Part shown: piece after piece, positions 1-41,605 of the stretch
Layout of the letters: the number at the start of each line of letters is the position of its first letter
Position numbering within the stretch: position 1 is the first letter of the stretch
Origin: Lachnospiraceae bacterium
Lineage (GTDB): Bacteria > Bacillota > Clostridia > Lachnospirales > Lachnospiraceae
Assembly (NCBI GenBank): GCA_017443065.1
Contig: JAFSPF010000089.1
Span: 1 to 41,605, forward strand
DNA: 41,605 bases
Direction: 5' to 3'
Position numbers and translations under genes: made by a program
The notes under the pieces: model-generated
Told to the model about the DNA's origin: nothing
The model's database searches: none
The model's input: the letters and a program-made list of their open reading frames with translations, nothing else

Positions 1-498
1 AAGGAAGCGTTCCTCTTCCTCCGCAATTTTCCGGCAGGATTCGATCGCGTTGTCCAGGAGGTTTCCGAGAATCACACAGAGATCGATTTCGGAAACCGTC
101 AGTGCGGGCGGTACGGTCGCGTCACATTTGACCGGCACATGCTCCTGCTCCGCCATTGCCATCTTGGCATTCAGAATCGCGTCAATCTGTAAATTGCCGC
201 TGTGATAGGTCGTGTCGATCGCGTCCAGATCCTGTTCGAGTTCTTTCAGATAACGCTCCATCTCCCCGATCTGTCCCGCGGCCAGATGGCCCTTCAGCGA
301 TTGCAGGTGATTATGATAATCATGACGCCAGCCGCGCATCGTCAGATACATCGTCTCGATCTCGTCCATCTGTTGCTTTAACAGCTTATTCTGATAGATG
401 ATCGTCCTTTCCTCCGTCCCCTTGATGATGCGGCGGCAGACAATTACTGCCACGGCAATCACGATGACGGCAAAGATGACCAGCACATAGGGACTCAT
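1..498 (-). CDS. GHKL sensor histidine kinase, N-terminal part (cut by window edge)
   Basis: This leftward gene reads 166 codons from an ATG at 498 and runs off the left edge. The product starts with one hydrophobic membrane segment (residues about 3-20). A coiled region follows, then an H-box reading RHDYHNHLQ near residue 60 and an N-box reading NLLDNAIESC near residue 148. This is the layout of GHKL kinases of the AgrC type that partner LytTR regulators. The start lies 2 bp after the response-regulator stop, so the two are co-transcribed with the regulator first. Only one membrane helix is visible, fewer than in AgrC, so it may sense through the membrane or a partner. The rest of the ATPase domain is outside the window. 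Confidence 0.85.
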   Translation of the reverse strand, partial: MSPYVLVIFAVIVIAVAVIVCRRIIKGTEERTIIYQNKLLKQQMDEIETMYLTMRGWRHDYHNHLQSLKGHLAAGQIGEMERYLKELEQDLDAIDTTYHSGNLQIDAILNAKMAMAEQEHVPVKCDATVPPALTVSEIDLCVILGNLLDNAIESCRKIAEEEERFL

Positions 499-500
499 GC

Positions 501-1319
501 TCACCCCGCCTCCCCGGCCTTGTTTGCCGCAATAAACGCCTGCATCACCGCGTCCCGGCTGCCCCGCGCAACCGGAAAGGACAAGCCGCCCTCCCCGATG
601 CAGGCATCCTTTGTCACGCGCTGGATATTCCGCATATTGACAGCATAGGAACGGTGGATCTGTGTCAGAAACGAAGACGCATTGCCTCCGACTTCCGATA
701 CGGCCTCCTGCAAAAACGCAAGCACGGACTGAAAACCCTGCTTCACCTTCAGTGTCTTCCCGCCGTCTGGCGCATCCTCCTTCAGATGCACGAGCGTATC
801 ATGTGCGGCTGCCTCGATCGCGACAATGGCATCCGCATCCACGCGGACGCGTTCGCCCTCCGCCTGCAAAAACACATAGCGCTTCGGCCGCAGCAGCATC
901 GCCGACGCCTTATCCAGAATGCGGAAGACCTGCTCCTTTTCGTACGGCTTCAGAATATAGCCGATCGCATCCACATCATAGCCCTCGAAAACGTAATCGC
1001 GGATGCCGGTGACGAAACAGACGGGATAGGGCATCTTCGCCTCCCGCATCTTCTTCGCGAGCGCAATGCCGGACATGGGTGCGGGTGCATCCTTCCTTCC
1101 GGGCGCATCCTGCTGCACTGTATTTTCCGGTCTCCGGATTTCAATGTCCAGCAAAAAAAGATCGCCGGAAAGCCCGTCCTGCAGGTCCCACCAAAGGGTA
1201 TCGCAGTCGATGTATTCCTTCACTTCCGCGGATATCTTCTTTTCCGCCGCATAGGCGTCAACATATTGATGCAGGAGCGCCACCTGCGCCGGTTCGTCGT
1301 CACAGAGGATAATGTTCAT
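501..1319 (-). CDS. LytTR-family response regulator
   Basis: The product is 272 aa. An N-terminal receiver domain begins MNIILCDDEP, with acidic D7/D8 and the phospho-acceptor expected at D58 (FLLDIEI). A conserved Lys lies in ILKPYEKEQ. The C-terminal LytTR DNA-binding domain spans roughly residues 160-265 and includes FLTQIHRSYAVNMRNIQ. About 20 extra residues (62-82, rich in Pro, Asp and Gln) sit right after the phosphorylation loop, which is unusual. I chose the ATG at 1319 because the receiver fold begins there, although a longer frame is open upstream. No Shine-Dalgarno is visible, and an extended -10 box lies only 7 nt before the ATG, so the mRNA may be leaderless. It likely controls the divergent ABC genes and itself. 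Confidence 0.9.
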   Translation of the reverse strand: MNIILCDDEPAQVALLHQYVDAYAAEKKISAEVKEYIDCDTLWWDLQDGLSGDLFLLDIEIRRPENTVQQDAPGRKDAPAPMSGIALAKKMREAKMPYPVCFVTGIRDYVFEGYDVDAIGYILKPYEKEQVFRILDKASAMLLRPKRYVFLQAEGERVRVDADAIVAIEAAAHDTLVHLKEDAPDGGKTLKVKQGFQSVLAFLQEAVSEVGGNASSFLTQIHRSYAVNMRNIQRVTKDACIGEGGLSFPVARGSRDAVMQAFIAANKAGEAG

Positions 1320-1326
1320 GGGTTTG

Positions 1327-1332
1327 ATTATA
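1327..1332 (-). promoter_or_regulatory. Extended -10 box of the regulator gene
   Basis: On the minus strand TATAAT is preceded by TGA, an extended -10. It ends 7 nt before the regulator ATG, so transcription would start at or next to the start codon. No good -35 is visible. The direct repeat 1334-1363 covers the spacer and -35 zone. Confidence 0.55.
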
Positions 1333-1333
1333 T

Positions 1334-1363
1334 CATTTCGTGCGGATTTTGAACATTTCGTGC
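1334..1363. promoter_or_regulatory. Direct repeat, candidate LytTR binding site
   Basis: CATTTCGTGC occurs at 1334-1343 and again, identically, at 1354-1363. The 20-bp period places both copies on one face of the helix. LytTR regulators bind paired direct repeats of about this spacing. The second copy lies 4 bp upstream of the -35 of the ABC promoter, an activator position. Both copies overlap the regulator's own promoter. The assignment to this regulator is inferred. Confidence 0.5.
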
Positions 1364-1367
1364 AGTT

Positions 1368-1396
1368 TTGCGCAGGCATGTATTTTCTGTGATACG
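1368..1396 (+). promoter_or_regulatory. Promoter of the ABC exporter pair
   Basis: TTGCGC (1368-1373), a 17-bp spacer, then GATACG (1391-1396) preceded by TGT as an extended -10. Both boxes are weak, which suits an activated promoter. A strong AGAAAGGAG ribosome-binding site follows before the ATG at 1423. Confidence 0.4.
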
Positions 1397-1422
1397 GTAG
1401 GATCACACAGAAAGGAGCCCCG

Positions 1423-3252
1423 ATGGAGGAAAAGAAAAACCTGAAAGCCCGCCATACCAATCCGCAGACGGCCCGCCTCATTTTGCGGGATCTGTGGCAG
1501 TATGACAAAAAGGTCTACCTCACCCTTGCCCTGTTTGTTCTCTTTTCCGTAGGGAGCACTGCCGGGGGGATGCTGCTGCCGCCCTTTGCGATCGCGCTCT
1601 TTGGCGGTGATTTCACAAGGCGGCAGATCGTATTGGCGATTCTCGCGGCCTTTGCCGTCTATGCGCTGATACAGGCAGGACAGACGTATCTGGGCAGCAT
1701 CGAGCAAATGATGTTCATCCCCTTTCGCGGCGGAGAGTACTGGAAGCGCCTGATCCGGACGGCAGCGGATTCCGACTATGCGTATTATGAAAATGAAGAA
1801 AACCAGGAGCTGTCACAAAAGGCCACAACCGGAATCAGTGCAAACTACTGGGGCGTTGAGGGATTCCTGCACGGCATTGCGCCGCTGCTTTCCGCCGTGC
1901 TCGGCCTTCTCGTCTATGCGCTGATGATATCCTTTGTCTCCCCGCTGATCGTGCTCTTGCTGTTTGGGCTTTCCTTCCTCAGCTACCTGACCTATCTGGC
2001 GATGCACAAACGCTCCCTGCGCTTCCGTGACGAGATCGACAAAGAGGACCGCAAGCGCTGGTACTTTGGAGGACTCTGCTTTGATCTGCCGCTCGGCAAG
2101 GACATCCGGCTCTACCAGTCACATCCCCTGATCAGCCGTCTGTACCGGGAGGTGTATCGGCGCGTCCGCGGCCTGCAGAAAAAACGCGAAAACAGTATTC
2201 TGGTTTATGAATGGCTTGTCGAGCTACTCTCCTGCGTAAGGGATGCGGTCTGCTACGGTTACCTGATCCATCTGATGCGCACGGATGCGCTCTCCGTTGC
2301 CGCCTTCGTTCTCTACCTCGGCGTGGTCAGCGGTTTTTCCGCCTGGTTTACGCAGATCACGGAAAAGCTGGCGAAAATCAACGAAGATCTGAGCATGGCC
2401 GCCTTCACCTACGACTGGCTCACGGAGGCCGTGCCCGTCACGGGGGAAAAGGCTGCTCCCGCGGGCATCCCGGAGATCGTCTTCGATCACGTCACGTTCC
2501 AATACCCGGGCAGCGATACTCCGGTCATCCGGGATTTTTGTCTGCGCATCCGCCCCGGCGAAACGCTGGCGCTCGTCGGCATCAACGGCGCCGGAAAAAC
2601 GACGCTGGTGAAGCTCCTGTCGGGACTGTATCATCCGACCTCCGGGCGCATCCTGGTGAACGGCGAAGATCTGGAGCGCATCGATCCCGCTTCCTGGAGA
2701 AAGAAAATCGGCGTGCTGTTTCAGGATACGACCTTCTTTTCCTTTACGATCGGCGAGAACATTTCCGCCCGTTATGAGGGGCTCTACGATGAGGCGCGTG
2801 TCCTTGACGCCATACGCAAGGCCGGACTGGAGGAAAAAATCAGGGAGCTTCCGGACGGCATCCGGACGTATCTCGGCAAGGATGTCTCGGATGAGGGGAT
2901 ACAGCTTTCCGGCGGCGAAACACAGAAGATGCTCTTGGCAAGAGCCTTTTACCACAACCCCGGGCTGCTGGTGCTGGATGAGCCGACCGCAGCGCTTGAC
3001 GCGATCAGCGAGCAGGAGCTGTATCTGCAATACCGTGACTTTACCGCAGGAAGATCCGCGGTCTTTATTTCCCACCGCCTGGCAAGCACAAGGTTTTGCG
3101 ACCGCATCCTCCTGCTGGAGGAGGGACGCATCCTCGAAGAGGGAACGCACGACAGTCTGATCGCCAAAGGCGCCCGGTATGCCGGGATGTTTGAGGCGCA
3201 GAGCAGATATTACAGGGAAGGAGGAGAACAGGATGAAGAAGACCTTATCTGA
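1423..3252 (+). CDS. ABC exporter, fused membrane and ATPase domains (first of a pair)
   Basis: The 609-aa protein has a six-helix transmembrane region over roughly residues 20-320. The ATPase domain has Walker A GINGAGKTT near residue 386, signature LSGGETQ near 494, Walker B VLDEPTAALD near 517-526 and an H-loop in FISHRL. This is the half-transporter layout of type IV ABC exporters. It overlaps the next exporter gene by 20 bp, so the two probably form a heterodimer. The site is divergent from a LytTR/GHKL two-component system, and such systems often control peptide or bacteriocin export and resistance. The substrate cannot be told from sequence. Confidence 0.92.
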   Translation: MEEKKNLKARHTNPQTARLILRDLWQYDKKVYLTLALFVLFSVGSTAGGMLLPPFAIALFGGDFTRRQIVLAILAAFAVYALIQAGQTYLGSIEQMMFIPFRGGEYWKRLIRTAADSDYAYYENEENQELSQKATTGISANYWGVEGFLHGIAPLLSAVLGLLVYALMISFVSPLIVLLLFGLSFLSYLTYLAMHKRSLRFRDEIDKEDRKRWYFGGLCFDLPLGKDIRLYQSHPLISRLYREVYRRVRGLQKKRENSILVYEWLVELLSCVRDAVCYGYLIHLMRTDALSVAAFVLYLGVVSGFSAWFTQITEKLAKINEDLSMAAFTYDWLTEAVPVTGEKAAPAGIPEIVFDHVTFQYPGSDTPVIRDFCLRIRPGETLALVGINGAGKTTLVKLLSGLYHPTSGRILVNGEDLERIDPASWRKKIGVLFQDTTFFSFTIGENISARYEGLYDEARVLDAIRKAGLEEKIRELPDGIRTYLGKDVSDEGIQLSGGETQKMLLARAFYHNPGLLVLDEPTAALDAISEQELYLQYRDFTAGRSAVFISHRLASTRFCDRILLLEEGRILEEGTHDSLIAKGARYAGMFEAQSRYYREGGEQDEEDLI

Positions 3253-5110
3253 TCTGTTACTGACCCTGTCTGTTCTGAAAAAGGACTATCCCTTTTTGAA
3301 GACGATCTGTGCCCTGGACGGCGTCTCGACGGCGCTGCTTCCCTATGTGAACCTGTTCTTCTTTGCACGCATCCTGCAGCTTTTGATGGCGCAAGCCTTT
3401 GACAGCGCCCTGTTCCATGCGGCTGTCATGATCGCTCTCACACTGCTCCTGGGGCTGACGCACAAAACCTGCGACCGCAAAAAACAGGAGTGGTATCCGA
3501 CGATGCAGGAGTCTGTCTCAAGACAGCTCTCCGACAAGGCCTTTGTCATGGAATACGACCATCTGGAGCGGACAGAAACACTCGACAGAATCAGAAGCGC
3601 GGAATACCTGGTGAACGGCTCCGGCGGCTTTGACCGGGCGACAGAAATCTTCACCTCCCTCCTTTCTTCTTTCGTATCCGTCATCTGCTCGCTGCTGTTC
3701 ATCGGGCGGCTGCTGATGCTTTCCTCTGACGTCTTTCGTCTGAGTGACCCCTGGCTCCTGATGCTTCTTGCGGGCTTTCTTCTTGTGGCTGTCTGCGGCG
3801 CTTTCGTTTCCCGGCGTATGTCGGTCCTGTTAGCGGATCTGATGGAGAAAAACGCGCACGGCAATGCCGTCTCCGGCTATCTGATCAATGCAGGACTTCG
3901 CAGATCCAATCAAAAGGAGATCAAGCTCTACCGCATGGACGATCTGCTGATCAGTCATTTCCGTAACAGTTATGAAAAAGAAACACTTCCCACCTACCTC
4001 ACTTATGCACGCGCCTCCGGACGCACGACCGCCTTACTGGCAATGATGAACGCAATCTATGCCGCCGCAGGCTTCCTCTTTGTCGGCATGCGGGCGCTGG
4101 ACGGGGCAATCCCCGTTTCCGACGTGCTGCTGTACACCGGTGCGCTGCAGCGTCTCACCTCGGCGGTGGAAACGCTGGTGCGGGCATTGATGACCTCCAA
4201 AATGCACACCGCGTATCTGCTGCGCTTTTATGAGTTTATCCACGCGGAGCCGATGCATTACACAGGCACGCTGCCGGTGGAAAAACGCACGGACGGCGAT
4301 TACGAATTGGAGTTTCGCGATGTGTCCTTTACCTATCCGGACACGGAGGAAGAGGTGCTCTCCCATGTGAATCTGAAATTCAGGGTCGGGCGCAAGCTCG
4401 CGCTTGTCGGCAGAAACGGCGCCGGAAAATCCACAATCGTAAAGCTGTTGTGCAGACTCTATGAGCCGACCTCGGGCGAGATCCTGTTGAACGGCATCGA
4501 CATCCGCAAGTATGATTACGCGGAGTACACCTCGATCTTTGCGCCGGTGTTCCAGGATTTCAAGCTCTTTTCCCTGCCGGTGCGGGAGAATATCACCTGC
4601 GGCCGGGAGGATGAAACAACACCTCATCCGTCACCTTCGGTGACACCTTCCCCTCAAGGGGAAGGCAAGGATGCGCGCATGTGGGAAGCGCTGGAAAAAG
4701 CCGGAATTGCGGCGCGTGTGCGTGAGATGAAGGACGGCGCGGACACCCTGCTGTATCACGACAACGGAGAAGGCGTCGATGTCTCCGGCGGCGAGGCGCA
4801 GCGCCTGGCGATCGCAAGGGCCTGGTACAAGGACGCCCCCTTCCTTATTCTGGACGAACCGACCGCGGCGCTCGATCCGCTGACGGAAGCGCAGATTTAC
4901 GAAAACTTCAACGAACTCGTCGGCAGCAAAACGGCGATCTACATTTCGCACCGCATGTCCAGCTGCAAATTCTGTGACGAGATCGTCGTCTTTGATCAGG
5001 GAAGAATCGTCGAACAGGGCACGCACGATACGCTGCTGTCCTCGGACGGTGTCTACGCCAGGCTCTACAACACGCAGGCGGCGTATTACGCCAGCCGGGC
5101 CGCGTCATAA
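3233..5110 (+). CDS. ABC exporter, fused membrane and ATPase domains (second of a pair)
   Basis: The 625-aa half-transporter partners the preceding gene. I chose the ATG at 3233 because it has a GGAGGAG site and matches the family N-terminus. Walker A GRNGAGKST is near residue 393, signature VSGGEAQ near 517 and Walker B ILDEPTAALDP near 540-550. Between the Q-loop and the signature, residues about 464-480 (TPHPSPSVTPSPQGEGK) are a low-complexity insert. It is the in-frame translation of a two-hairpin REP-like DNA element (4621-4666). The first exporter lacks it. Both ATPase motifs around it are intact, so the protein may still work. Confidence 0.9.
   Translation: MKKTLSDLLLTLSVLKKDYPFLKTICALDGVSTALLPYVNLFFFARILQLLMAQAFDSALFHAAVMIALTLLLGLTHKTCDRKKQEWYPTMQESVSRQLSDKAFVMEYDHLERTETLDRIRSAEYLVNGSGGFDRATEIFTSLLSSFVSVICSLLFIGRLLMLSSDVFRLSDPWLLMLLAGFLLVAVCGAFVSRRMSVLLADLMEKNAHGNAVSGYLINAGLRRSNQKEIKLYRMDDLLISHFRNSYEKETLPTYLTYARASGRTTALLAMMNAIYAAAGFLFVGMRALDGAIPVSDVLLYTGALQRLTSAVETLVRALMTSKMHTAYLLRFYEFIHAEPMHYTGTLPVEKRTDGDYELEFRDVSFTYPDTEEEVLSHVNLKFRVGRKLALVGRNGAGKSTIVKLLCRLYEPTSGEILLNGIDIRKYDYAEYTSIFAPVFQDFKLFSLPVRENITCGREDETTPHPSPSVTPSPQGEGKDARMWEALEKAGIAARVREMKDGADTLLYHDNGEGVDVSGGEAQRLAIARAWYKDAPFLILDEPTAALDPLTEAQIYENFNELVGSKTAIYISHRMSSCKFCDEIVVFDQGRIVEQGTHDTLLSSDGVYARLYNTQAAYYASRAAS
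4621..4666 (+). repeat. REP-like two-hairpin element inside a coding sequence
   Basis: The element has two adjacent perfect hairpins. The first has stem GTCACC/GGTGAC with a TTC loop (4630-4644). The second has stem CCTTCCCC/GGGGAAGG with a TCAA loop (4646-4665). I associate this kind of short dispersed element with gut Clostridia, usually between genes. Here it is translated in frame in the ABC ATPase domain. Confidence 0.7.
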
Positions 5111-5230
5111 CCCCCGCCCTGTCCTTCGCCGCATCCCTCCCCTTTGGCGCTGACCTCCGCCGGGCGGGTTTCACGCTGACATCCATTTGAAAACATTCTG
5201 CCAAACTGACAAAACTTTTCAGTGGCCCCC
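5111..5230. other. Spacer after the ABC operon with a weak terminator-like dyad
   Basis: No gene is seen. CCCGCCC near 5114 can pair with GGGCGGG near 5161, followed by TTT, across a 40-nt loop. This would be a poor intrinsic terminator at best. Confidence 0.25.
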
Positions 5231-5259
5231 TTGCCGTCCGACTGTTTTTGTGCTACAAT
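5231..5259 (+). promoter_or_regulatory. Promoter of the AAA ATPase gene
   Basis: TTGCCG (5231-5236), a 17-bp spacer ending in TGC, then TACAAT (5254-5259). This is a good sigma-70-type promoter with an extended -10. The expected start, near 5266, falls at the left edge of the palindrome 5265-5298. Confidence 0.65.
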
Positions 5260-5264
5260 TTTAT

Positions 5265-5298
5265 TGAAAATATTTGTCAGTTCTGATAAATATTTTCA
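5265..5298. promoter_or_regulatory. 34-bp palindrome over the transcription start (operator candidate)
   Basis: TGAAAATATTT (5265-5275) is perfectly repeated in inverted form as AAATATTTTCA (5288-5298). The inner bases GTCAG/CTGAT extend the dyad with one mismatch around a 2-bp centre. Its position over the start of the ATPase transcript suggests a repressor site. Alternatively the transcript could form a 5' hairpin just before the ribosome-binding site. Confidence 0.5.
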
Positions 5299-5311
5299 AA
5301 GAGGAAAAACC

Positions 5312-6607
5312 GTGATAATTCATAGAGACCGATATCTTCAAAAACTCATTGCAAAAAAAGACAACGGGCAGGTCAAGGTGATCACCGGTCTGCGCCGCTG
5401 CGGAAAAACCTATTTGCTCAAGCATCTGTACCGCAAATGGCTGATGAAGCATGGCGTTCCGGAGAAAAACATCATTCTGCTGGAACTGGATCAGAATAAA
5501 AATGCCAAATATCGCAATCCCATCCTGTTGGATGAATATCTGCGCACACAAATCGCGCGCAGCAAGGGGAAATGCTATTGCATCATCGATGAGATCCAAT
5601 ATGCCGTGCCCGTACCGAATCCTTCTTTGCCGGCTTCGGTACAGACAAAGGACAATGCCATTACATTTTATGATACGGCACTGGGTCTCATGGACTTATG
5701 TGACCTCTATGTAACCGGCAGCAATTCCGAAATGCTCTCAAGCGATATCCTTACCAATTTCCGTGGCAGGGGAGACGAAATCCGTGTCTTTCCGTTGAGT
5801 TATGCGGAATACCTCTCTGCATATAAGGGAGATCCCGCGATCGCCTGGCGCGATTATCTCTTTTATGGAGGGATGCCCTTTTCTCTTTCCAAAACACAGG
5901 AGGAAAAGAGTTTCTACCTGAAAGAACTGTTTGAAAAAATATACTTTGATGATATCGTGGAGCGCTACGGAATCAAAAACAGGGACGATCTTTCCAGGAT
6001 TACGGATTGTCTCGCCTCATCCGTCGGCTCCCTGGTAAATCCGACAAATCTTTCCGGTAAATTCGGAAACAAAGGGAATGTTCGTGTCAGCAGAAACACC
6101 GTTGCCGATTATATTAACCATATGAAAAACGCTTTTTTAATTGAGGAGGCCAAACGTTTTGACATTCGCGGAAAAGAGTATATCACCGGACAGCAGAAGT
6201 ATTATTTTACGGACACCGGCCTGCGCAATGCCCGTTTAAATTTCCGCCAGTTTGACCGTCCTCATTTACTTGAAAATGTGGTCTATAACGAACTGCGTAT
6301 CAGGGGCTGCAGTGTGGATATCGGACGTGTCCAAATCAGGCAAAAAAACAAGCATGGTGATTATCAGGTTACATTTCTGGAATCTGATTTTGTGATCAAT
6401 GATCCGGACCGCAGAATGTATATCCAGGTCACGGAAGGATTGGATGACCCGCAAAAAAAAGAACAGGAAATGCGTTCCCTGCTGCATATTCGTGACGGGT
6501 TCCCCAAGGTGATTCTGGTCGATCAGGATGTCCCGCTCTACCGTACTGAGGAAGGACTTATCATCGCTTCGGTCCGGGATTTTCTGTTAAACGAAAACCT
6601 GTTTTGA
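5312..6607 (+). CDS. AAA ATPase with C-terminal DUF4143 domain
   Basis: The 431-aa protein starts at a GTG preceded by AAAGAGGAAAAACC. A longer frame from 5222 is open but would cross the promoter and palindrome, so I reject it. Walker A GLRRCGKTY lies near residues 26-34 and Walker B CIIDEIQY near 90. A sensor-like region (YVTGSNSEML) follows. The C-terminal DUF4143 region has YYFTDTGLRNA and a LLENVVYNELRIRG stretch resembling a PD-(D/E)XK-type fold. These orphan ATPases are common and often mobile in gut bacteria and their role is poorly known. The gene stands alone between the exporters and a HAD gene. Confidence 0.88.
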   Translation: MIIHRDRYLQKLIAKKDNGQVKVITGLRRCGKTYLLKHLYRKWLMKHGVPEKNIILLELDQNKNAKYRNPILLDEYLRTQIARSKGKCYCIIDEIQYAVPVPNPSLPASVQTKDNAITFYDTALGLMDLCDLYVTGSNSEMLSSDILTNFRGRGDEIRVFPLSYAEYLSAYKGDPAIAWRDYLFYGGMPFSLSKTQEEKSFYLKELFEKIYFDDIVERYGIKNRDDLSRITDCLASSVGSLVNPTNLSGKFGNKGNVRVSRNTVADYINHMKNAFLIEEAKRFDIRGKEYITGQQKYYFTDTGLRNARLNFRQFDRPHLLENVVYNELRIRGCSVDIGRVQIRQKNKHGDYQVTFLESDFVINDPDRRMYIQVTEGLDDPQKKEQEMRSLLHIRDGFPKVILVDQDVPLYRTEEGLIIASVRDFLLNENLF

Positions 6608-6648
6608 CAGATATCACGGATCGCAGACGATCCACGGGAGGATTGCAC

Positions 6649-7323
6649 ATGATACGATATGTTCTGTTTGATCTTGACGGCACGCTGACGGAATCAGGCA
6701 AAGGGGTGATCAACGGCGTGAAGCATGCACTGAAGCACTTCCGCATCAACCCTCCCGACGATAAAGCGCTGTCGGTGTTTCTGGGGCCGCCCCTCAAGGA
6801 CAGTTTCATGCGTTTTATCGGCATGACGGAAGCGGACGCCGAAGCGGCGGTGGATGTTTACCGGGAATACTACCACGTGACCGGGGTGTACGAGAACGCG
6901 CTATATCCGGATGTTGAAAAACTGCTGCAGCGTTTAAAGGATGACGGGTTTCAAATGGCCATCGCCACCAGCAAGCCGCAGAAGATGGTTGATCTGGTAT
7001 TGCAGCGTTTTTCCATCGGGGATTATTTCCCTCTTGTGATATGCGGCACGAATTCCGGAGAGCTGTATACCAAGGAAGGCGTGATCCGGGAAACGCTGCG
7101 CCGCCTTGCGGAGAGTGAAGAAAAGAGCGTTGAGGAAATCCGCGCTGCCGCCGTCATGGTCGGCGACCGCAAACATGATATCGAAGGCGGCAAAAAGAAC
7201 GGTCTTTGCACCGTCGGTGTCGCCTGGGGATATGCACCGGAAGGGGAATTGCAGGACGCCAGAGCCGATTATATTGCGGAGGATCCGGAGCGTCTTTATA
7301 CGTATCTTACCGGACACGTTTGA
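6649..7323 (+). CDS. HAD-superfamily hydrolase (phosphoglycolate phosphatase-like)
   Basis: The product is 224 aa. Motif I DLDGT lies at residues 8-12 with the nucleophile D8 and acid D10. Motif II is the T/S in IATSKP, and motif III is GDRKHDIEGG near residue 167. A cap domain lies after motif I, as in the PGP/PpaX/YjjG group. I chose the ATG at 6649 for its GGGAGG site 8 bp upstream, although an in-frame codon at 6604 is open. The substrate is unknown. The gene ends 9 bp before a tRNA-derived repeat that marks the integration region, so it is probably the last host gene on this side. Confidence 0.88.
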   Translation: MIRYVLFDLDGTLTESGKGVINGVKHALKHFRINPPDDKALSVFLGPPLKDSFMRFIGMTEADAEAAVDVYREYYHVTGVYENALYPDVEKLLQRLKDDGFQMAIATSKPQKMVDLVLQRFSIGDYFPLVICGTNSGELYTKEGVIRETLRRLAESEEKSVEEIRAAAVMVGDRKHDIEGGKKNGLCTVGVAWGYAPEGELQDARADYIAEDPERLYTYLTGHV

Positions 7324-7331
7324 CAACTGAA

Positions 7332-7354
7332 AAAGCAGATGACGGGAATCGAAC
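7332..7354 (-). repeat. tRNA 3'-end copy 1 (outer attachment-site repeat)
   Basis: This 23-bp sequence is identical to 7883-7905. On the minus strand it reads as the T-loop (TTCGATT), T-stem 3' strand and acceptor 3' strand CATCTGC of a tRNA. The 5' half of a tRNA is absent. Tyrosine recombinases commonly target tRNA 3' ends, leaving such a fragment at the far end of the element. Its closeness to the HAD gene suggests this is the host-side boundary. Confidence 0.6.
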
Positions 7355-7387
7355 AAACAGGCCTTATATGATGCGGCCTTCAGAGCA

Positions 7388-7409
7388 TTTGACTACATTT
7401 TTGACTACA
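7388..7409. repeat. Tandem TTTGACTACA repeat, 12-bp period
   Basis: TTTGACTACA occurs at 7388-7397 and 7400-7409. Paired short direct repeats close to an attachment core resemble arm-type integrase sites. That role is inferred. Confidence 0.35.
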
Positions 7410-7410
7410 A

Positions 7411-7635
7411 TCACACTCTGTGCGACATAAACTCGTTGAATGACATTCCGGATTGCCGGATGATGCTTTGCAATGTGCCTATGAAAATATCTTTTTTATG
7501 GTTGGGTATGATAACGGTGTGAACACCGTCAGAATACTTCATGTGACTGCCTTTTTGAGATACAAAGGAAAAACCTGCATGTTCCAATATCTGAATGACC
7601 TCAGCAGGAGAAAGCACAGGGTATTTTGAGGGCAT
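7411..7635 (-). CDS. hicA: HicA-family toxin (mRNA interferase)
   Basis: The 74-aa product has the compact dsRNA-binding-like HicA/YcfA fold. The N-terminus is an LSPAEVIQILEHAGF helix, followed by a strand with the catalytic His in QKGSHMKY near residue 32. A VIIPNHKKDI strand and a C-terminal GTLQSIIRQSGM helix complete the fold. HicA toxins cleave mRNA. The start codon overlaps the hicB stop as TGATG, so the two are translationally coupled. The pair is flanked by two copies of a tRNA 3' end and so behaves as cargo at an integration site. Confidence 0.88.
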   Translation of the reverse strand: MPSKYPVLSPAEVIQILEHAGFSFVSQKGSHMKYSDGVHTVIIPNHKKDIFIGTLQSIIRQSGMSFNEFMSHRV

Positions 7636-7838
7636 CAGACGGACACCTCCATGGTGGTGAGGAAGCAGTTTGCAGTATCCGCTTCTCCCGGATCATTGTC
7701 CTCATAGTAAAGCTCGAGGGCTTCTTTCAGCATCGCCATGGCTTCTTCGACCGTATCCCCCTGGGATGCTACGCCGCTACTGATCTCCGTTGCCACATAT
7801 CCCAGCTCCTCATGCTTTATCAGTACAGGAAAACGCAT
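7635..7838 (-). CDS. hicB: HicB-family antitoxin
   Basis: The 67-aa partner is encoded just upstream of hicA and overlaps it by one base. Its sequence (FPVLIKHEELGYVATEI, then GDTVEEAMAMLKEALELYYED) is the RNase-H-like HicB core. It is short and ends after the core, with no visible ribbon-helix-helix or helix-turn-helix DNA-binding tail. It may therefore neutralise the toxin without strong autoregulation. GGAAGGTG precedes the ATG. The order antitoxin then toxin is reversed relative to E. coli hicAB but is common in Firmicutes. Confidence 0.85.
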   Translation of the reverse strand: MRFPVLIKHEELGYVATEISSGVASQGDTVEEAMAMLKEALELYYEDNDPGEADTANCFLTTMEVSV

Positions 7839-7882
7839 CGTTTCACCTTCCGCCTACCCTTTTATATACCCACTAAAACTGG

Positions 7883-7905
7883 AAAGCAGATGACGGGAAT
7901 CGAAC
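7883..7905 (-). repeat. tRNA 3'-end copy 2 (inner attachment-site repeat)
   Basis: This is an exact 23-bp copy of 7332-7354, 551 bp away, with hicBA between the two. Just upstream on the minus strand (7920-7914) lies GCAGATG, the complement of the acceptor end CATCTGC. The segment 7886-7920 thus looks like a tRNA reduced to its acceptor stem and T-loop. It cannot be a functional tRNA because the D and anticodon arms are missing and the T-stem does not pair. Confidence 0.6.
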
Positions 7906-8055
7906 CAGATCCGCATCTGCAAAGGTTATTTTACCACAAACCGCATATACATGCAAGATTCACCGCAAACCCTTGCTATGACTGCATTTCTGCGCATTAA
8001 TATATTGTGGTATTCTCCGAAATTTTGGAGTAAAAACCATAGGTTTACGGAGATT
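7906..8055. other. Non-coding stretch at the prophage left end
   Basis: No gene is seen. It contains the reduced tRNA remnant edge and a short near-palindrome CTCCGAAATTTTGGAG near 8013. It is AT-richer than its surroundings and probably belongs to the phage attachment region. Confidence 0.4.
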
Positions 8056-8079
8056 TATCACACGAAATATCACACGAAA
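8056..8079. repeat. Perfect tandem repeat of TATCACACGAAA
   Basis: Two adjacent identical 12-bp units lie at 8056-8067 and 8068-8079, immediately beyond the phage terminator. With the 12-bp-period pair at 7388 they bracket the tRNA-repeat region. They are candidate integrase arm sites, which is an inference. Confidence 0.4.
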
Positions 8080-8098
8080 AAGGGGCGCCGCAGCGCCC
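8076..8098 (-). terminator. Terminator of the last phage operon
   Basis: On the minus strand GGGGCGC-TGCG-GCGCCCC is followed by TTTTTC. The hairpin lies 8 bp past the stop of the last phage gene. It marks the left end of leftward phage transcription. Confidence 0.85.
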
Positions 8099-8105
8099 CC
8101 TTCTC

Positions 8106-8483
8106 TCAATAGTCGGCTTCTTCCATGAGCCGGCGGATGCGTTCGCGCTCCTGTTCATTGGTTGCTTTCCGCATCTGTTCCTCCAGGAACATGTGCATAT
8201 CGCCATCATGTCCATAGGTCCGGGTCCGGCGGTAAGAACGTGTCCGTTCATATCTTCTCTGATTTCCGCCGTCGCGTCCGTACATGCGATCATAGCGGCC
8301 ATATGCACGTTCATATTCTTCCGGCCCCAGCTCTTCCAGCATTTCCATCTCTGCGATATAGTGATAGCTCTTTAAGAGCTTTTCCATATTGCAAAGCGAT
8401 TCCGGATTCTGCAAGCCCCTGCCGTTGATTTCTTCCAGCCCGCGCAGAAGGGTTTCCTTTGACTGTTCAATGATTGTGTTCAT
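8106..8483 (-). CDS. Phage protein with Arg/Tyr-rich segment (unknown function)
   Basis: The 125-aa product comes from an ATG at 8483 with AAAGGAGG upstream. A longer frame from 8522 lacks such a site. The N-terminal half is helical (MNTIIEQSKETLLRGLEEI, then KLLKSYHYIAEMEMLEEL). The middle, roughly residues 62-93, is unusually rich in Tyr and Arg (AYGRYDRMYGRDGG, RRYERTRSYRRTRTYG). The C-terminus is a charged helix. The basic aromatic segment could bind nucleic acid or a polyanion, but I recognise no family. It is the last gene of a six-gene cassette and ends just before the terminator. Confidence 0.75.
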   Translation of the reverse strand: MNTIIEQSKETLLRGLEEINGRGLQNPESLCNMEKLLKSYHYIAEMEMLEELGPEEYERAYGRYDRMYGRDGGNQRRYERTRSYRRTRTYGHDGDMHMFLEEQMRKATNEQERERIRRLMEEADY

Positions 8484-8496
8484 GCCATCCTCCTTT

Positions 8497-8955
8497 CTAC
8501 GCCACGCGCTGCACATCGACATTCAAATTCTGAATGTTGATTACCGGCGACGGCGTGACTGTCGGATCATCGGACGCCGCCACATGCCGTAATGACACGT
8601 TGAAGCAACATCCTTTCGGTACGGTGATAAAGGCCGTGGACGTCACGTTGAAGTATTCCTCCGCCGCTGCTGGCGTCACAATCGCCCGGCTGGTCAGCCT
8701 CGGTTCACCGCCTACGGTCAGCGCCACCGCAATAGGACCAACCGTGCCGCCCTCCGGTAATGCAATGTTTCCGTTTGCCGTTACCTGATAGCGTGCGAAA
8801 CTGCCGCAGGGGTTGTTGACGATGCCGCGCAGAATCAAAATCCCGCTTTCTTCCTCGTGAAGGACGTACCCTTTCGGACATCTGATTGATGTATTCAGGA
8901 TAGCCGCCTGATTCAAGAGGACAGATTGTACCGGATTATACGTAAATTCCGCCAT
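8497..8955 (-). CDS. Beta-rich phage accessory protein (unknown function)
   Basis: The 152-aa product has alternating hydrophobic strands, Gly/Pro turns and a Cys pair near the end (KGCCFNVSLRH), consistent with a beta-sandwich. Two ATGs are adjacent, and the second (8955) has the better distance to GGAGG. The stop is TAG, and AAAGGAGG for the next gene follows at once. I cannot name a family. It lies in the post-terminator cassette 8106-10870 and could be a virion decoration or a cell-surface protein made in the lysogen. Confidence 0.75.
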   Translation of the reverse strand: MAEFTYNPVQSVLLNQAAILNTSIRCPKGYVLHEEESGILILRGIVNNPCGSFARYQVTANGNIALPEGGTVGPIAVALTVGGEPRLTSRAIVTPAAAEEYFNVTSTAFITVPKGCCFNVSLRHVAASDDPTVTPSPVINIQNLNVDVQRVA

Positions 8956-8966
8956 CATGCACCTCC

Positions 8967-9737
8967 TTATGCCGCACCGCAGCCGCAGTACCCGAACTGC
9001 TGGCAGCAGTTAGGATTCTGCACAACGTATGCCGGTCTCGGCGTCGGAAGAACATACTGCTCCACCTCATTGGCAAGCGCCCTCTGGCCCGCCTGGATGA
9101 TGGCGGTCTGTTCGCCCTGGGATGCTTTCAGATTTGCCATATTGAGTTGGTTCTGCAAGTCGGCAATCTTGTCATTCTTTGCATCCAGTTCAAGCTGGCA
9201 AAGTTTGTCAAGCACCGCGCGGGTCTGATCCTGAATTGTGGATCTTGTTGCGGAACCGTCCTGCGCAATCGTGTATTTCAGATCCGCCGTGGCTGCTGCC
9301 TGATCGCAGCAACACTTTTGCTGATTCATCACAATGCTGTCAAGGCGGCTGTCAAGCGCCTGTGCGTTTGCAAAGTTCTGATTCATCGTGGCAATCTGAT
9401 TGTTGTACGATGTTGCTTGTTCCGTCATGGCACGCTGGCACGCTGCCGCTTCCGCACTGGCAAAGCCCTGCGTGATACTCTGCTGAATCCCGGTCAGTGC
9501 GGACGCCGTGGACGCCTGGTTGAAACCGCCCTGCATCACTTCCGCCTGATTCATCCAGGGATACAGTCCCATTCCACCGTTCATGCCCCAGCCGCCGAAG
9601 CCGCCGCCGCCAAACGCGAACAGAAGCAGGATGATGATCCATGCGGAATCACCCCAACCGCCGAATCCACCGCCACCGTTTCCGTACATGGGGGATACCG
9701 GCATTACCATTCCGTTTTCACCTGTTAAATTGCTCAT
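8967..9737 (-). CDS. Gly-rich single-pass membrane protein with Cys-rich tail (unknown function)
   Basis: The 256-aa product has a Gly-rich N-terminus (YGNGGGGFGGWGDS). A hydrophobic helix follows (AWIIILLLFAF, residues about 32-42), then a second GGGGFGGWG run. Residues 75-215 form a long Ala/Gln/Asn-rich coiled coil containing KCCCDQ. The tail has Cys pairs (NPNCCQQFGYCGCGAA). I chose the ATG at 9737 because the family-like sequence starts there and AAAGGA lies just upstream. The layout suggests an oligomer anchored in the membrane and possibly metal-binding or disulfide-linked. The function is unknown. Confidence 0.75.
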   Translation of the reverse strand: MSNLTGENGMVMPVSPMYGNGGGGFGGWGDSAWIIILLLFAFGGGGFGGWGMNGGMGLYPWMNQAEVMQGGFNQASTASALTGIQQSITQGFASAEAAACQRAMTEQATSYNNQIATMNQNFANAQALDSRLDSIVMNQQKCCCDQAAATADLKYTIAQDGSATRSTIQDQTRAVLDKLCQLELDAKNDKIADLQNQLNMANLKASQGEQTAIIQAGQRALANEVEQYVLPTPRPAYVVQNPNCCQQFGYCGCGAA

Positions 9738-9833
9738 GATGTTTTCCTTTCTACCGCTAATTGTTGCGGTGAGCGGCCGCCCTCTCCGCGGGCGGTCGGT
9801 TGATAGATATGTACTCCCTTGCAAGGCTGGTAC

Positions 9834-10100
9834 CTACATGATTTTTTGGATCTCCGGCACGTCCGTCTGATATACGGTCTGTGCGGTTTTCTGATCAAAC
9901 AAGCCGTTCTGCATAAGATAGTTTCCCATCTGTGAAGGGGACATGTTCTTCACGGCATTGTATGTCTGTTGGTCAATCTTTCCCTGGTTTAATAACACTT
10001 GTGCCATTTGACCGGGGTTTTGTTGAATGATTCTCGCTTGTCTCGCAATATCCATAAACTGTTTCATGGGTCCACGGATTCCAAACGGATTAACCTTCAT
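9834..10100 (-). CDS. Small Gln/Asn/Met-rich phage protein (unknown function)
   Basis: The 88-aa product is helical and rich in Gln, Met and Asn (QARIIQQNPGQMAQVLLNQGK, then MSPSQMGNYLMQNGLFDQ). It has two similar segments that each pair a Q-rich helix with a Gly turn. It overlaps the end of the upstream gene by 11 bp, so the two are probably coupled. A gap of about 100 bp with no gene separates it from the Gly-rich membrane gene. I see no catalytic motif. A small structural or scaffolding role within the cassette is possible. Confidence 0.7.
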   Translation of the reverse strand: MKVNPFGIRGPMKQFMDIARQARIIQQNPGQMAQVLLNQGKIDQQTYNAVKNMSPSQMGNYLMQNGLFDQKTAQTVYQTDVPEIQKIM

Positions 10101-10479
10101 TCTTCACCCTCCTTCGCTTGTCCACAATTTCCGGACGGTTCATCAGCTTTTCTTCCAGCCGGGAAATGCGATCATCCTGCTGGCGGATGTATTCCTCCAT
10201 GCTGATTTGATGATCTTCGTATTCTTCCTTTTCCTCTATTTCCTGCTTCTCCACATGCGGAACAAGGTCAAAGACTTCCACCGGATGCGCACGGCCGGAA
10301 ATGTCCGTCACGCAACGGTACGCAATGGGTTTGCTGTTGTTCAGCATAATCATGATGCTGTTCGGAAATAACTGCTTCGTGCGGATCCTCGCCTCGTCCT
10401 CGCTGTCCACCCAAATGATGTTGGTCTGTCCCTGCGGGACGGGATACGCCTGTGGTGTTGCTGCATACGGTTGATACAT
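10090..10479 (-). CDS. Phage accessory protein with acidic coiled-coil C-terminus (unknown function)
   Basis: The 129-aa product starts with a Pro/Gln/Tyr-rich segment (MYQPYAATPQAYPVPQGQ). A small alpha-beta core follows (NIIWVDSEDEARIRTKQLFPNSIMIML) that resembles the short domains bearing such DSEDEA segments in Firmicutes phage proteins. Residues 75-129 are highly charged and probably coiled. It starts 2 bp after the stop of the peptidase-like gene and overlaps the next gene, so it is a middle member of the cassette. No function can be assigned. Confidence 0.72.
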   Translation of the reverse strand: MYQPYAATPQAYPVPQGQTNIIWVDSEDEARIRTKQLFPNSIMIMLNNSKPIAYRCVTDISGRAHPVEVFDLVPHVEKQEIEEKEEYEDHQISMEEYIRQQDDRISRLEEKLMNRPEIVDKRRRVKNEG

Positions 10480-10480
10480 C

Positions 10481-10870
10481 TTATCTCTCCTTTCTCATAT
10501 ACCATGAAACAATTTCATCCCCGCTGTCCCAGGTGTCATACCAGTTTTTAGAAACCACCGCGACAACGTGGTTTGTTTTTCCGTCAATGGCAACAACATA
10601 GATTCCTTCCGGGTGATCCTCCGCAAAGTCCATGACGGTATAACAGTCCGGGCATGTGTCTGGGACAACGTGCATCTTAAAGCCGTGGTCACGCAATATG
10701 GATTTGAACACCGTACCAACCTCCGGCATTTCCGCCATTTCCAAACCGCGGGAAAAGAGATTGATATACGCTTGTTCCCAATCCATATCAAGCACGCGGC
10801 ACAATGCTCTCACCGTGCAATCAGATGTTCTTCTGTGTTTTGGATTCGGATTGAAATAGACAAAGGCCAT
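10481..10870 (-). CDS. Papain-fold cysteine peptidase-like protein
   Basis: The 129-aa product has the spacing of a small papain-like or C39-like fold. Cys18 heads a helix (SDCTVRALCRVL), His101 begins a strand (NHVVAVV), and Asp112/Asp115 follow in WYDTWDSG. This gives a plausible Cys-His-Asp set. It opens a six-gene unit that begins after the late-operon terminator. Its own start has an AGGGGGT site 6 bp upstream. A peptidase beside Gly-rich and Cys-rich proteins could process one of them, but that is inferred. It could also be an inactive or amidase-like relative. Confidence 0.7.
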   Translation of the reverse strand: MAFVYFNPNPKHRRTSDCTVRALCRVLDMDWEQAYINLFSRGLEMAEMPEVGTVFKSILRDHGFKMHVVPDTCPDCYTVMDFAEDHPEGIYVVAIDGKTNHVVAVVSKNWYDTWDSGDEIVSWYMRKER

Positions 10871-10895
10871 AGCGTAACCCCCTATGGCCTATGTT

Positions 10896-10925
10896 AGATA
10901 ATTTGATACGGGATTTCGATGTCAG
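10896..10925 (-). promoter_or_regulatory. Weak promoter candidate of the accessory cassette
   Basis: On the minus strand CTGACA (10925-10920), an 18-bp spacer, then TTATCT (10901-10896). The match is modest, but it lies between the terminator at 10945 and the first cassette gene, where a promoter is required if the cassette is expressed on its own. Confidence 0.3.
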
Positions 10926-10944
10926 GAAAGAGACAATTTCGTGA

Positions 10945-10974
10945 CAAAAAAACCCGGAGCGTTTCCGCTCCGGG
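10945..10974 (-). terminator. Terminator of the late/lysis operon
   Basis: On the minus strand CCCGGAGC-GGAAAC-GCTCCGGG is followed by seven T. It lies 4 bp past the stop of the sigma-like gene and separates the main late operon from the cassette 8106-10870. Confidence 0.88.
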
Positions 10975-10977
10975 CAT

Positions 10978-11196
10978 TTAAGCAATCAGATTTGTGGGTT
11001 TTTGGATATTGCGAAAGAGTATCTCTTTGGACCGGTACACGATCCTCTTGCATTGTCGTGCGGACATGTCAAATTCTTCCGCCAATGGCTCGTAAGGTAT
11101 GTTGTCCAATAATTTTCTCTTGACGATGGCGCGGTATAATTCTGACAAGATGTATTGATCTATCAGTCGTTCCAGTTCTTCGCGTGTGATGTCCAT
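10978..11196 (-). CDS. Sigma-70 region 4-like small helix-turn-helix protein
   Basis: The 72-aa product has an N-terminal helix (TREELERLIDQYILSELYRAIVKRKLL). A helix-turn-helix follows, reading IPYEPLAEEFDMSARQCKRIVYRSKEILF, in the manner of sigma region 4. It is too short to be a full sigma factor. It is the last gene before the operon terminator, and its ATG directly follows the stop of the 24-aa peptide gene. It may modulate host or late phage transcription. The HTH call is from pattern only. Confidence 0.7.
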   Translation of the reverse strand: MDITREELERLIDQYILSELYRAIVKRKLLDNIPYEPLAEEFDMSARQCKRIVYRSKEILFRNIQKPTNLIA

Positions 11197-11271
11197 TTAG
11201 TCGTCCAGGTGAATGGCCGCATACCACCCCATTGCAATAATCCCGACAAGCACAATGATTACCCCAAGCAT
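11197..11271 (-). CDS. 24-aa membrane peptide
   Basis: The open frame is short (MLGVIIVLVGIIAMGW, then YAAIHLDD). It has one strongly hydrophobic helix and an acidic C-terminus. Its ATG overlaps the stop of the preceding 30-aa peptide as TAATG, and its stop abuts the next ATG. This tight coupling supports real translation. The position after the endolysin suggests a lysis accessory such as a small holin or spanin-like regulator. Confidence 0.5.
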   Translation of the reverse strand: MLGVIIVLVGIIAMGWYAAIHLDD

Positions 11272-11363
11272 TAATCCAGTTCCCCCGTTACATAAACCGC
11301 CACCGCCGCCGCTCCAATGGCGGCGCCGAAGAAAGCGGCAACAAACACAATAATTGTTTTCAT
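11271..11363 (-). CDS. 30-aa membrane peptide
   Basis: The frame starts 2 bp after the endolysin stop. The product (MKTIIVFVAAFFGAAIGAAA, then VAVYVTGELD) is one Gly/Ala-rich hydrophobic helix with an acidic tail. It could be a secretion signal or a tiny membrane protein. It overlaps the next peptide gene by one base. Its lysis-module position suggests a membrane-active helper. No homology can be judged at this size. Confidence 0.5.
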   Translation of the reverse strand: MKTIIVFVAAFFGAAIGAAAVAVYVTGELD

Positions 11364-11364
11364 G

Positions 11365-12198
11365 TCAATTCCCCGCAACCACAAAAGCGTTTGGATGTCC
11401 CATCTGCTTCAAGGCGCCGGCGGACAGCTCCGCATCTGCCTTCGTGTCAAATCCGGTACTCGGATGCTGCACCTTGTAATACACTCCTTCTTTCTTAATC
11501 ACCGTGGTCAATCCCTTCGTTTTTCCAGTTTCAGAAAAGGTTTTTGCAAAACTCTCCGAGGCGGCCAATGACTTGAAGGCGCCAATTTGTACGCGGAATC
11601 TCACACCGGACGGCTCCGGTTTCGTGTCCGGCTTCTTTCCCATTTCCGTCAAGATGTCCTCTTCAAGCTTGTGGGATGTGATTAAATCCTCCAGCATTTC
11701 TCCGGGACAGGCCGTAGCTGCAAACTGCTTGTGCATACATAAGGTGCCGTTCTGCGTGCCGTCGTAATGTGGGATGATTCCGTAGCGTTTGCAAACATCC
11801 GCACAATACCGCACAAGACTTCTGTAGGACTTTGCCGAGATCGTCCATCCCTTGCCGCTCTTCGGGTCGCCCAGCCTGTTATTGCTAACCTCAATGGTAA
11901 TTCCACGAAAGTCAGCCCATCGTCCGCTCTTTCCCCCGACGCTTTTGCCGCCGCTTGTCCATGCTCGTCTGTTTTCACTCACCGCGCCGACAATATCATC
12001 ATCCTTGATATAACAGTTCGCGGACGCCTCCCTTGTGCTGTTCAGGTGAGACTTCGCGCAAGCCAACGCTCCTGCCGTCCCTGCCATGTGATGTATGATG
12101 ATCTTTGTCGGCTGCGAGATACCGTCCTGCGAACGGAGATTACTCTTCTTTGTGCCGAAGTCATATATCTGCGTGCATACAGGTGAGAAGATTCCCAT
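11365..12198 (-). CDS. Endolysin: N-acetylmuramoyl-L-alanine amidase with SPOR domain
   Basis: The 277-aa lytic enzyme has an N-terminal Amidase_2/PGRP-type domain over residues about 28-175. Its likely zinc ligands are H36 or H37 (IIIHHMAG), H156 (MHKQF) and C164 (ACPG). E103 in TIEVSN is a further active-site candidate. The C-terminal part from about residue 197 (VRFRVQIGAFKSLAASESFA) is a SPOR-like peptidoglycan-binding domain. It would cut the bond between muramic acid and L-Ala. No signal peptide is visible, so release should need a holin. GGAGGTG precedes the ATG. Confidence 0.9.
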   Translation of the reverse strand: MGIFSPVCTQIYDFGTKKSNLRSQDGISQPTKIIIHHMAGTAGALACAKSHLNSTREASANCYIKDDDIVGAVSENRRAWTSGGKSVGGKSGRWADFRGITIEVSNNRLGDPKSGKGWTISAKSYRSLVRYCADVCKRYGIIPHYDGTQNGTLCMHKQFAATACPGEMLEDLITSHKLEEDILTEMGKKPDTKPEPSGVRFRVQIGAFKSLAASESFAKTFSETGKTKGLTTVIKKEGVYYKVQHPSTGFDTKADAELSAGALKQMGHPNAFVVAGN

Positions 12199-12199
12199 G

Positions 12200-12448
12200 T
12201 TACACCTCCGGTTTCTCTAAGGATTCGCCGTGATACTCTTCAATCGAGAAGGTTGTAGGTGATGCGTCTGCCAGTCCTTCCCCGACAACGTACCCGATCA
12301 CGGTTGCACCGGCCATAATCAATGCCGCAATTTCCTTCGCCGTGTTTTCCGTTTCGCCCAGCGCCACCAAAAGCATAGTGACAAACCCGGCAACGGACAT
12401 CCAAAGTTTTCTGCTTGTCAGTTTCCGTACTACATCTTCTTTCTTCAT
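12200..12448 (-). CDS. Holin-like membrane protein
   Basis: The 82-aa product starts at an ATG at 12448 with GGAGGGG upstream. A charged N-terminus (MKKEDVVRKLTSRKLW) is followed by two hydrophobic stretches (MSVAGFVTMLLVAL, then IAALIMAGATVIGYVVGEGLA) and a polar acidic tail. Two helices with a short linker ahead of an endolysin is the usual class II holin layout, and similar proteins are annotated as phage holins in Clostridia. Its stop lies 2 bp before the endolysin ATG. Confidence 0.65.
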   Translation of the reverse strand: MKKEDVVRKLTSRKLWMSVAGFVTMLLVALGETENTAKEIAALIMAGATVIGYVVGEGLADASPTTFSIEEYHGESLEKPEV

Positions 12449-12459
12449 ATGCCCCTCCT

Positions 12460-12804
12460 TTACTTTGAGATTAAATAGTGATTGATATCCTTCCGCGCTT
12501 CCCGGCACTCGTTTTCGTTGTTGCCGTCAACGGCGTGACCCAAAAGCGCAAGCTGCCCTTTAACCAAAACGCTTACGCCATCCTCCAGGACACGTAAGCG
12601 TTTATCATCCCGATCCAGCAAGGCCATCACCTTTTTGTCTGTGGCCTGTAGATCGGCTATGTCGTTGTTCTGCCGCTCTTCCGGCTCCTTTGCCTTCTTT
12701 CTCCAGCGGATCAGTATGCCGGCCAGCTTGTCAACGGCCACCACAAAGGCGTACATTCCCGCCAGGATCGCAATCAGTTGCCCGGATGTCAAAGTAAATT
12801 CCAT
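12460..12804 (-). CDS. Membrane-anchored coiled-coil protein of the lysis module
   Basis: The 114-aa product starts at the ATG at 12804 with GGAGGGAAG upstream; the longer frame from 12861 crosses a terminator. One N-terminal membrane helix (LIAILAGMYAFVVAVDKLAGILI) precedes a basic RWRKKAK patch and a long charged coiled coil. This resembles XhlA-like or holin-accessory proteins that lie before the holin and endolysin. Its own holin activity is uncertain. Confidence 0.6.
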   Translation of the reverse strand: MEFTLTSGQLIAILAGMYAFVVAVDKLAGILIRWRKKAKEPEERQNNDIADLQATDKKVMALLDRDDKRLRVLEDGVSVLVKGQLALLGHAVDGNNENECREARKDINHYLISK

Positions 12805-12818
12805 TCTTCCCTCCACGC

Positions 12819-12842
12819 AAAAGGGACGGCTTTTACCGTCCC
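12819..12842 (-). terminator. Hairpin with short T-tract between fibre and lysis genes
   Basis: On the minus strand GGGACGG-TAAAAG-CCGTCCC is followed by TTTT. The T-tract is short, so it may only attenuate transcription entering the lysis genes. Confidence 0.55.
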
Positions 12843-12876
12843 TGCATTGAAACAAATACACGTTTGTTACAGCAGA

Positions 12877-13608
12877 TCAGTCTGTGGTTTTGGTGTAGGT
12901 GAGTATTAGTAATAACGGCAAATTAGTGTAGCCCATTACCTTCTGATAAACGACTGGTGTTGCACCACTATTGTCAACAAAAACACATGAGTTATATTGT
13001 GCCGTATTATAGAATTGAACCGGTGCGAAGTCTGATATTAGTCCGTCTAAATGCTTTATTCTCATATTTGCATCTGCCGTATAAACAACGGCTTGCGCTG
13101 TGGACGGCGGCGTTTGTGTTTCAATACACTTCCTATACAGCGGCTTCCCATCAATCCAGTACCCGATCATCCTTTCTTCCGTACTGTACTCCGTCAGCGG
13201 TTCAAAGGGAACTTTGGAATCAGATGCGGTGTCGGTGGTTTTGGTGTATTCGATGATGATGATTTCCGCGTTTACATACATGTATTGCCCAGAAGCAAAC
13301 GCCCCCACAAACTTAATAGTACCGTCGCTAAAAGTAAAGCACGCTGCCGATACGCCAAGATTACCGCCAATATCCACTACGTCCACGTTATTTTGATTAA
13401 TGCCATCAAATCTAACAAAGTTCTCAACCCCGGTTACAAGTACGGTATTAGGCGCTACATCCTCAAACACCTTCCTATACAACGGCTTCCCCATATACGT
13501 ACCGATCACACGTTCCGTCGTATCATAAATCTGATGCTCGGTTACAGGCATGTACCAATCACGCTTTACCTGCCTGAAGATTTCTTTTACAAATTGTTTA
13601 ACCTTCAT
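12877..13608 (-). CDS. Second tail fibre / receptor-binding protein, two repeat modules
   Basis: The 243-aa product consists mainly of two copies of a roughly 105-residue module. Each module runs from TEERMIGYWIDGKPLYRK (or its variant TERVIGTYMGKPLYRK) to a closing EYTKTTD or TYTKTTD. The same module forms the C-terminus of the large fibre encoded just upstream, so this gene probably arose by duplication of the fibre tip. A beta-rich receptor-binding domain is likely. A short basic helix (MKVKQFVKEIFRQVKRDW) at the start could attach it to the baseplate. AAAGGAGTG precedes the ATG. Confidence 0.75.
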   Translation of the reverse strand: MKVKQFVKEIFRQVKRDWYMPVTEHQIYDTTERVIGTYMGKPLYRKVFEDVAPNTVLVTGVENFVRFDGINQNNVDVVDIGGNLGVSAACFTFSDGTIKFVGAFASGQYMYVNAEIIIIEYTKTTDTASDSKVPFEPLTEYSTEERMIGYWIDGKPLYRKCIETQTPPSTAQAVVYTADANMRIKHLDGLISDFAPVQFYNTAQYNSCVFVDNSGATPVVYQKVMGYTNLPLLLILTYTKTTD

Positions 13609-13653
13609 TGTTCACTCCTTTCAGTCAAACAAATGCTTCTTTGTTTCAGTAGA

Positions 13654-15960
13654 TCAGTCCGTGGTTTTGGTGTATTCGAGGATTAGCCGTACTGTTGAAA
13701 AAGATGTTTGCCATCCCGAACCAATATTGATAACAACATGCTTATTGGTTACATAACCAGGAAACGCATAATAGTTGACATTAGTATAAGTTCCAGTATA
13801 AGTATTTCCGCCACTAAGTATAAATGCACAATCAACAACCCTTCGCATATCAATATCTGGAACTCCGTGCGCGATTTGTGTTGTAAATACGGTTTCAATC
13901 ACCTTCCGATACAACGGCTTCCCGTCAATCCAATGACCGATCATTCGCTCTTCGGTGGAATACTCATTCGGGAGCATGTCGCTGCTTCCGCCTGCCACTT
14001 CATCAAACGCCTCCTTGATCTCCGCGCTCGTAATATCCAGCGGCGTTTCATCCCAGCCGTCTTGTGTGAAAACACGATTCGTCGTTCCTGCTGCAACACC
14101 CGGTACAAGTCCCGCCTGGCCCGCCGCTTCGGATGTCGGAGGAACAAAGAGAGGGGTTTCAAAGTCTTGAAAAGCTTTGTCAACGATAACATTACCCGTA
14201 TCAACACGTACAGTCTGATCTACATATCCGTATGCACGCTGCCTAAATACAAACGGGACGTTTAATGCTGCCAAACTCTCTGTAACCTCAATATCCTTTA
14301 CATAAGAAAAGTTCCCTCCGGATGAAGCTGTTGTAAATGATTGAGAAACAGAAGAATCACCGTCAAATCCAATAAACAAATCATAAGAACGAAACCAACC
14401 AGAAATATTTACATGTAACACATCCCCCTTATTTACAGGTATGCTTACAATATTTCGTGTCCCGCTATAGTTATGCTCTCCAGTAAAAGATCTTGTTTCC
14501 GTAGAGAACTCACCAACGATCATTGCATCATTCGCAACATTCTTCTTCCCCATCAGCCGGTAAACATTCTGCACCGCGTTCCAGTAGTACGTCTGACCGA
14601 AGTAGTCACCCTGCGTTTCGATGACATATACCACGTCAGATTGCGGATTGAGCGCCGCGCCGTCTGCGGTTTCACCCAGCCAGTCATTGCGGTACTGCTT
14701 GTCGCCCACGATGTAAACATGCATGATGGACGTGGAACCGCCTTCGGAGCTGTCCCCGCCAACGGGATAATACTCCGTGCCGTTGAACATATACAGATTG
14801 CCGAAGTAGTCCCCTGCGGTCTGGATGACATACACGCTTTCCGTGTCGGGAGTGAGCGCTGTGCCTCCTGCGGTGTCAGACAACCAATCAGCGGCAAGGG
14901 CAGTAGTACCGACGATATACACCTTCGTCAATCCTGCGCCTTCTGCATCCTGTCCGTGGAGGGACGCCAGCCATTCTTCCTCTGTTCCTGTGAAGCCATT
15001 GTCAACCGCTACCTGGTATGCGCTTTTCCCATCCGCGCCGGTGGCGCCTGTCGCGCCTGTCGGTCCCGTCGCCCCCGTGTCACCGGTATCACCCTTTGGG
15101 CCGACAAGCGTTGCAAGCCACTCCTGCTCCGTGCCGGTGAAACCACCGTCCACCGCCACCTGATAAGCCGATTTACCTTCCGCGCCCTGCGGACCCGTAA
15201 TCATGGCAAGCTGTTCCTGCGTCAAAGAAGTGAAGTCCACGTTGCCGGGATCGCCTTTGTCGCCTTTATCACCCTTGTCGCCTTTCAGGGAAAGACGCTG
15301 TGCTTCGGTGAGATTGTCAAACGCCACCGTGCCGTCCGCGCCCTTCGGCCCCTGCGGCCCTTCCAAAGACACCAGCCATTCCGCCTCCGTACCATCAAAG
15401 CCATTGTCAACCGCCACCTGGTATGCGGATTTTCCCTGCGCGCCGGTTGCGCCGGTGTCACCCTTCGGGCCGGTGTCGCCTGTATCACCCTTCGGCCCCT
15501 GCGGGCCGGTTTCGCCCGTATCCCCCTTGTCGCCCTTGTCCCCTTTCAGGGATGCTTTCTGCTCCGGGGTAAGATTGTCGAACGCCCCGGCAATCGCCTC
15601 TTCCAGCGCGTCCATGTCCGTGCCGATCTGTTCCAGGTCACCGTCAATACTCTGAATGGCGCTTGTGTTCTCCGCGATCTGTGCCAGCATACTGGCCGCG
15701 CCGGTTTTGTCTGCGGCGATATAGGCAGCAATTTCCTCCAGCGTGTCCAAATCCTCTGGCGCATTTGCCACCAACGTGGCAATGGCATCCGCCACCTTCT
15801 TGTCCACGGATCCCGCCCCGGTTCCGTTCAGCGTCGCAATGTTCGCGGTGTTCTGATTCACCTGGTTCACAAGCGAAGAGGGGACGCCGCCCCCTCCGCT
15901 TTCGCCCTTCCCAGAAAGAGCGGCATATAATAAGGCTTCCATTGTCGAATTATCCATCAT
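13654..15960 (-). CDS. Collagen-like tail fibre
   Basis: The 768-aa product has an N-terminal coiled part with phage-fibre motifs (NQNTANIATLN, then EDLDTLEEIAAYI). Collagen-like Gly-X-Y runs (GDKGDKGDTGETGPQGPKG and others) alternate with three copies of an insert reading KSAYQVAVDNGFTGTEEEWL. After that come two KVYIVG/HVYIVG repeats and a beta-rich receptor-binding end that closes with NEYSTEERMIGHW ... EYTKTTD. Trimeric assembly through the collagen part is expected. ATG 15960 overlaps the preceding stop; a second ATG 3 bp on (15957) has better spacing to GGGGAGG. Confidence 0.85.
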   Translation of the reverse strand: MMDNSTMEALLYAALSGKGESGGGGVPSSLVNQVNQNTANIATLNGTGAGSVDKKVADAIATLVANAPEDLDTLEEIAAYIAADKTGAASMLAQIAENTSAIQSIDGDLEQIGTDMDALEEAIAGAFDNLTPEQKASLKGDKGDKGDTGETGPQGPKGDTGDTGPKGDTGATGAQGKSAYQVAVDNGFDGTEAEWLVSLEGPQGPKGADGTVAFDNLTEAQRLSLKGDKGDKGDKGDPGNVDFTSLTQEQLAMITGPQGAEGKSAYQVAVDGGFTGTEQEWLATLVGPKGDTGDTGATGPTGATGATGADGKSAYQVAVDNGFTGTEEEWLASLHGQDAEGAGLTKVYIVGTTALAADWLSDTAGGTALTPDTESVYVIQTAGDYFGNLYMFNGTEYYPVGGDSSEGGSTSIMHVYIVGDKQYRNDWLGETADGAALNPQSDVVYVIETQGDYFGQTYYWNAVQNVYRLMGKKNVANDAMIVGEFSTETRSFTGEHNYSGTRNIVSIPVNKGDVLHVNISGWFRSYDLFIGFDGDSSVSQSFTTASSGGNFSYVKDIEVTESLAALNVPFVFRQRAYGYVDQTVRVDTGNVIVDKAFQDFETPLFVPPTSEAAGQAGLVPGVAAGTTNRVFTQDGWDETPLDITSAEIKEAFDEVAGGSSDMLPNEYSTEERMIGHWIDGKPLYRKVIETVFTTQIAHGVPDIDMRRVVDCAFILSGGNTYTGTYTNVNYYAFPGYVTNKHVVINIGSGWQTSFSTVRLILEYTKTTD

Positions 15961-16187
15961 CAACCTCCCCACTTATGCCATTGACGATCATCCTGATAGA
16001 AATGCACTTCCCCGCCTTCCGGGTAAATCATCACGGACCCGACGCCAAAAATCACATGCGGCCCCAGCGCTTCCACATCCGCGGCACTCGCCGGCGGCGT
16101 GCTTGTCCTGGAAAGGATCGTCACCTTTCTTTCATCCCCCGATGCTTTAGGATCTTCTACGTTTTCATTTCCGATGCAGTAATACAT
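15960..16187 (-). CDS. Small phage protein between baseplate and fibre genes
   Basis: The 75-aa product (MYYCIGNENVEDPKASGDER, ending in YQDDRQWHKWGG) is probably beta-rich. Its stop overlaps the fibre ATG as TGATG. Small proteins with such endings are often encoded between baseplate and fibre genes in clostridial siphophages and may be chaperones or baseplate caps. I cannot confirm that. GGAGG lies upstream of the ATG. Confidence 0.7.
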   Translation of the reverse strand: MYYCIGNENVEDPKASGDERKVTILSRTSTPPASAADVEALGPHVIFGVGSVMIYPEGGEVHFYQDDRQWHKWGG

Positions 16188-16198
16188 GTTTTACCTCC

Positions 16199-18004
16199 TT
16201 ATGAGATTTCTCCTACGGCAAAGACAGCATCAACGTAACCCGTCAAATTAGGCCAATCCGATGTACCATTTGAAGAAATATACAATCCGCTGGATTCGGA
16301 ATAGTGATATATCTCCGACCATGTTGCGCTATATGACGCCCAACAACCGGCTAATACGCTGCCGTTTTCTTTTGTTTTGTAAAAATCAAATACTGTATTA
16401 TTCAAAATACCGGAAAAGTTTTTAATGACTTTATTTGTGTTTTTCGTTGTTATTATTTGACTATATCTTGCACTATTTCCGGAACCGCTTAATACGGTGA
16501 AATAACTCTTTTCATCTTCGGTTAAATTCTTGTCAAACGAGTTGTAAAGTGTTGAACTTATGGCGGATCCTTTGCATTGTTCGGCGGTCACAACATCAAA
16601 CGCCGCCCAATTCTCCGTGATATGCACGCACCGCAGTACCCCCACCGTCGGGAGTTCCGGCATCAACTGGCCCACGGTCAGATTGCTATTGAGCAGTTTG
16701 CCTTGTGCCGCCGCGTTCTTCACGTCCGCCCAGGATTGAATGTCAACCGGAACGGTGGAAGGGTCGGTGTGATCTTTTCCGACAATATAGAATATCGGAT
16801 TCACATAAATGTCATCACCTTTTTGATAGGTTGCGCGTCCGTCAGCCCCGCTATCCTCCACTATCCATGTTCCACCCAAAACATCAACAAGATACCATTC
16901 TTTCGCCACGCCATCACTTGACGTTTTTATACGTCCTTCTGCTGTTTTATATAAATCTAACTGCATGTCCGTAAGGACGTTGTTTACCATTCTCTCGCCA
17001 CCAAAAACATAATCAGGCGTATAATACGCTTGAATCAAGGTTATCCGGCTTGACACGGAATAAGGAAGCAAAGCGGTCCACTCCTGCCCATTCTCGTAGA
17101 AATACTTATTGCCAATCATGCCATCACCCAAATAAAAACCAGCGGCCTCTGACGCATATACATATTGTGGCTCATTAGAAAAACTCTTGTTAAACTGTTT
17201 CGGTGCAAGGAATAAGTGATAAGGTTCAAAATACGCCACATTGTACGACTGCACATGGACACAACGTATTCCCATCAATTCACCGCTTGCAAGTTTCACC
17301 GGTCGGATAAGGGTTCCGGGTTCCAGGATTTCACGCAAATCGCCAGTATCCGCTTCTTCAACAACCTCCGCCCAAGTAAGCAACGCAGGATTGTCAGCAT
17401 CACCACCATAATAGCTTCCGGCATTTTCATTGTTTGCGTTACCTGACTGGTCAATCGGCAAATCATTGATTGTGATACTCACGGCCCTGTTGACTTGTGG
17501 TTTCGGCTCCACACGGATAATGAAATTCGCGCTGCTTTCCCTTCTGTTGTCCGGATTACTTCCGCGGTAAACAACGATCTCACACTCCACGTCCCCCGCG
17601 ACTTCCGTTAATTCTTCCGGTACATCCCGAAGGAACAAAGAATAAGGATTGCTGAATCTCATAATGGTTGTGGAACTGTGGTCGGTCCTGTAAACGTTTC
17701 TATCAAGGTTCAAGGAGATTTGACCGCTTACCCCATCCGGACGCGTGTAAAACAAATCTGCCTGGCGCGTGCCATCATTCGCCCCTTTTCCGTCGCTGGT
17801 TGCGGGGAAAAACTCATAGTATTGATTGTCATGCGTTAATAACTTAAACTCAACGTCAAGATATTTTCTATCAACTTCCGCAGTAGCATTACCGGTACCG
17901 GTAATCACATAACCGGTATTCAGGTAATGCTCATTCTGTGACGCATGTATGATGACCGGTACGCCGCCCGGAACCAATGGTATGATATGGGGTCCTTTGT
18001 CCAT
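16199..18004 (-). CDS. BppU-like baseplate protein with C-terminal fibre domains
   Basis: The 601-aa product has an N-terminus (IIPLVPGGVPVIIHASQ, then YLDVEFKLL) that matches the upper baseplate (BppU) type found in Lactococcus-like siphophages. The middle has adhesion-like beta domains. The later part (NWAAFDVVTAEQCKG, then SFDKNLTEDEKSYF) resembles DUF6273-like surface modules. It lies directly after the Tal gene in the same reading frame, separated by TAG and three codons; the TAGGAGG serves as both stop and ribosome-binding site. It probably links fibres to the tail tip. Confidence 0.7.
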   Translation of the reverse strand: MDKGPHIIPLVPGGVPVIIHASQNEHYLNTGYVITGTGNATAEVDRKYLDVEFKLLTHDNQYYEFFPATSDGKGANDGTRQADLFYTRPDGVSGQISLNLDRNVYRTDHSSTTIMRFSNPYSLFLRDVPEELTEVAGDVECEIVVYRGSNPDNRRESSANFIIRVEPKPQVNRAVSITINDLPIDQSGNANNENAGSYYGGDADNPALLTWAEVVEEADTGDLREILEPGTLIRPVKLASGELMGIRCVHVQSYNVAYFEPYHLFLAPKQFNKSFSNEPQYVYASEAAGFYLGDGMIGNKYFYENGQEWTALLPYSVSSRITLIQAYYTPDYVFGGERMVNNVLTDMQLDLYKTAEGRIKTSSDGVAKEWYLVDVLGGTWIVEDSGADGRATYQKGDDIYVNPIFYIVGKDHTDPSTVPVDIQSWADVKNAAAQGKLLNSNLTVGQLMPELPTVGVLRCVHITENWAAFDVVTAEQCKGSAISSTLYNSFDKNLTEDEKSYFTVLSGSGNSARYSQIITTKNTNKVIKNFSGILNNTVFDFYKTKENGSVLAGCWASYSATWSEIYHYSESSGLYISSNGTSDWPNLTGYVDAVFAVGEIS

Positions 18005-18013
18005 GAAAGCCTC

Positions 18014-19669
18014 CTACGTAAAAGAAAAAACAATATGAATATACATTACGTTATTAGCCACAAGTGCAGAAACATCATGTAACAACACCATGATATTAGC
18101 GCGCCTGTTTGAAGAAAACTCAATAACTGCCGGCCTAACCATCCACTTGTATGAATCATCAGTAAAACAGGCAAAACCAACGTTGAGTGTATCAGCCGTG
18201 TTTTGAATATACGCATCCATTTCCTCCGGATATGTTCCTGCCCCAATCGAAATATATGTGCTTGTTGACGCCGGTACCGTTGAAGATCTTATACCAACCA
18301 ATGCTTCTAAAAAGAAAACACCTCCAACCCTATATAATGTAGGGTTATAGTTATTCATAAACGACGCTGGTGTAAAGTTTTGGAGTACATACGCCGCCTT
18401 ATCATTTGCACCGCTCGTTCCGGGGTCACCTTTATCCCCCTTCGGCCCCTGTGGTCCGGTATCTCCTTTCGGCCCCTGTGGTCCGGTTAAAGACGCAACC
18501 CATTGTGCCTCCGTTCCGGTATATCCGGTATTGACCGCCGATTGATACGCGCTTTTTCCTGCTGCCCCGGTCGCACCTCTCGTTCCGCCTCCGCCCTTGA
18601 CCATGTTCGCCAGGGTTCTTTTCAAATCCCCCAAGGTGATTTCCTTGTTCCGGTCAGCCAAAACATCGTAAACCACCCTGGTCACGCGCAGCTTGTCGGA
18701 GATTTGCAGAATCGGATGCACCACGGTTACGGTGTCGCAAAGGTTCACGCTCTCCAGCTTGTAATAATCCTTGTGCTGATCCGTCTGTGACAATTCAATA
18801 AAGGATGCCGTGAGCGTGGTAAACAACTGTCTGCGTGCGTTCTCGTTCAGGTATGACACCGCTGCCGCCCGTAACTGCTCCGCCGTCGGAGGATCCTGAA
18901 ACTTATCTGCAAAGTCCACAGCCACCGTTCTGGCGGTGGGGAAGTAATCCACGTACTCCGACTGCACGACATTGTTTGCCGGTGTACTGGACAGCATCAC
19001 CGTCATTTCGTTTCCTTCGGCATCCTGCCCCGTCCAATAAGGGACAATCGCGGTATAGATATCCGATATGTCAGTTTCTTTTTCCAGCTCTGTCAGGTTC
19101 TTTCCGTACCGTACCGTCACCCCGTTGTCTGCTCCGCGATCAGCCCAAAACTTCACCGCGAAAACGTCAAACTCATAATCCCCGGCGGAAAAGGTATCAA
19201 TGATACTTCCACCTTCTCCGGCCAAAGACGCCTTGATGGTTTTGGGTACCTTTGGTTTGTACGTAACGGTTGATTCCTTATCCGTCCAAAAAGTGAAAGG
19301 ACAATTTTCCGTTGCGTTATTTTTCAATCCGTTCAACGCGGCCTGTACGCCCGTAGCTTCAAACGGCATGGTGACGATCTTGTTCAGGCGGTAGGAGATA
19401 TGTTCCGCCTTTACTTCCGCCAGGCCGTCAATCGTCTTGCTGACGGAGTAAATCTGAAACGGCTGTCTGTCTCTTTTGTTGGAATGAGTGGCAACAATGA
19501 TGTTGCCCTCCACCAGTTTGTCAAACCGCGGGCTGTCTGCCAGCACTCTTGCGGTCAGTTCATAGATCCCGTTCCGTTCTTCCTCCACCTCACAGGAGAT
19601 ACAGCGCAAAGGCCCGAAACCCTGGGTATGAAATTCTGTTGCATCACTCGGAAATACCACCGGGATCAT
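18014..19669 (-). CDS. Tail-associated (Tal/endopeptidase-like) tip protein with collagen-like stretch
   Basis: The 551-aa product has an N-terminal region (GPLRCISCEVEEERNGIYELTARV) typical of gp37-like/prophage tail endopeptidase proteins that form the tail tip. After about residue 365 comes a low-complexity Gly part, one KSAYQSAVNTGYTGTEAQW insert and a short collagen run (GPQGPKGDTGPQGPKGDKG), then a beta-rich C-terminal domain. The ATG at 19669 overlaps the Dit stop as ATGA and has GAGGTGG upstream, so I prefer it to the GTG 12 bp earlier. Confidence 0.8.
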   Translation of the reverse strand: MIPVVFPSDATEFHTQGFGPLRCISCEVEEERNGIYELTARVLADSPRFDKLVEGNIIVATHSNKRDRQPFQIYSVSKTIDGLAEVKAEHISYRLNKIVTMPFEATGVQAALNGLKNNATENCPFTFWTDKESTVTYKPKVPKTIKASLAGEGGSIIDTFSAGDYEFDVFAVKFWADRGADNGVTVRYGKNLTELEKETDISDIYTAIVPYWTGQDAEGNEMTVMLSSTPANNVVQSEYVDYFPTARTVAVDFADKFQDPPTAEQLRAAAVSYLNENARRQLFTTLTASFIELSQTDQHKDYYKLESVNLCDTVTVVHPILQISDKLRVTRVVYDVLADRNKEITLGDLKRTLANMVKGGGGTRGATGAAGKSAYQSAVNTGYTGTEAQWVASLTGPQGPKGDTGPQGPKGDKGDPGTSGANDKAAYVLQNFTPASFMNNYNPTLYRVGGVFFLEALVGIRSSTVPASTSTYISIGAGTYPEEMDAYIQNTADTLNVGFACFTDDSYKWMVRPAVIEFSSNRRANIMVLLHDVSALVANNVMYIHIVFSFT

Positions 19670-20472
19670 ATCGTGTGCCACCTCGGTACAATGTCAAACG
19701 GCAAATCGCCGATTTGTGTTACGTATTGTTTGATATAGTTTTCGCCCGGTTCCAAATACGGTAAATCGTCCGGGAAAGAAATATACGCATTGATAGACTT
19801 ATTCCTGTCCGATTCATAAAACACTTCACCGGTTTCACAATCAATCACAACCCTTTCAAATGGTTCATGATCCGGCGCAATGATCGTATCCGCACGTAAG
19901 ATTTTTTTTGTGTTTATGAAAAAGTTTCCTATGTCCGTCGTATAGATCAGCGGCAATGCACGATACGGCGTCGGGTTGATAATCCTGACGCTATAACCGT
20001 TTTCGCTAAACGTATGAATGTAATCCTCCGCCGTATAGGAATACTCCCGCTCACCGCTTTTCAAAAATAACCTTCCGTCACAACGGAACACAAGTTCAAA
20101 CCGTCCGGAAAAGTTCAAGGTTCCCGTTTCAGGGGCAACATCCCCGACAAACTCCGCCAGCCGGAAATGTTCCGGATGATAGGTATCCTCCAGCCGCAGC
20201 ATCCCCTTTTTGGAATACAACCAGTCCATTAATCCCTGATACTTTGTGTGAAATCCGTTCGCAAAGTAGCATTGATATGTGATTTCCACATCCTCAAAGG
20301 TATCGTCCGATATTGTCAATGTGCCATTCCTGCCTGGTACCGTGAATCTCTCCAGACGGCGGTGTGGCTTCTGATACGTCCCGCCGCCGGAGATACCCAA
20401 GTCAAAATCCATGCTCGATTTTCCGTCGAACACAAAATAATTATGTGTCGTATAATGATCACGAATATGCAT
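19666..20472 (-). CDS. Distal tail protein (Dit)
   Basis: The 268-aa product is placed between the tape measure and Tal, the fixed position of Dit. It has the expected N-terminal features (SSMDFDLGISGGGTYQKP, then RRLERFTVPGRNGTL) and a C-terminal galectin-like beta domain. Dit forms the hexameric hub that joins the tail tube to the baseplate. It overlaps the tape-measure stop by 14 bp and the Tal start by 4 bp. Confidence 0.85.
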   Translation of the reverse strand: MHIRDHYTTHNYFVFDGKSSMDFDLGISGGGTYQKPHRRLERFTVPGRNGTLTISDDTFEDVEITYQCYFANGFHTKYQGLMDWLYSKKGMLRLEDTYHPEHFRLAEFVGDVAPETGTLNFSGRFELVFRCDGRLFLKSGEREYSYTAEDYIHTFSENGYSVRIINPTPYRALPLIYTTDIGNFFINTKKILRADTIIAPDHEPFERVVIDCETGEVFYESDRNKSINAYISFPDDLPYLEPGENYIKQYVTQIGDLPFDIVPRWHTI

Positions 20473-23400
20473 ACTGTTGTCTCGCTATCATGTTGGTAAG
20501 TCTGCGCTCCACGACATAGGCAATCGCTTCCGGATCCTGCCCCGGCTGGGTGTTGATAGTGAAGTTTACCCCACCCATGCTCACCGTGGAAGAATTTACA
20601 TTTCCTGGCTCCGGAAGATATGCGTAGTGAGAAGGCACCATTGCGGCGGCGGCCTGTCGGGAAGCCTTTTGAATCTCCGGGATATAATCCCGGATCCCGT
20701 GCGCAAACTGCTTCATCATGTCCGGCATCCAGGTATCATCATCTTTCAGCGGTCCCTTATCGGGCGTGGAATGGTGTAGCAGCTCGTTGATGTTTTTTGC
20801 AAAGCCTTTAATCGCACCGATGGGGCCTTTCTTCCCATTTTTTACGCCGTTTTCAAAATTCTTCATCATTTCGCTTGCGGATTTCGCCGTGTCCTCGTTG
20901 GACATAATACTTTCCGCCCAGGCGTTCCCCGCTTTCGTTTTGACATTTTGGATTGCAGTTTCAAGAGAATTGCCGATACCGACAAACTCACCGGCAATGT
21001 TCTCCGCAAGCCCCTTGACACCTTCCCAAACGTTACCGATAATCCCCGATATACCTTCCCACGCTCGTTCTGCAACCGTTTTGATTCCTTCCCAAATATC
21101 GCCCAGCGCTCCGGCAAACCCTTCAAAGATTCCAACACCGACTGTCTTTATTCCTTCCCATAAACCGCCAAGAAGCGTAGTAATTCCATTCCAGGATACG
21201 CCGGCGACATATTCAATTCCGTTCCATGTATCAGAAACAACCGTCGCTATTCCGTCAAAAGCACCGACGGCAATGGTCTTGATTCCACCCCAAAGACCAC
21301 TAAGCAGCGTAGTGATGCCATTCCATGAAACGCCGGCAACATACTCAATTCCACTCCAGGTATCGGATATCACCTTTGCAATGCCGTCAAATGCACCGCG
21401 CGCAACGATCTTGATACCTTCCCAGGTGGTTGACAAAAATGTGGTTAAACCGTTCCATACCGTATTTGAAACAATCTCTATACCATTCCAACAATCGGAC
21501 ACAATGGTTGTGATGCCACCCCAAACACCACCGGCTACCGTTTTCAGCCCTTCCCATGTAGTAGATAAAAAGGTCGTAAGTCCATTCCATACGGTGCCGG
21601 AAACTGTTTTAATGCCCTCCCAGCAATCCGTCACAAAGGTTGTGATTCCTCCCCAAATATCCTCTGCGGCTCTTTTGATTCCACCCCAGGTTTCAGAAAG
21701 AAATGTGGTTACACCTCCCCAAACATCCTCTGCAACTTTTTTGACACCTTCCCAAACGCCGGATATCACGGTTGTAATTCCTTCCCAAATATCCGACGCC
21801 ATTGTTTTTATAGCTTCCCAGGTTTCCCCAAGAAACCTCTTGATATCATCCCAATGCTCATATATCTTTTTGCCAAGCCAAACCGCGCCGGCCGCAATGC
21901 CGACAACGATTGCGCCTTTCAAAAGGAAAGGTCCTGCTGCCTTCGCCAGTCCGCCCAGCTTTCCCACCAAACCGGTGCTTCCTGCGCCCACCGTTGTGCC
22001 GACGCCGGAAAGGCTGCTTGCAAGTCCGCCCGCGCCGGTCGCCCCCTGCGCAACGGAGGCCATAGCCGGAACCAATCCACCGGCGCCGGTGAACAGCCGG
22101 ATCACCTTCCCGACGCCGCCGATCAGCGAACCTCCCATAGAGATAAGCCCGCCGATCCCCTTTGTGATTCCGCCAAGGATGGTAAAGAAGGGTGACACCG
22201 CCGCGGTCAGCGCCAGTACTTTCAGGATGGTTTTCTTTGTGCCTTCGTCCAGTCCGGAGAATCCCTGTAAGATTTCGCGGAACACCTGTAAACCTTCGCG
22301 GAGAACCGGAACCAAGGTCTGTCCAAACTCCAGGGCAAGATCCTTCACCTGGTCAATCAGCAGCGTCCATTCACCGGATAAATTGTCAATGGCCGTGTCC
22401 GCCATTTCTTTAGCGGCGTTGTCCGCCTGTGAAATGGCCGTGGTCAAATCATCAAAGTCATCCGGTGCCGTGCGGATCAAGGCAAGCATGGTCGGCATGG
22501 CTCTTGTGCCGAAGATATCACAGATTGCCTGTAACTTCTCCATTTTGGTCACAGGGAGAGAATCGCCGTATTCCTCCATGACCTCTTCGCCATCTCTCAA
22601 TTCCCCGTTCGTTTCAAGAACATTGACATCCAAATCCCCGAAGGCGCTACGGAGTTGTTTCAAAAAGGTGATATTATCAATGATTCCGCCTTTCCCGTCA
22701 TCCAGGGAAATACCGAACTTCTCCATAGCCAATGCGGTTTTGTCCGTAGGGGATATCAGATTTTTCAAACCCTGCCGCAGCCCGGTACCGGCCTGTGTTG
22801 ATTTCACACCGAAGTCCGCCGCCAAACCGAGCATAAATGCCAAATCTTCCATAGACCATCCTAAAGCGCCGGCCTGTGATCCTGCATACTTCAGAGATTC
22901 GCTCAACAGGGTCAAATTAGTGTTTGAATTTCTGCTGGTCTGTGCCAAAACGTCAGCCAGCCTTCTGGCGTTGTCGTAATTCTTTTCGTATCCTAAAGAG
23001 TTTAATGTATCAACGAGAACCGACGCGGCTTCTGCAAGTTCCACTTCCTCCGCCGCCGCCAAATCCAGGGCGGGACCGGATAAGGCAACCGCTTCTTCCA
23101 CGCTCAAACCGGCACGGCCCAAAATCTCTAAGGCTTCCGCCGCTTCCACCGCGGAAAACACCGTGGTGCGGCCCAGCTCCCTGGCGCGTTCTTCCAGTTT
23201 CTTATACGCCGCTGCATCCTCTTCGGACGCCTTGACGTTCAGCTCCTGCACCTTCGCCACCTGGGACATCTGCTTTTCAAATTCCGAATATTCTTTGATG
23301 ATCCCGCCTAAAATCCCTGCTGCGCCACCGGATAACACGCGCGTGGAACTACCGATACCGGAAAGGCTCTGCCCGATACCCGTTACCTTGTCAGCAAGCT

Positions 23401-24103
23401 TCTTTGCTTCATCCCCGGCCAACATAAAAGCGTTCGGAAGGTCCTTCAATTCCTGCTGCATGTTGCGCAATTCAACTGTGGCGTCAGCCAGTTTTCCCCG
23501 CAGCTCCAATGCCTGTGTTGAAAATGCACCGGATTCCCTTGCGGCCTTCTCGTAATCCTCCGCAAGCAGCTTGACAACTTCCTCCTGCGTCTTGATTTCG
23601 CTGGTCAGCGAGGATTTCATACCGCTTGATTTTGTAAAGACGTTCGATAAACCGCTTAAATTTTCAAAGTTCTTAAACTCGGACCGGAACGTGGACACAG
23701 CCGTGGACATGGTTTCCAGGTCGCGCTTGAAGGTGCCAAGTCCCTTGATCTCCACGGACGTTGTGGAAAGTTTTTCCAGTTCCGAGCGGAAAGACTGTAG
23801 CTTCGTTTCGGCCTTGACCAGCTCTTCCTTGAATTTGCTGGCTTCCGGAGAGAAAGCGCCAAACTTATTGATGGCAAGGTCAAGCTGCTCACGCCATCCC
23901 CGGACAACTTCTTCCTGGTTTTTGATGGCGTTGTGAAGCGCGGTCATGCTGCCGGATGCTTTGGAGAATGGATCTTTCAATCCTTCCGCTTTTTTGAGTT
24001 CCGCAACATAGGTTTTGACTTCCTGTGCCGCGCCTCTTAAAGCGTCCGTAAACTCTTTTCCGCCTTCAAGGCCGATTCTTACACCGATGCTCTGTAACGC
24101 CAT
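20459..24103 (-). CDS. Tail tape measure protein
   Basis: The 1214-aa protein has N-terminal coiled coils (residues 1-200) and a TP901-type core near 250-640 (EYSEFEKQMSQVAKV, then ALEILGRAGLSVEEA, ETNGELRDGEEVMEEYG). A Gly-rich hydrophobic segment follows (about 650-760) for tail-tube and membrane insertion. Next is a long array of about 12 Trp-containing 22-residue repeats (about residues 760-1030), then a C-terminal part. Family members set tail length and guide DNA ejection. At about 0.15 nm per residue the tail would be near 180 nm, a rough estimate. Confidence 0.92.
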   Translation of the reverse strand: MALQSIGVRIGLEGGKEFTDALRGAAQEVKTYVAELKKAEGLKDPFSKASGSMTALHNAIKNQEEVVRGWREQLDLAINKFGAFSPEASKFKEELVKAETKLQSFRSELEKLSTTSVEIKGLGTFKRDLETMSTAVSTFRSEFKNFENLSGLSNVFTKSSGMKSSLTSEIKTQEEVVKLLAEDYEKAARESGAFSTQALELRGKLADATVELRNMQQELKDLPNAFMLAGDEAKKLADKVTGIGQSLSGIGSSTRVLSGGAAGILGGIIKEYSEFEKQMSQVAKVQELNVKASEEDAAAYKKLEERARELGRTTVFSAVEAAEALEILGRAGLSVEEAVALSGPALDLAAAEEVELAEAASVLVDTLNSLGYEKNYDNARRLADVLAQTSRNSNTNLTLLSESLKYAGSQAGALGWSMEDLAFMLGLAADFGVKSTQAGTGLRQGLKNLISPTDKTALAMEKFGISLDDGKGGIIDNITFLKQLRSAFGDLDVNVLETNGELRDGEEVMEEYGDSLPVTKMEKLQAICDIFGTRAMPTMLALIRTAPDDFDDLTTAISQADNAAKEMADTAIDNLSGEWTLLIDQVKDLALEFGQTLVPVLREGLQVFREILQGFSGLDEGTKKTILKVLALTAAVSPFFTILGGITKGIGGLISMGGSLIGGVGKVIRLFTGAGGLVPAMASVAQGATGAGGLASSLSGVGTTVGAGSTGLVGKLGGLAKAAGPFLLKGAIVVGIAAGAVWLGKKIYEHWDDIKRFLGETWEAIKTMASDIWEGITTVISGVWEGVKKVAEDVWGGVTTFLSETWGGIKRAAEDIWGGITTFVTDCWEGIKTVSGTVWNGLTTFLSTTWEGLKTVAGGVWGGITTIVSDCWNGIEIVSNTVWNGLTTFLSTTWEGIKIVARGAFDGIAKVISDTWSGIEYVAGVSWNGITTLLSGLWGGIKTIAVGAFDGIATVVSDTWNGIEYVAGVSWNGITTLLGGLWEGIKTVGVGIFEGFAGALGDIWEGIKTVAERAWEGISGIIGNVWEGVKGLAENIAGEFVGIGNSLETAIQNVKTKAGNAWAESIMSNEDTAKSASEMMKNFENGVKNGKKGPIGAIKGFAKNINELLHHSTPDKGPLKDDDTWMPDMMKQFAHGIRDYIPEIQKASRQAAAAMVPSHYAYLPEPGNVNSSTVSMGGVNFTINTQPGQDPEAIAYVVERRLTNMIARQQYAYS
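21014..21821 (-). repeat. 66-bp repeats coding Trp-rich 22-residue units in the tape measure
   Basis: About 12 units follow a pattern like WEGIKTVAGGVWGGITTIVSD, with Trp (sometimes Phe) every 11 residues. Some units are nearly identical at the DNA level (compare the VAGVSWNGITTLL units near 21200 and 21330), showing recent duplication. Such an array can change tail length by unequal recombination. Confidence 0.85.
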
Positions 24104-24105
24104 TT

Positions 24106-24294
24106 TTACCTCAACGCCATTACTTCCTCAAACGTCCACTTCTTTTTCTTTTCTTTCTCCTGGGCGCCGCCGTTGTAAATGGATAAGCAGGAAATCATGT
24201 CGATCATTTCCCCGTACCGGGTAACTTCAACCTCTTTCCTGCTCATTCCAAGCTTGCGTCCGTAAAACAGAATCCATGCGTCGGTCAGTTCTGT
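24106..24294 (-). CDS. Tail chaperone frameshift extension (GT-type)
   Basis: In the -1 frame after the first chaperone gene lies a 62-codon open stretch without a proper start. It reads TELTDAWILFYGRKLGMS, then RYGEMIDMISCLSIYNGG, and ends KKKWTFEEVMALR. This matches the T part of G/GT tail assembly chaperones. It would join the first gene by a -1 slip at an A-run (AGAAAAAC on the minus strand, 24299-24293), 6 bp before the zero-frame stop. The tape measure ATG follows its stop by 2 bp, as expected. Confidence 0.7.
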   Translation of the reverse strand, partial: TELTDAWILFYGRKLGMSRKEVEVTRYGEMIDMISCLSIYNGGAQEKEKKKKWTFEEVMALR

Positions 24295-24677
24295 TTTTCT
24301 TCTGCGGCGGCCTTTGCTTTTTTTCCCTTGCCCTCTTTCGGTTCTTCCGTTTCCACGGTGATACCAAGTCCCTTGCGGATGACATCCACCGCCTCCCTCT
24401 GTAAATCCATGTGTTCTTCCATGGTGAGATTCTCAATCATTTCTTCCGTCAAGGGGTTTGGTTCATACGTTTTCCCCTCCTGCGCATCCCAATAAGATTT
24501 GTGATCTTCATGGGATTCGGAAAGAATGATGATGATTTTGGTCGTTCTGTCAAATTCCTCCGGTCCGTCAAGATATTCATCCAGTTTCGTGAAATCCTCC
24601 CCCGGACACAAGGCGCGGATTCTGCTCCGCGCCTTGACGGTCATCAACATTCCGTATTCTTTTCCTCTGATGTTCAT
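24285..24677 (-). CDS. Tail assembly chaperone (G-type)
   Basis: The 130-aa product is encoded between the major tail protein and the tape measure, the place of the tail chaperone. It begins MNIRGKEYGMLMTVKARSRI. It has a conserved middle (NLTMEEHMDLQREAVDVIRK) and a Lys/Glu/Ala-rich end (EGKGKKAKAAAEEKQN) over the frameshift region. A minor fraction of ribosomes probably slips to make the GT form that binds the tape measure. Confidence 0.75.
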   Translation of the reverse strand: MNIRGKEYGMLMTVKARSRIRALCPGEDFTKLDEYLDGPEEFDRTTKIIIILSESHEDHKSYWDAQEGKTYEPNPLTEEMIENLTMEEHMDLQREAVDVIRKGLGITVETEEPKEGKGKKAKAAAEEKQN

Positions 24678-24703
24678 GGTCTTTTCCCCCTTCTTCGTTT
24701 ACG

Positions 24704-25333
24704 TTACGGTGTTGCAGGATCGGAGCCGCCGCCGGTCAGGCCGCCGCCGGAAGAAGAGCCGATATTCATCTTCGCATCCAGCGCCGCCAGGGCTTCCGAT
24801 TCCGTGTCGTAGTCCTTTCCGATGGATTTCCACGCTCCCTTTGCGGTGTCTCCACGGAGTACCGTTGCTTCCAGCTCCGTGGTCTGCCAATCAATATCCT
24901 CTTCCTGCGTGGCCGCATTGATCGGGAACTGATTGAACTTGCACTTATACAGCAAACACGGTGCATAAGTAGTCTTTGCGTCAGACATATATCTGACGAG
25001 GAAACCAACACCGACGTAAGGCACGTTCTGATCGTTGTCGTAGTCCATCCAGTCCCCGGCCTGATCCGGGATACCCATAATCATTTTTTCTGCATCTTCG
25101 TGGGGATGATCACATGTCAGCGACAAGGTTGCCCTCGTGAAGATACCCGCAGCGGATTCCGCCGCCTGGTTGTCCGCATAGAAGATGTTGTCATCCGCCG
25201 TTTCCGGTTCAATGGAAACTTCCACGCCGCGCGCCAAAGGGCGGCCGTTGGAGTAACTGATCGTACCGGCGCTGTGAGAATAAAGCGCAACACGCGGATG
25301 ACTGAAACCTGTGATAACCTTTCCGTTAGCCAT
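24704..25333 (-). CDS. Major tail (tube) protein
   Basis: The 209-aa product has the phi13/TP901-like tube-protein pattern (KVITGFSHPRVALY, then ARGVEVSIEPETADDNIFYADN and PYVGVGFLVRYMS). It ends in a Gly/Ser-rich linker (SSSGGGLTGGGSDPATP) but lacks the Ig-like domain that some relatives carry there. It lies in the canonical order between neck genes and chaperone. Confidence 0.88.
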   Translation of the reverse strand: MANGKVITGFSHPRVALYSHSAGTISYSNGRPLARGVEVSIEPETADDNIFYADNQAAESAAGIFTRATLSLTCDHPHEDAEKMIMGIPDQAGDWMDYDNDQNVPYVGVGFLVRYMSDAKTTYAPCLLYKCKFNQFPINAATQEEDIDWQTTELEATVLRGDTAKGAWKSIGKDYDTESEALAALDAKMNIGSSSGGGLTGGGSDPATP

Positions 25334-25360
25334 TTTGTAATCCTTTCTCCCTTTCGGGAA

Positions 25361-25981
25361 TTAAGCTCGTGATTTGTACGTAAACCCAAATTCCTCCACA
25401 AGTTGATTGAACCGCTTCGCCATTCTGTCCTCTGCTTCATGACGAAACCTTCTGACTGTCGGAGCAATAAACGGGCATTTTCTTCGGAAGGACGTGCCGG
25501 ATTCTACCGCTCTCGCCACCATGGCGTTGGGATGTCCCTGGTCGTATTTCGCGGTGATATGTTTGTTGTATCCGGCAAAACCCGCTTTCGTATTCAGGAA
25601 CTTTTTATCTTTCCTTATGGGCGCAAGTCCCAATCCCTGATCGTTTTTTACGAACGGTCCGCCTTCCAGAAGTCCTTCTTTTTCAATCTTTGTCACCCCG
25701 GCCGGTGCGTGCTTTGACGCCTTCCCCTGGGAAACGTTCTTCGTGTACTCACGCTTCGCGCTCTTCTTTGAGAGTGTTCCGCCGGTATCGTCCAGCACAT
25801 TGTCAATCACGGGTAAGGCTTCAATCGCGTTTCTGATTTCATCCGCGATCAAACCGGCTCCGGGGTAAATGGTGGCTTCCATCAACCCCTCCGAAGCGTT
25901 GGCAAACGCCGTCCAGTCAGCGACAAGCTTCTGCACATTTTTTCCGACTTTGAACGTGTGTCTCACGCCACAAACTCCCAT
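25361..25981 (-). CDS. HK97 gp10-like neck/tail protein
   Basis: The 206-aa basic protein has the HK97_gp10 pattern: an N-terminal helix, then a core with LLEGGPFVKNDQGLGLAPIRK and a C-terminal AEDRMAKRFNQLVEEFGF helix. It is longer than the usual 120-150 aa. It overlaps the upstream neck gene by 19 bp. The family acts in head-tail joining or tail completion. Confidence 0.7.
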   Translation of the reverse strand: MGVCGVRHTFKVGKNVQKLVADWTAFANASEGLMEATIYPGAGLIADEIRNAIEALPVIDNVLDDTGGTLSKKSAKREYTKNVSQGKASKHAPAGVTKIEKEGLLEGGPFVKNDQGLGLAPIRKDKKFLNTKAGFAGYNKHITAKYDQGHPNAMVARAVESGTSFRRKCPFIAPTVRRFRHEAEDRMAKRFNQLVEEFGFTYKSRA

Positions 25982-26298
25982 TCATGGTGAATCAATCCGG
26001 TGCCGTCCTCGTACTGCGTTGACAACCAGCCCCAACGGGAACCAAAAGTATCGTTCAGCAATTTCTGGATTTCGTCAAACACCGGATCAAACTCTGTTTT
26101 GGTGAAGAAGTCTATCGTGCCGTGGATCGTCCACTCACCGCGGCGGTTGTCCCCGTTGAAGTAATCCGCGGGGCCGTCCTCCGCCCACAACACATAAGGG
26201 GCGCTCATGCGGTCATGGTAGTAATGCTTTACCTTTTTCGCGCCGATGGAGAGCGTGGCAAGCGCGTCGTGGATTTCCTTTAACCGCGCCTGGATCAT
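25963..26298 (-). CDS. Neck / tail-terminator-like protein
   Basis: The 111-aa product has YYHDRMSAPYVLWAEDG followed by GEWTIHGTIDFFTKTEFDP and a helix DEIQKLLND. The pattern of a strand with HGTIDFFTK and a following acidic helix recalls tail-terminator proteins. It lies before rather than after the gp10-like gene, so it might instead be a head closure factor. It overlaps its upstream neighbour by 4 bp. Confidence 0.55.
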   Translation of the reverse strand: MIQARLKEIHDALATLSIGAKKVKHYYHDRMSAPYVLWAEDGPADYFNGDNRRGEWTIHGTIDFFTKTEFDPVFDEIQKLLNDTFGSRWGWLSTQYEDGTGLIHHEWEFVA

Positions 26299-26630
26299 GT
26301 CGAATCCCTCTGTGCTTTCTCCTGGAAGATCCTGTTATTGAGCAGCCGCCGTAACATATGCGGCATGATCCCCTGGTTGTTGGACGTGGTGGCAAAGTAT
26401 TTGTTGTTGCTCGAATCCGCAGTCATGGATTGTGATGCCCGAAGCCGGTACAGATACGCCGCGTATTTCGCCACAAGGTTCATGTCGGCGTAGTCTTCAA
26501 GGGAGAGGGTTTTCACCCCCTCCCTGATAACTTCCGTTTGCGCGGCCTGGATCAGCACTTTCAGATAATCATCCTGATGCGTCGTGTAATTCAGTTGTAA
26601 ATCTGCCTTCACAAGATCAAGAATTTCCAT
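26295..26630 (-). CDS. Head-tail connector (gp6-like adaptor)
   Basis: The 111-aa helical protein begins MEILDLVKADLQLNYTTHQDDYLKVLI. This is the hallmark of gp6/gp15-like head-tail adaptors that bind the portal ring. It follows the major capsid gene by 18 bp. The C-terminus (MPHMLRRLLNNRIFQEKA) is basic. Confidence 0.75.
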   Translation of the reverse strand: MEILDLVKADLQLNYTTHQDDYLKVLIQAAQTEVIREGVKTLSLEDYADMNLVAKYAAYLYRLRASQSMTADSSNNKYFATTSNNQGIMPHMLRRLLNNRIFQEKAQRDST

Positions 26631-26648
26631 GACCGTGGAACTCCTTTT

Positions 26649-28076
26649 TTACGGTGTCACCGGTGCCGGTGTGTTCGCAAGGTCCGCCGGGAAGTCGATT
26701 TCGCTTGCCTTAGTCGGCGTGGACGTATCCGTGGTGAGAACGCCGAAGGCTTCACGGATGACCGGCTTGCCGTCATATCTCGCGGTGCCTTTGAACACGG
26801 TGCGATCCTCCAGGAATTTGTAGTGTTCGCTGGTGGCAAACTGGCGGCCGGCTCTTTCGATCATCGTGTAGGCACCGAAGTAGCCGTAAACGATGTTGTT
26901 GTCCGGAATGAACGGTACTTCCACAACCGTGCCGCCGATGACCGGCATGGTGTTGTTTGCGATTCCCGCCACAATGGCGCCGTTCAGGTTCTTGTCCATG
27001 GATTCCACAAGAAGATCCAGGTGCGTCATTTCGTTCATGACCCACACAAGGCCGCCCTCGTAGTACGGGTTTTTCAGGGCCTTCGTGCGCTGCACGATTT
27101 CTTTGAACAGATTCACGCCCTTTGCGCCGGTACCGGCTTTGACGTTCGACGTGGAAAGGTCCACCCACGGACGTGCCGTAGGGAGATAATCCGTCGGCTC
27201 TGCCGTCTGATTGAGGCTGGTGACGATACCCATCGGCATACGCGTGCCGCGGCCGTAGATGATCGCCTTATCCAGCGCTTTGGAAATGGCAACACCGATG
27301 GCGGAAAGGATCTCGTTTGCAAGATTGAGATCGCTGTCCTCCAGCGTGGCGTTGCAGATGTCGAAGAAGCCGCCCACCTTCCAGCAGCCGAAGTCGATGT
27401 CGTTGAATCCCAGGGACAGCTCGTTCAGCGTTGCGCAGCAATCCGTCCACACGCCTTCCGGAATGTCGCCCATTATTACTTGTCGCGCCGTGCCGTGGAT
27501 GGAACGGACGTTGACGTAAGGCAGCAATTTGCTGTTCGTTTCGACGATCTGACGCAGCAGCGGAAGCATCACTTCCGGAATTGTCAGACCGACGTTTTCA
27601 ATGGCTCTCTTTTCCCTCATGCAAGTGCGGACGTGGCCGATGAATCCTTTCACATCGTCCCTGGTAACCAGCGCCGCAAGATCATTTGCTCTGTTTCTGT
27701 TCACCATAACTTCAACCCTCTCTCTCTGCTCCGGTTCCGCGTTGGGTTCCGCAGCCTGTTCCTGTTTCTGTTCCGTTTTCTTTTCCAGGTTTTCAAGCTC
27801 TTCTTCCGCGGCTTTCAGATCGCCTTCCGCCTTCTCAATGGCTTCCGCGTTCTCTTTCTGCTCCGCTTCCAGCTTTTCCACCTCGCCCTCGATCACTTGC
27901 TTCTGTTCCTCCACGGCGGCCTTTTCTTCTTCCGTCGTAGGGGTTTCGATTTCGTTGATCGCGTTCGCCAGCTCGTTCTCACGCTTCTCCAGCTCCGCTT
28001 TGGCCTGGTTCAGCGCTTCAAGCTCTGTGCGCTTTTCCTCAATCTTCTTGCGCAGCATCAACTGTCTTAACGCCAT
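26649..28076 (-). CDS. HK97-fold major capsid protein with scaffolding delta domain
   Basis: The 475-aa product has residues 1-105 as an extended Glu/Lys coiled coil, the delta (scaffold) domain removed during maturation. From about residue 125 the HK97-fold coat domain follows (LTIPEVMLPLLRQIVE, then GWNDIDFG-like LGFNDIDFGCWKVGG and YGRGTRMPMGIVT). Cleavage is expected near NRNRAND. It overlaps the protease gene end by 38 bp. Maturation depends on that protease, which here contains an amber codon. Confidence 0.92.
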   Translation of the reverse strand: MALRQLMLRKKIEEKRTELEALNQAKAELEKRENELANAINEIETPTTEEEKAAVEEQKQVIEGEVEKLEAEQKENAEAIEKAEGDLKAAEEELENLEKKTEQKQEQAAEPNAEPEQRERVEVMVNRNRANDLAALVTRDDVKGFIGHVRTCMREKRAIENVGLTIPEVMLPLLRQIVETNSKLLPYVNVRSIHGTARQVIMGDIPEGVWTDCCATLNELSLGFNDIDFGCWKVGGFFDICNATLEDSDLNLANEILSAIGVAISKALDKAIIYGRGTRMPMGIVTSLNQTAEPTDYLPTARPWVDLSTSNVKAGTGAKGVNLFKEIVQRTKALKNPYYEGGLVWVMNEMTHLDLLVESMDKNLNGAIVAGIANNTMPVIGGTVVEVPFIPDNNIVYGYFGAYTMIERAGRQFATSEHYKFLEDRTVFKGTARYDGKPVIREAFGVLTTDTSTPTKASEIDFPADLANTPAPVTP

Positions 28077-28668
28077 TTCTCAACCTCGCTTTCATGTTTT
28101 CCTTCCACGCTTCCGTCTGCCGCTTCATGATTTCGCGGTAGTCGTTTTCACGCGCGGAAATACTCGTTGCTTCATACGCAGGGAAAGTGCAGACCGAACA
28201 CTCAAACAGCTCCACGTCCTCGATCGTCCAATGAACATCACCATTGTCGGAAATGTCTGTCCGTTCACTCACGATGTTGAATCCGATGCTGCATCCGTCC
28301 ACGTCACCCCGCTTCACACGCTCATAGGTATTCATGGCGTCGCTATCGTTCGGATTGATAGTGATCCGTCCCCATAAGCCGTGTTCGTCCTATCGCATTT
28401 CAAACGTGTGCGCCTTACACCGGCCCAATACCATGCTGGTGTCATGGTTGGTCAATGCCCTGACATCGTTTGACAGCGAACGGGTGAACGCGCCCGGTGC
28501 TATGGATTTGCTCATAGACGGGCTGATTTGATAGTCGCTATTAAAAACGGCGAAGTACCCTTCAATCACCGGTACGTCGCCGTCATCCCTCGTTTCAAAT
28601 GTCGCTTCGCGGTTATACAATGTTCGATGCTGCATACCGTCCCGCATGGAAACGTCTGCTGTATTCAT
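28039..28668 (-). pseudogene. HK97-type prohead protease interrupted by an in-frame amber codon
   Basis: The frame from 28668 encodes the N-terminal half (FAVFNSDYQISP, IAPGAF, DVRALTNHDTSMVLGR) with catalytic His75. TAG at 28392-28390 then stops it at codon 93. The same frame continues at once with DEHGLWGRITINPNDSDA and VKRGDVDGCSIGF, which holds the catalytic Ser near codon 127, to a stop at 28039. The total of 209 codons is normal for the family. A single base change would restore it. An internal ATG at 28335 could restart translation but would lack the His. Possible readings are an inactivated prophage, readthrough, or a sequencing error. Confidence 0.85.
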
Positions 28669-28677
28669 CTTGCCTCC

Positions 28678-29721
28678 TTACTGTGAAACCTCGATCAGCG
28701 TACCCCTGGACGGTCTGAATATCCTGGACGCCATCTGTGCGCTGTCACCGTTCTCCACAATGTCGTAAACCTGCTGTGCCGTAAGACCGCTTGTGTTGAT
28801 AATCACAACCTCACCGCTGTGAAGCTTATACGGTGCGAAGTACGCAATCTGATCACCGTTGCTGTCCAACACTTCCGCAAATAACAACGTGCCGTACCCG
28901 CGGTACGTGCTGATGTCCTCGTTTAACAGGAGGAGATTTGCACCCACGCTTCCGCTTGCCGTGTTGCCGCTCGGAGTAATCGTGTTATCAATATTGTTCT
29001 GCACAACCCTTAAAGAGTTTGCCTTTTGCCAGTATTCAAATACGGACGTGACAGATATCCCGCCCAACTGCGCGCTGGAATACTGTGTGTTTCCCGGCCA
29101 CATCTGCTGTACGGCGTTACTGGCGGGTAGCATCCTAAGTGTCGTTCTTGCGGAGTTAGAAACAAACGCGCCGATCAACGTGGTTGTGGACGTTTCGGCG
29201 AATCCCTTTGCGTGTAAGGTGTAACCGTAATCAGCCGCGATACCCGTATCAATGTAAGTACTTGCGCTGCTGCCTTTGACGCCGTATATCTTTCCTTCAC
29301 CGGATTTCTTGAACGTCACGGCTTTGGAAATAGATCCCGCTTCCCCGAAGGAAACCTGTACGGTACCCGTGCCGACAAGATCATAGTTTTCGTCCACGTT
29401 CGTATCCCATATGATCTCCGAAATGGTCACCGTGGGTTTCTTCCACGAAATACCGCTGGTTCCAATCGGGACCGCAAAGCCGTCAATGTTTAATTCGTTT
29501 GCAATAATATCCGGCGCCTCTGCTTCGCTTGCGACATGGTACACGTCCTGAAACGCGATCTCAAACAGGGATGCAAGGTTGCCTTGTGCCATCGTTCCCA
29601 CAATCCTTTCACCGGCGGCATTATAAGCAACAACACCGCTTGCCAGGGTTTTCGGCGTCACGGTGCTGTCGCTGATGTCCATTATGGTGTTGTTGCCGAA
29701 TCTGACGATATTTACCGCCAT
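28678..29721 (-). CDS. Fibre-like protein with lectin-like domain in the head gene block
   Basis: The 347-aa product has an N-terminal module (NIVRFGNNTIMDISDSTVTP, then GVVAYNAAGERIVGT) that is a common anchor in clostridial phage fibre proteins. The large middle (GVKGSSASTYIDTGIAADYG, then YFAPYKLHSGEVVI) is beta-rich and may be a LamG/concanavalin-type carbohydrate-binding fold. It lies between portal and protease, an unusual place for tail fibres, so a head fibre or capsid decoration is plausible. Its stop lies 10 bp before the protease start. Confidence 0.65.
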   Translation of the reverse strand: MAVNIVRFGNNTIMDISDSTVTPKTLASGVVAYNAAGERIVGTMAQGNLASLFEIAFQDVYHVASEAEAPDIIANELNIDGFAVPIGTSGISWKKPTVTISEIIWDTNVDENYDLVGTGTVQVSFGEAGSISKAVTFKKSGEGKIYGVKGSSASTYIDTGIAADYGYTLHAKGFAETSTTTLIGAFVSNSARTTLRMLPASNAVQQMWPGNTQYSSAQLGGISVTSVFEYWQKANSLRVVQNNIDNTITPSGNTASGSVGANLLLLNEDISTYRGYGTLLFAEVLDSNGDQIAYFAPYKLHSGEVVIINTSGLTAQQVYDIVENGDSAQMASRIFRPSRGTLIEVSQ

Positions 29722-29730
29722 AGTTACTCC

Positions 29731-30324
29731 TTACGGCGTGCTGGGCGCCACCGTTCCGATCGTCACCGTCGTGCCATAAGAATTTTCTGTTTCCGTGTAG
29801 GCAATCGCTTCCACGGTCACCTGGGAGAAGTAATCATCCCCAGCGGGCGGAAGAACCGTGTGTGCCGTGGTGTACGGCGTAACGGTGACAGGATTTGCCT
29901 TGACGTTTTCAGCCGGAGCCAGCGTACCGGTAACACCAAGAATCTGCACGCCTTCTTTGATGTTTGATGCAATCAGCTTCGCCTGTTCCGTCGCGTCAAT
30001 CTGCACCGTACCGGAGCCGTCATGATACCCGGAAGGCACGGTATAAGTACCGGCCACCGTGGAAATCGTCCCAGAAACCGCGCCATTGTTCGGCATGGAG
30101 CCGTTGATTTTGGATCCGCCGACATACGCGGTTTTCCCGGAAAGAATCTCGCTTGCCGTCGCGTTCGCATCCGACGTGTCCGCGTCGAAGGTCGATGTGC
30201 CGGTGATGATTTCACCGCTTCTGTCATGGGCGGTATATCCTGCTGCCAGTTTGTCCGCAACCACGGTATCCGCGGTAAGGTCGATCAATACTTCGCCGCC
30301 GTAAATGATTTTGTTCTTCGCCAT
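29731..30324 (-). CDS. Fibre-like decoration protein in the head gene block
   Basis: The 197-aa product starts at the ATG at 30324 with AAAGGAG upstream. The N-terminal anchor (EVLIDLTADTVVADKLAAGY) resembles the first part of the neighbouring 347-aa protein. Several Gly/Thr-rich beta repeats follow. The C-terminus (DDYFSQVTVEAIAYTETENS, then YGTTVTIG) closely resembles the C-terminus of the protein encoded upstream. Probably a virion decoration; the exact site is unknown. Confidence 0.65.
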   Translation of the reverse strand: MAKNKIIYGGEVLIDLTADTVVADKLAAGYTAHDRSGEIITGTSTFDADTSDANATASEILSGKTAYVGGSKINGSMPNNGAVSGTISTVAGTYTVPSGYHDGSGTVQIDATEQAKLIASNIKEGVQILGVTGTLAPAENVKANPVTVTPYTTAHTVLPPAGDDYFSQVTVEAIAYTETENSYGTTVTIGTVAPSTP

Positions 30325-30337
30325 TTCTTTTTCTCCT

Positions 30338-30889
30338 TTAGCTGGCAATCACAACTGTTGTTCCGTGGTCGTTTGTGGTTTCTGCGTATGGGATCTCGTA
30401 CACCGTTACATCGTCCCTCATTGCGTGGTCTTTCGTTGCCAATTTCTGATCTATCGTTTTCGGTATCACTTCATACGGTCCCGGATAATACGGAAGGTCT
30501 GACGGTGTATCACCGCCGCTGTCCTCCAGGATGTCATAATTCGTTTCCAGCTTCGATAGCGTTATTTCCGTGATGGCAATGCCGTCAAAGTTTACCAGCG
30601 GTTGCACCACGTCCACGCGGTACTGGCCGTCCAGTTCGCTTTCCTCCAGCACGGCGTACATCCCGATTGCCACCATCGGGGTATGGTCCTCCCGCAGGGG
30701 CGGCCGCCATATCCGGATCATGGCGCTGATATCCTGATTCACGCCCATGGCTGCATACCGTCTGTTAAATCCGACGATTCGGTTTTCAAACATGCAGGGA
30801 TATACCGGCTTCAATACGTGTTTTGGCATATCCGCCGCACCGGAAACGTCTGTCAAATCGCAGAACGTCACCTTGCCGGAATCCAACAT
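30338..30889 (-). CDS. Portal-adjacent protein with fibre-type C-terminal module
   Basis: The 183-aa product has an N-terminal part (SGKVTFCDLTDVSGAADMPK, then NRRYAAMGVNQDISAMIRIW) that is a conserved clostridial phage protein next to the portal. It may be a head or joining component. The last 45 residues (YEVIPKTIDQKLATKDHAMR, then DDVTVYEIPYAETTNDHGTT) are a fibre-type repeat module shared with the next gene. It starts just after the portal stop with AAGGAG in place. Confidence 0.6.
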   Translation of the reverse strand: MLDSGKVTFCDLTDVSGAADMPKHVLKPVYPCMFENRIVGFNRRYAAMGVNQDISAMIRIWRPPLREDHTPMVAIGMYAVLEESELDGQYRVDVVQPLVNFDGIAITEITLSKLETNYDILEDSGGDTPSDLPYYPGPYEVIPKTIDQKLATKDHAMRDDVTVYEIPYAETTNDHGTTVVIAS

Positions 30890-30890
30890 G

Positions 30891-32090
30891 TCATTCTCCT
30901 TGCACTAACTTCTTCTGATCGCCCACCTTGTCCGCCGGGATGTAGTTCTCCAGGATCCGCAGCTCGTCCAGATCATCCATGGGCGACATGTGTAATTTGT
31001 CTCTGACTTCGTTTCCGGTAACCAAACCCCTGTCAGACAGCCCGCCGAACACGTCAGATATCGTTTTGATATCCCAATCCATCAGCGAGAAGATATTGAA
31101 TTTCAGGTACATCTTCGGGGAAAGAATCAGTTTCCTGGTCATTTCCTGCTCGATGTTTTTTGTAACCGACGCAACCTTGTTTTGAATAAAGGAGTTCCAT
31201 GCGTCGCGGTTGTATTCCCCGATCCCCACGATGAAGGGAGGAACACCAAGGATGGATGCAACCAAACGCCGGTCCAGTTCCACCGTGTCCTTGATTGCCA
31301 AATCCTGTAAAGATAAAGGCTTTACCTGTTCAACCTGAAACTGTTCCGCCGGAATCATCCACGGTTCACCGGCTTCGTTCGATTCCACGTAATCTTCCAG
31401 AATCGTTTTTCTGCCTTCTTTTGTGGAAAATTCCTCGATCATGGAATCCACGCGGACGATGACGGACGGTTTCCACTTCGATTGAAGGAATCCCTTTTCT
31501 GTTGCGGCGGCCTGTTTCAGATTGTCGGCCACTTCTTTCAGCACAATCGTTGTGCCGCGCCCCCACCACGGATAACGCTTATCCGGGTTCTCTACAAAGT
31601 GCATCACCTCTTGCGGGTCATATTCCACGCCGTCAATCATCACTTTGTATCCGTATCCGTCCTGGATGAAACTCACACGGTCATACGGAATCGGCTCCAG
31701 GTCGCCCAAAAGCCATTGTCCGTTTTCGCCCTTTTCCATGTGCGGAAGGACAATCGAATTACCTTTGCCGTGCAAAAGCATTGTCATGACAATAAACTCC
31801 ATCCAGGAGCGGCGTGTCATAAACCGGAAGGGATCAATGTCAATCTTTCGGGACAGTTCGTTTTTGACGCGCTTGTCCCCCTTTTCCGTGTTTGCCATCA
31901 GGTAAATGGTCATGGAAGAGATAAGGGTCGCAATCTCCCTGCACGCGGTCAGGATTTCCGGACATTCATCCAGCCTTGTGTACCCGCTTGCACAAAGATC
32001 GTCGAAGGCGTCACTCTGTAAAAATCCGATATACTTTGTCTGACTTGTCTTTTCTCTTGTCTTGTTAGGCTTCCGGCGCTTTTTGCTCAT
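30891..32090 (-). CDS. Portal protein (HK97 type)
   Basis: The 399-aa product starts at the ATG at 32090, overlapping the TerL end; a longer frame from 32138 is less likely. It has the portal hallmarks: EILTACREIATLISSMTIYL, the stretch LHGKGNSIVLPH, the wing/stem region IPYDRVSF, and the LGVPPFIVGIGEYNRDAWNSF segment. It forms the dodecameric DNA gate at the capsid vertex and docks the terminase. Confidence 0.92.
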   Translation of the reverse strand: MSKKRRKPNKTREKTSQTKYIGFLQSDAFDDLCASGYTRLDECPEILTACREIATLISSMTIYLMANTEKGDKRVKNELSRKIDIDPFRFMTRRSWMEFIVMTMLLHGKGNSIVLPHMEKGENGQWLLGDLEPIPYDRVSFIQDGYGYKVMIDGVEYDPQEVMHFVENPDKRYPWWGRGTTIVLKEVADNLKQAAATEKGFLQSKWKPSVIVRVDSMIEEFSTKEGRKTILEDYVESNEAGEPWMIPAEQFQVEQVKPLSLQDLAIKDTVELDRRLVASILGVPPFIVGIGEYNRDAWNSFIQNKVASVTKNIEQEMTRKLILSPKMYLKFNIFSLMDWDIKTISDVFGGLSDRGLVTGNEVRDKLHMSPMDDLDELRILENYIPADKVGDQKKLVQGE

Positions 32091-33831
32091 TCTTCTTAAA
32101 CCACTCTCCCAGGCGTTCGTTCTTGCCGATTGTGTCAAGGTATCTGCACGTTGCCGTCACCGCCGCGTCGAAAAGGTCAATCCTCTGCTGCGGCTGCACC
32201 TTCTCGAAGATCACCATATCGTCCGACGATGACTTCTCCACCGCCCGCACATTTGATACGCAATACTCAAACGCATCCGAGTGCAAATAATAAAGGTTTC
32301 CGTCTTTCGCGCTTTTCTCGATGCGCCGGAAACCTTCTGACTTCACGTAATAATATTGCGGCTGATCTATGATGTTAAACTTCGCGCGCTTCATTTCCAC
32401 CATGTATTCACGCGCGAATTTTCTGTCGTGTCCCACCTGGCGGATCTTGAAGCCCCTCCGCCGCATTTCGATGAACCAATTTACCACGTCCGACGTGTTG
32501 ACCGTGGGAGAGTTGCACATGGTCAGCCAGCCGTCATCTTCCCAGCCGAACAACGGTATCCCATCTTCGTCGGCCTTCGCCGCGGCCTGTGTCACCGGGA
32601 AGAAGGCGTGTGTGATGATGATATCCGTCCCCTTGTAATTTCCGAACAGGGCGGCGGCGGTCAGGTCGTAGGTCCTGGAAAGGTCCGCTCCGCCGTACCA
32701 ATCTATGTTCAGCTTTGCCAGTTGTTCTATAGTCCAGTCATATTTCGCATCAGAACGCCGAAACTCTTCCGTGTCGAAGTATGCCTTCATGGCGTTCGTG
32801 AACACGTTCAGGCTCTTTGCAAAAAAGTCTTTTCGCTGCTGCGGGTCGTTCTGTGCCTGTAAGGAATCATTCAGCAATTCCTCCGGCCTTACACTCACCC
32901 CGTAAGAGGGGTTTGCCATTTCGTGAACCAGCGGATTTGTGAAATCTATATTGCCGTTTTCGTCCGGGTTCGCACAGCACATGAAGATGAAGTATTGTTC
33001 ATCCGATATCTGCCCGTCCAGAATCTTGCGGCAATACTGTAAACGCTGTCCCAAAAATCCCTGCTCATTGTCGCCGGCGGTGCTGATCCCGATCATCAGC
33101 TTGTTCGTGTACGCCTTCATGGCTTCTTTGAACAGGTTGTATTGCTTCGGCGCTTTGAAGGCGTGGATCTCGTCCGCAATCGCCACGTTACAGTTCAACG
33201 AATCCTGTGTATCCGGATTTGCCGCCAGCGCCCGGATGAAAAAGGTTCCATCCTGCAATTCCGCGTTCAGCGAGTGTTCGTTGTTGTTATCAATGATCTT
33301 GATGCTCCCGCCGTCTTTGATATCCTCCCCCATGGCCTTGACGTTGTAGGCTATGAAGTTGAATGTCTCTAAAGACTGGAGCATGGCGGCCGAAGTGACA
33401 TACACTTTGGATCCGCTCTTTCTGTACCACAAGGCCAGCGCCCACGCCAGCGCCGCGGAAAAAGAAGTCTTTCCCTGCTTGCGCGGAACGTAGATCATGG
33501 CCTCATGAAACCGGACTATGCCGGTTCCCTTGTGCTTGAATCCGACAAGGTTGTATATTATAAACTTCTGCCAGGGCTGCAATAAAAAAGGCTCGCCGCG
33601 CAACGGTGTGCCGTCAAGCCTTTCTCCCTGCTGATGCTTAAAAACTTTTTCTATGATCTCAATACAAAATCGGGCAGCGTAGTGGTCAAGCTCATACTGC
33701 GGGTTCTCCAGGTCCCGGAAGAATCTTTCGATTCCCCGCCTTAGTTCTTCGCACGCTACCTTCTTTCCGCTTTGTATTTCCTTTGCGTACTTTTGTATTT
33801 CGTTCCAATGTTTTCTTTCTCTTTGTGTCAT
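32065..33831 (-). CDS. terL: Terminase large subunit
   Basis: The 588-aa packaging motor has Walker A PRKQGKTS at residues 116-123 and Walker B VAIADEIHAF with D220/E221. The C-terminal nuclease domain has its first acidic residue in GGADLSRTYDLT near 395. The N-terminus (HWNEIQKYAKEIQSGKKVAC) matches the HK97-type group, so the ATG at 33831 is well supported. This means the gene overlaps the small subunit by 140 bp, which is unusually long. Confidence 0.93.
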   Translation of the reverse strand: MTQRERKHWNEIQKYAKEIQSGKKVACEELRRGIERFFRDLENPQYELDHYAARFCIEIIEKVFKHQQGERLDGTPLRGEPFLLQPWQKFIIYNLVGFKHKGTGIVRFHEAMIYVPRKQGKTSFSAALAWALALWYRKSGSKVYVTSAAMLQSLETFNFIAYNVKAMGEDIKDGGSIKIIDNNNEHSLNAELQDGTFFIRALAANPDTQDSLNCNVAIADEIHAFKAPKQYNLFKEAMKAYTNKLMIGISTAGDNEQGFLGQRLQYCRKILDGQISDEQYFIFMCCANPDENGNIDFTNPLVHEMANPSYGVSVRPEELLNDSLQAQNDPQQRKDFFAKSLNVFTNAMKAYFDTEEFRRSDAKYDWTIEQLAKLNIDWYGGADLSRTYDLTAAALFGNYKGTDIIITHAFFPVTQAAAKADEDGIPLFGWEDDGWLTMCNSPTVNTSDVVNWFIEMRRRGFKIRQVGHDRKFAREYMVEMKRAKFNIIDQPQYYYVKSEGFRRIEKSAKDGNLYYLHSDAFEYCVSNVRAVEKSSSDDMVIFEKVQPQQRIDLFDAAVTATCRYLDTIGKNERLGEWFKKNEQKAPEA

Positions 33832-34189
33832 CGGTCAGTTGTGATAGTGCGTCTGAAAGAGAAGAAACCTTTTTCGTTGTCATCGTGGAATCGTTTATCT
33901 TTTTCAGACTGTCCACCGTAAGCCCCAAATTTCGCCAATGGTCAAGTGCCTGTTTGTCAAGATTCATCCACGCATCAAGCGCCGGATTCCTCTTGATGTT
34001 TACCGCTCCCCTGTCTAATGTGTGTTCCACCGTTGCCCTGCCACCGTCGGCAATGAAATCTTCATACGCCCGGTCACGCGCCGCCAGGATCAAAGACGCC
34101 GCATCAACCTCCGGCAGAAACGCGTCTTGATACGTTCCCACCGCCTTCATCTGTGATATGGTTTTTTCTTTCCATTCTTCAACATTCAT
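33692..34189 (-). CDS. terS: Terminase small subunit (P27-like)
   Basis: The 165-aa product starts at the ATG at 34189 (another in-frame ATG is 6 bp upstream). It has the P27-family layout: helical middle (ALDAWMNLDKQALDHWRNLG) and LTVDSLKKIND near the usual C-terminal end. The last 40 or so residues are strongly basic (KRKKTLERNTKVRKGNTKRK and on) and lie wholly over the TerL start. They may be a real extension that binds DNA. No Shine-Dalgarno is evident; a GC-rich hairpin lies immediately upstream. Confidence 0.8.
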   Translation of the reverse strand: MNVEEWKEKTISQMKAVGTYQDAFLPEVDAASLILAARDRAYEDFIADGGRATVEHTLDRGAVNIKRNPALDAWMNLDKQALDHWRNLGLTVDSLKKINDSTMTTKKVSSLSDALSQLTDDTKRKKTLERNTKVRKGNTKRKEGSVRRTKAGNRKILPGPGEPAV

Positions 34190-34197
34190 AGGCATTT

Positions 34198-34221
34198 GCG
34201 CGGCGCACGTCTGCGCCGCGC
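34198..34221. other. GC-rich perfect hairpin before TerS (cos-site candidate)
   Basis: GCGCGGCGCA (34198-34207) pairs perfectly with TGCGCCGCGC (34212-34221) over a CGTC loop. In HK97-like phages with an HNH gene beside the terminase the cohesive-end site lies just upstream of TerS. The location fits, but the cut cannot be seen from sequence. Confidence 0.4.
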
Positions 34222-34250
34222 TTACAACGAAAGAAGGGGGTCCTTGTACG

Positions 34251-34281
34251 TCAAACGGGCGGTGACCAGCCGCCCGTTTGA
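34251..34281. other. Second long hairpin between HNH and TerS
   Basis: TCAAACGGGCGG (34251-34262) pairs with CCGCCCGTTTGA (34270-34281), 12 bp, over a 7-base loop. No T-tract follows on the minus strand, so it is not a normal terminator for the late operon. It may be part of a cos/packaging region. Confidence 0.45.
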
Positions 34282-34337
34282 AAAATCCCACGTTATCATT
34301 TTAACACGGTTTTTACTTCAAAAAGTACCAAACATTT

Positions 34338-34709
34338 TCAAAGATTTTTTTCGTATCTTCCCGCGTCATTCCTGCGTTTTGGGGATTTTCGTTCTGATGT
34401 AAGGTATGAAGAGACATCTACGCCGATTTTCCTTGCGGCCCGCCTGGCAACGTCCACGCCGGCAGCGGTCAAGGATCCGTCGTCATTGTGAAGCCCCCTG
34501 TGTGTCCGGCGGGAAACCGGTATCAGATTATGTGGGGTAAAAGCGTATTCGGGGAAGTCCTCCAGCGGTAAGGCGTGGTGTACCACTTCGGCCGGCTCCA
34601 GTTTCCCGTACCGCTTTTGTACCTGATCGACAAAGTTATAATGAGACATCACGCGCGCGGCGGTTCTCCGCCACTTCGGCGCGTCATAAAAATCATTTCC
34701 CGTTTTCAT
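34338..34709 (-). CDS. HNH endonuclease (terminase-associated)
   Basis: The 123-aa product has the HNH motif in AEVVHHALPLEDFPEYAF, PHNLIPVSRRTH and RGLH: His43/44, an Asn in PHNLIPV, and a final His in RTHRGLH. In HK97-type phages such HNH proteins stimulate terminase cutting at cos. Two genes apart from TerS here are only hairpins. The C-terminus is basic. It overlaps the upstream small gene by 17 bp. Confidence 0.85.
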   Translation of the reverse strand: MKTGNDFYDAPKWRRTAARVMSHYNFVDQVQKRYGKLEPAEVVHHALPLEDFPEYAFTPHNLIPVSRRTHRGLHNDDGSLTAAGVDVARRAARKIGVDVSSYLTSERKSPKRRNDAGRYEKNL

Positions 34710-34884
34710 TGTCCATGTATGCCTTCACGGCTTTTGATACGTAGGCCGTCACGGATTCACCGGCAGCAGCGGCGGCGGCCTTTATCGTTTCTCCAAATTC
34801 TTTACGGACCGGCAGTTCAATCCTCATGTAATTTGCATCCTTGTATTTCTTTACAGCTCTTTGATTTGCTGGTGTTGCTGGCAT
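34693..34884 (-). CDS. Ribbon-helix-helix (Arc-like) small protein
   Basis: The 63-aa product has a strand YMRIELPVRKEF followed by two helices (GETIKAAAAAAGESVTAYVS, then KAVKAYMDN), the ribbon-helix-helix layout of Arc/MetJ regulators. AAAGGAGGG precedes the ATG. It is the first gene of the leftward late unit, right under a strong promoter whose -35 carries an operator. Autoregulation is possible but unproven. Confidence 0.75.
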   Translation of the reverse strand: MPATPANQRAVKKYKDANYMRIELPVRKEFGETIKAAAAAAGESVTAYVSKAVKAYMDNENGK

Positions 34885-34907
34885 GGCGCCCTCCTTTCGT
34901 TTTCCCC

Positions 34908-34936
34908 ATCATACCGCAAAAACATATTGCCGTCAA
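34908..34936 (-). promoter_or_regulatory. Leftward promoter of the HNH/terminase unit
   Basis: On the minus strand TTGACG (34936-34931), 17-bp spacer, TATGAT (34913-34908). This is the best promoter in the window. Its -35 lies inside the operator-like palindrome 34923-34940. Confidence 0.75.
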
Positions 34937-34940
34937 TACA
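34923..34940. promoter_or_regulatory. Operator copy 1 (TATTG-N4-CAATA)
   Basis: CATATTGCCGTCAATACA shares the dyad core TATTG-N4-CAATA and 15 of 18 bases with 35693-35710. It covers the -35 of the leftward promoter, so binding would repress it. Confidence 0.55.
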
Positions 34941-35471
34941 GAACGTTTATTCCCTCGCCCCCTGGGAAATGGGTTTTTCAATATGGGTGCCTCCAGAGTT
35001 GGAAATGGCACCCGGGCCGACCATGCGAAGCACGGAAAACGCGCCGCCGAACGGGGGGGGGTTGAAAAAATCAAACGCCGCGCCGGGGTTTTGTGCGGAA
35101 GCGGAAGCGCGCGCCCGCTCCGGATTTTTCCGCCCGGTGAATCAAAAAGATAATACTTGATATTTTTAGAGGGAAGGGAAGCCAGCCGCGGAAGCTCCGC
35201 CGGAAGTATCCAGGGGAGAAGCCCGCCCGGCGGCCGGAAGCATCCCCGGCGCCCGGCGTCCCCGGCGGCGCTGCCAGCATCCGCGGACGGGCGGCAGCAT
35301 AATGGCCGCCATAAACGGCCGGCGCCATAATGGCCCGGCGGCAAAATCAGAACCGACCGCCGGCGGGATACGGGTCGGCGGAAGCATCCCCGCCCTAAAT
35401 ACCTGGCAATGATCCAGGGAGAAGCGACGCGCGCCCGGCGTCCCTGACGCTACATTTTGACGTGGTTTTTA
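34941..35471. other. GC-rich gap without a supported gene
   Basis: No frame here has a plausible ribosome-binding site or protein-like composition. The DNA is very GC-rich with many short inverted GGCCGG/CCGGCC-type segments, a run of nine G near 35052, and repeated GGAAGCATCCCCG words (about 35235 and 35376). CATAATGG also recurs around 35300-35335. It may hold structured RNA or degenerate repeats. Confidence 0.4.
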
Positions 35472-35494
35472 TTGTGTCCTTTTTATCGTACACC
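35472..35494. promoter_or_regulatory. Imperfect copy of the 24-bp palindrome
   Basis: TTGTGTCC, then TTTTTATCG and TACACC match the perfect palindrome 39 bp downstream apart from a few mismatches. Paired sites suggest cooperative binding by a regulator. Confidence 0.45.
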
Positions 35495-35510
35495 TTCCGC
35501 GCGCTTGTTT

Positions 35511-35534
35511 TTGTGTCCGATTTATCGGACACAA
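35511..35534. promoter_or_regulatory. Perfect 24-bp palindrome (operator candidate)
   Basis: TTGTGTCCGAT (35511-35521), TT, ATCGGACACAA (35524-35534): eleven perfectly matched base pairs per arm. It lies in the divergent control region and is unlike the TATTG-type operators, so a second regulator may act here. Confidence 0.6.
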
Positions 35535-35637
35535 TCCCCGCGGCGCCGTTTTTGCTCCATATCCATGCCGACGGAGCAACGCAATTATAAAACAGGTATA
35601 AATAAAAGCCGTGAAACGTGCATTTTTGCGCGTTCTG

Positions 35638-35655
35638 TATATTGCCGGTAATATA
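35638..35655. promoter_or_regulatory. Operator copy 2 (TATATTGCC dyad)
   Basis: TATATTGCCGGTAATATA has 6-bp perfect arms TATATT/AATATA and shares the core of copies 1 and 3. It covers the TTGCCG -35 of the rightward promoter. Confidence 0.55.
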
Positions 35656-35670
35656 TTTTTATTTTATGTT
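35642..35670 (+). promoter_or_regulatory. Rightward promoter of the small-gene block
   Basis: TTGCCG (35642-35647), 17-bp spacer, TATGTT (35665-35670). The first gene starts about 200 bp downstream, leaving a long leader that holds operator copy 3. Confidence 0.5.
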
Positions 35671-35692
35671 TCTCTCCTGCTTTGTTGCTTGA

Positions 35693-35710
35693 TATATTGC
35701 CGACAATATA
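35693..35710. promoter_or_regulatory. Operator copy 3 (perfect TATATTG-CCGA-CAATATA)
   Basis: This is the most symmetric copy, with 7-bp perfect arms, 55 bp after copy 2. It lies downstream of the promoter at 35642 or within a second weaker promoter (TTGCTT ... TATACG). Confidence 0.6.
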
Positions 35711-35878
35711 CGATAATACATACAGAAAACAAAAACACAAGCGCGCAACGCGGAAGAAATACAGCCAGGCCGACGGGATCCAGCGACGCCGGAAGGGATG
35801 CAAAGAAAACGGAAGCGCGCAAAACAAAACAACCTTTAAAGCGTCCGCCGGCGCTTCCGGCGGGGAAGGGAGCAAACA

Positions 35879-36205
35879 ATGACTAATAAGGAAATGGTAC
35901 TCCGGGCGGCGGTAATGAGTGGTATCTATACAGGCCCGCAAGCGGCGGCCCTGGAAAAAGCAAACGGCGGCGCGCTTCCGCTTTACACTTTCGGAGAGTG
36001 GAAGAAACGCGGGTATATCGTCAAAAAAGGCCAGCACGCTATTTTGACCATGAATTTGTGGGCGTACAACAAGGGAAAAAAGGATCCGGAAGCGCCGGAA
36101 GAAGCCGACGGGGACGCGGCGCCAGATGAAGGTTTTAAACTCCGGAAAATGCATCTTTTCGACTTCCGCCAGGTTGAAAGGCTGGCGGCCGCGGATGCGG
36201 TTTAA
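35879..36205 (+). CDS. Short ArdC-N-like protein (ssDNA-binding type domain)
   Basis: The 108-aa product contains YTFGEWKKRGYIVKKGQHAI and, later, MHLFDFRQVERL. This is the core of the ArdC N-terminal domain, found in antirestriction and plasmid or phage proteins that bind single-stranded DNA. The metalloprotease half of ArdC is missing. GGAAGGGAGCAAAC precedes the ATG. It is the first gene of the rightward block, where an early protective role would make sense. Confidence 0.6.
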   Translation: MTNKEMVLRAAVMSGIYTGPQAAALEKANGGALPLYTFGEWKKRGYIVKKGQHAILTMNLWAYNKGKKDPEAPEEADGDAAPDEGFKLRKMHLFDFRQVERLAAADAV

Positions 36206-36285
36206 TATATATCATTCTCCCCAGCGCGCCGGGGATTGTAACAAAAAAAACAGATTTTTGGCCGGAAGGCCGGAAGGGAGCAAAA

Positions 36286-36438
36286 ATGAGTGATTTACAC
36301 ATAGAAGAATGTGAAAAGCTTATGAATATTTACAATATTGATTTTGAAGAAGCGGCGGAGATGCTGGAATTATTCCATAATATCATGCACTCTTTATGCA
36401 AAATTGCCAGCACGCTGGCGGAAGGGAGCAAAAAATGA
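36286..36438 (+). CDS. 50-aa acidic helical protein (unknown function)
   Basis: The short frame (MSDLHIEECEKLMNIYNIDF, then EEAAEMLELFHNIMHSLCKI) has a clear GGAAGGGAGCAAAA leader. Its last codons (EGSKK) themselves encode the ribosome-binding site of the next gene, and the stop overlaps the next ATG as ATGA. That coupling supports real translation. It is acidic and helical, as in DNA mimics or small inhibitors, but its function is unknown. Confidence 0.6.
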   Translation: MSDLHIEECEKLMNIYNIDFEEAAEMLELFHNIMHSLCKIASTLAEGSKK

Positions 36439-36740
36439 AAAAAGCAAATTATAACAAATTTTTGGCAATGTTACGCAATGAAGCGGAGTTTTACGTTTTT
36501 CATCATAAGGATCATTATATGATCATTGCGCCCGGACGTTTTGCGGCGGCCTTCCCCTTAAATGTATATGAAATCTTTTTATCTGGAACACCAGCAACTC
36601 CGCTTAACATTGCATACGGTACCGGAGTAAAAGTCACAAGCGGCGGCCGCGGAAAAAAAGCCTGGCGCCATTTTGAAGAAGTGACAATAGATAATTATAA
36701 TTCCATAGTTTTGCAAGCTTTAAAGGGCCTGGCTGCTTAA
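36435..36740 (+). CDS. Small protein of the rightward block (unknown function)
   Basis: The 101-aa product (MKKANYNKFLAMLRNEAEFY, then VFHHKDHYMIIAPGRFAAAF) has an alpha-beta look with a basic Gly-rich loop (TSGGRGKKAWRHF). I chose the ATG at 36435 because it overlaps the previous stop and carries GGAAGGGAGC. No family recognised. Confidence 0.65.
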   Translation: MKKANYNKFLAMLRNEAEFYVFHHKDHYMIIAPGRFAAAFPLNVYEIFLSGTPATPLNIAYGTGVKVTSGGRGKKAWRHFEEVTIDNYNSIVLQALKGLAA

Positions 36741-36754
36741 ATATATCACGCCTT

Positions 36755-36779
36755 CCCCGGCGGGCGTAAAACGCCGGGG
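36755..36779 (+). other. GC hairpin in the spacer before the next gene
   Basis: CCCCGGCG (36755-36762) pairs with CGCCGGGG (36772-36779). GAAGGGATAAAAAC follows directly as a ribosome-binding leader. Similar GC dyads occupy the spacers near 36225 and 37310, so they seem to be a shared inter-gene feature of this block. Confidence 0.5.
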
Positions 36780-36795
36780 AGAAGGGATAAAAACA

Positions 36796-37305
36796 ATGTC
36801 AAGTTATGTTATATCAAAAAGTGAATACATGAAGGCCGCGGGATTTTGCGCGGCCCTGGCGGAGCATAAGCATATCTATTATGAACCGCTCCGGATATGG
36901 GACCCGGAAGCCGGAAAAGTAGCAACGGCGGCGGAGTTTAAAAAATATTTCAATCATCTTTTTAAACTCAACGCCGCGGCCTATGCATACCGCTACAATG
37001 AAGCGGATATTTTTAATGATCCCGATAATTATGATGATGATTTTGAAGCCGCGCGGGCCGCTACAAAATCCGCCATTAATGCATCATACCGCGGAGATAA
37101 TAAAATAAATGTATTGATTTTTGGGTTTTATCATTTTTCACATTCTATTCTTTATCAGATGGACGAAAAACGAGCGGAAAAGCTGGCGGCGGAGTTTCTC
37201 CGGTATGTATGCGCGGAGCTTCTCCAGATCATGGGAAAATTTGCAAATATTCATATTGACCCGGTGAATTTTTGGGGATGTTTTCCAACGGATGGAATAG
37301 ATTGA
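36796..37305 (+). CDS. 169-aa protein of the rightward block (unknown function)
   Basis: The product (MSSYVISKSEYMKAAGFCAA, later RYNEADIFNDPDNYDDDF) is rich in Ala, Tyr and Asp. A helix pair near the C-terminus reads EKRAEKLAAEFLRYVCAELL. I know similar hypothetical proteins only from gut mobile elements, with no function. GAAGGGATAAAAAC precedes the ATG. It could bind or modify a host factor but the sequence shows no catalytic motif. Confidence 0.65.
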   Translation: MSSYVISKSEYMKAAGFCAALAEHKHIYYEPLRIWDPEAGKVATAAEFKKYFNHLFKLNAAAYAYRYNEADIFNDPDNYDDDFEAARAATKSAINASYRGDNKINVLIFGFYHFSHSILYQMDEKRAEKLAAEFLRYVCAELLQIMGKFANIHIDPVNFWGCFPTDGID

Positions 37306-37360
37306 TAACACGCGCCGCCCGCGCCCGGCGGCATAATAGGCGCGGAGAAGGGAGCGAAAA

Positions 37361-37714
37361 ATGAAAATCAATTATCTGACCATAGAAGTATATAAGGATA
37401 ATGCAATAGGAGATTGCACAAACGGCGGCATATCTGGACGCTTTAACACTCTTTTGCTGGCGTGCAAGCGCGGCCCGTGGCATTTTGAAAGTGAAAAAGA
37501 AACGCCGTTAAATCTATGCATGGTAGAACGCCGCCAGCTTTTTAGCGTTACATATACCGATATCATACCGGCCGCCATAAATGACGCCGGGGAAGTGGTA
37601 CCGCGTCCGGGGTGGTGGATGTTTGGCGGGAACATTGCCTATACTTCTGACAACCGTTTTTCTGAAGCTGTCGGCCACTCCTACCCGTTAAAAATTAGAG
37701 ATAGAAGGGAGTAA
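37361..37714 (+). CDS. 117-aa protein of the rightward block (unknown function)
   Basis: The product (MKINYLTIEVYKDNAIGDCT, then NGGISGRFNTLLLACKRGPW) is beta-rich. It includes PGWWMFGGNIAYTSDNRFSE, which suggests a compact sheet with exposed aromatics. GAAGGGAGCGAAAA precedes the ATG. No family recognised. Confidence 0.65.
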   Translation: MKINYLTIEVYKDNAIGDCTNGGISGRFNTLLLACKRGPWHFESEKETPLNLCMVERRQLFSVTYTDIIPAAINDAGEVVPRPGWWMFGGNIAYTSDNRFSEAVGHSYPLKIRDRRE

Positions 37715-37717
37715 AGC

Positions 37718-37960
37718 ATGAACACAATCATTTTAGACATAAACAACGGCGGAAAAATGCACTTATTGCAACGCAACCCCGGCGGCCGCATTTTGACCAT
37801 GTTCATAGATGAAAAAGGGGAAAATGATACATCTTATGACAACCCGGACGCGCTGGCGTTTATATCTCCGGCAGATATGGTATCACTTATCAATCTATAC
37901 CGGCATATAAAGCGGAATGATATAAAAAACGATTTTATCAACCCGCACGGGGTAAACTGA
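37718..37960 (+). CDS. 80-aa protein of the rightward block (unknown function)
   Basis: The product (MNTIILDINNGGKMHLLQRN, then SPADMVSLINLYRHIKRNDI) has a beta start and a helical end. It begins 3 bp after the previous stop with AGAAGGGAGTAAAGC upstream. It closes the rightward block, which then meets the leftward early block head-on. Confidence 0.65.
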   Translation: MNTIILDINNGGKMHLLQRNPGGRILTMFIDEKGENDTSYDNPDALAFISPADMVSLINLYRHIKRNDIKNDFINPHGVN

Positions 37961-37967
37961 TAACCCA

Positions 37968-38005
37968 GCGGCCGCCAGGGATCCGGAAGAAGAACCGGCG
38001 GCCGC
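37968..38005. terminator. Inverted repeat at the end of the rightward block
   Basis: GCGGCCGCC (37968-37976) pairs with GGCGGCCGC (37997-38005) over a 20-base loop, followed by TTCCCTTCC rather than a clean T-run. A terminator role is plausible by position only. Confidence 0.35.
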
Positions 38006-38139
38006 TTCCCTTCCAGGATTGAAAAACGGAACGCTGCCAGCGCGCGGCGCTTTTCCGCGTCCGGGCGGGCGGTTTTCGCGCCTTCTTTGCTCCTGCTGCC
38101 GGAAGGCGCGCGGCGGAGCTGTCACTTCCTCCCCAGGTA

Positions 38140-38198
38140 ATTCTATATATTATATTATTCTATATTTGATATATCATTTGATATCATATTTATATATA
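38140..38198. other. AT-rich island between convergent blocks
   Basis: An island almost purely of A and T (ATATATTATATTATTCTA, then GATATATCATTTGATATCAT) lies in otherwise GC-rich DNA. It contains overlapping short palindromes. It could be a bidirectional transcription end, a DNA-unwinding element or a protein site. Confidence 0.35.
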
Positions 38199-38603
38199 TT
38201 ACACTCCCAAAAGCCGCATCTTTTGAGACAATTTATAATAAAATTCTCTCCGGCGGGAATAATATGTGTTTCTGCTGCATGTCATTCCAGATGATTGAAG
38301 CTTTTCATAGGTGGTACCCTCCGTGACACCTTTTAAGAGATATTTATATATAAATGGGTCAACCTCCCTGACGATCTTTTCGATCATGTCAATCTTTTTT
38401 GAAAGCTGCGCGCGCTTTATTGCCAGGTTTTCCGTCGGGCGCCCGGCGCCCTTCGCGTTCCCCTGCGGTTCATCCAGCCTTTGAGAGCGCGTTGTGCTGC
38501 TCATATATGCCCTTTTCTTAATCCAATAAGGGTATTCTTTGGCGTATGCTCTTACGGTTGCCAGCCTGAACGGATTCAGCTCCCACTTGTCAACGTGACG
38601 CAT
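38199..38603 (-). CDS. RinA-like phage late regulator
   Basis: The 134-aa product begins with a WELNPFRLATVRAYAKEYPY segment. Its C-terminal half (LLKGVTEGTTYEKLQSSGMT, then CSRNTYYSRRREFYYKLSQK) looks like a helix-turn-helix with a basic aromatic recognition part. This family is found just upstream of terminase genes in many clostridial phages and is often annotated as RinA/ArpU-like activator of late genes. GGGGGGAG lies very close to the ATG. A 12-copy GAAACG array lies directly upstream. Confidence 0.55.
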   Translation of the reverse strand: MRHVDKWELNPFRLATVRAYAKEYPYWIKKRAYMSSTTRSQRLDEPQGNAKGAGRPTENLAIKRAQLSKKIDMIEKIVREVDPFIYKYLLKGVTEGTTYEKLQSSGMTCSRNTYYSRRREFYYKLSQKMRLLGV

Positions 38604-38617
38604 CTTCTCCCCCCAAC

Positions 38618-38743
38618 GAAACGAAACGGATGAAACGAACGAAACGACTGAAACGGATCATCTTGAAACGAACCAACCGAAACGACTGAAACGAACGAAA
38701 CGAACCATCTGAAACGGACCACGAAACGGATCAACCCGAAACG
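38618..38743. repeat. Iteron-like array of 12 GAAACG hexamers
   Basis: GAAACG starts at 38618, 38623, 38632, 38641, 38650, 38665, 38679, 38688, 38697, 38711, 38723 and 38738. Most steps are 9 bp and the others 12-15 bp. The array fills the gap before the RinA-like gene and reaches into the last codons of the upstream gene. Iterons of a replication origin, a regulator-binding array or an RNA element are all possible. Confidence 0.7.
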
Positions 38744-39030
38744 GATGAATTGTTTATATGAATCAATAAGTGCTTGAAAATGTGTTTGCATTGCTTATCA
38801 TGTGCGCAACGAAATTGATCGAATGTTTCAGTCTGAACGCCATCCGCATATAGTTTTCTTTTTGAATGGACAATCTCCATTGCGGTACAACCTTCACAAT
38901 AATCCGGCATTTCAAATGATACTGTCATAGCCTTTTCCTCCCTCCAGGCTTCATTGTTCCCTTTGATTAGATAACGGAAGATTGCTATAAATGGCAACGG
39001 CCAAGTGATCCAGCCGATTATATATAACAT
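38731..39030 (-). CDS. Small membrane-anchored protein with Cys motif (unknown function)
   Basis: The product is about 99 aa if it starts at the ATG at 39030; in-frame starts at 39042 and 39051 are also open and none has a good ribosome-binding site. One membrane helix (LYIIGWITWPLPFIAIFRYLI) is followed by a soluble part with PDYCEGCTAMEI and RCAHDKQC, a possible zinc knuckle. The last codons lie inside the GAAACG array. No family recognised. Confidence 0.6.
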   Translation of the reverse strand: MLYIIGWITWPLPFIAIFRYLIKGNNEAWREEKAMTVSFEMPDYCEGCTAMEIVHSKRKLYADGVQTETFDQFRCAHDKQCKHIFKHLLIHINNSSVSG

Positions 39031-39035
39031 ATCCC

Positions 39036-39143
39036 TCACCATTCGCCCCACATACGCAATAGTTTGAACATGGCATAATGGCCCACTATACCGAAGATGA
39101 TACCGCCTATGGCGTCGGTGTTAGATATCGGCGTCAGGTTCAT
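39036..39143 (-). CDS. 35-aa membrane peptide
   Basis: The product (MNLTPISNTDAIGGIIFGIV, then GHYAMFKLLRMWGEW) is one short hydrophobic helix with an aromatic basic tail. The ATG at 39143 has a strong GGAGGAAGGAG site, whereas the longer frame to 39299 only shadows the gene upstream. It overlaps its neighbours. Function unknown. Confidence 0.55.
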   Translation of the reverse strand: MNLTPISNTDAIGGIIFGIVGHYAMFKLLRMWGEW

Positions 39144-39309
39144 CTTCGCTATCTCCTTCCTCCGGTTCTTCTGCGCTTCTGAAAACGCTGGTGAGTTTGC
39201 TTGCGATATACCGAGAGAACCAGACAATCTTCCACATAAAAAAATCAAAGCCCAAAATGTGCGGATGTCTCTCCTTGACGTATTCGGCAATATAATCATT
39301 GTTTGTCAT
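39121..39309 (-). CDS. 62-aa early protein with acidic tail (unknown function)
   Basis: The product (MTNNDYIAEYVKERHPHILG, then FDFFMWKIVWFSRYIASKLT) has an aromatic amphipathic middle and an acidic C-terminus (EEPEEGDSEDEPDADI). AGGAGGAA precedes the ATG, which overlaps the upstream stop as ATGA. It may associate with the membrane. Confidence 0.6.
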   Translation of the reverse strand: MTNNDYIAEYVKERHPHILGFDFFMWKIVWFSRYIASKLTSVFRSAEEPEEGDSEDEPDADI

Positions 39310-39665
39310 TTCTCTTCCTCCTGCGCCTTCTTAAAAAACTCTTTAAGGTCAAACCAATCATCTTTTAGGATGTTTCCAATCACATGAATGCCGCCCCCTA
39401 AGCCTTCTGGTTTAACCCGGCAATACTTTCCCTTTAGATCCTCCCAATTCTCTACGCCAACAACCTCACATATCTTCATCATTGCTTCCAGCGCTGCGCC
39501 GCTATATATTGCAACCTCCTTTTCCTTATCATATCCCCGGATTGCATAACCACCGATACCACATCCCCAGCAGGCGCCCTCAACGAAAACATAAAATGTC
39601 GGGATGTTTCCACCGGAAAGTCCCAGCCTTGTATTCTTTATTATTGCATTTTCTATATCATTCAT
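39306..39665 (-). CDS. 119-aa early phage protein (unknown function)
   Basis: The product (MNDIENAIIKNTRLGLSGGN, then IPTFYVFVEGACWGCGIGGY) has a Gly/Cys-rich strand with CWGCG. It ends in an acidic helix (DLKEFFKKAQEEEK). Residues 62-80 (LEAMMKICEVVGVENWEDLK, then GKYCRVK) resemble small phage proteins of unknown role. It overlaps both neighbours, which shows a tightly packed operon. Confidence 0.65.
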   Translation of the reverse strand: MNDIENAIIKNTRLGLSGGNIPTFYVFVEGACWGCGIGGYAIRGYDKEKEVAIYSGAALEAMMKICEVVGVENWEDLKGKYCRVKPEGLGGGIHVIGNILKDDWFDLKEFFKKAQEEEK

Positions 39666-39864
39666 TTAACGCCCTCCTTTCCTCTGCCTCTTCCGGCGTC
39701 ATGCGATTTGCATCTTCTACCGCTCCGCAATACGCGCCGTACTGTTCTTCGCGCCAAAGCTCATAGTCCTTTTGGTCCATCCAGTCCGTAACATAATCGT
39801 CAACTATAGTGCTAAAACACCGCCATTGTTTTGTGTCCGGGTGTTGTATGTTATACCTCGGCAT
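39658..39864 (-). CDS. 68-aa acidic early protein (unknown function)
   Basis: The product (MPRYNIQHPDTKQWRCFSTI, then VDDYVTDWMDQKDYELWREE) is acidic and rich in Trp and Tyr. I recognise the general look of small early phage proteins but no named family. It overlaps both neighbouring genes by 8-14 bp, so it is co-translated within the early block. Confidence 0.6.
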   Translation of the reverse strand: MPRYNIQHPDTKQWRCFSTIVDDYVTDWMDQKDYELWREEQYGAYCGAVEDANRMTPEEAEERRALNE

Positions 39865-40183
39865 CCTTCTCTCCCTCCATAATTGGCCTTATTACATTCA
39901 CGCTTGCCGTATAAACTGTCGTAACTCCAAACACGCCACCTTCGTTTTCTACCGTCTTTATTTCAACGAATCCGTTTTTAATCATCTGTTCTGCCAGGAT
40001 GTGCGCCAGCCTGTAATCGGCATTCTCGCGGCCTCCATGCACCGTGAACCGCGCGTGTAAGGGGATCACCGGAATAGTCTTTGTGATCCATACATTCTCA
40101 AAAACACCGGCTTTCATCAGATCAATTTCGTCTTTCAGCCTTTGATTTTCTTCTTTCAGCATCCTCCAGCGCTTAAAAACCAT
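39851..40183 (-). CDS. 110-aa early protein with N-terminal coiled coil (unknown function)
   Basis: A basic N-terminus and coiled coil (MVFKRWRMLKEENQRLKDEI) are followed by a beta-rich part (TKTIPVIPLHARFTVHGGRE, then VFGVTTVYTASVNVIRPI). It overlaps its neighbours by 11-14 bp. No catalytic motif is visible. Confidence 0.6.
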   Translation of the reverse strand: MVFKRWRMLKEENQRLKDEIDLMKAGVFENVWITKTIPVIPLHARFTVHGGRENADYRLAHILAEQMIKNGFVEIKTVENEGGVFGVTTVYTASVNVIRPIMEGEKDAEV

Positions 40184-40421
40184 CGTTCCACTCCTTTATC
40201 CCCGCCCAATGCGGACAACTTATACCATTCTTTCCGTCACGCAACAATCCAGTTATTTCACAGATTGTATGATATGTTTCGTATCCATGTTCGTAATCCT
40301 TTTCGCACCTTGCGTGCTTGCACATTACGCATTTCTTTTCGCGTTTTAACCGATCAAAAATCCGATCAAGCTGTTCTTTATCGGGTTTTTGCTTAAATGT
40401 TTTGTCAAAATCAACTAACAC
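40173..40421 (-). CDS. Cys-rich putative zinc-binding early protein
   Basis: The 82-aa product starts at a GTG at 40421 with GAGGAGGAAAAGC upstream; the longer frame from 40457 lies wholly over the preceding gene. The Cys/His set (CVMCKHARC, then YHTICEITG and ISCPHW) is a likely zinc site. A basic helix (LDRIFDRLKREKK) precedes it. It overlaps the upstream gene by 11 bp. Confidence 0.6.
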   Translation of the reverse strand: MLVDFDKTFKQKPDKEQLDRIFDRLKREKKCVMCKHARCEKDYEHGYETYHTICEITGLLRDGKNGISCPHWAGIKEWNDGF

Positions 40422-40686
40422 GCTTTTCCTCCTCAATCGCCTTGATTGCCAGCGCAACGTATCCTTCTTTCATCCCCAGACCGCTGTGGACGTAGGTGAT
40501 CTTGTATTCCTTATCATTCAAACCGTGCGTAAGGATTCCGTGTACGCCCCTATCGTCTTTGACCTCAAACCTTAACCGATCACCTTTCTGGTATCCCCTG
40601 TCGTTATCTCGGATTTCAAAAGTCTTTTCTCCGCTCAATACTGCGTCTGCGTATGATTCGTATATTTTCACCTTATGTACTTTCAT
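40411..40686 (-). CDS. DUF3850 / ASCH-PUA-like protein
   Basis: The 91-aa product begins VHKVKIYESYADAVLSGEKT and continues FEIRDNDRGYQKGDRLRF. This matches the DUF3850 group, related to ASCH and PUA folds that bind RNA or modified bases. Such proteins are frequent in phage early regions with no firm role. The sequence includes VALAIKAIEEE at the end, typical of the fold's last strand. Confidence 0.8.
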   Translation of the reverse strand: MKVHKVKIYESYADAVLSGEKTFEIRDNDRGYQKGDRLRFEVKDDRGVHGILTHGLNDKEYKITYVHSGLGMKEGYVALAIKAIEEEKRVS

Positions 40687-40910
40687 TCCTGTTCACCTCG
40701 TAATGACAAAACCCGGCTTTTAATCAGATCATAGTTTATGTTCACGCCGCCAAAACTAAGTTCTTCGATGATCTCTAATACCCTGTCAATCACGTCATTT
40801 TCTTTTTCCAACAATTCCAAACAGGCTTCGAGAGTTTTTCGATAATCAATAAAGGCATAAAACCTGTCGTGTATTTCCCTTAATCCCTCTATGATTTCTG
40901 CTCTTGTCAT
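40683..40910 (-). CDS. 75-aa helical early protein (unknown function)
   Basis: The product (MTRAEIIEGLREIHDRFYAF, then LEACLELLEKENDVIDRVLE) is almost wholly helical and charged. AAAGGAGGAGC precedes the ATG. The leader of the gene is the 98-nt tRNA-like RNA, which ends about 19 nt before the start codon. Confidence 0.65.
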   Translation of the reverse strand: MTRAEIIEGLREIHDRFYAFIDYRKTLEACLELLEKENDVIDRVLEIIEELSFGGVNINYDLIKSRVLSLRGEQE

Positions 40911-40929
40911 TCCGCTCCTCCTTTTCGTT

Positions 40930-41027
40930 CGCGCGGGTAAGGATTTGCACCTTACATGACCAAACCTTATGCCGGTGTACTTATGGTCTTACCGGTTGTA
41001 AGCGTTTACCTATTCCGCCACCGCGCG
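40930..41027 (-). ncRNA. tRNA-like RNA with pseudoknot in place of the anticodon arm
   Basis: On the minus strand: acceptor-like stem CGCGCGG/CCGCGCG (41027-41021 with 40936-40930), TG, D-arm GCG/CGC with an 11-nt loop holding GG (41018-41002), and T-arm GTAAGG-TGCAAAT-CCTTAC (40955-40937). The D-arm resembles tRNA-Leu. Between D- and T-arms, CCGGT (40995-40991) pairs with ACCGG (40976-40972), and GACCA (40988-40984) pairs with TGGTC (40962-40958). These cross to form an H-type pseudoknot. No standard 7-nt anticodon loop can be drawn. It may be a degenerate phage tRNA, or a tRNA mimic that acts in cis on the next gene. Confidence 0.5.
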
Positions 41028-41049
41028 ATTTTTTAGTCTGTCCCCTCCA

Positions 41050-41289
41050 TCACCACTCACATGGAATCTCAAATAATACTTTGCTCTGCCTGATCTCCAC
41101 CTTGCCGATAGCGTCAAGGGTGTAATCGCCTTTGTTGTCGGCCTGTGCGATTGCCCCAATACCCTTACCATTCATCCACTTGCGCACAACCGCGCTGTCC
41201 GATAATGCAATAACATCGTCCTTGCGTTCGTCCACAATACCGCAGATAATCCACCCATACTCACACACGATACACACATGATTAGCCAT
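41050..41289 (-). CDS. 79-aa early protein (unknown function)
   Basis: The product (MANHVCIVCEYGWIICGIVD, then ERKDDVIALSDSAVVRKWMN) is a small beta barrel-like protein with Cys near the start. The second ATG (41289) lies 7 bp from AGGAGG, while the first (41295) is too close, so I use 41289. The ribosome-binding site lies inside the end of the upstream (Gly-X)n frame. Confidence 0.65.
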   Translation of the reverse strand: MANHVCIVCEYGWIICGIVDERKDDVIALSDSAVVRKWMNGKGIGAIAQADNKGDYTLDAIGKVEIRQSKVLFEIPCEW

Positions 41290-41291
41290 TT

Positions 41292-41605
41292 TCATCCCTC
41301 CTTAAAAATAAAAACTTTGCTTATATTGCCGTTGCCGTAGCCGTTGCCGTTGCCGTTGCCGTCGCCGTAGCCGTAGCCGTTGCCGTTGCCGAGGCCGTTG
41401 CCGTCGCCGTCGCCGTAGCCGTAGCCGTAGCCGAGGCCGTCGCCGTAGCCGTAGCCGTTGCCGTAGCCGAGGCCGTAGCCGTAGCCGTCGCCGTAGCCGT
41501 CGCCGTCGCCGTAGCCGTCGCCGTAGCCGTTGCCGTAGCCGTAGCCGTCGCCGTTGCCGTAGCCGTAGCCGTAGCCGTCGCCGTCGCCGTAGCCGTAGCC
41601 GTAGC
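41292..41605 (-). CDS. (Gly-X)n repeat protein, C-terminal part (cut by window edge)
   Basis: On the minus strand the repeat region is one open frame of 103 codons that enters from the right edge and ends with TGA at 41294-41292. It reads Gly alternating with Tyr, Asp, Asn or Leu, and closes with GNGNISKVFIFKEG. Every Gly codon is GGC and every X codon ends in C. The short normal tail and the overlap with the next gene's ribosome-binding site support coding. The missing N-terminus prevents a firm call. Low-complexity Gly/Tyr proteins can phase-separate or form fibres; function is unknown. Confidence 0.5.
   Translation of the reverse strand, partial: YGYGYGDGDGYGYGYGNGDGYGYGNGYGDGYGDGDGYGDGYGYGLGYGNGYGYGDGLGYGYGYGDGDGNGLGNGNGYGYGDGNGNGNGYGNGNISKVFIFKEG
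41328..41605. repeat. Hexanucleotide tandem repeat GCCGTN, 46 units to the window edge
   Basis: There are 46 uninterrupted hexamers on the + strand, of four types: GCCGTA (22), GCCGTC (11), GCCGTT (10) and GCCGAG (3). Only bases 5 and 6 vary. Unit length divides by three, so copy changes keep the frame. The array continues past the window. Confidence 0.95.

Follow-up and report, generated by a model that had tools for sequence, protein, structure and literature searches.

The tmRNA has tRNA-like ends without an anticodon arm and a pseudoknotted RNA in its middle; tRNA-Sec has an acceptor/T helix of 8 + 5 base pairs, and the non-proteinogenic tRNA-Gly of Staphylococcus has a UGC T-loop in a cloverleaf that includes an anticodon. 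The acceptor/T helix is the part of a tRNA that is read by RNase P and, in the case of MALAT1/mascRNA, a tRNA-like cleavage sets the end of an RNA.

For E. coli tRNA-Leu, passages of PMC9976931 list A15, U48, G18G19 and A20a as leucine identity elements, report that the molecule deprived of its anticodon and variable arms is still charged, and state that the discriminator A is needed for leucylation. Among structured phage RNAs, ROOL and GOLLD occur near tRNA islands and GOLLD rises during lysis (excerpts of PMC12286853); in addition, three highly transcribed and apparently non-coding regions, in places near tRNA genes, are described in Listeria phage CKA15 (in part of PMC12282133). An engineered analogue with an insert where the anticodon loop would be shields its RNA in E. 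coli (excerpt of PMC3753655).

The window, that is the whole stretch of 41,605 nt of Lachnospiraceae DNA that was analysed, begins at base 1 of its contig in an assembly of 144 contigs and carries a tRNA-like element with the following parts:

40930..41027, minus strand: whole tRNA-like element, 98 nt, based on sequence and family membership
41021..41027, minus strand: acceptor stem 5' strand CGCGCGG, 7/7 pairs with 40930-40936
41002..41018, minus strand: D-arm GCGGAATAGGTAAACGC of tRNA-Leu type, with A15, G18G19 and A20a (our own numbering)
40989..41001, minus strand: linker TTACAACCGGTAA, 13 nt, where the anticodon arm would be; contains CCGGT (40991-40995)
40984..40988, minus strand: variable-arm helix 5' strand GACCA; a helix in the same register is general in the family
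40972..40976, minus strand: ACCGG, possible crossing partner of CCGGT at 40991-40995, judged by shuffle tests and not proven
40958..40962, minus strand: variable-arm helix 3' strand TGGTC, then directly AT (U48)
40937..40955, minus strand: T-arm, 6-bp stem GTAAGG/CCTTAC and loop TGCAAAT (G55)
40930..40936, minus strand: acceptor stem 3' strand CCGCGCG, from the sequence
40929..40929, minus strand: discriminator A, then ACG, so that CCA is not encoded, from the sequence

The outer parts of a tRNA that the preliminary description had placed on the minus strand at 41027-40930, namely a 7-bp acceptor, TG between its 5' strand and the D-arm, a D-arm with GG and a T-arm, are confirmed by the sequence, as are the two 5-bp complementary pairs (CCGGT/ACCGG and GACCA/TGGTC) and the distance of 19 nt from the element to the ATG at 40910; the T-stem, in turn, had to be corrected to six pairs, one above a normal tRNA. 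The claim that no usable anticodon arm is formed is borne out by the 13-nt linker, in which TTA/TAA could at most form a weak closing stem around a 7-nt loop, and by ARAGORN, which returned 0 tRNAs in the window. Set against the features of a tRNA, the acceptor, D- and T-arms with G18G19 and the T-loop are present, and the anticodon arm with its 7-nt loop and the 12-bp acceptor/T helix are absent. The Rfam comparison that had been proposed gave no match in the window at gathering scores and none at E<=10 within 40850-41150. The minimum free energy fold of the element is not significant by itself (z -1.63); its tRNA body is far beyond chance because a body of this kind recurs in 198 matches.

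Among nine proteins scanned, those downstream on the same strand as the element include an ASCH/DUF3850 protein, a late-activator-like protein (weak matches), an HNH endonuclease and a small terminase subunit, and the surroundings are phage-like. A repetitive frame rich in Gly with Tyr/Asp/Asn/Leu (GYGYGDG...) runs off the end of the window at 41292-41605 on the minus strand, just upstream of the phage genes. The reading to which we incline, with slightly better than even confidence, is that the element is a free-standing phage RNA gene, descended from tRNA-Leu and withdrawn from translation, the variable arm of which works in trans.

In a blast of the window element against 50,697 phage records the matches fell chiefly on the D-arm and the T-arm, two short pieces whose spacing differs among Lactobacillus, Paenibacillus, Enterococcus and Leuconostoc phages. 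Among the matches listed, 19 of 20 rows had no annotated feature under the match and the feature column read 'none' in 53 of 60 rows of a second listing, family membership having been checked for part of these rows. The T-arm pattern occurred in at least 120 stretches of viral contigs and in 93 of genome contigs (80 listed of each). In the DNA examined, the T-arm motif gave 220 matches, 198 of which have a tRNA-Leu-type D-arm upstream (at most three mismatches), both counts taking in the window and its own-genome copy; the 22 matches without a D-arm include six within 70 nt of a contig edge, some D-arm variants and one CRISPR spacer. By eye, a spacer in a CRISPR array of Lactiplantibacillus plantarum EGD-AQ4 (L144:6700-6760) matches the T-arm, the 3' acceptor strand and the discriminator, and it is counted in favour of a phage RNA gene.

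After deduplication the set holds 181 elements and 175 cargos, as the stretches closed by the variable arm are called here, with 147 cargos left once similar ones were removed. Carriers known by name include SPP1, Listeria B054, vB_LmoS_188, LP-LmcIH1-8, Bacillus phage Grass, Leuconostoc Ln-9, Brochothrix BtpYZU02 and Enterococcus EG-TP1, together with Enterococcus Schiekviruses and Lactobacillus phages. Five of 80 titles listed belong to phyla other than Bacillota (all MAGs), one of them the Smithella locus L175, in which no D-arm is present, and a sixth reads Tenericutes. The T-arm pattern matched one of 61 genomes, the window's own; a strict combined pattern matched 0 of 398 phylum genomes and is too narrow to inform, since it missed even the window's own genome; another, narrow pattern likewise matched nothing. 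The Listeria phage P100 has many tRNA genes, and its parts at 15-40 kb and 90-131 kb, the two that were examined, gave no element; a single weak match there overlaps the annotated tRNA-Leu, and this absence counts against a phage RNA gene. The CKA15 transcription was considered as evidence of expression and set aside: no link to the element was made, and the P100 stretches contained none.

The element had been put forward as an undescribed RNA, and this assessment appears to hold: no Rfam 15 family covers it, most of the listed records are unannotated at its position, and no description was found in the open-access literature searched, most subscription journals and bioRxiv lying outside that search, so that an earlier description is possible. 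The element belongs to a large, apparently undescribed family of phage RNA-gene-like sequences, probably left unannotated because tRNA finders expect an anticodon arm.

A search seeded with the D-arm is the comparison with real tRNA-Leu that is least tied to the T-arm. From the first 120 matches that it listed, 91 new loci were analysed, the 29 loci already in the set through the T-arm motif or earlier retrieval being left out of the D-arm counts. A closed structure is present in 81 of the 92 D-arm matches in these 91 loci and absent from the other 11; ARAGORN calls overlap 23 of the 81, of which 21 were taken as tRNAs (20 tRNA-Leu and one tRNA-???) and two, L272 and L314, were kept among the 60 remaining rows. 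The T-loop reads TTC in 21/21 tRNAs; in the 60 other rows it reads TGC in 42, TTC in six and belongs to other or spurious arms in 12, so that the UGC loop is found in 42/60 of these rows against 0/21 tRNAs (Fisher 4.6e-9). This hallmark is not absolute, as a TTC loop is found in six rows without an ARAGORN call and the TGC-loop element of L314 is overlapped by an ARAGORN tRNA-Leu call; these cases, with the 11 D-arm matches lacking a closed structure, count against a phage RNA gene. In the D-arm matches of L265, L283, L297 and L313 the T-stem leads into GGTGAC... in place of GGTGCAAATCC, a pattern that looks like an insertion in the T-loop.

The sixth T-stem pair is formed in 41/41 distinct elements, chosen by their UG(C/U) T-loop, and in 1/19 distinct tRNAs, the fifth and fourth pairs being formed in 38 and 40 of the elements respectively. 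The acceptor register lies one base further out in all 41 elements (7/7 pairs in 37) and is normal in 19/19 tRNAs; consequently, the acceptor/T helix counts 13 bp in elements and 12 bp in tRNAs. The base before the T-stem is U in 43/43 D-seeded elements. An encoded CCA is present in 1/43 D-seeded and 1/180 T-seeded elements versus 10/21 tRNAs. Among the 181 T-seeded elements, accepted with up to three D-arm mismatches, A15 is kept in 180, G18 in 177, G19 in 178 and A20a in 180 (our own numbering). The acceptor is fully paired (7/7) in 146 of 180 distinct elements and there are 110 different acceptor 5' strands among the 181, with all four Watson-Crick types at positions 2-6; changes of D-stem pairs were counted across the family as well. 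ARAGORN made two calls on the 198 T-seeded elements, both of them tRNA-Lys inside the cargo (L054 and L170). The two independent seeds, T-arm and D-arm, give one architecture. The sequences show that the acceptor, D- and T-arms of tRNA-Leu have been kept and the anticodon arm lost, with a 13-bp helix, G55 and a CCA that is almost always missing.

The loss of the anticodon arm and of CCA is what a degenerate tRNA-Leu pseudogene would display; nevertheless, this origin is scarcely credible, since these departures are repeated across 198 matches in which the D-arm is conserved and the stems covary, and independent decay would not converge on them. The kept bases suggest another possibility, that LeuRS, which is anticodon-independent, charges the element as a leucyl donor outside translation, comparable to the non-proteinogenic tRNA-Gly of Staphylococcus. 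A15, U48, G18G19 and A20a coincide with the leucine identity elements of E. coli, activity persists in a tRNA-Leu without anticodon and variable arms (both from passages of PMC9976931), and the window element has the discriminator A. Across the family, however, this A73 is not kept, being found in 107/180 T-seeded and 22/43 D-seeded elements versus 21/21 tRNAs, so that selection seemingly acts on the fold more than on charging; moreover, a 13-bp acceptor/T helix would move the acceptor end relative to the elbow. A leucylated donor is, on balance, improbable.

The cargo is hypervariable (21-192 nt) and is closed by an enlarged variable arm, the 3' strand of which ends at the AT before the T-stem. 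The variable-arm helix scores at least 12 in 70% of 147 cargos versus 22% of shuffles; in the subclass with the flanks of the window, TTA-N5/7-TAAG, for which 44 of 49 matches had a closed structure and five were dropped, an arm of at least 4 bp occurs in 32/37 distinct cargos versus 6% of shuffles. The linker from the D-stem to the variable arm most often measures 10-11 nt (22 of 103 loci), and its length distribution has a long tail, which may derive partly from wrong choices of the arm. A vestigial anticodon stem in the linker is weakly favoured, at least three closing pairs being possible in 55% of 73 loci versus about 31% of shuffles. The in-register variable-arm helix and the short linker indicate that the anticodon arm was lost and the variable arm enlarged. 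The earlier picture of a pseudoknot replacing the anticodon arm is reframed accordingly: the arm is absent, as stated, but GACCA/TGGTC lies in the register of the variable arm.

Identical cargo is shared by elements that differ in their acceptors, L007 with L039 and L097 with L103, and a single acceptor can go with many cargos, as GTGCTTG does in 19 elements; the variable arm is a hypervariable, often structured domain, exchangeable between chassis. Most cargos are without a common fold and some measure only 21-29 nt, for which reason the cargo could equally be dispensable filler or a working domain. A second canonical T-arm-like stretch, GGTTCRANTCC, is seen in the cargos of L043, L050, L094 and L109 and, by eye, of L242, L252, L265, L278 and L300; a strict hairpin test for a second T-arm was positive in 3/147 cargos (L050, L109 and L159) versus 0.12 in shuffles. 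The cargos of L149, L215, L004 and L200 share GCCGGGT(A/T)AACA and GTGCCG(A/G)CTAAC-like motifs and may represent one larger folded domain; the cargos of the first three measure about 145-150 nt, and L200 is assigned to this group by its motifs.

In the window, the two crossing helices jointly score 27, a value reached by 20/5000 shuffles of the middle; when GACCA/TGGTC is kept as a fixed arm, 152/5000 shuffles match the crossing helix CCGGT/ACCGG (p about 0.03), and its pseudoknot is suggestive only. Among the elements and relatives searched, no cargo homologous to that of the window was found. A pseudoknot as a family-wide feature was examined and rejected. The joint test looked strong at first, with a score of at least 24 in 41% of 147 cargos versus 8-9% of shuffles and, at a score of at least 26, a 7.1-fold excess versus 2.6-fold for a non-crossing control; the conditional test shows that the variable arm drives this joint signal. 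With the arm held fixed (126 loci with an arm score of at least 10), a crossing score of at least 13 is found in 19% versus 12%, and p<=0.05 is reached by 4.8% of loci; in the unrestricted conditional test a crossing score of at least 13 is found in 44% versus 29%. In the TTA-N5/7-TAAG subclass, crossing helices are not enriched (score of at least 8 in 0.54 versus 0.62). On these grounds no pseudoknot is claimed for the window.

The situation is different in the sister subfamily A2, formed by seven related cargos (L056, L066, L172, L189, L199, L137 and L139). Here the crossing helix pairs in 7/7 and two of its pairs show four and five pair types; in the three-helix structure 99.2% of cells are paired. 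Double-changed cells number 24, compared with a shuffled mean of 8.4 (0/500 shuffles reach the value) and at most four in slid controls, a count biased towards the structure, as the helices had first been picked by eye in five of the seven cargos. Further pair types are unexceptional (18 vs 15.7, reached by 92/500 shuffles). As judged by this covariation, a pseudoknot in A2 is well supported, and the structure of the cargo is under selection there, since three helices, one of them crossing, are kept by compensatory change. A pseudoknot is thus supported by covariation in A2; the H-type pseudoknot of the preliminary description, in the copy in the window, is unproven (152/5000), and crossing helices are not general in the family.

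The surroundings of the element vary from locus to locus. The nearest ORFs are codirectional on both sides in 81 of the 101 loci, out of 147, in which both sides could be scored. In 24/147 loci a selected ORF covers more than 30 nt of the element (11 sense, 13 antisense); some mechanical ORFs thus run across the element, which is counted against a phage RNA gene, as is the one viral relative of the upstream gene (L322), in which no element lies in the 3.5 kb examined. A relative of the gene downstream in the window was searched for and none was found. An HNH protein is a neighbour in 17/147 loci, mostly downstream, and late activators lie upstream in 14 and 7 loci (one representative of each cluster identified). 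In phage records, the element is also found among tRNA genes, near tRNA or tmRNA genes and between head genes of SPP1; in that phage it lies between genes 9 and 11. The synteny with head and terminase genes also prompted the idea of a possible part in DNA packaging. Promoter-like sites upstream of the elements are not enriched (at least 10/12 in 0.02 vs 0.02; at least 9 in 0.14 vs 0.16).

That the element acts as a cis leader controlling the next gene is suggested by the 19 nt that separate it from a start codon in the window and by several loci in which a late-activator gene precedes it and HNH and terminase genes are close by. As a general role this earlier proposal is not supported, because a start codon that has a ribosome-site match and opens an ORF of at least 40 aa lies within 40 nt in 11/102 loci, the median distance being 289 nt, and because the neighbours are varied and include tRNA genes and the SPP1 head genes; a cis-acting leader is accordingly rated very unlikely.

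Stable RNAs occur among the neighbours. In the 88 loci scanned, Rfam tRNAs occur in 26, ROOL in three (L042, L018 and L202) and rliG in two (L222 and L085). In L042 the ROOL RNA (667-1248) ends 13 nt before the element, and the other two ROOL loci are at least 175 nt away; in L202, ROOL (152-683) is followed directly by a real tRNA. The successions ROOL-element in L042 and ROOL-tRNA in L202 suggest that element and tRNA can perhaps replace each other at the 3' end of ROOL, and the occurrence of ROOL and GOLLD near tRNA islands means that the element can share that niche. In PEf771 (L004) a tmRNA match ends on the first base of the element, with one base shared. The rliG RNA, not named in the consulted part of PMC3911899, is directly upstream in L222; in L085 it covers 41 bases of the element by coordinates, through a local end and not through aligned letters, and this overlap is therefore not evidence of expression. 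This Listeria-type locus also has an mcrA RNA motif (RF03010; L085:6217-6267), some 150 nt downstream of the element. No Rfam match at gathering scores (ROOL, GOLLD, tmRNA or others) is aligned over the element in the 88 loci scanned, a check that had no T-seeded row for L220, L222 and L226.

The rival that asks for the fewest assumptions is a pure processing signal, a kind of tRNA punctuation: RNase P and RNase Z would cut at the element and thereby define where neighbouring phage RNAs begin and end, the excised RNA being a by-product and the cargo filler. The position between codirectional genes, the stable RNA neighbours (ROOL at 13 nt in L042, the tmRNA end on the first base in PEf771) and the presence of the acceptor/T helix, the part read by RNase P, agree with it. 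On the other hand, punctuation does not need cargo helices kept by compensatory change, although these concern the single subfamily A2, nor does it need the G55 loop and the 13-bp helix, ordinary tRNAs being already good punctuation; furthermore, ROOL is found in only 3/88 loci, in two of which it lies at least 175 nt from the element. We consider this explanation possible but doubtful.

For the favoured phage RNA gene the following course can be envisaged. The element would be transcribed, excised from phage transcripts by host RNase P and RNase Z in a tRNA-like manner and provided with CCA after transcription; the tRNA body would keep the RNA stable, and the RNA would be excluded from use by the ribosome. 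Without an anticodon arm the element should not decode. The variable arm would be the working, trans-acting part, most likely a decoy or adapter for a factor of the host or of a competitor, with the elbow engaging tRNA-binding proteins; recruitment or titration of a tRNA-binding protein, already put forward, is possible. More specifically, and only tentatively, the family may be a class of phage RNA in which a tRNA-Leu chassis, locked out of translation by the 13-bp acceptor/T helix, the G55 T-loop and the loss of the anticodon arm, displays a fast-evolving and exchangeable domain that serves in conflicts of the phage with its host or with other phages, for instance by acting as a decoy for, or sensor of, defences that target tRNAs.

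Although SPP1 and other textbook phages carry it, as do many Bacillota genomes, this RNA-gene-like element had stayed unannotated. It looks like a natural tRNA chassis with a variable RNA cargo, bearing three sequence marks of a tRNA outside translation, and it opens a testable question, namely what phages do with tRNA mimics, for which SPP1 in B. subtilis makes the test direct.

In comparison with known systems, the closest relative is the phage-encoded, class II tRNA-Leu, which shares with the element T8, a D-arm with A15, G18G19 and A20a, U48, a long variable arm and a 7-bp acceptor. The element differs in having no anticodon arm, a sixth T-stem pair (hence the 13-bp acceptor/T helix) and G55, and in not keeping the discriminator A and the encoded CCA. 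As features of a LeuRS substrate, A15-U48, G18G19 and A20a are present, and the discriminator A73, an A in the window, is not kept family-wide. tmRNA (RF00023) has in common with the elements the tRNA-like ends, the missing anticodon arm and, in one subfamily, a pseudoknotted middle; in contrast, the elements have a full D-arm, a tag frame would hardly fit into cargos of 21-29 nt, no tmRNA match lies over the window element, the only one to touch an element in 88 loci shares a single base (L004), and ARAGORN with its tmRNA search gave no tmRNA match. The 13-bp acceptor/T helix recalls tRNA-Sec, from which the elements differ by the 7 + 6 split, the Leu-type D-arm and the absence of an anticodon arm.

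The Staphylococcus non-proteinogenic tRNA-Gly is likewise a tRNA relative outside translation, but it loses G18G19, which the elements keep (passages of PMC4052509). ROOL and GOLLD are structured phage RNAs often near tRNA islands (excerpts of PMC12286853); they are much larger, have no tRNA body, and neither model matches the element in the scanned loci. The bacterial Y RNA YrlA is a tRNA mimic raised for phage RNAs in part of PMC12282133, whereas the element has no Rfam match. The tRNA-Other of B. cereus is a pseudo-tRNA outside translation, with the difference that a Trp anticodon is present and that it flanks a chromosomal pathogenicity island (both from passages of PMC3399842). Finally, in the engineered tRNA scaffold the insert is placed in the anticodon stem-loop and the acceptor, D- and T-arms are kept (excerpt of PMC3753655); that construct is artificial and based on human tRNA-Lys3, while the natural insert sits in the variable arm. 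The element would be the natural counterpart of this scaffold, which shows that such a design can work in bacteria.
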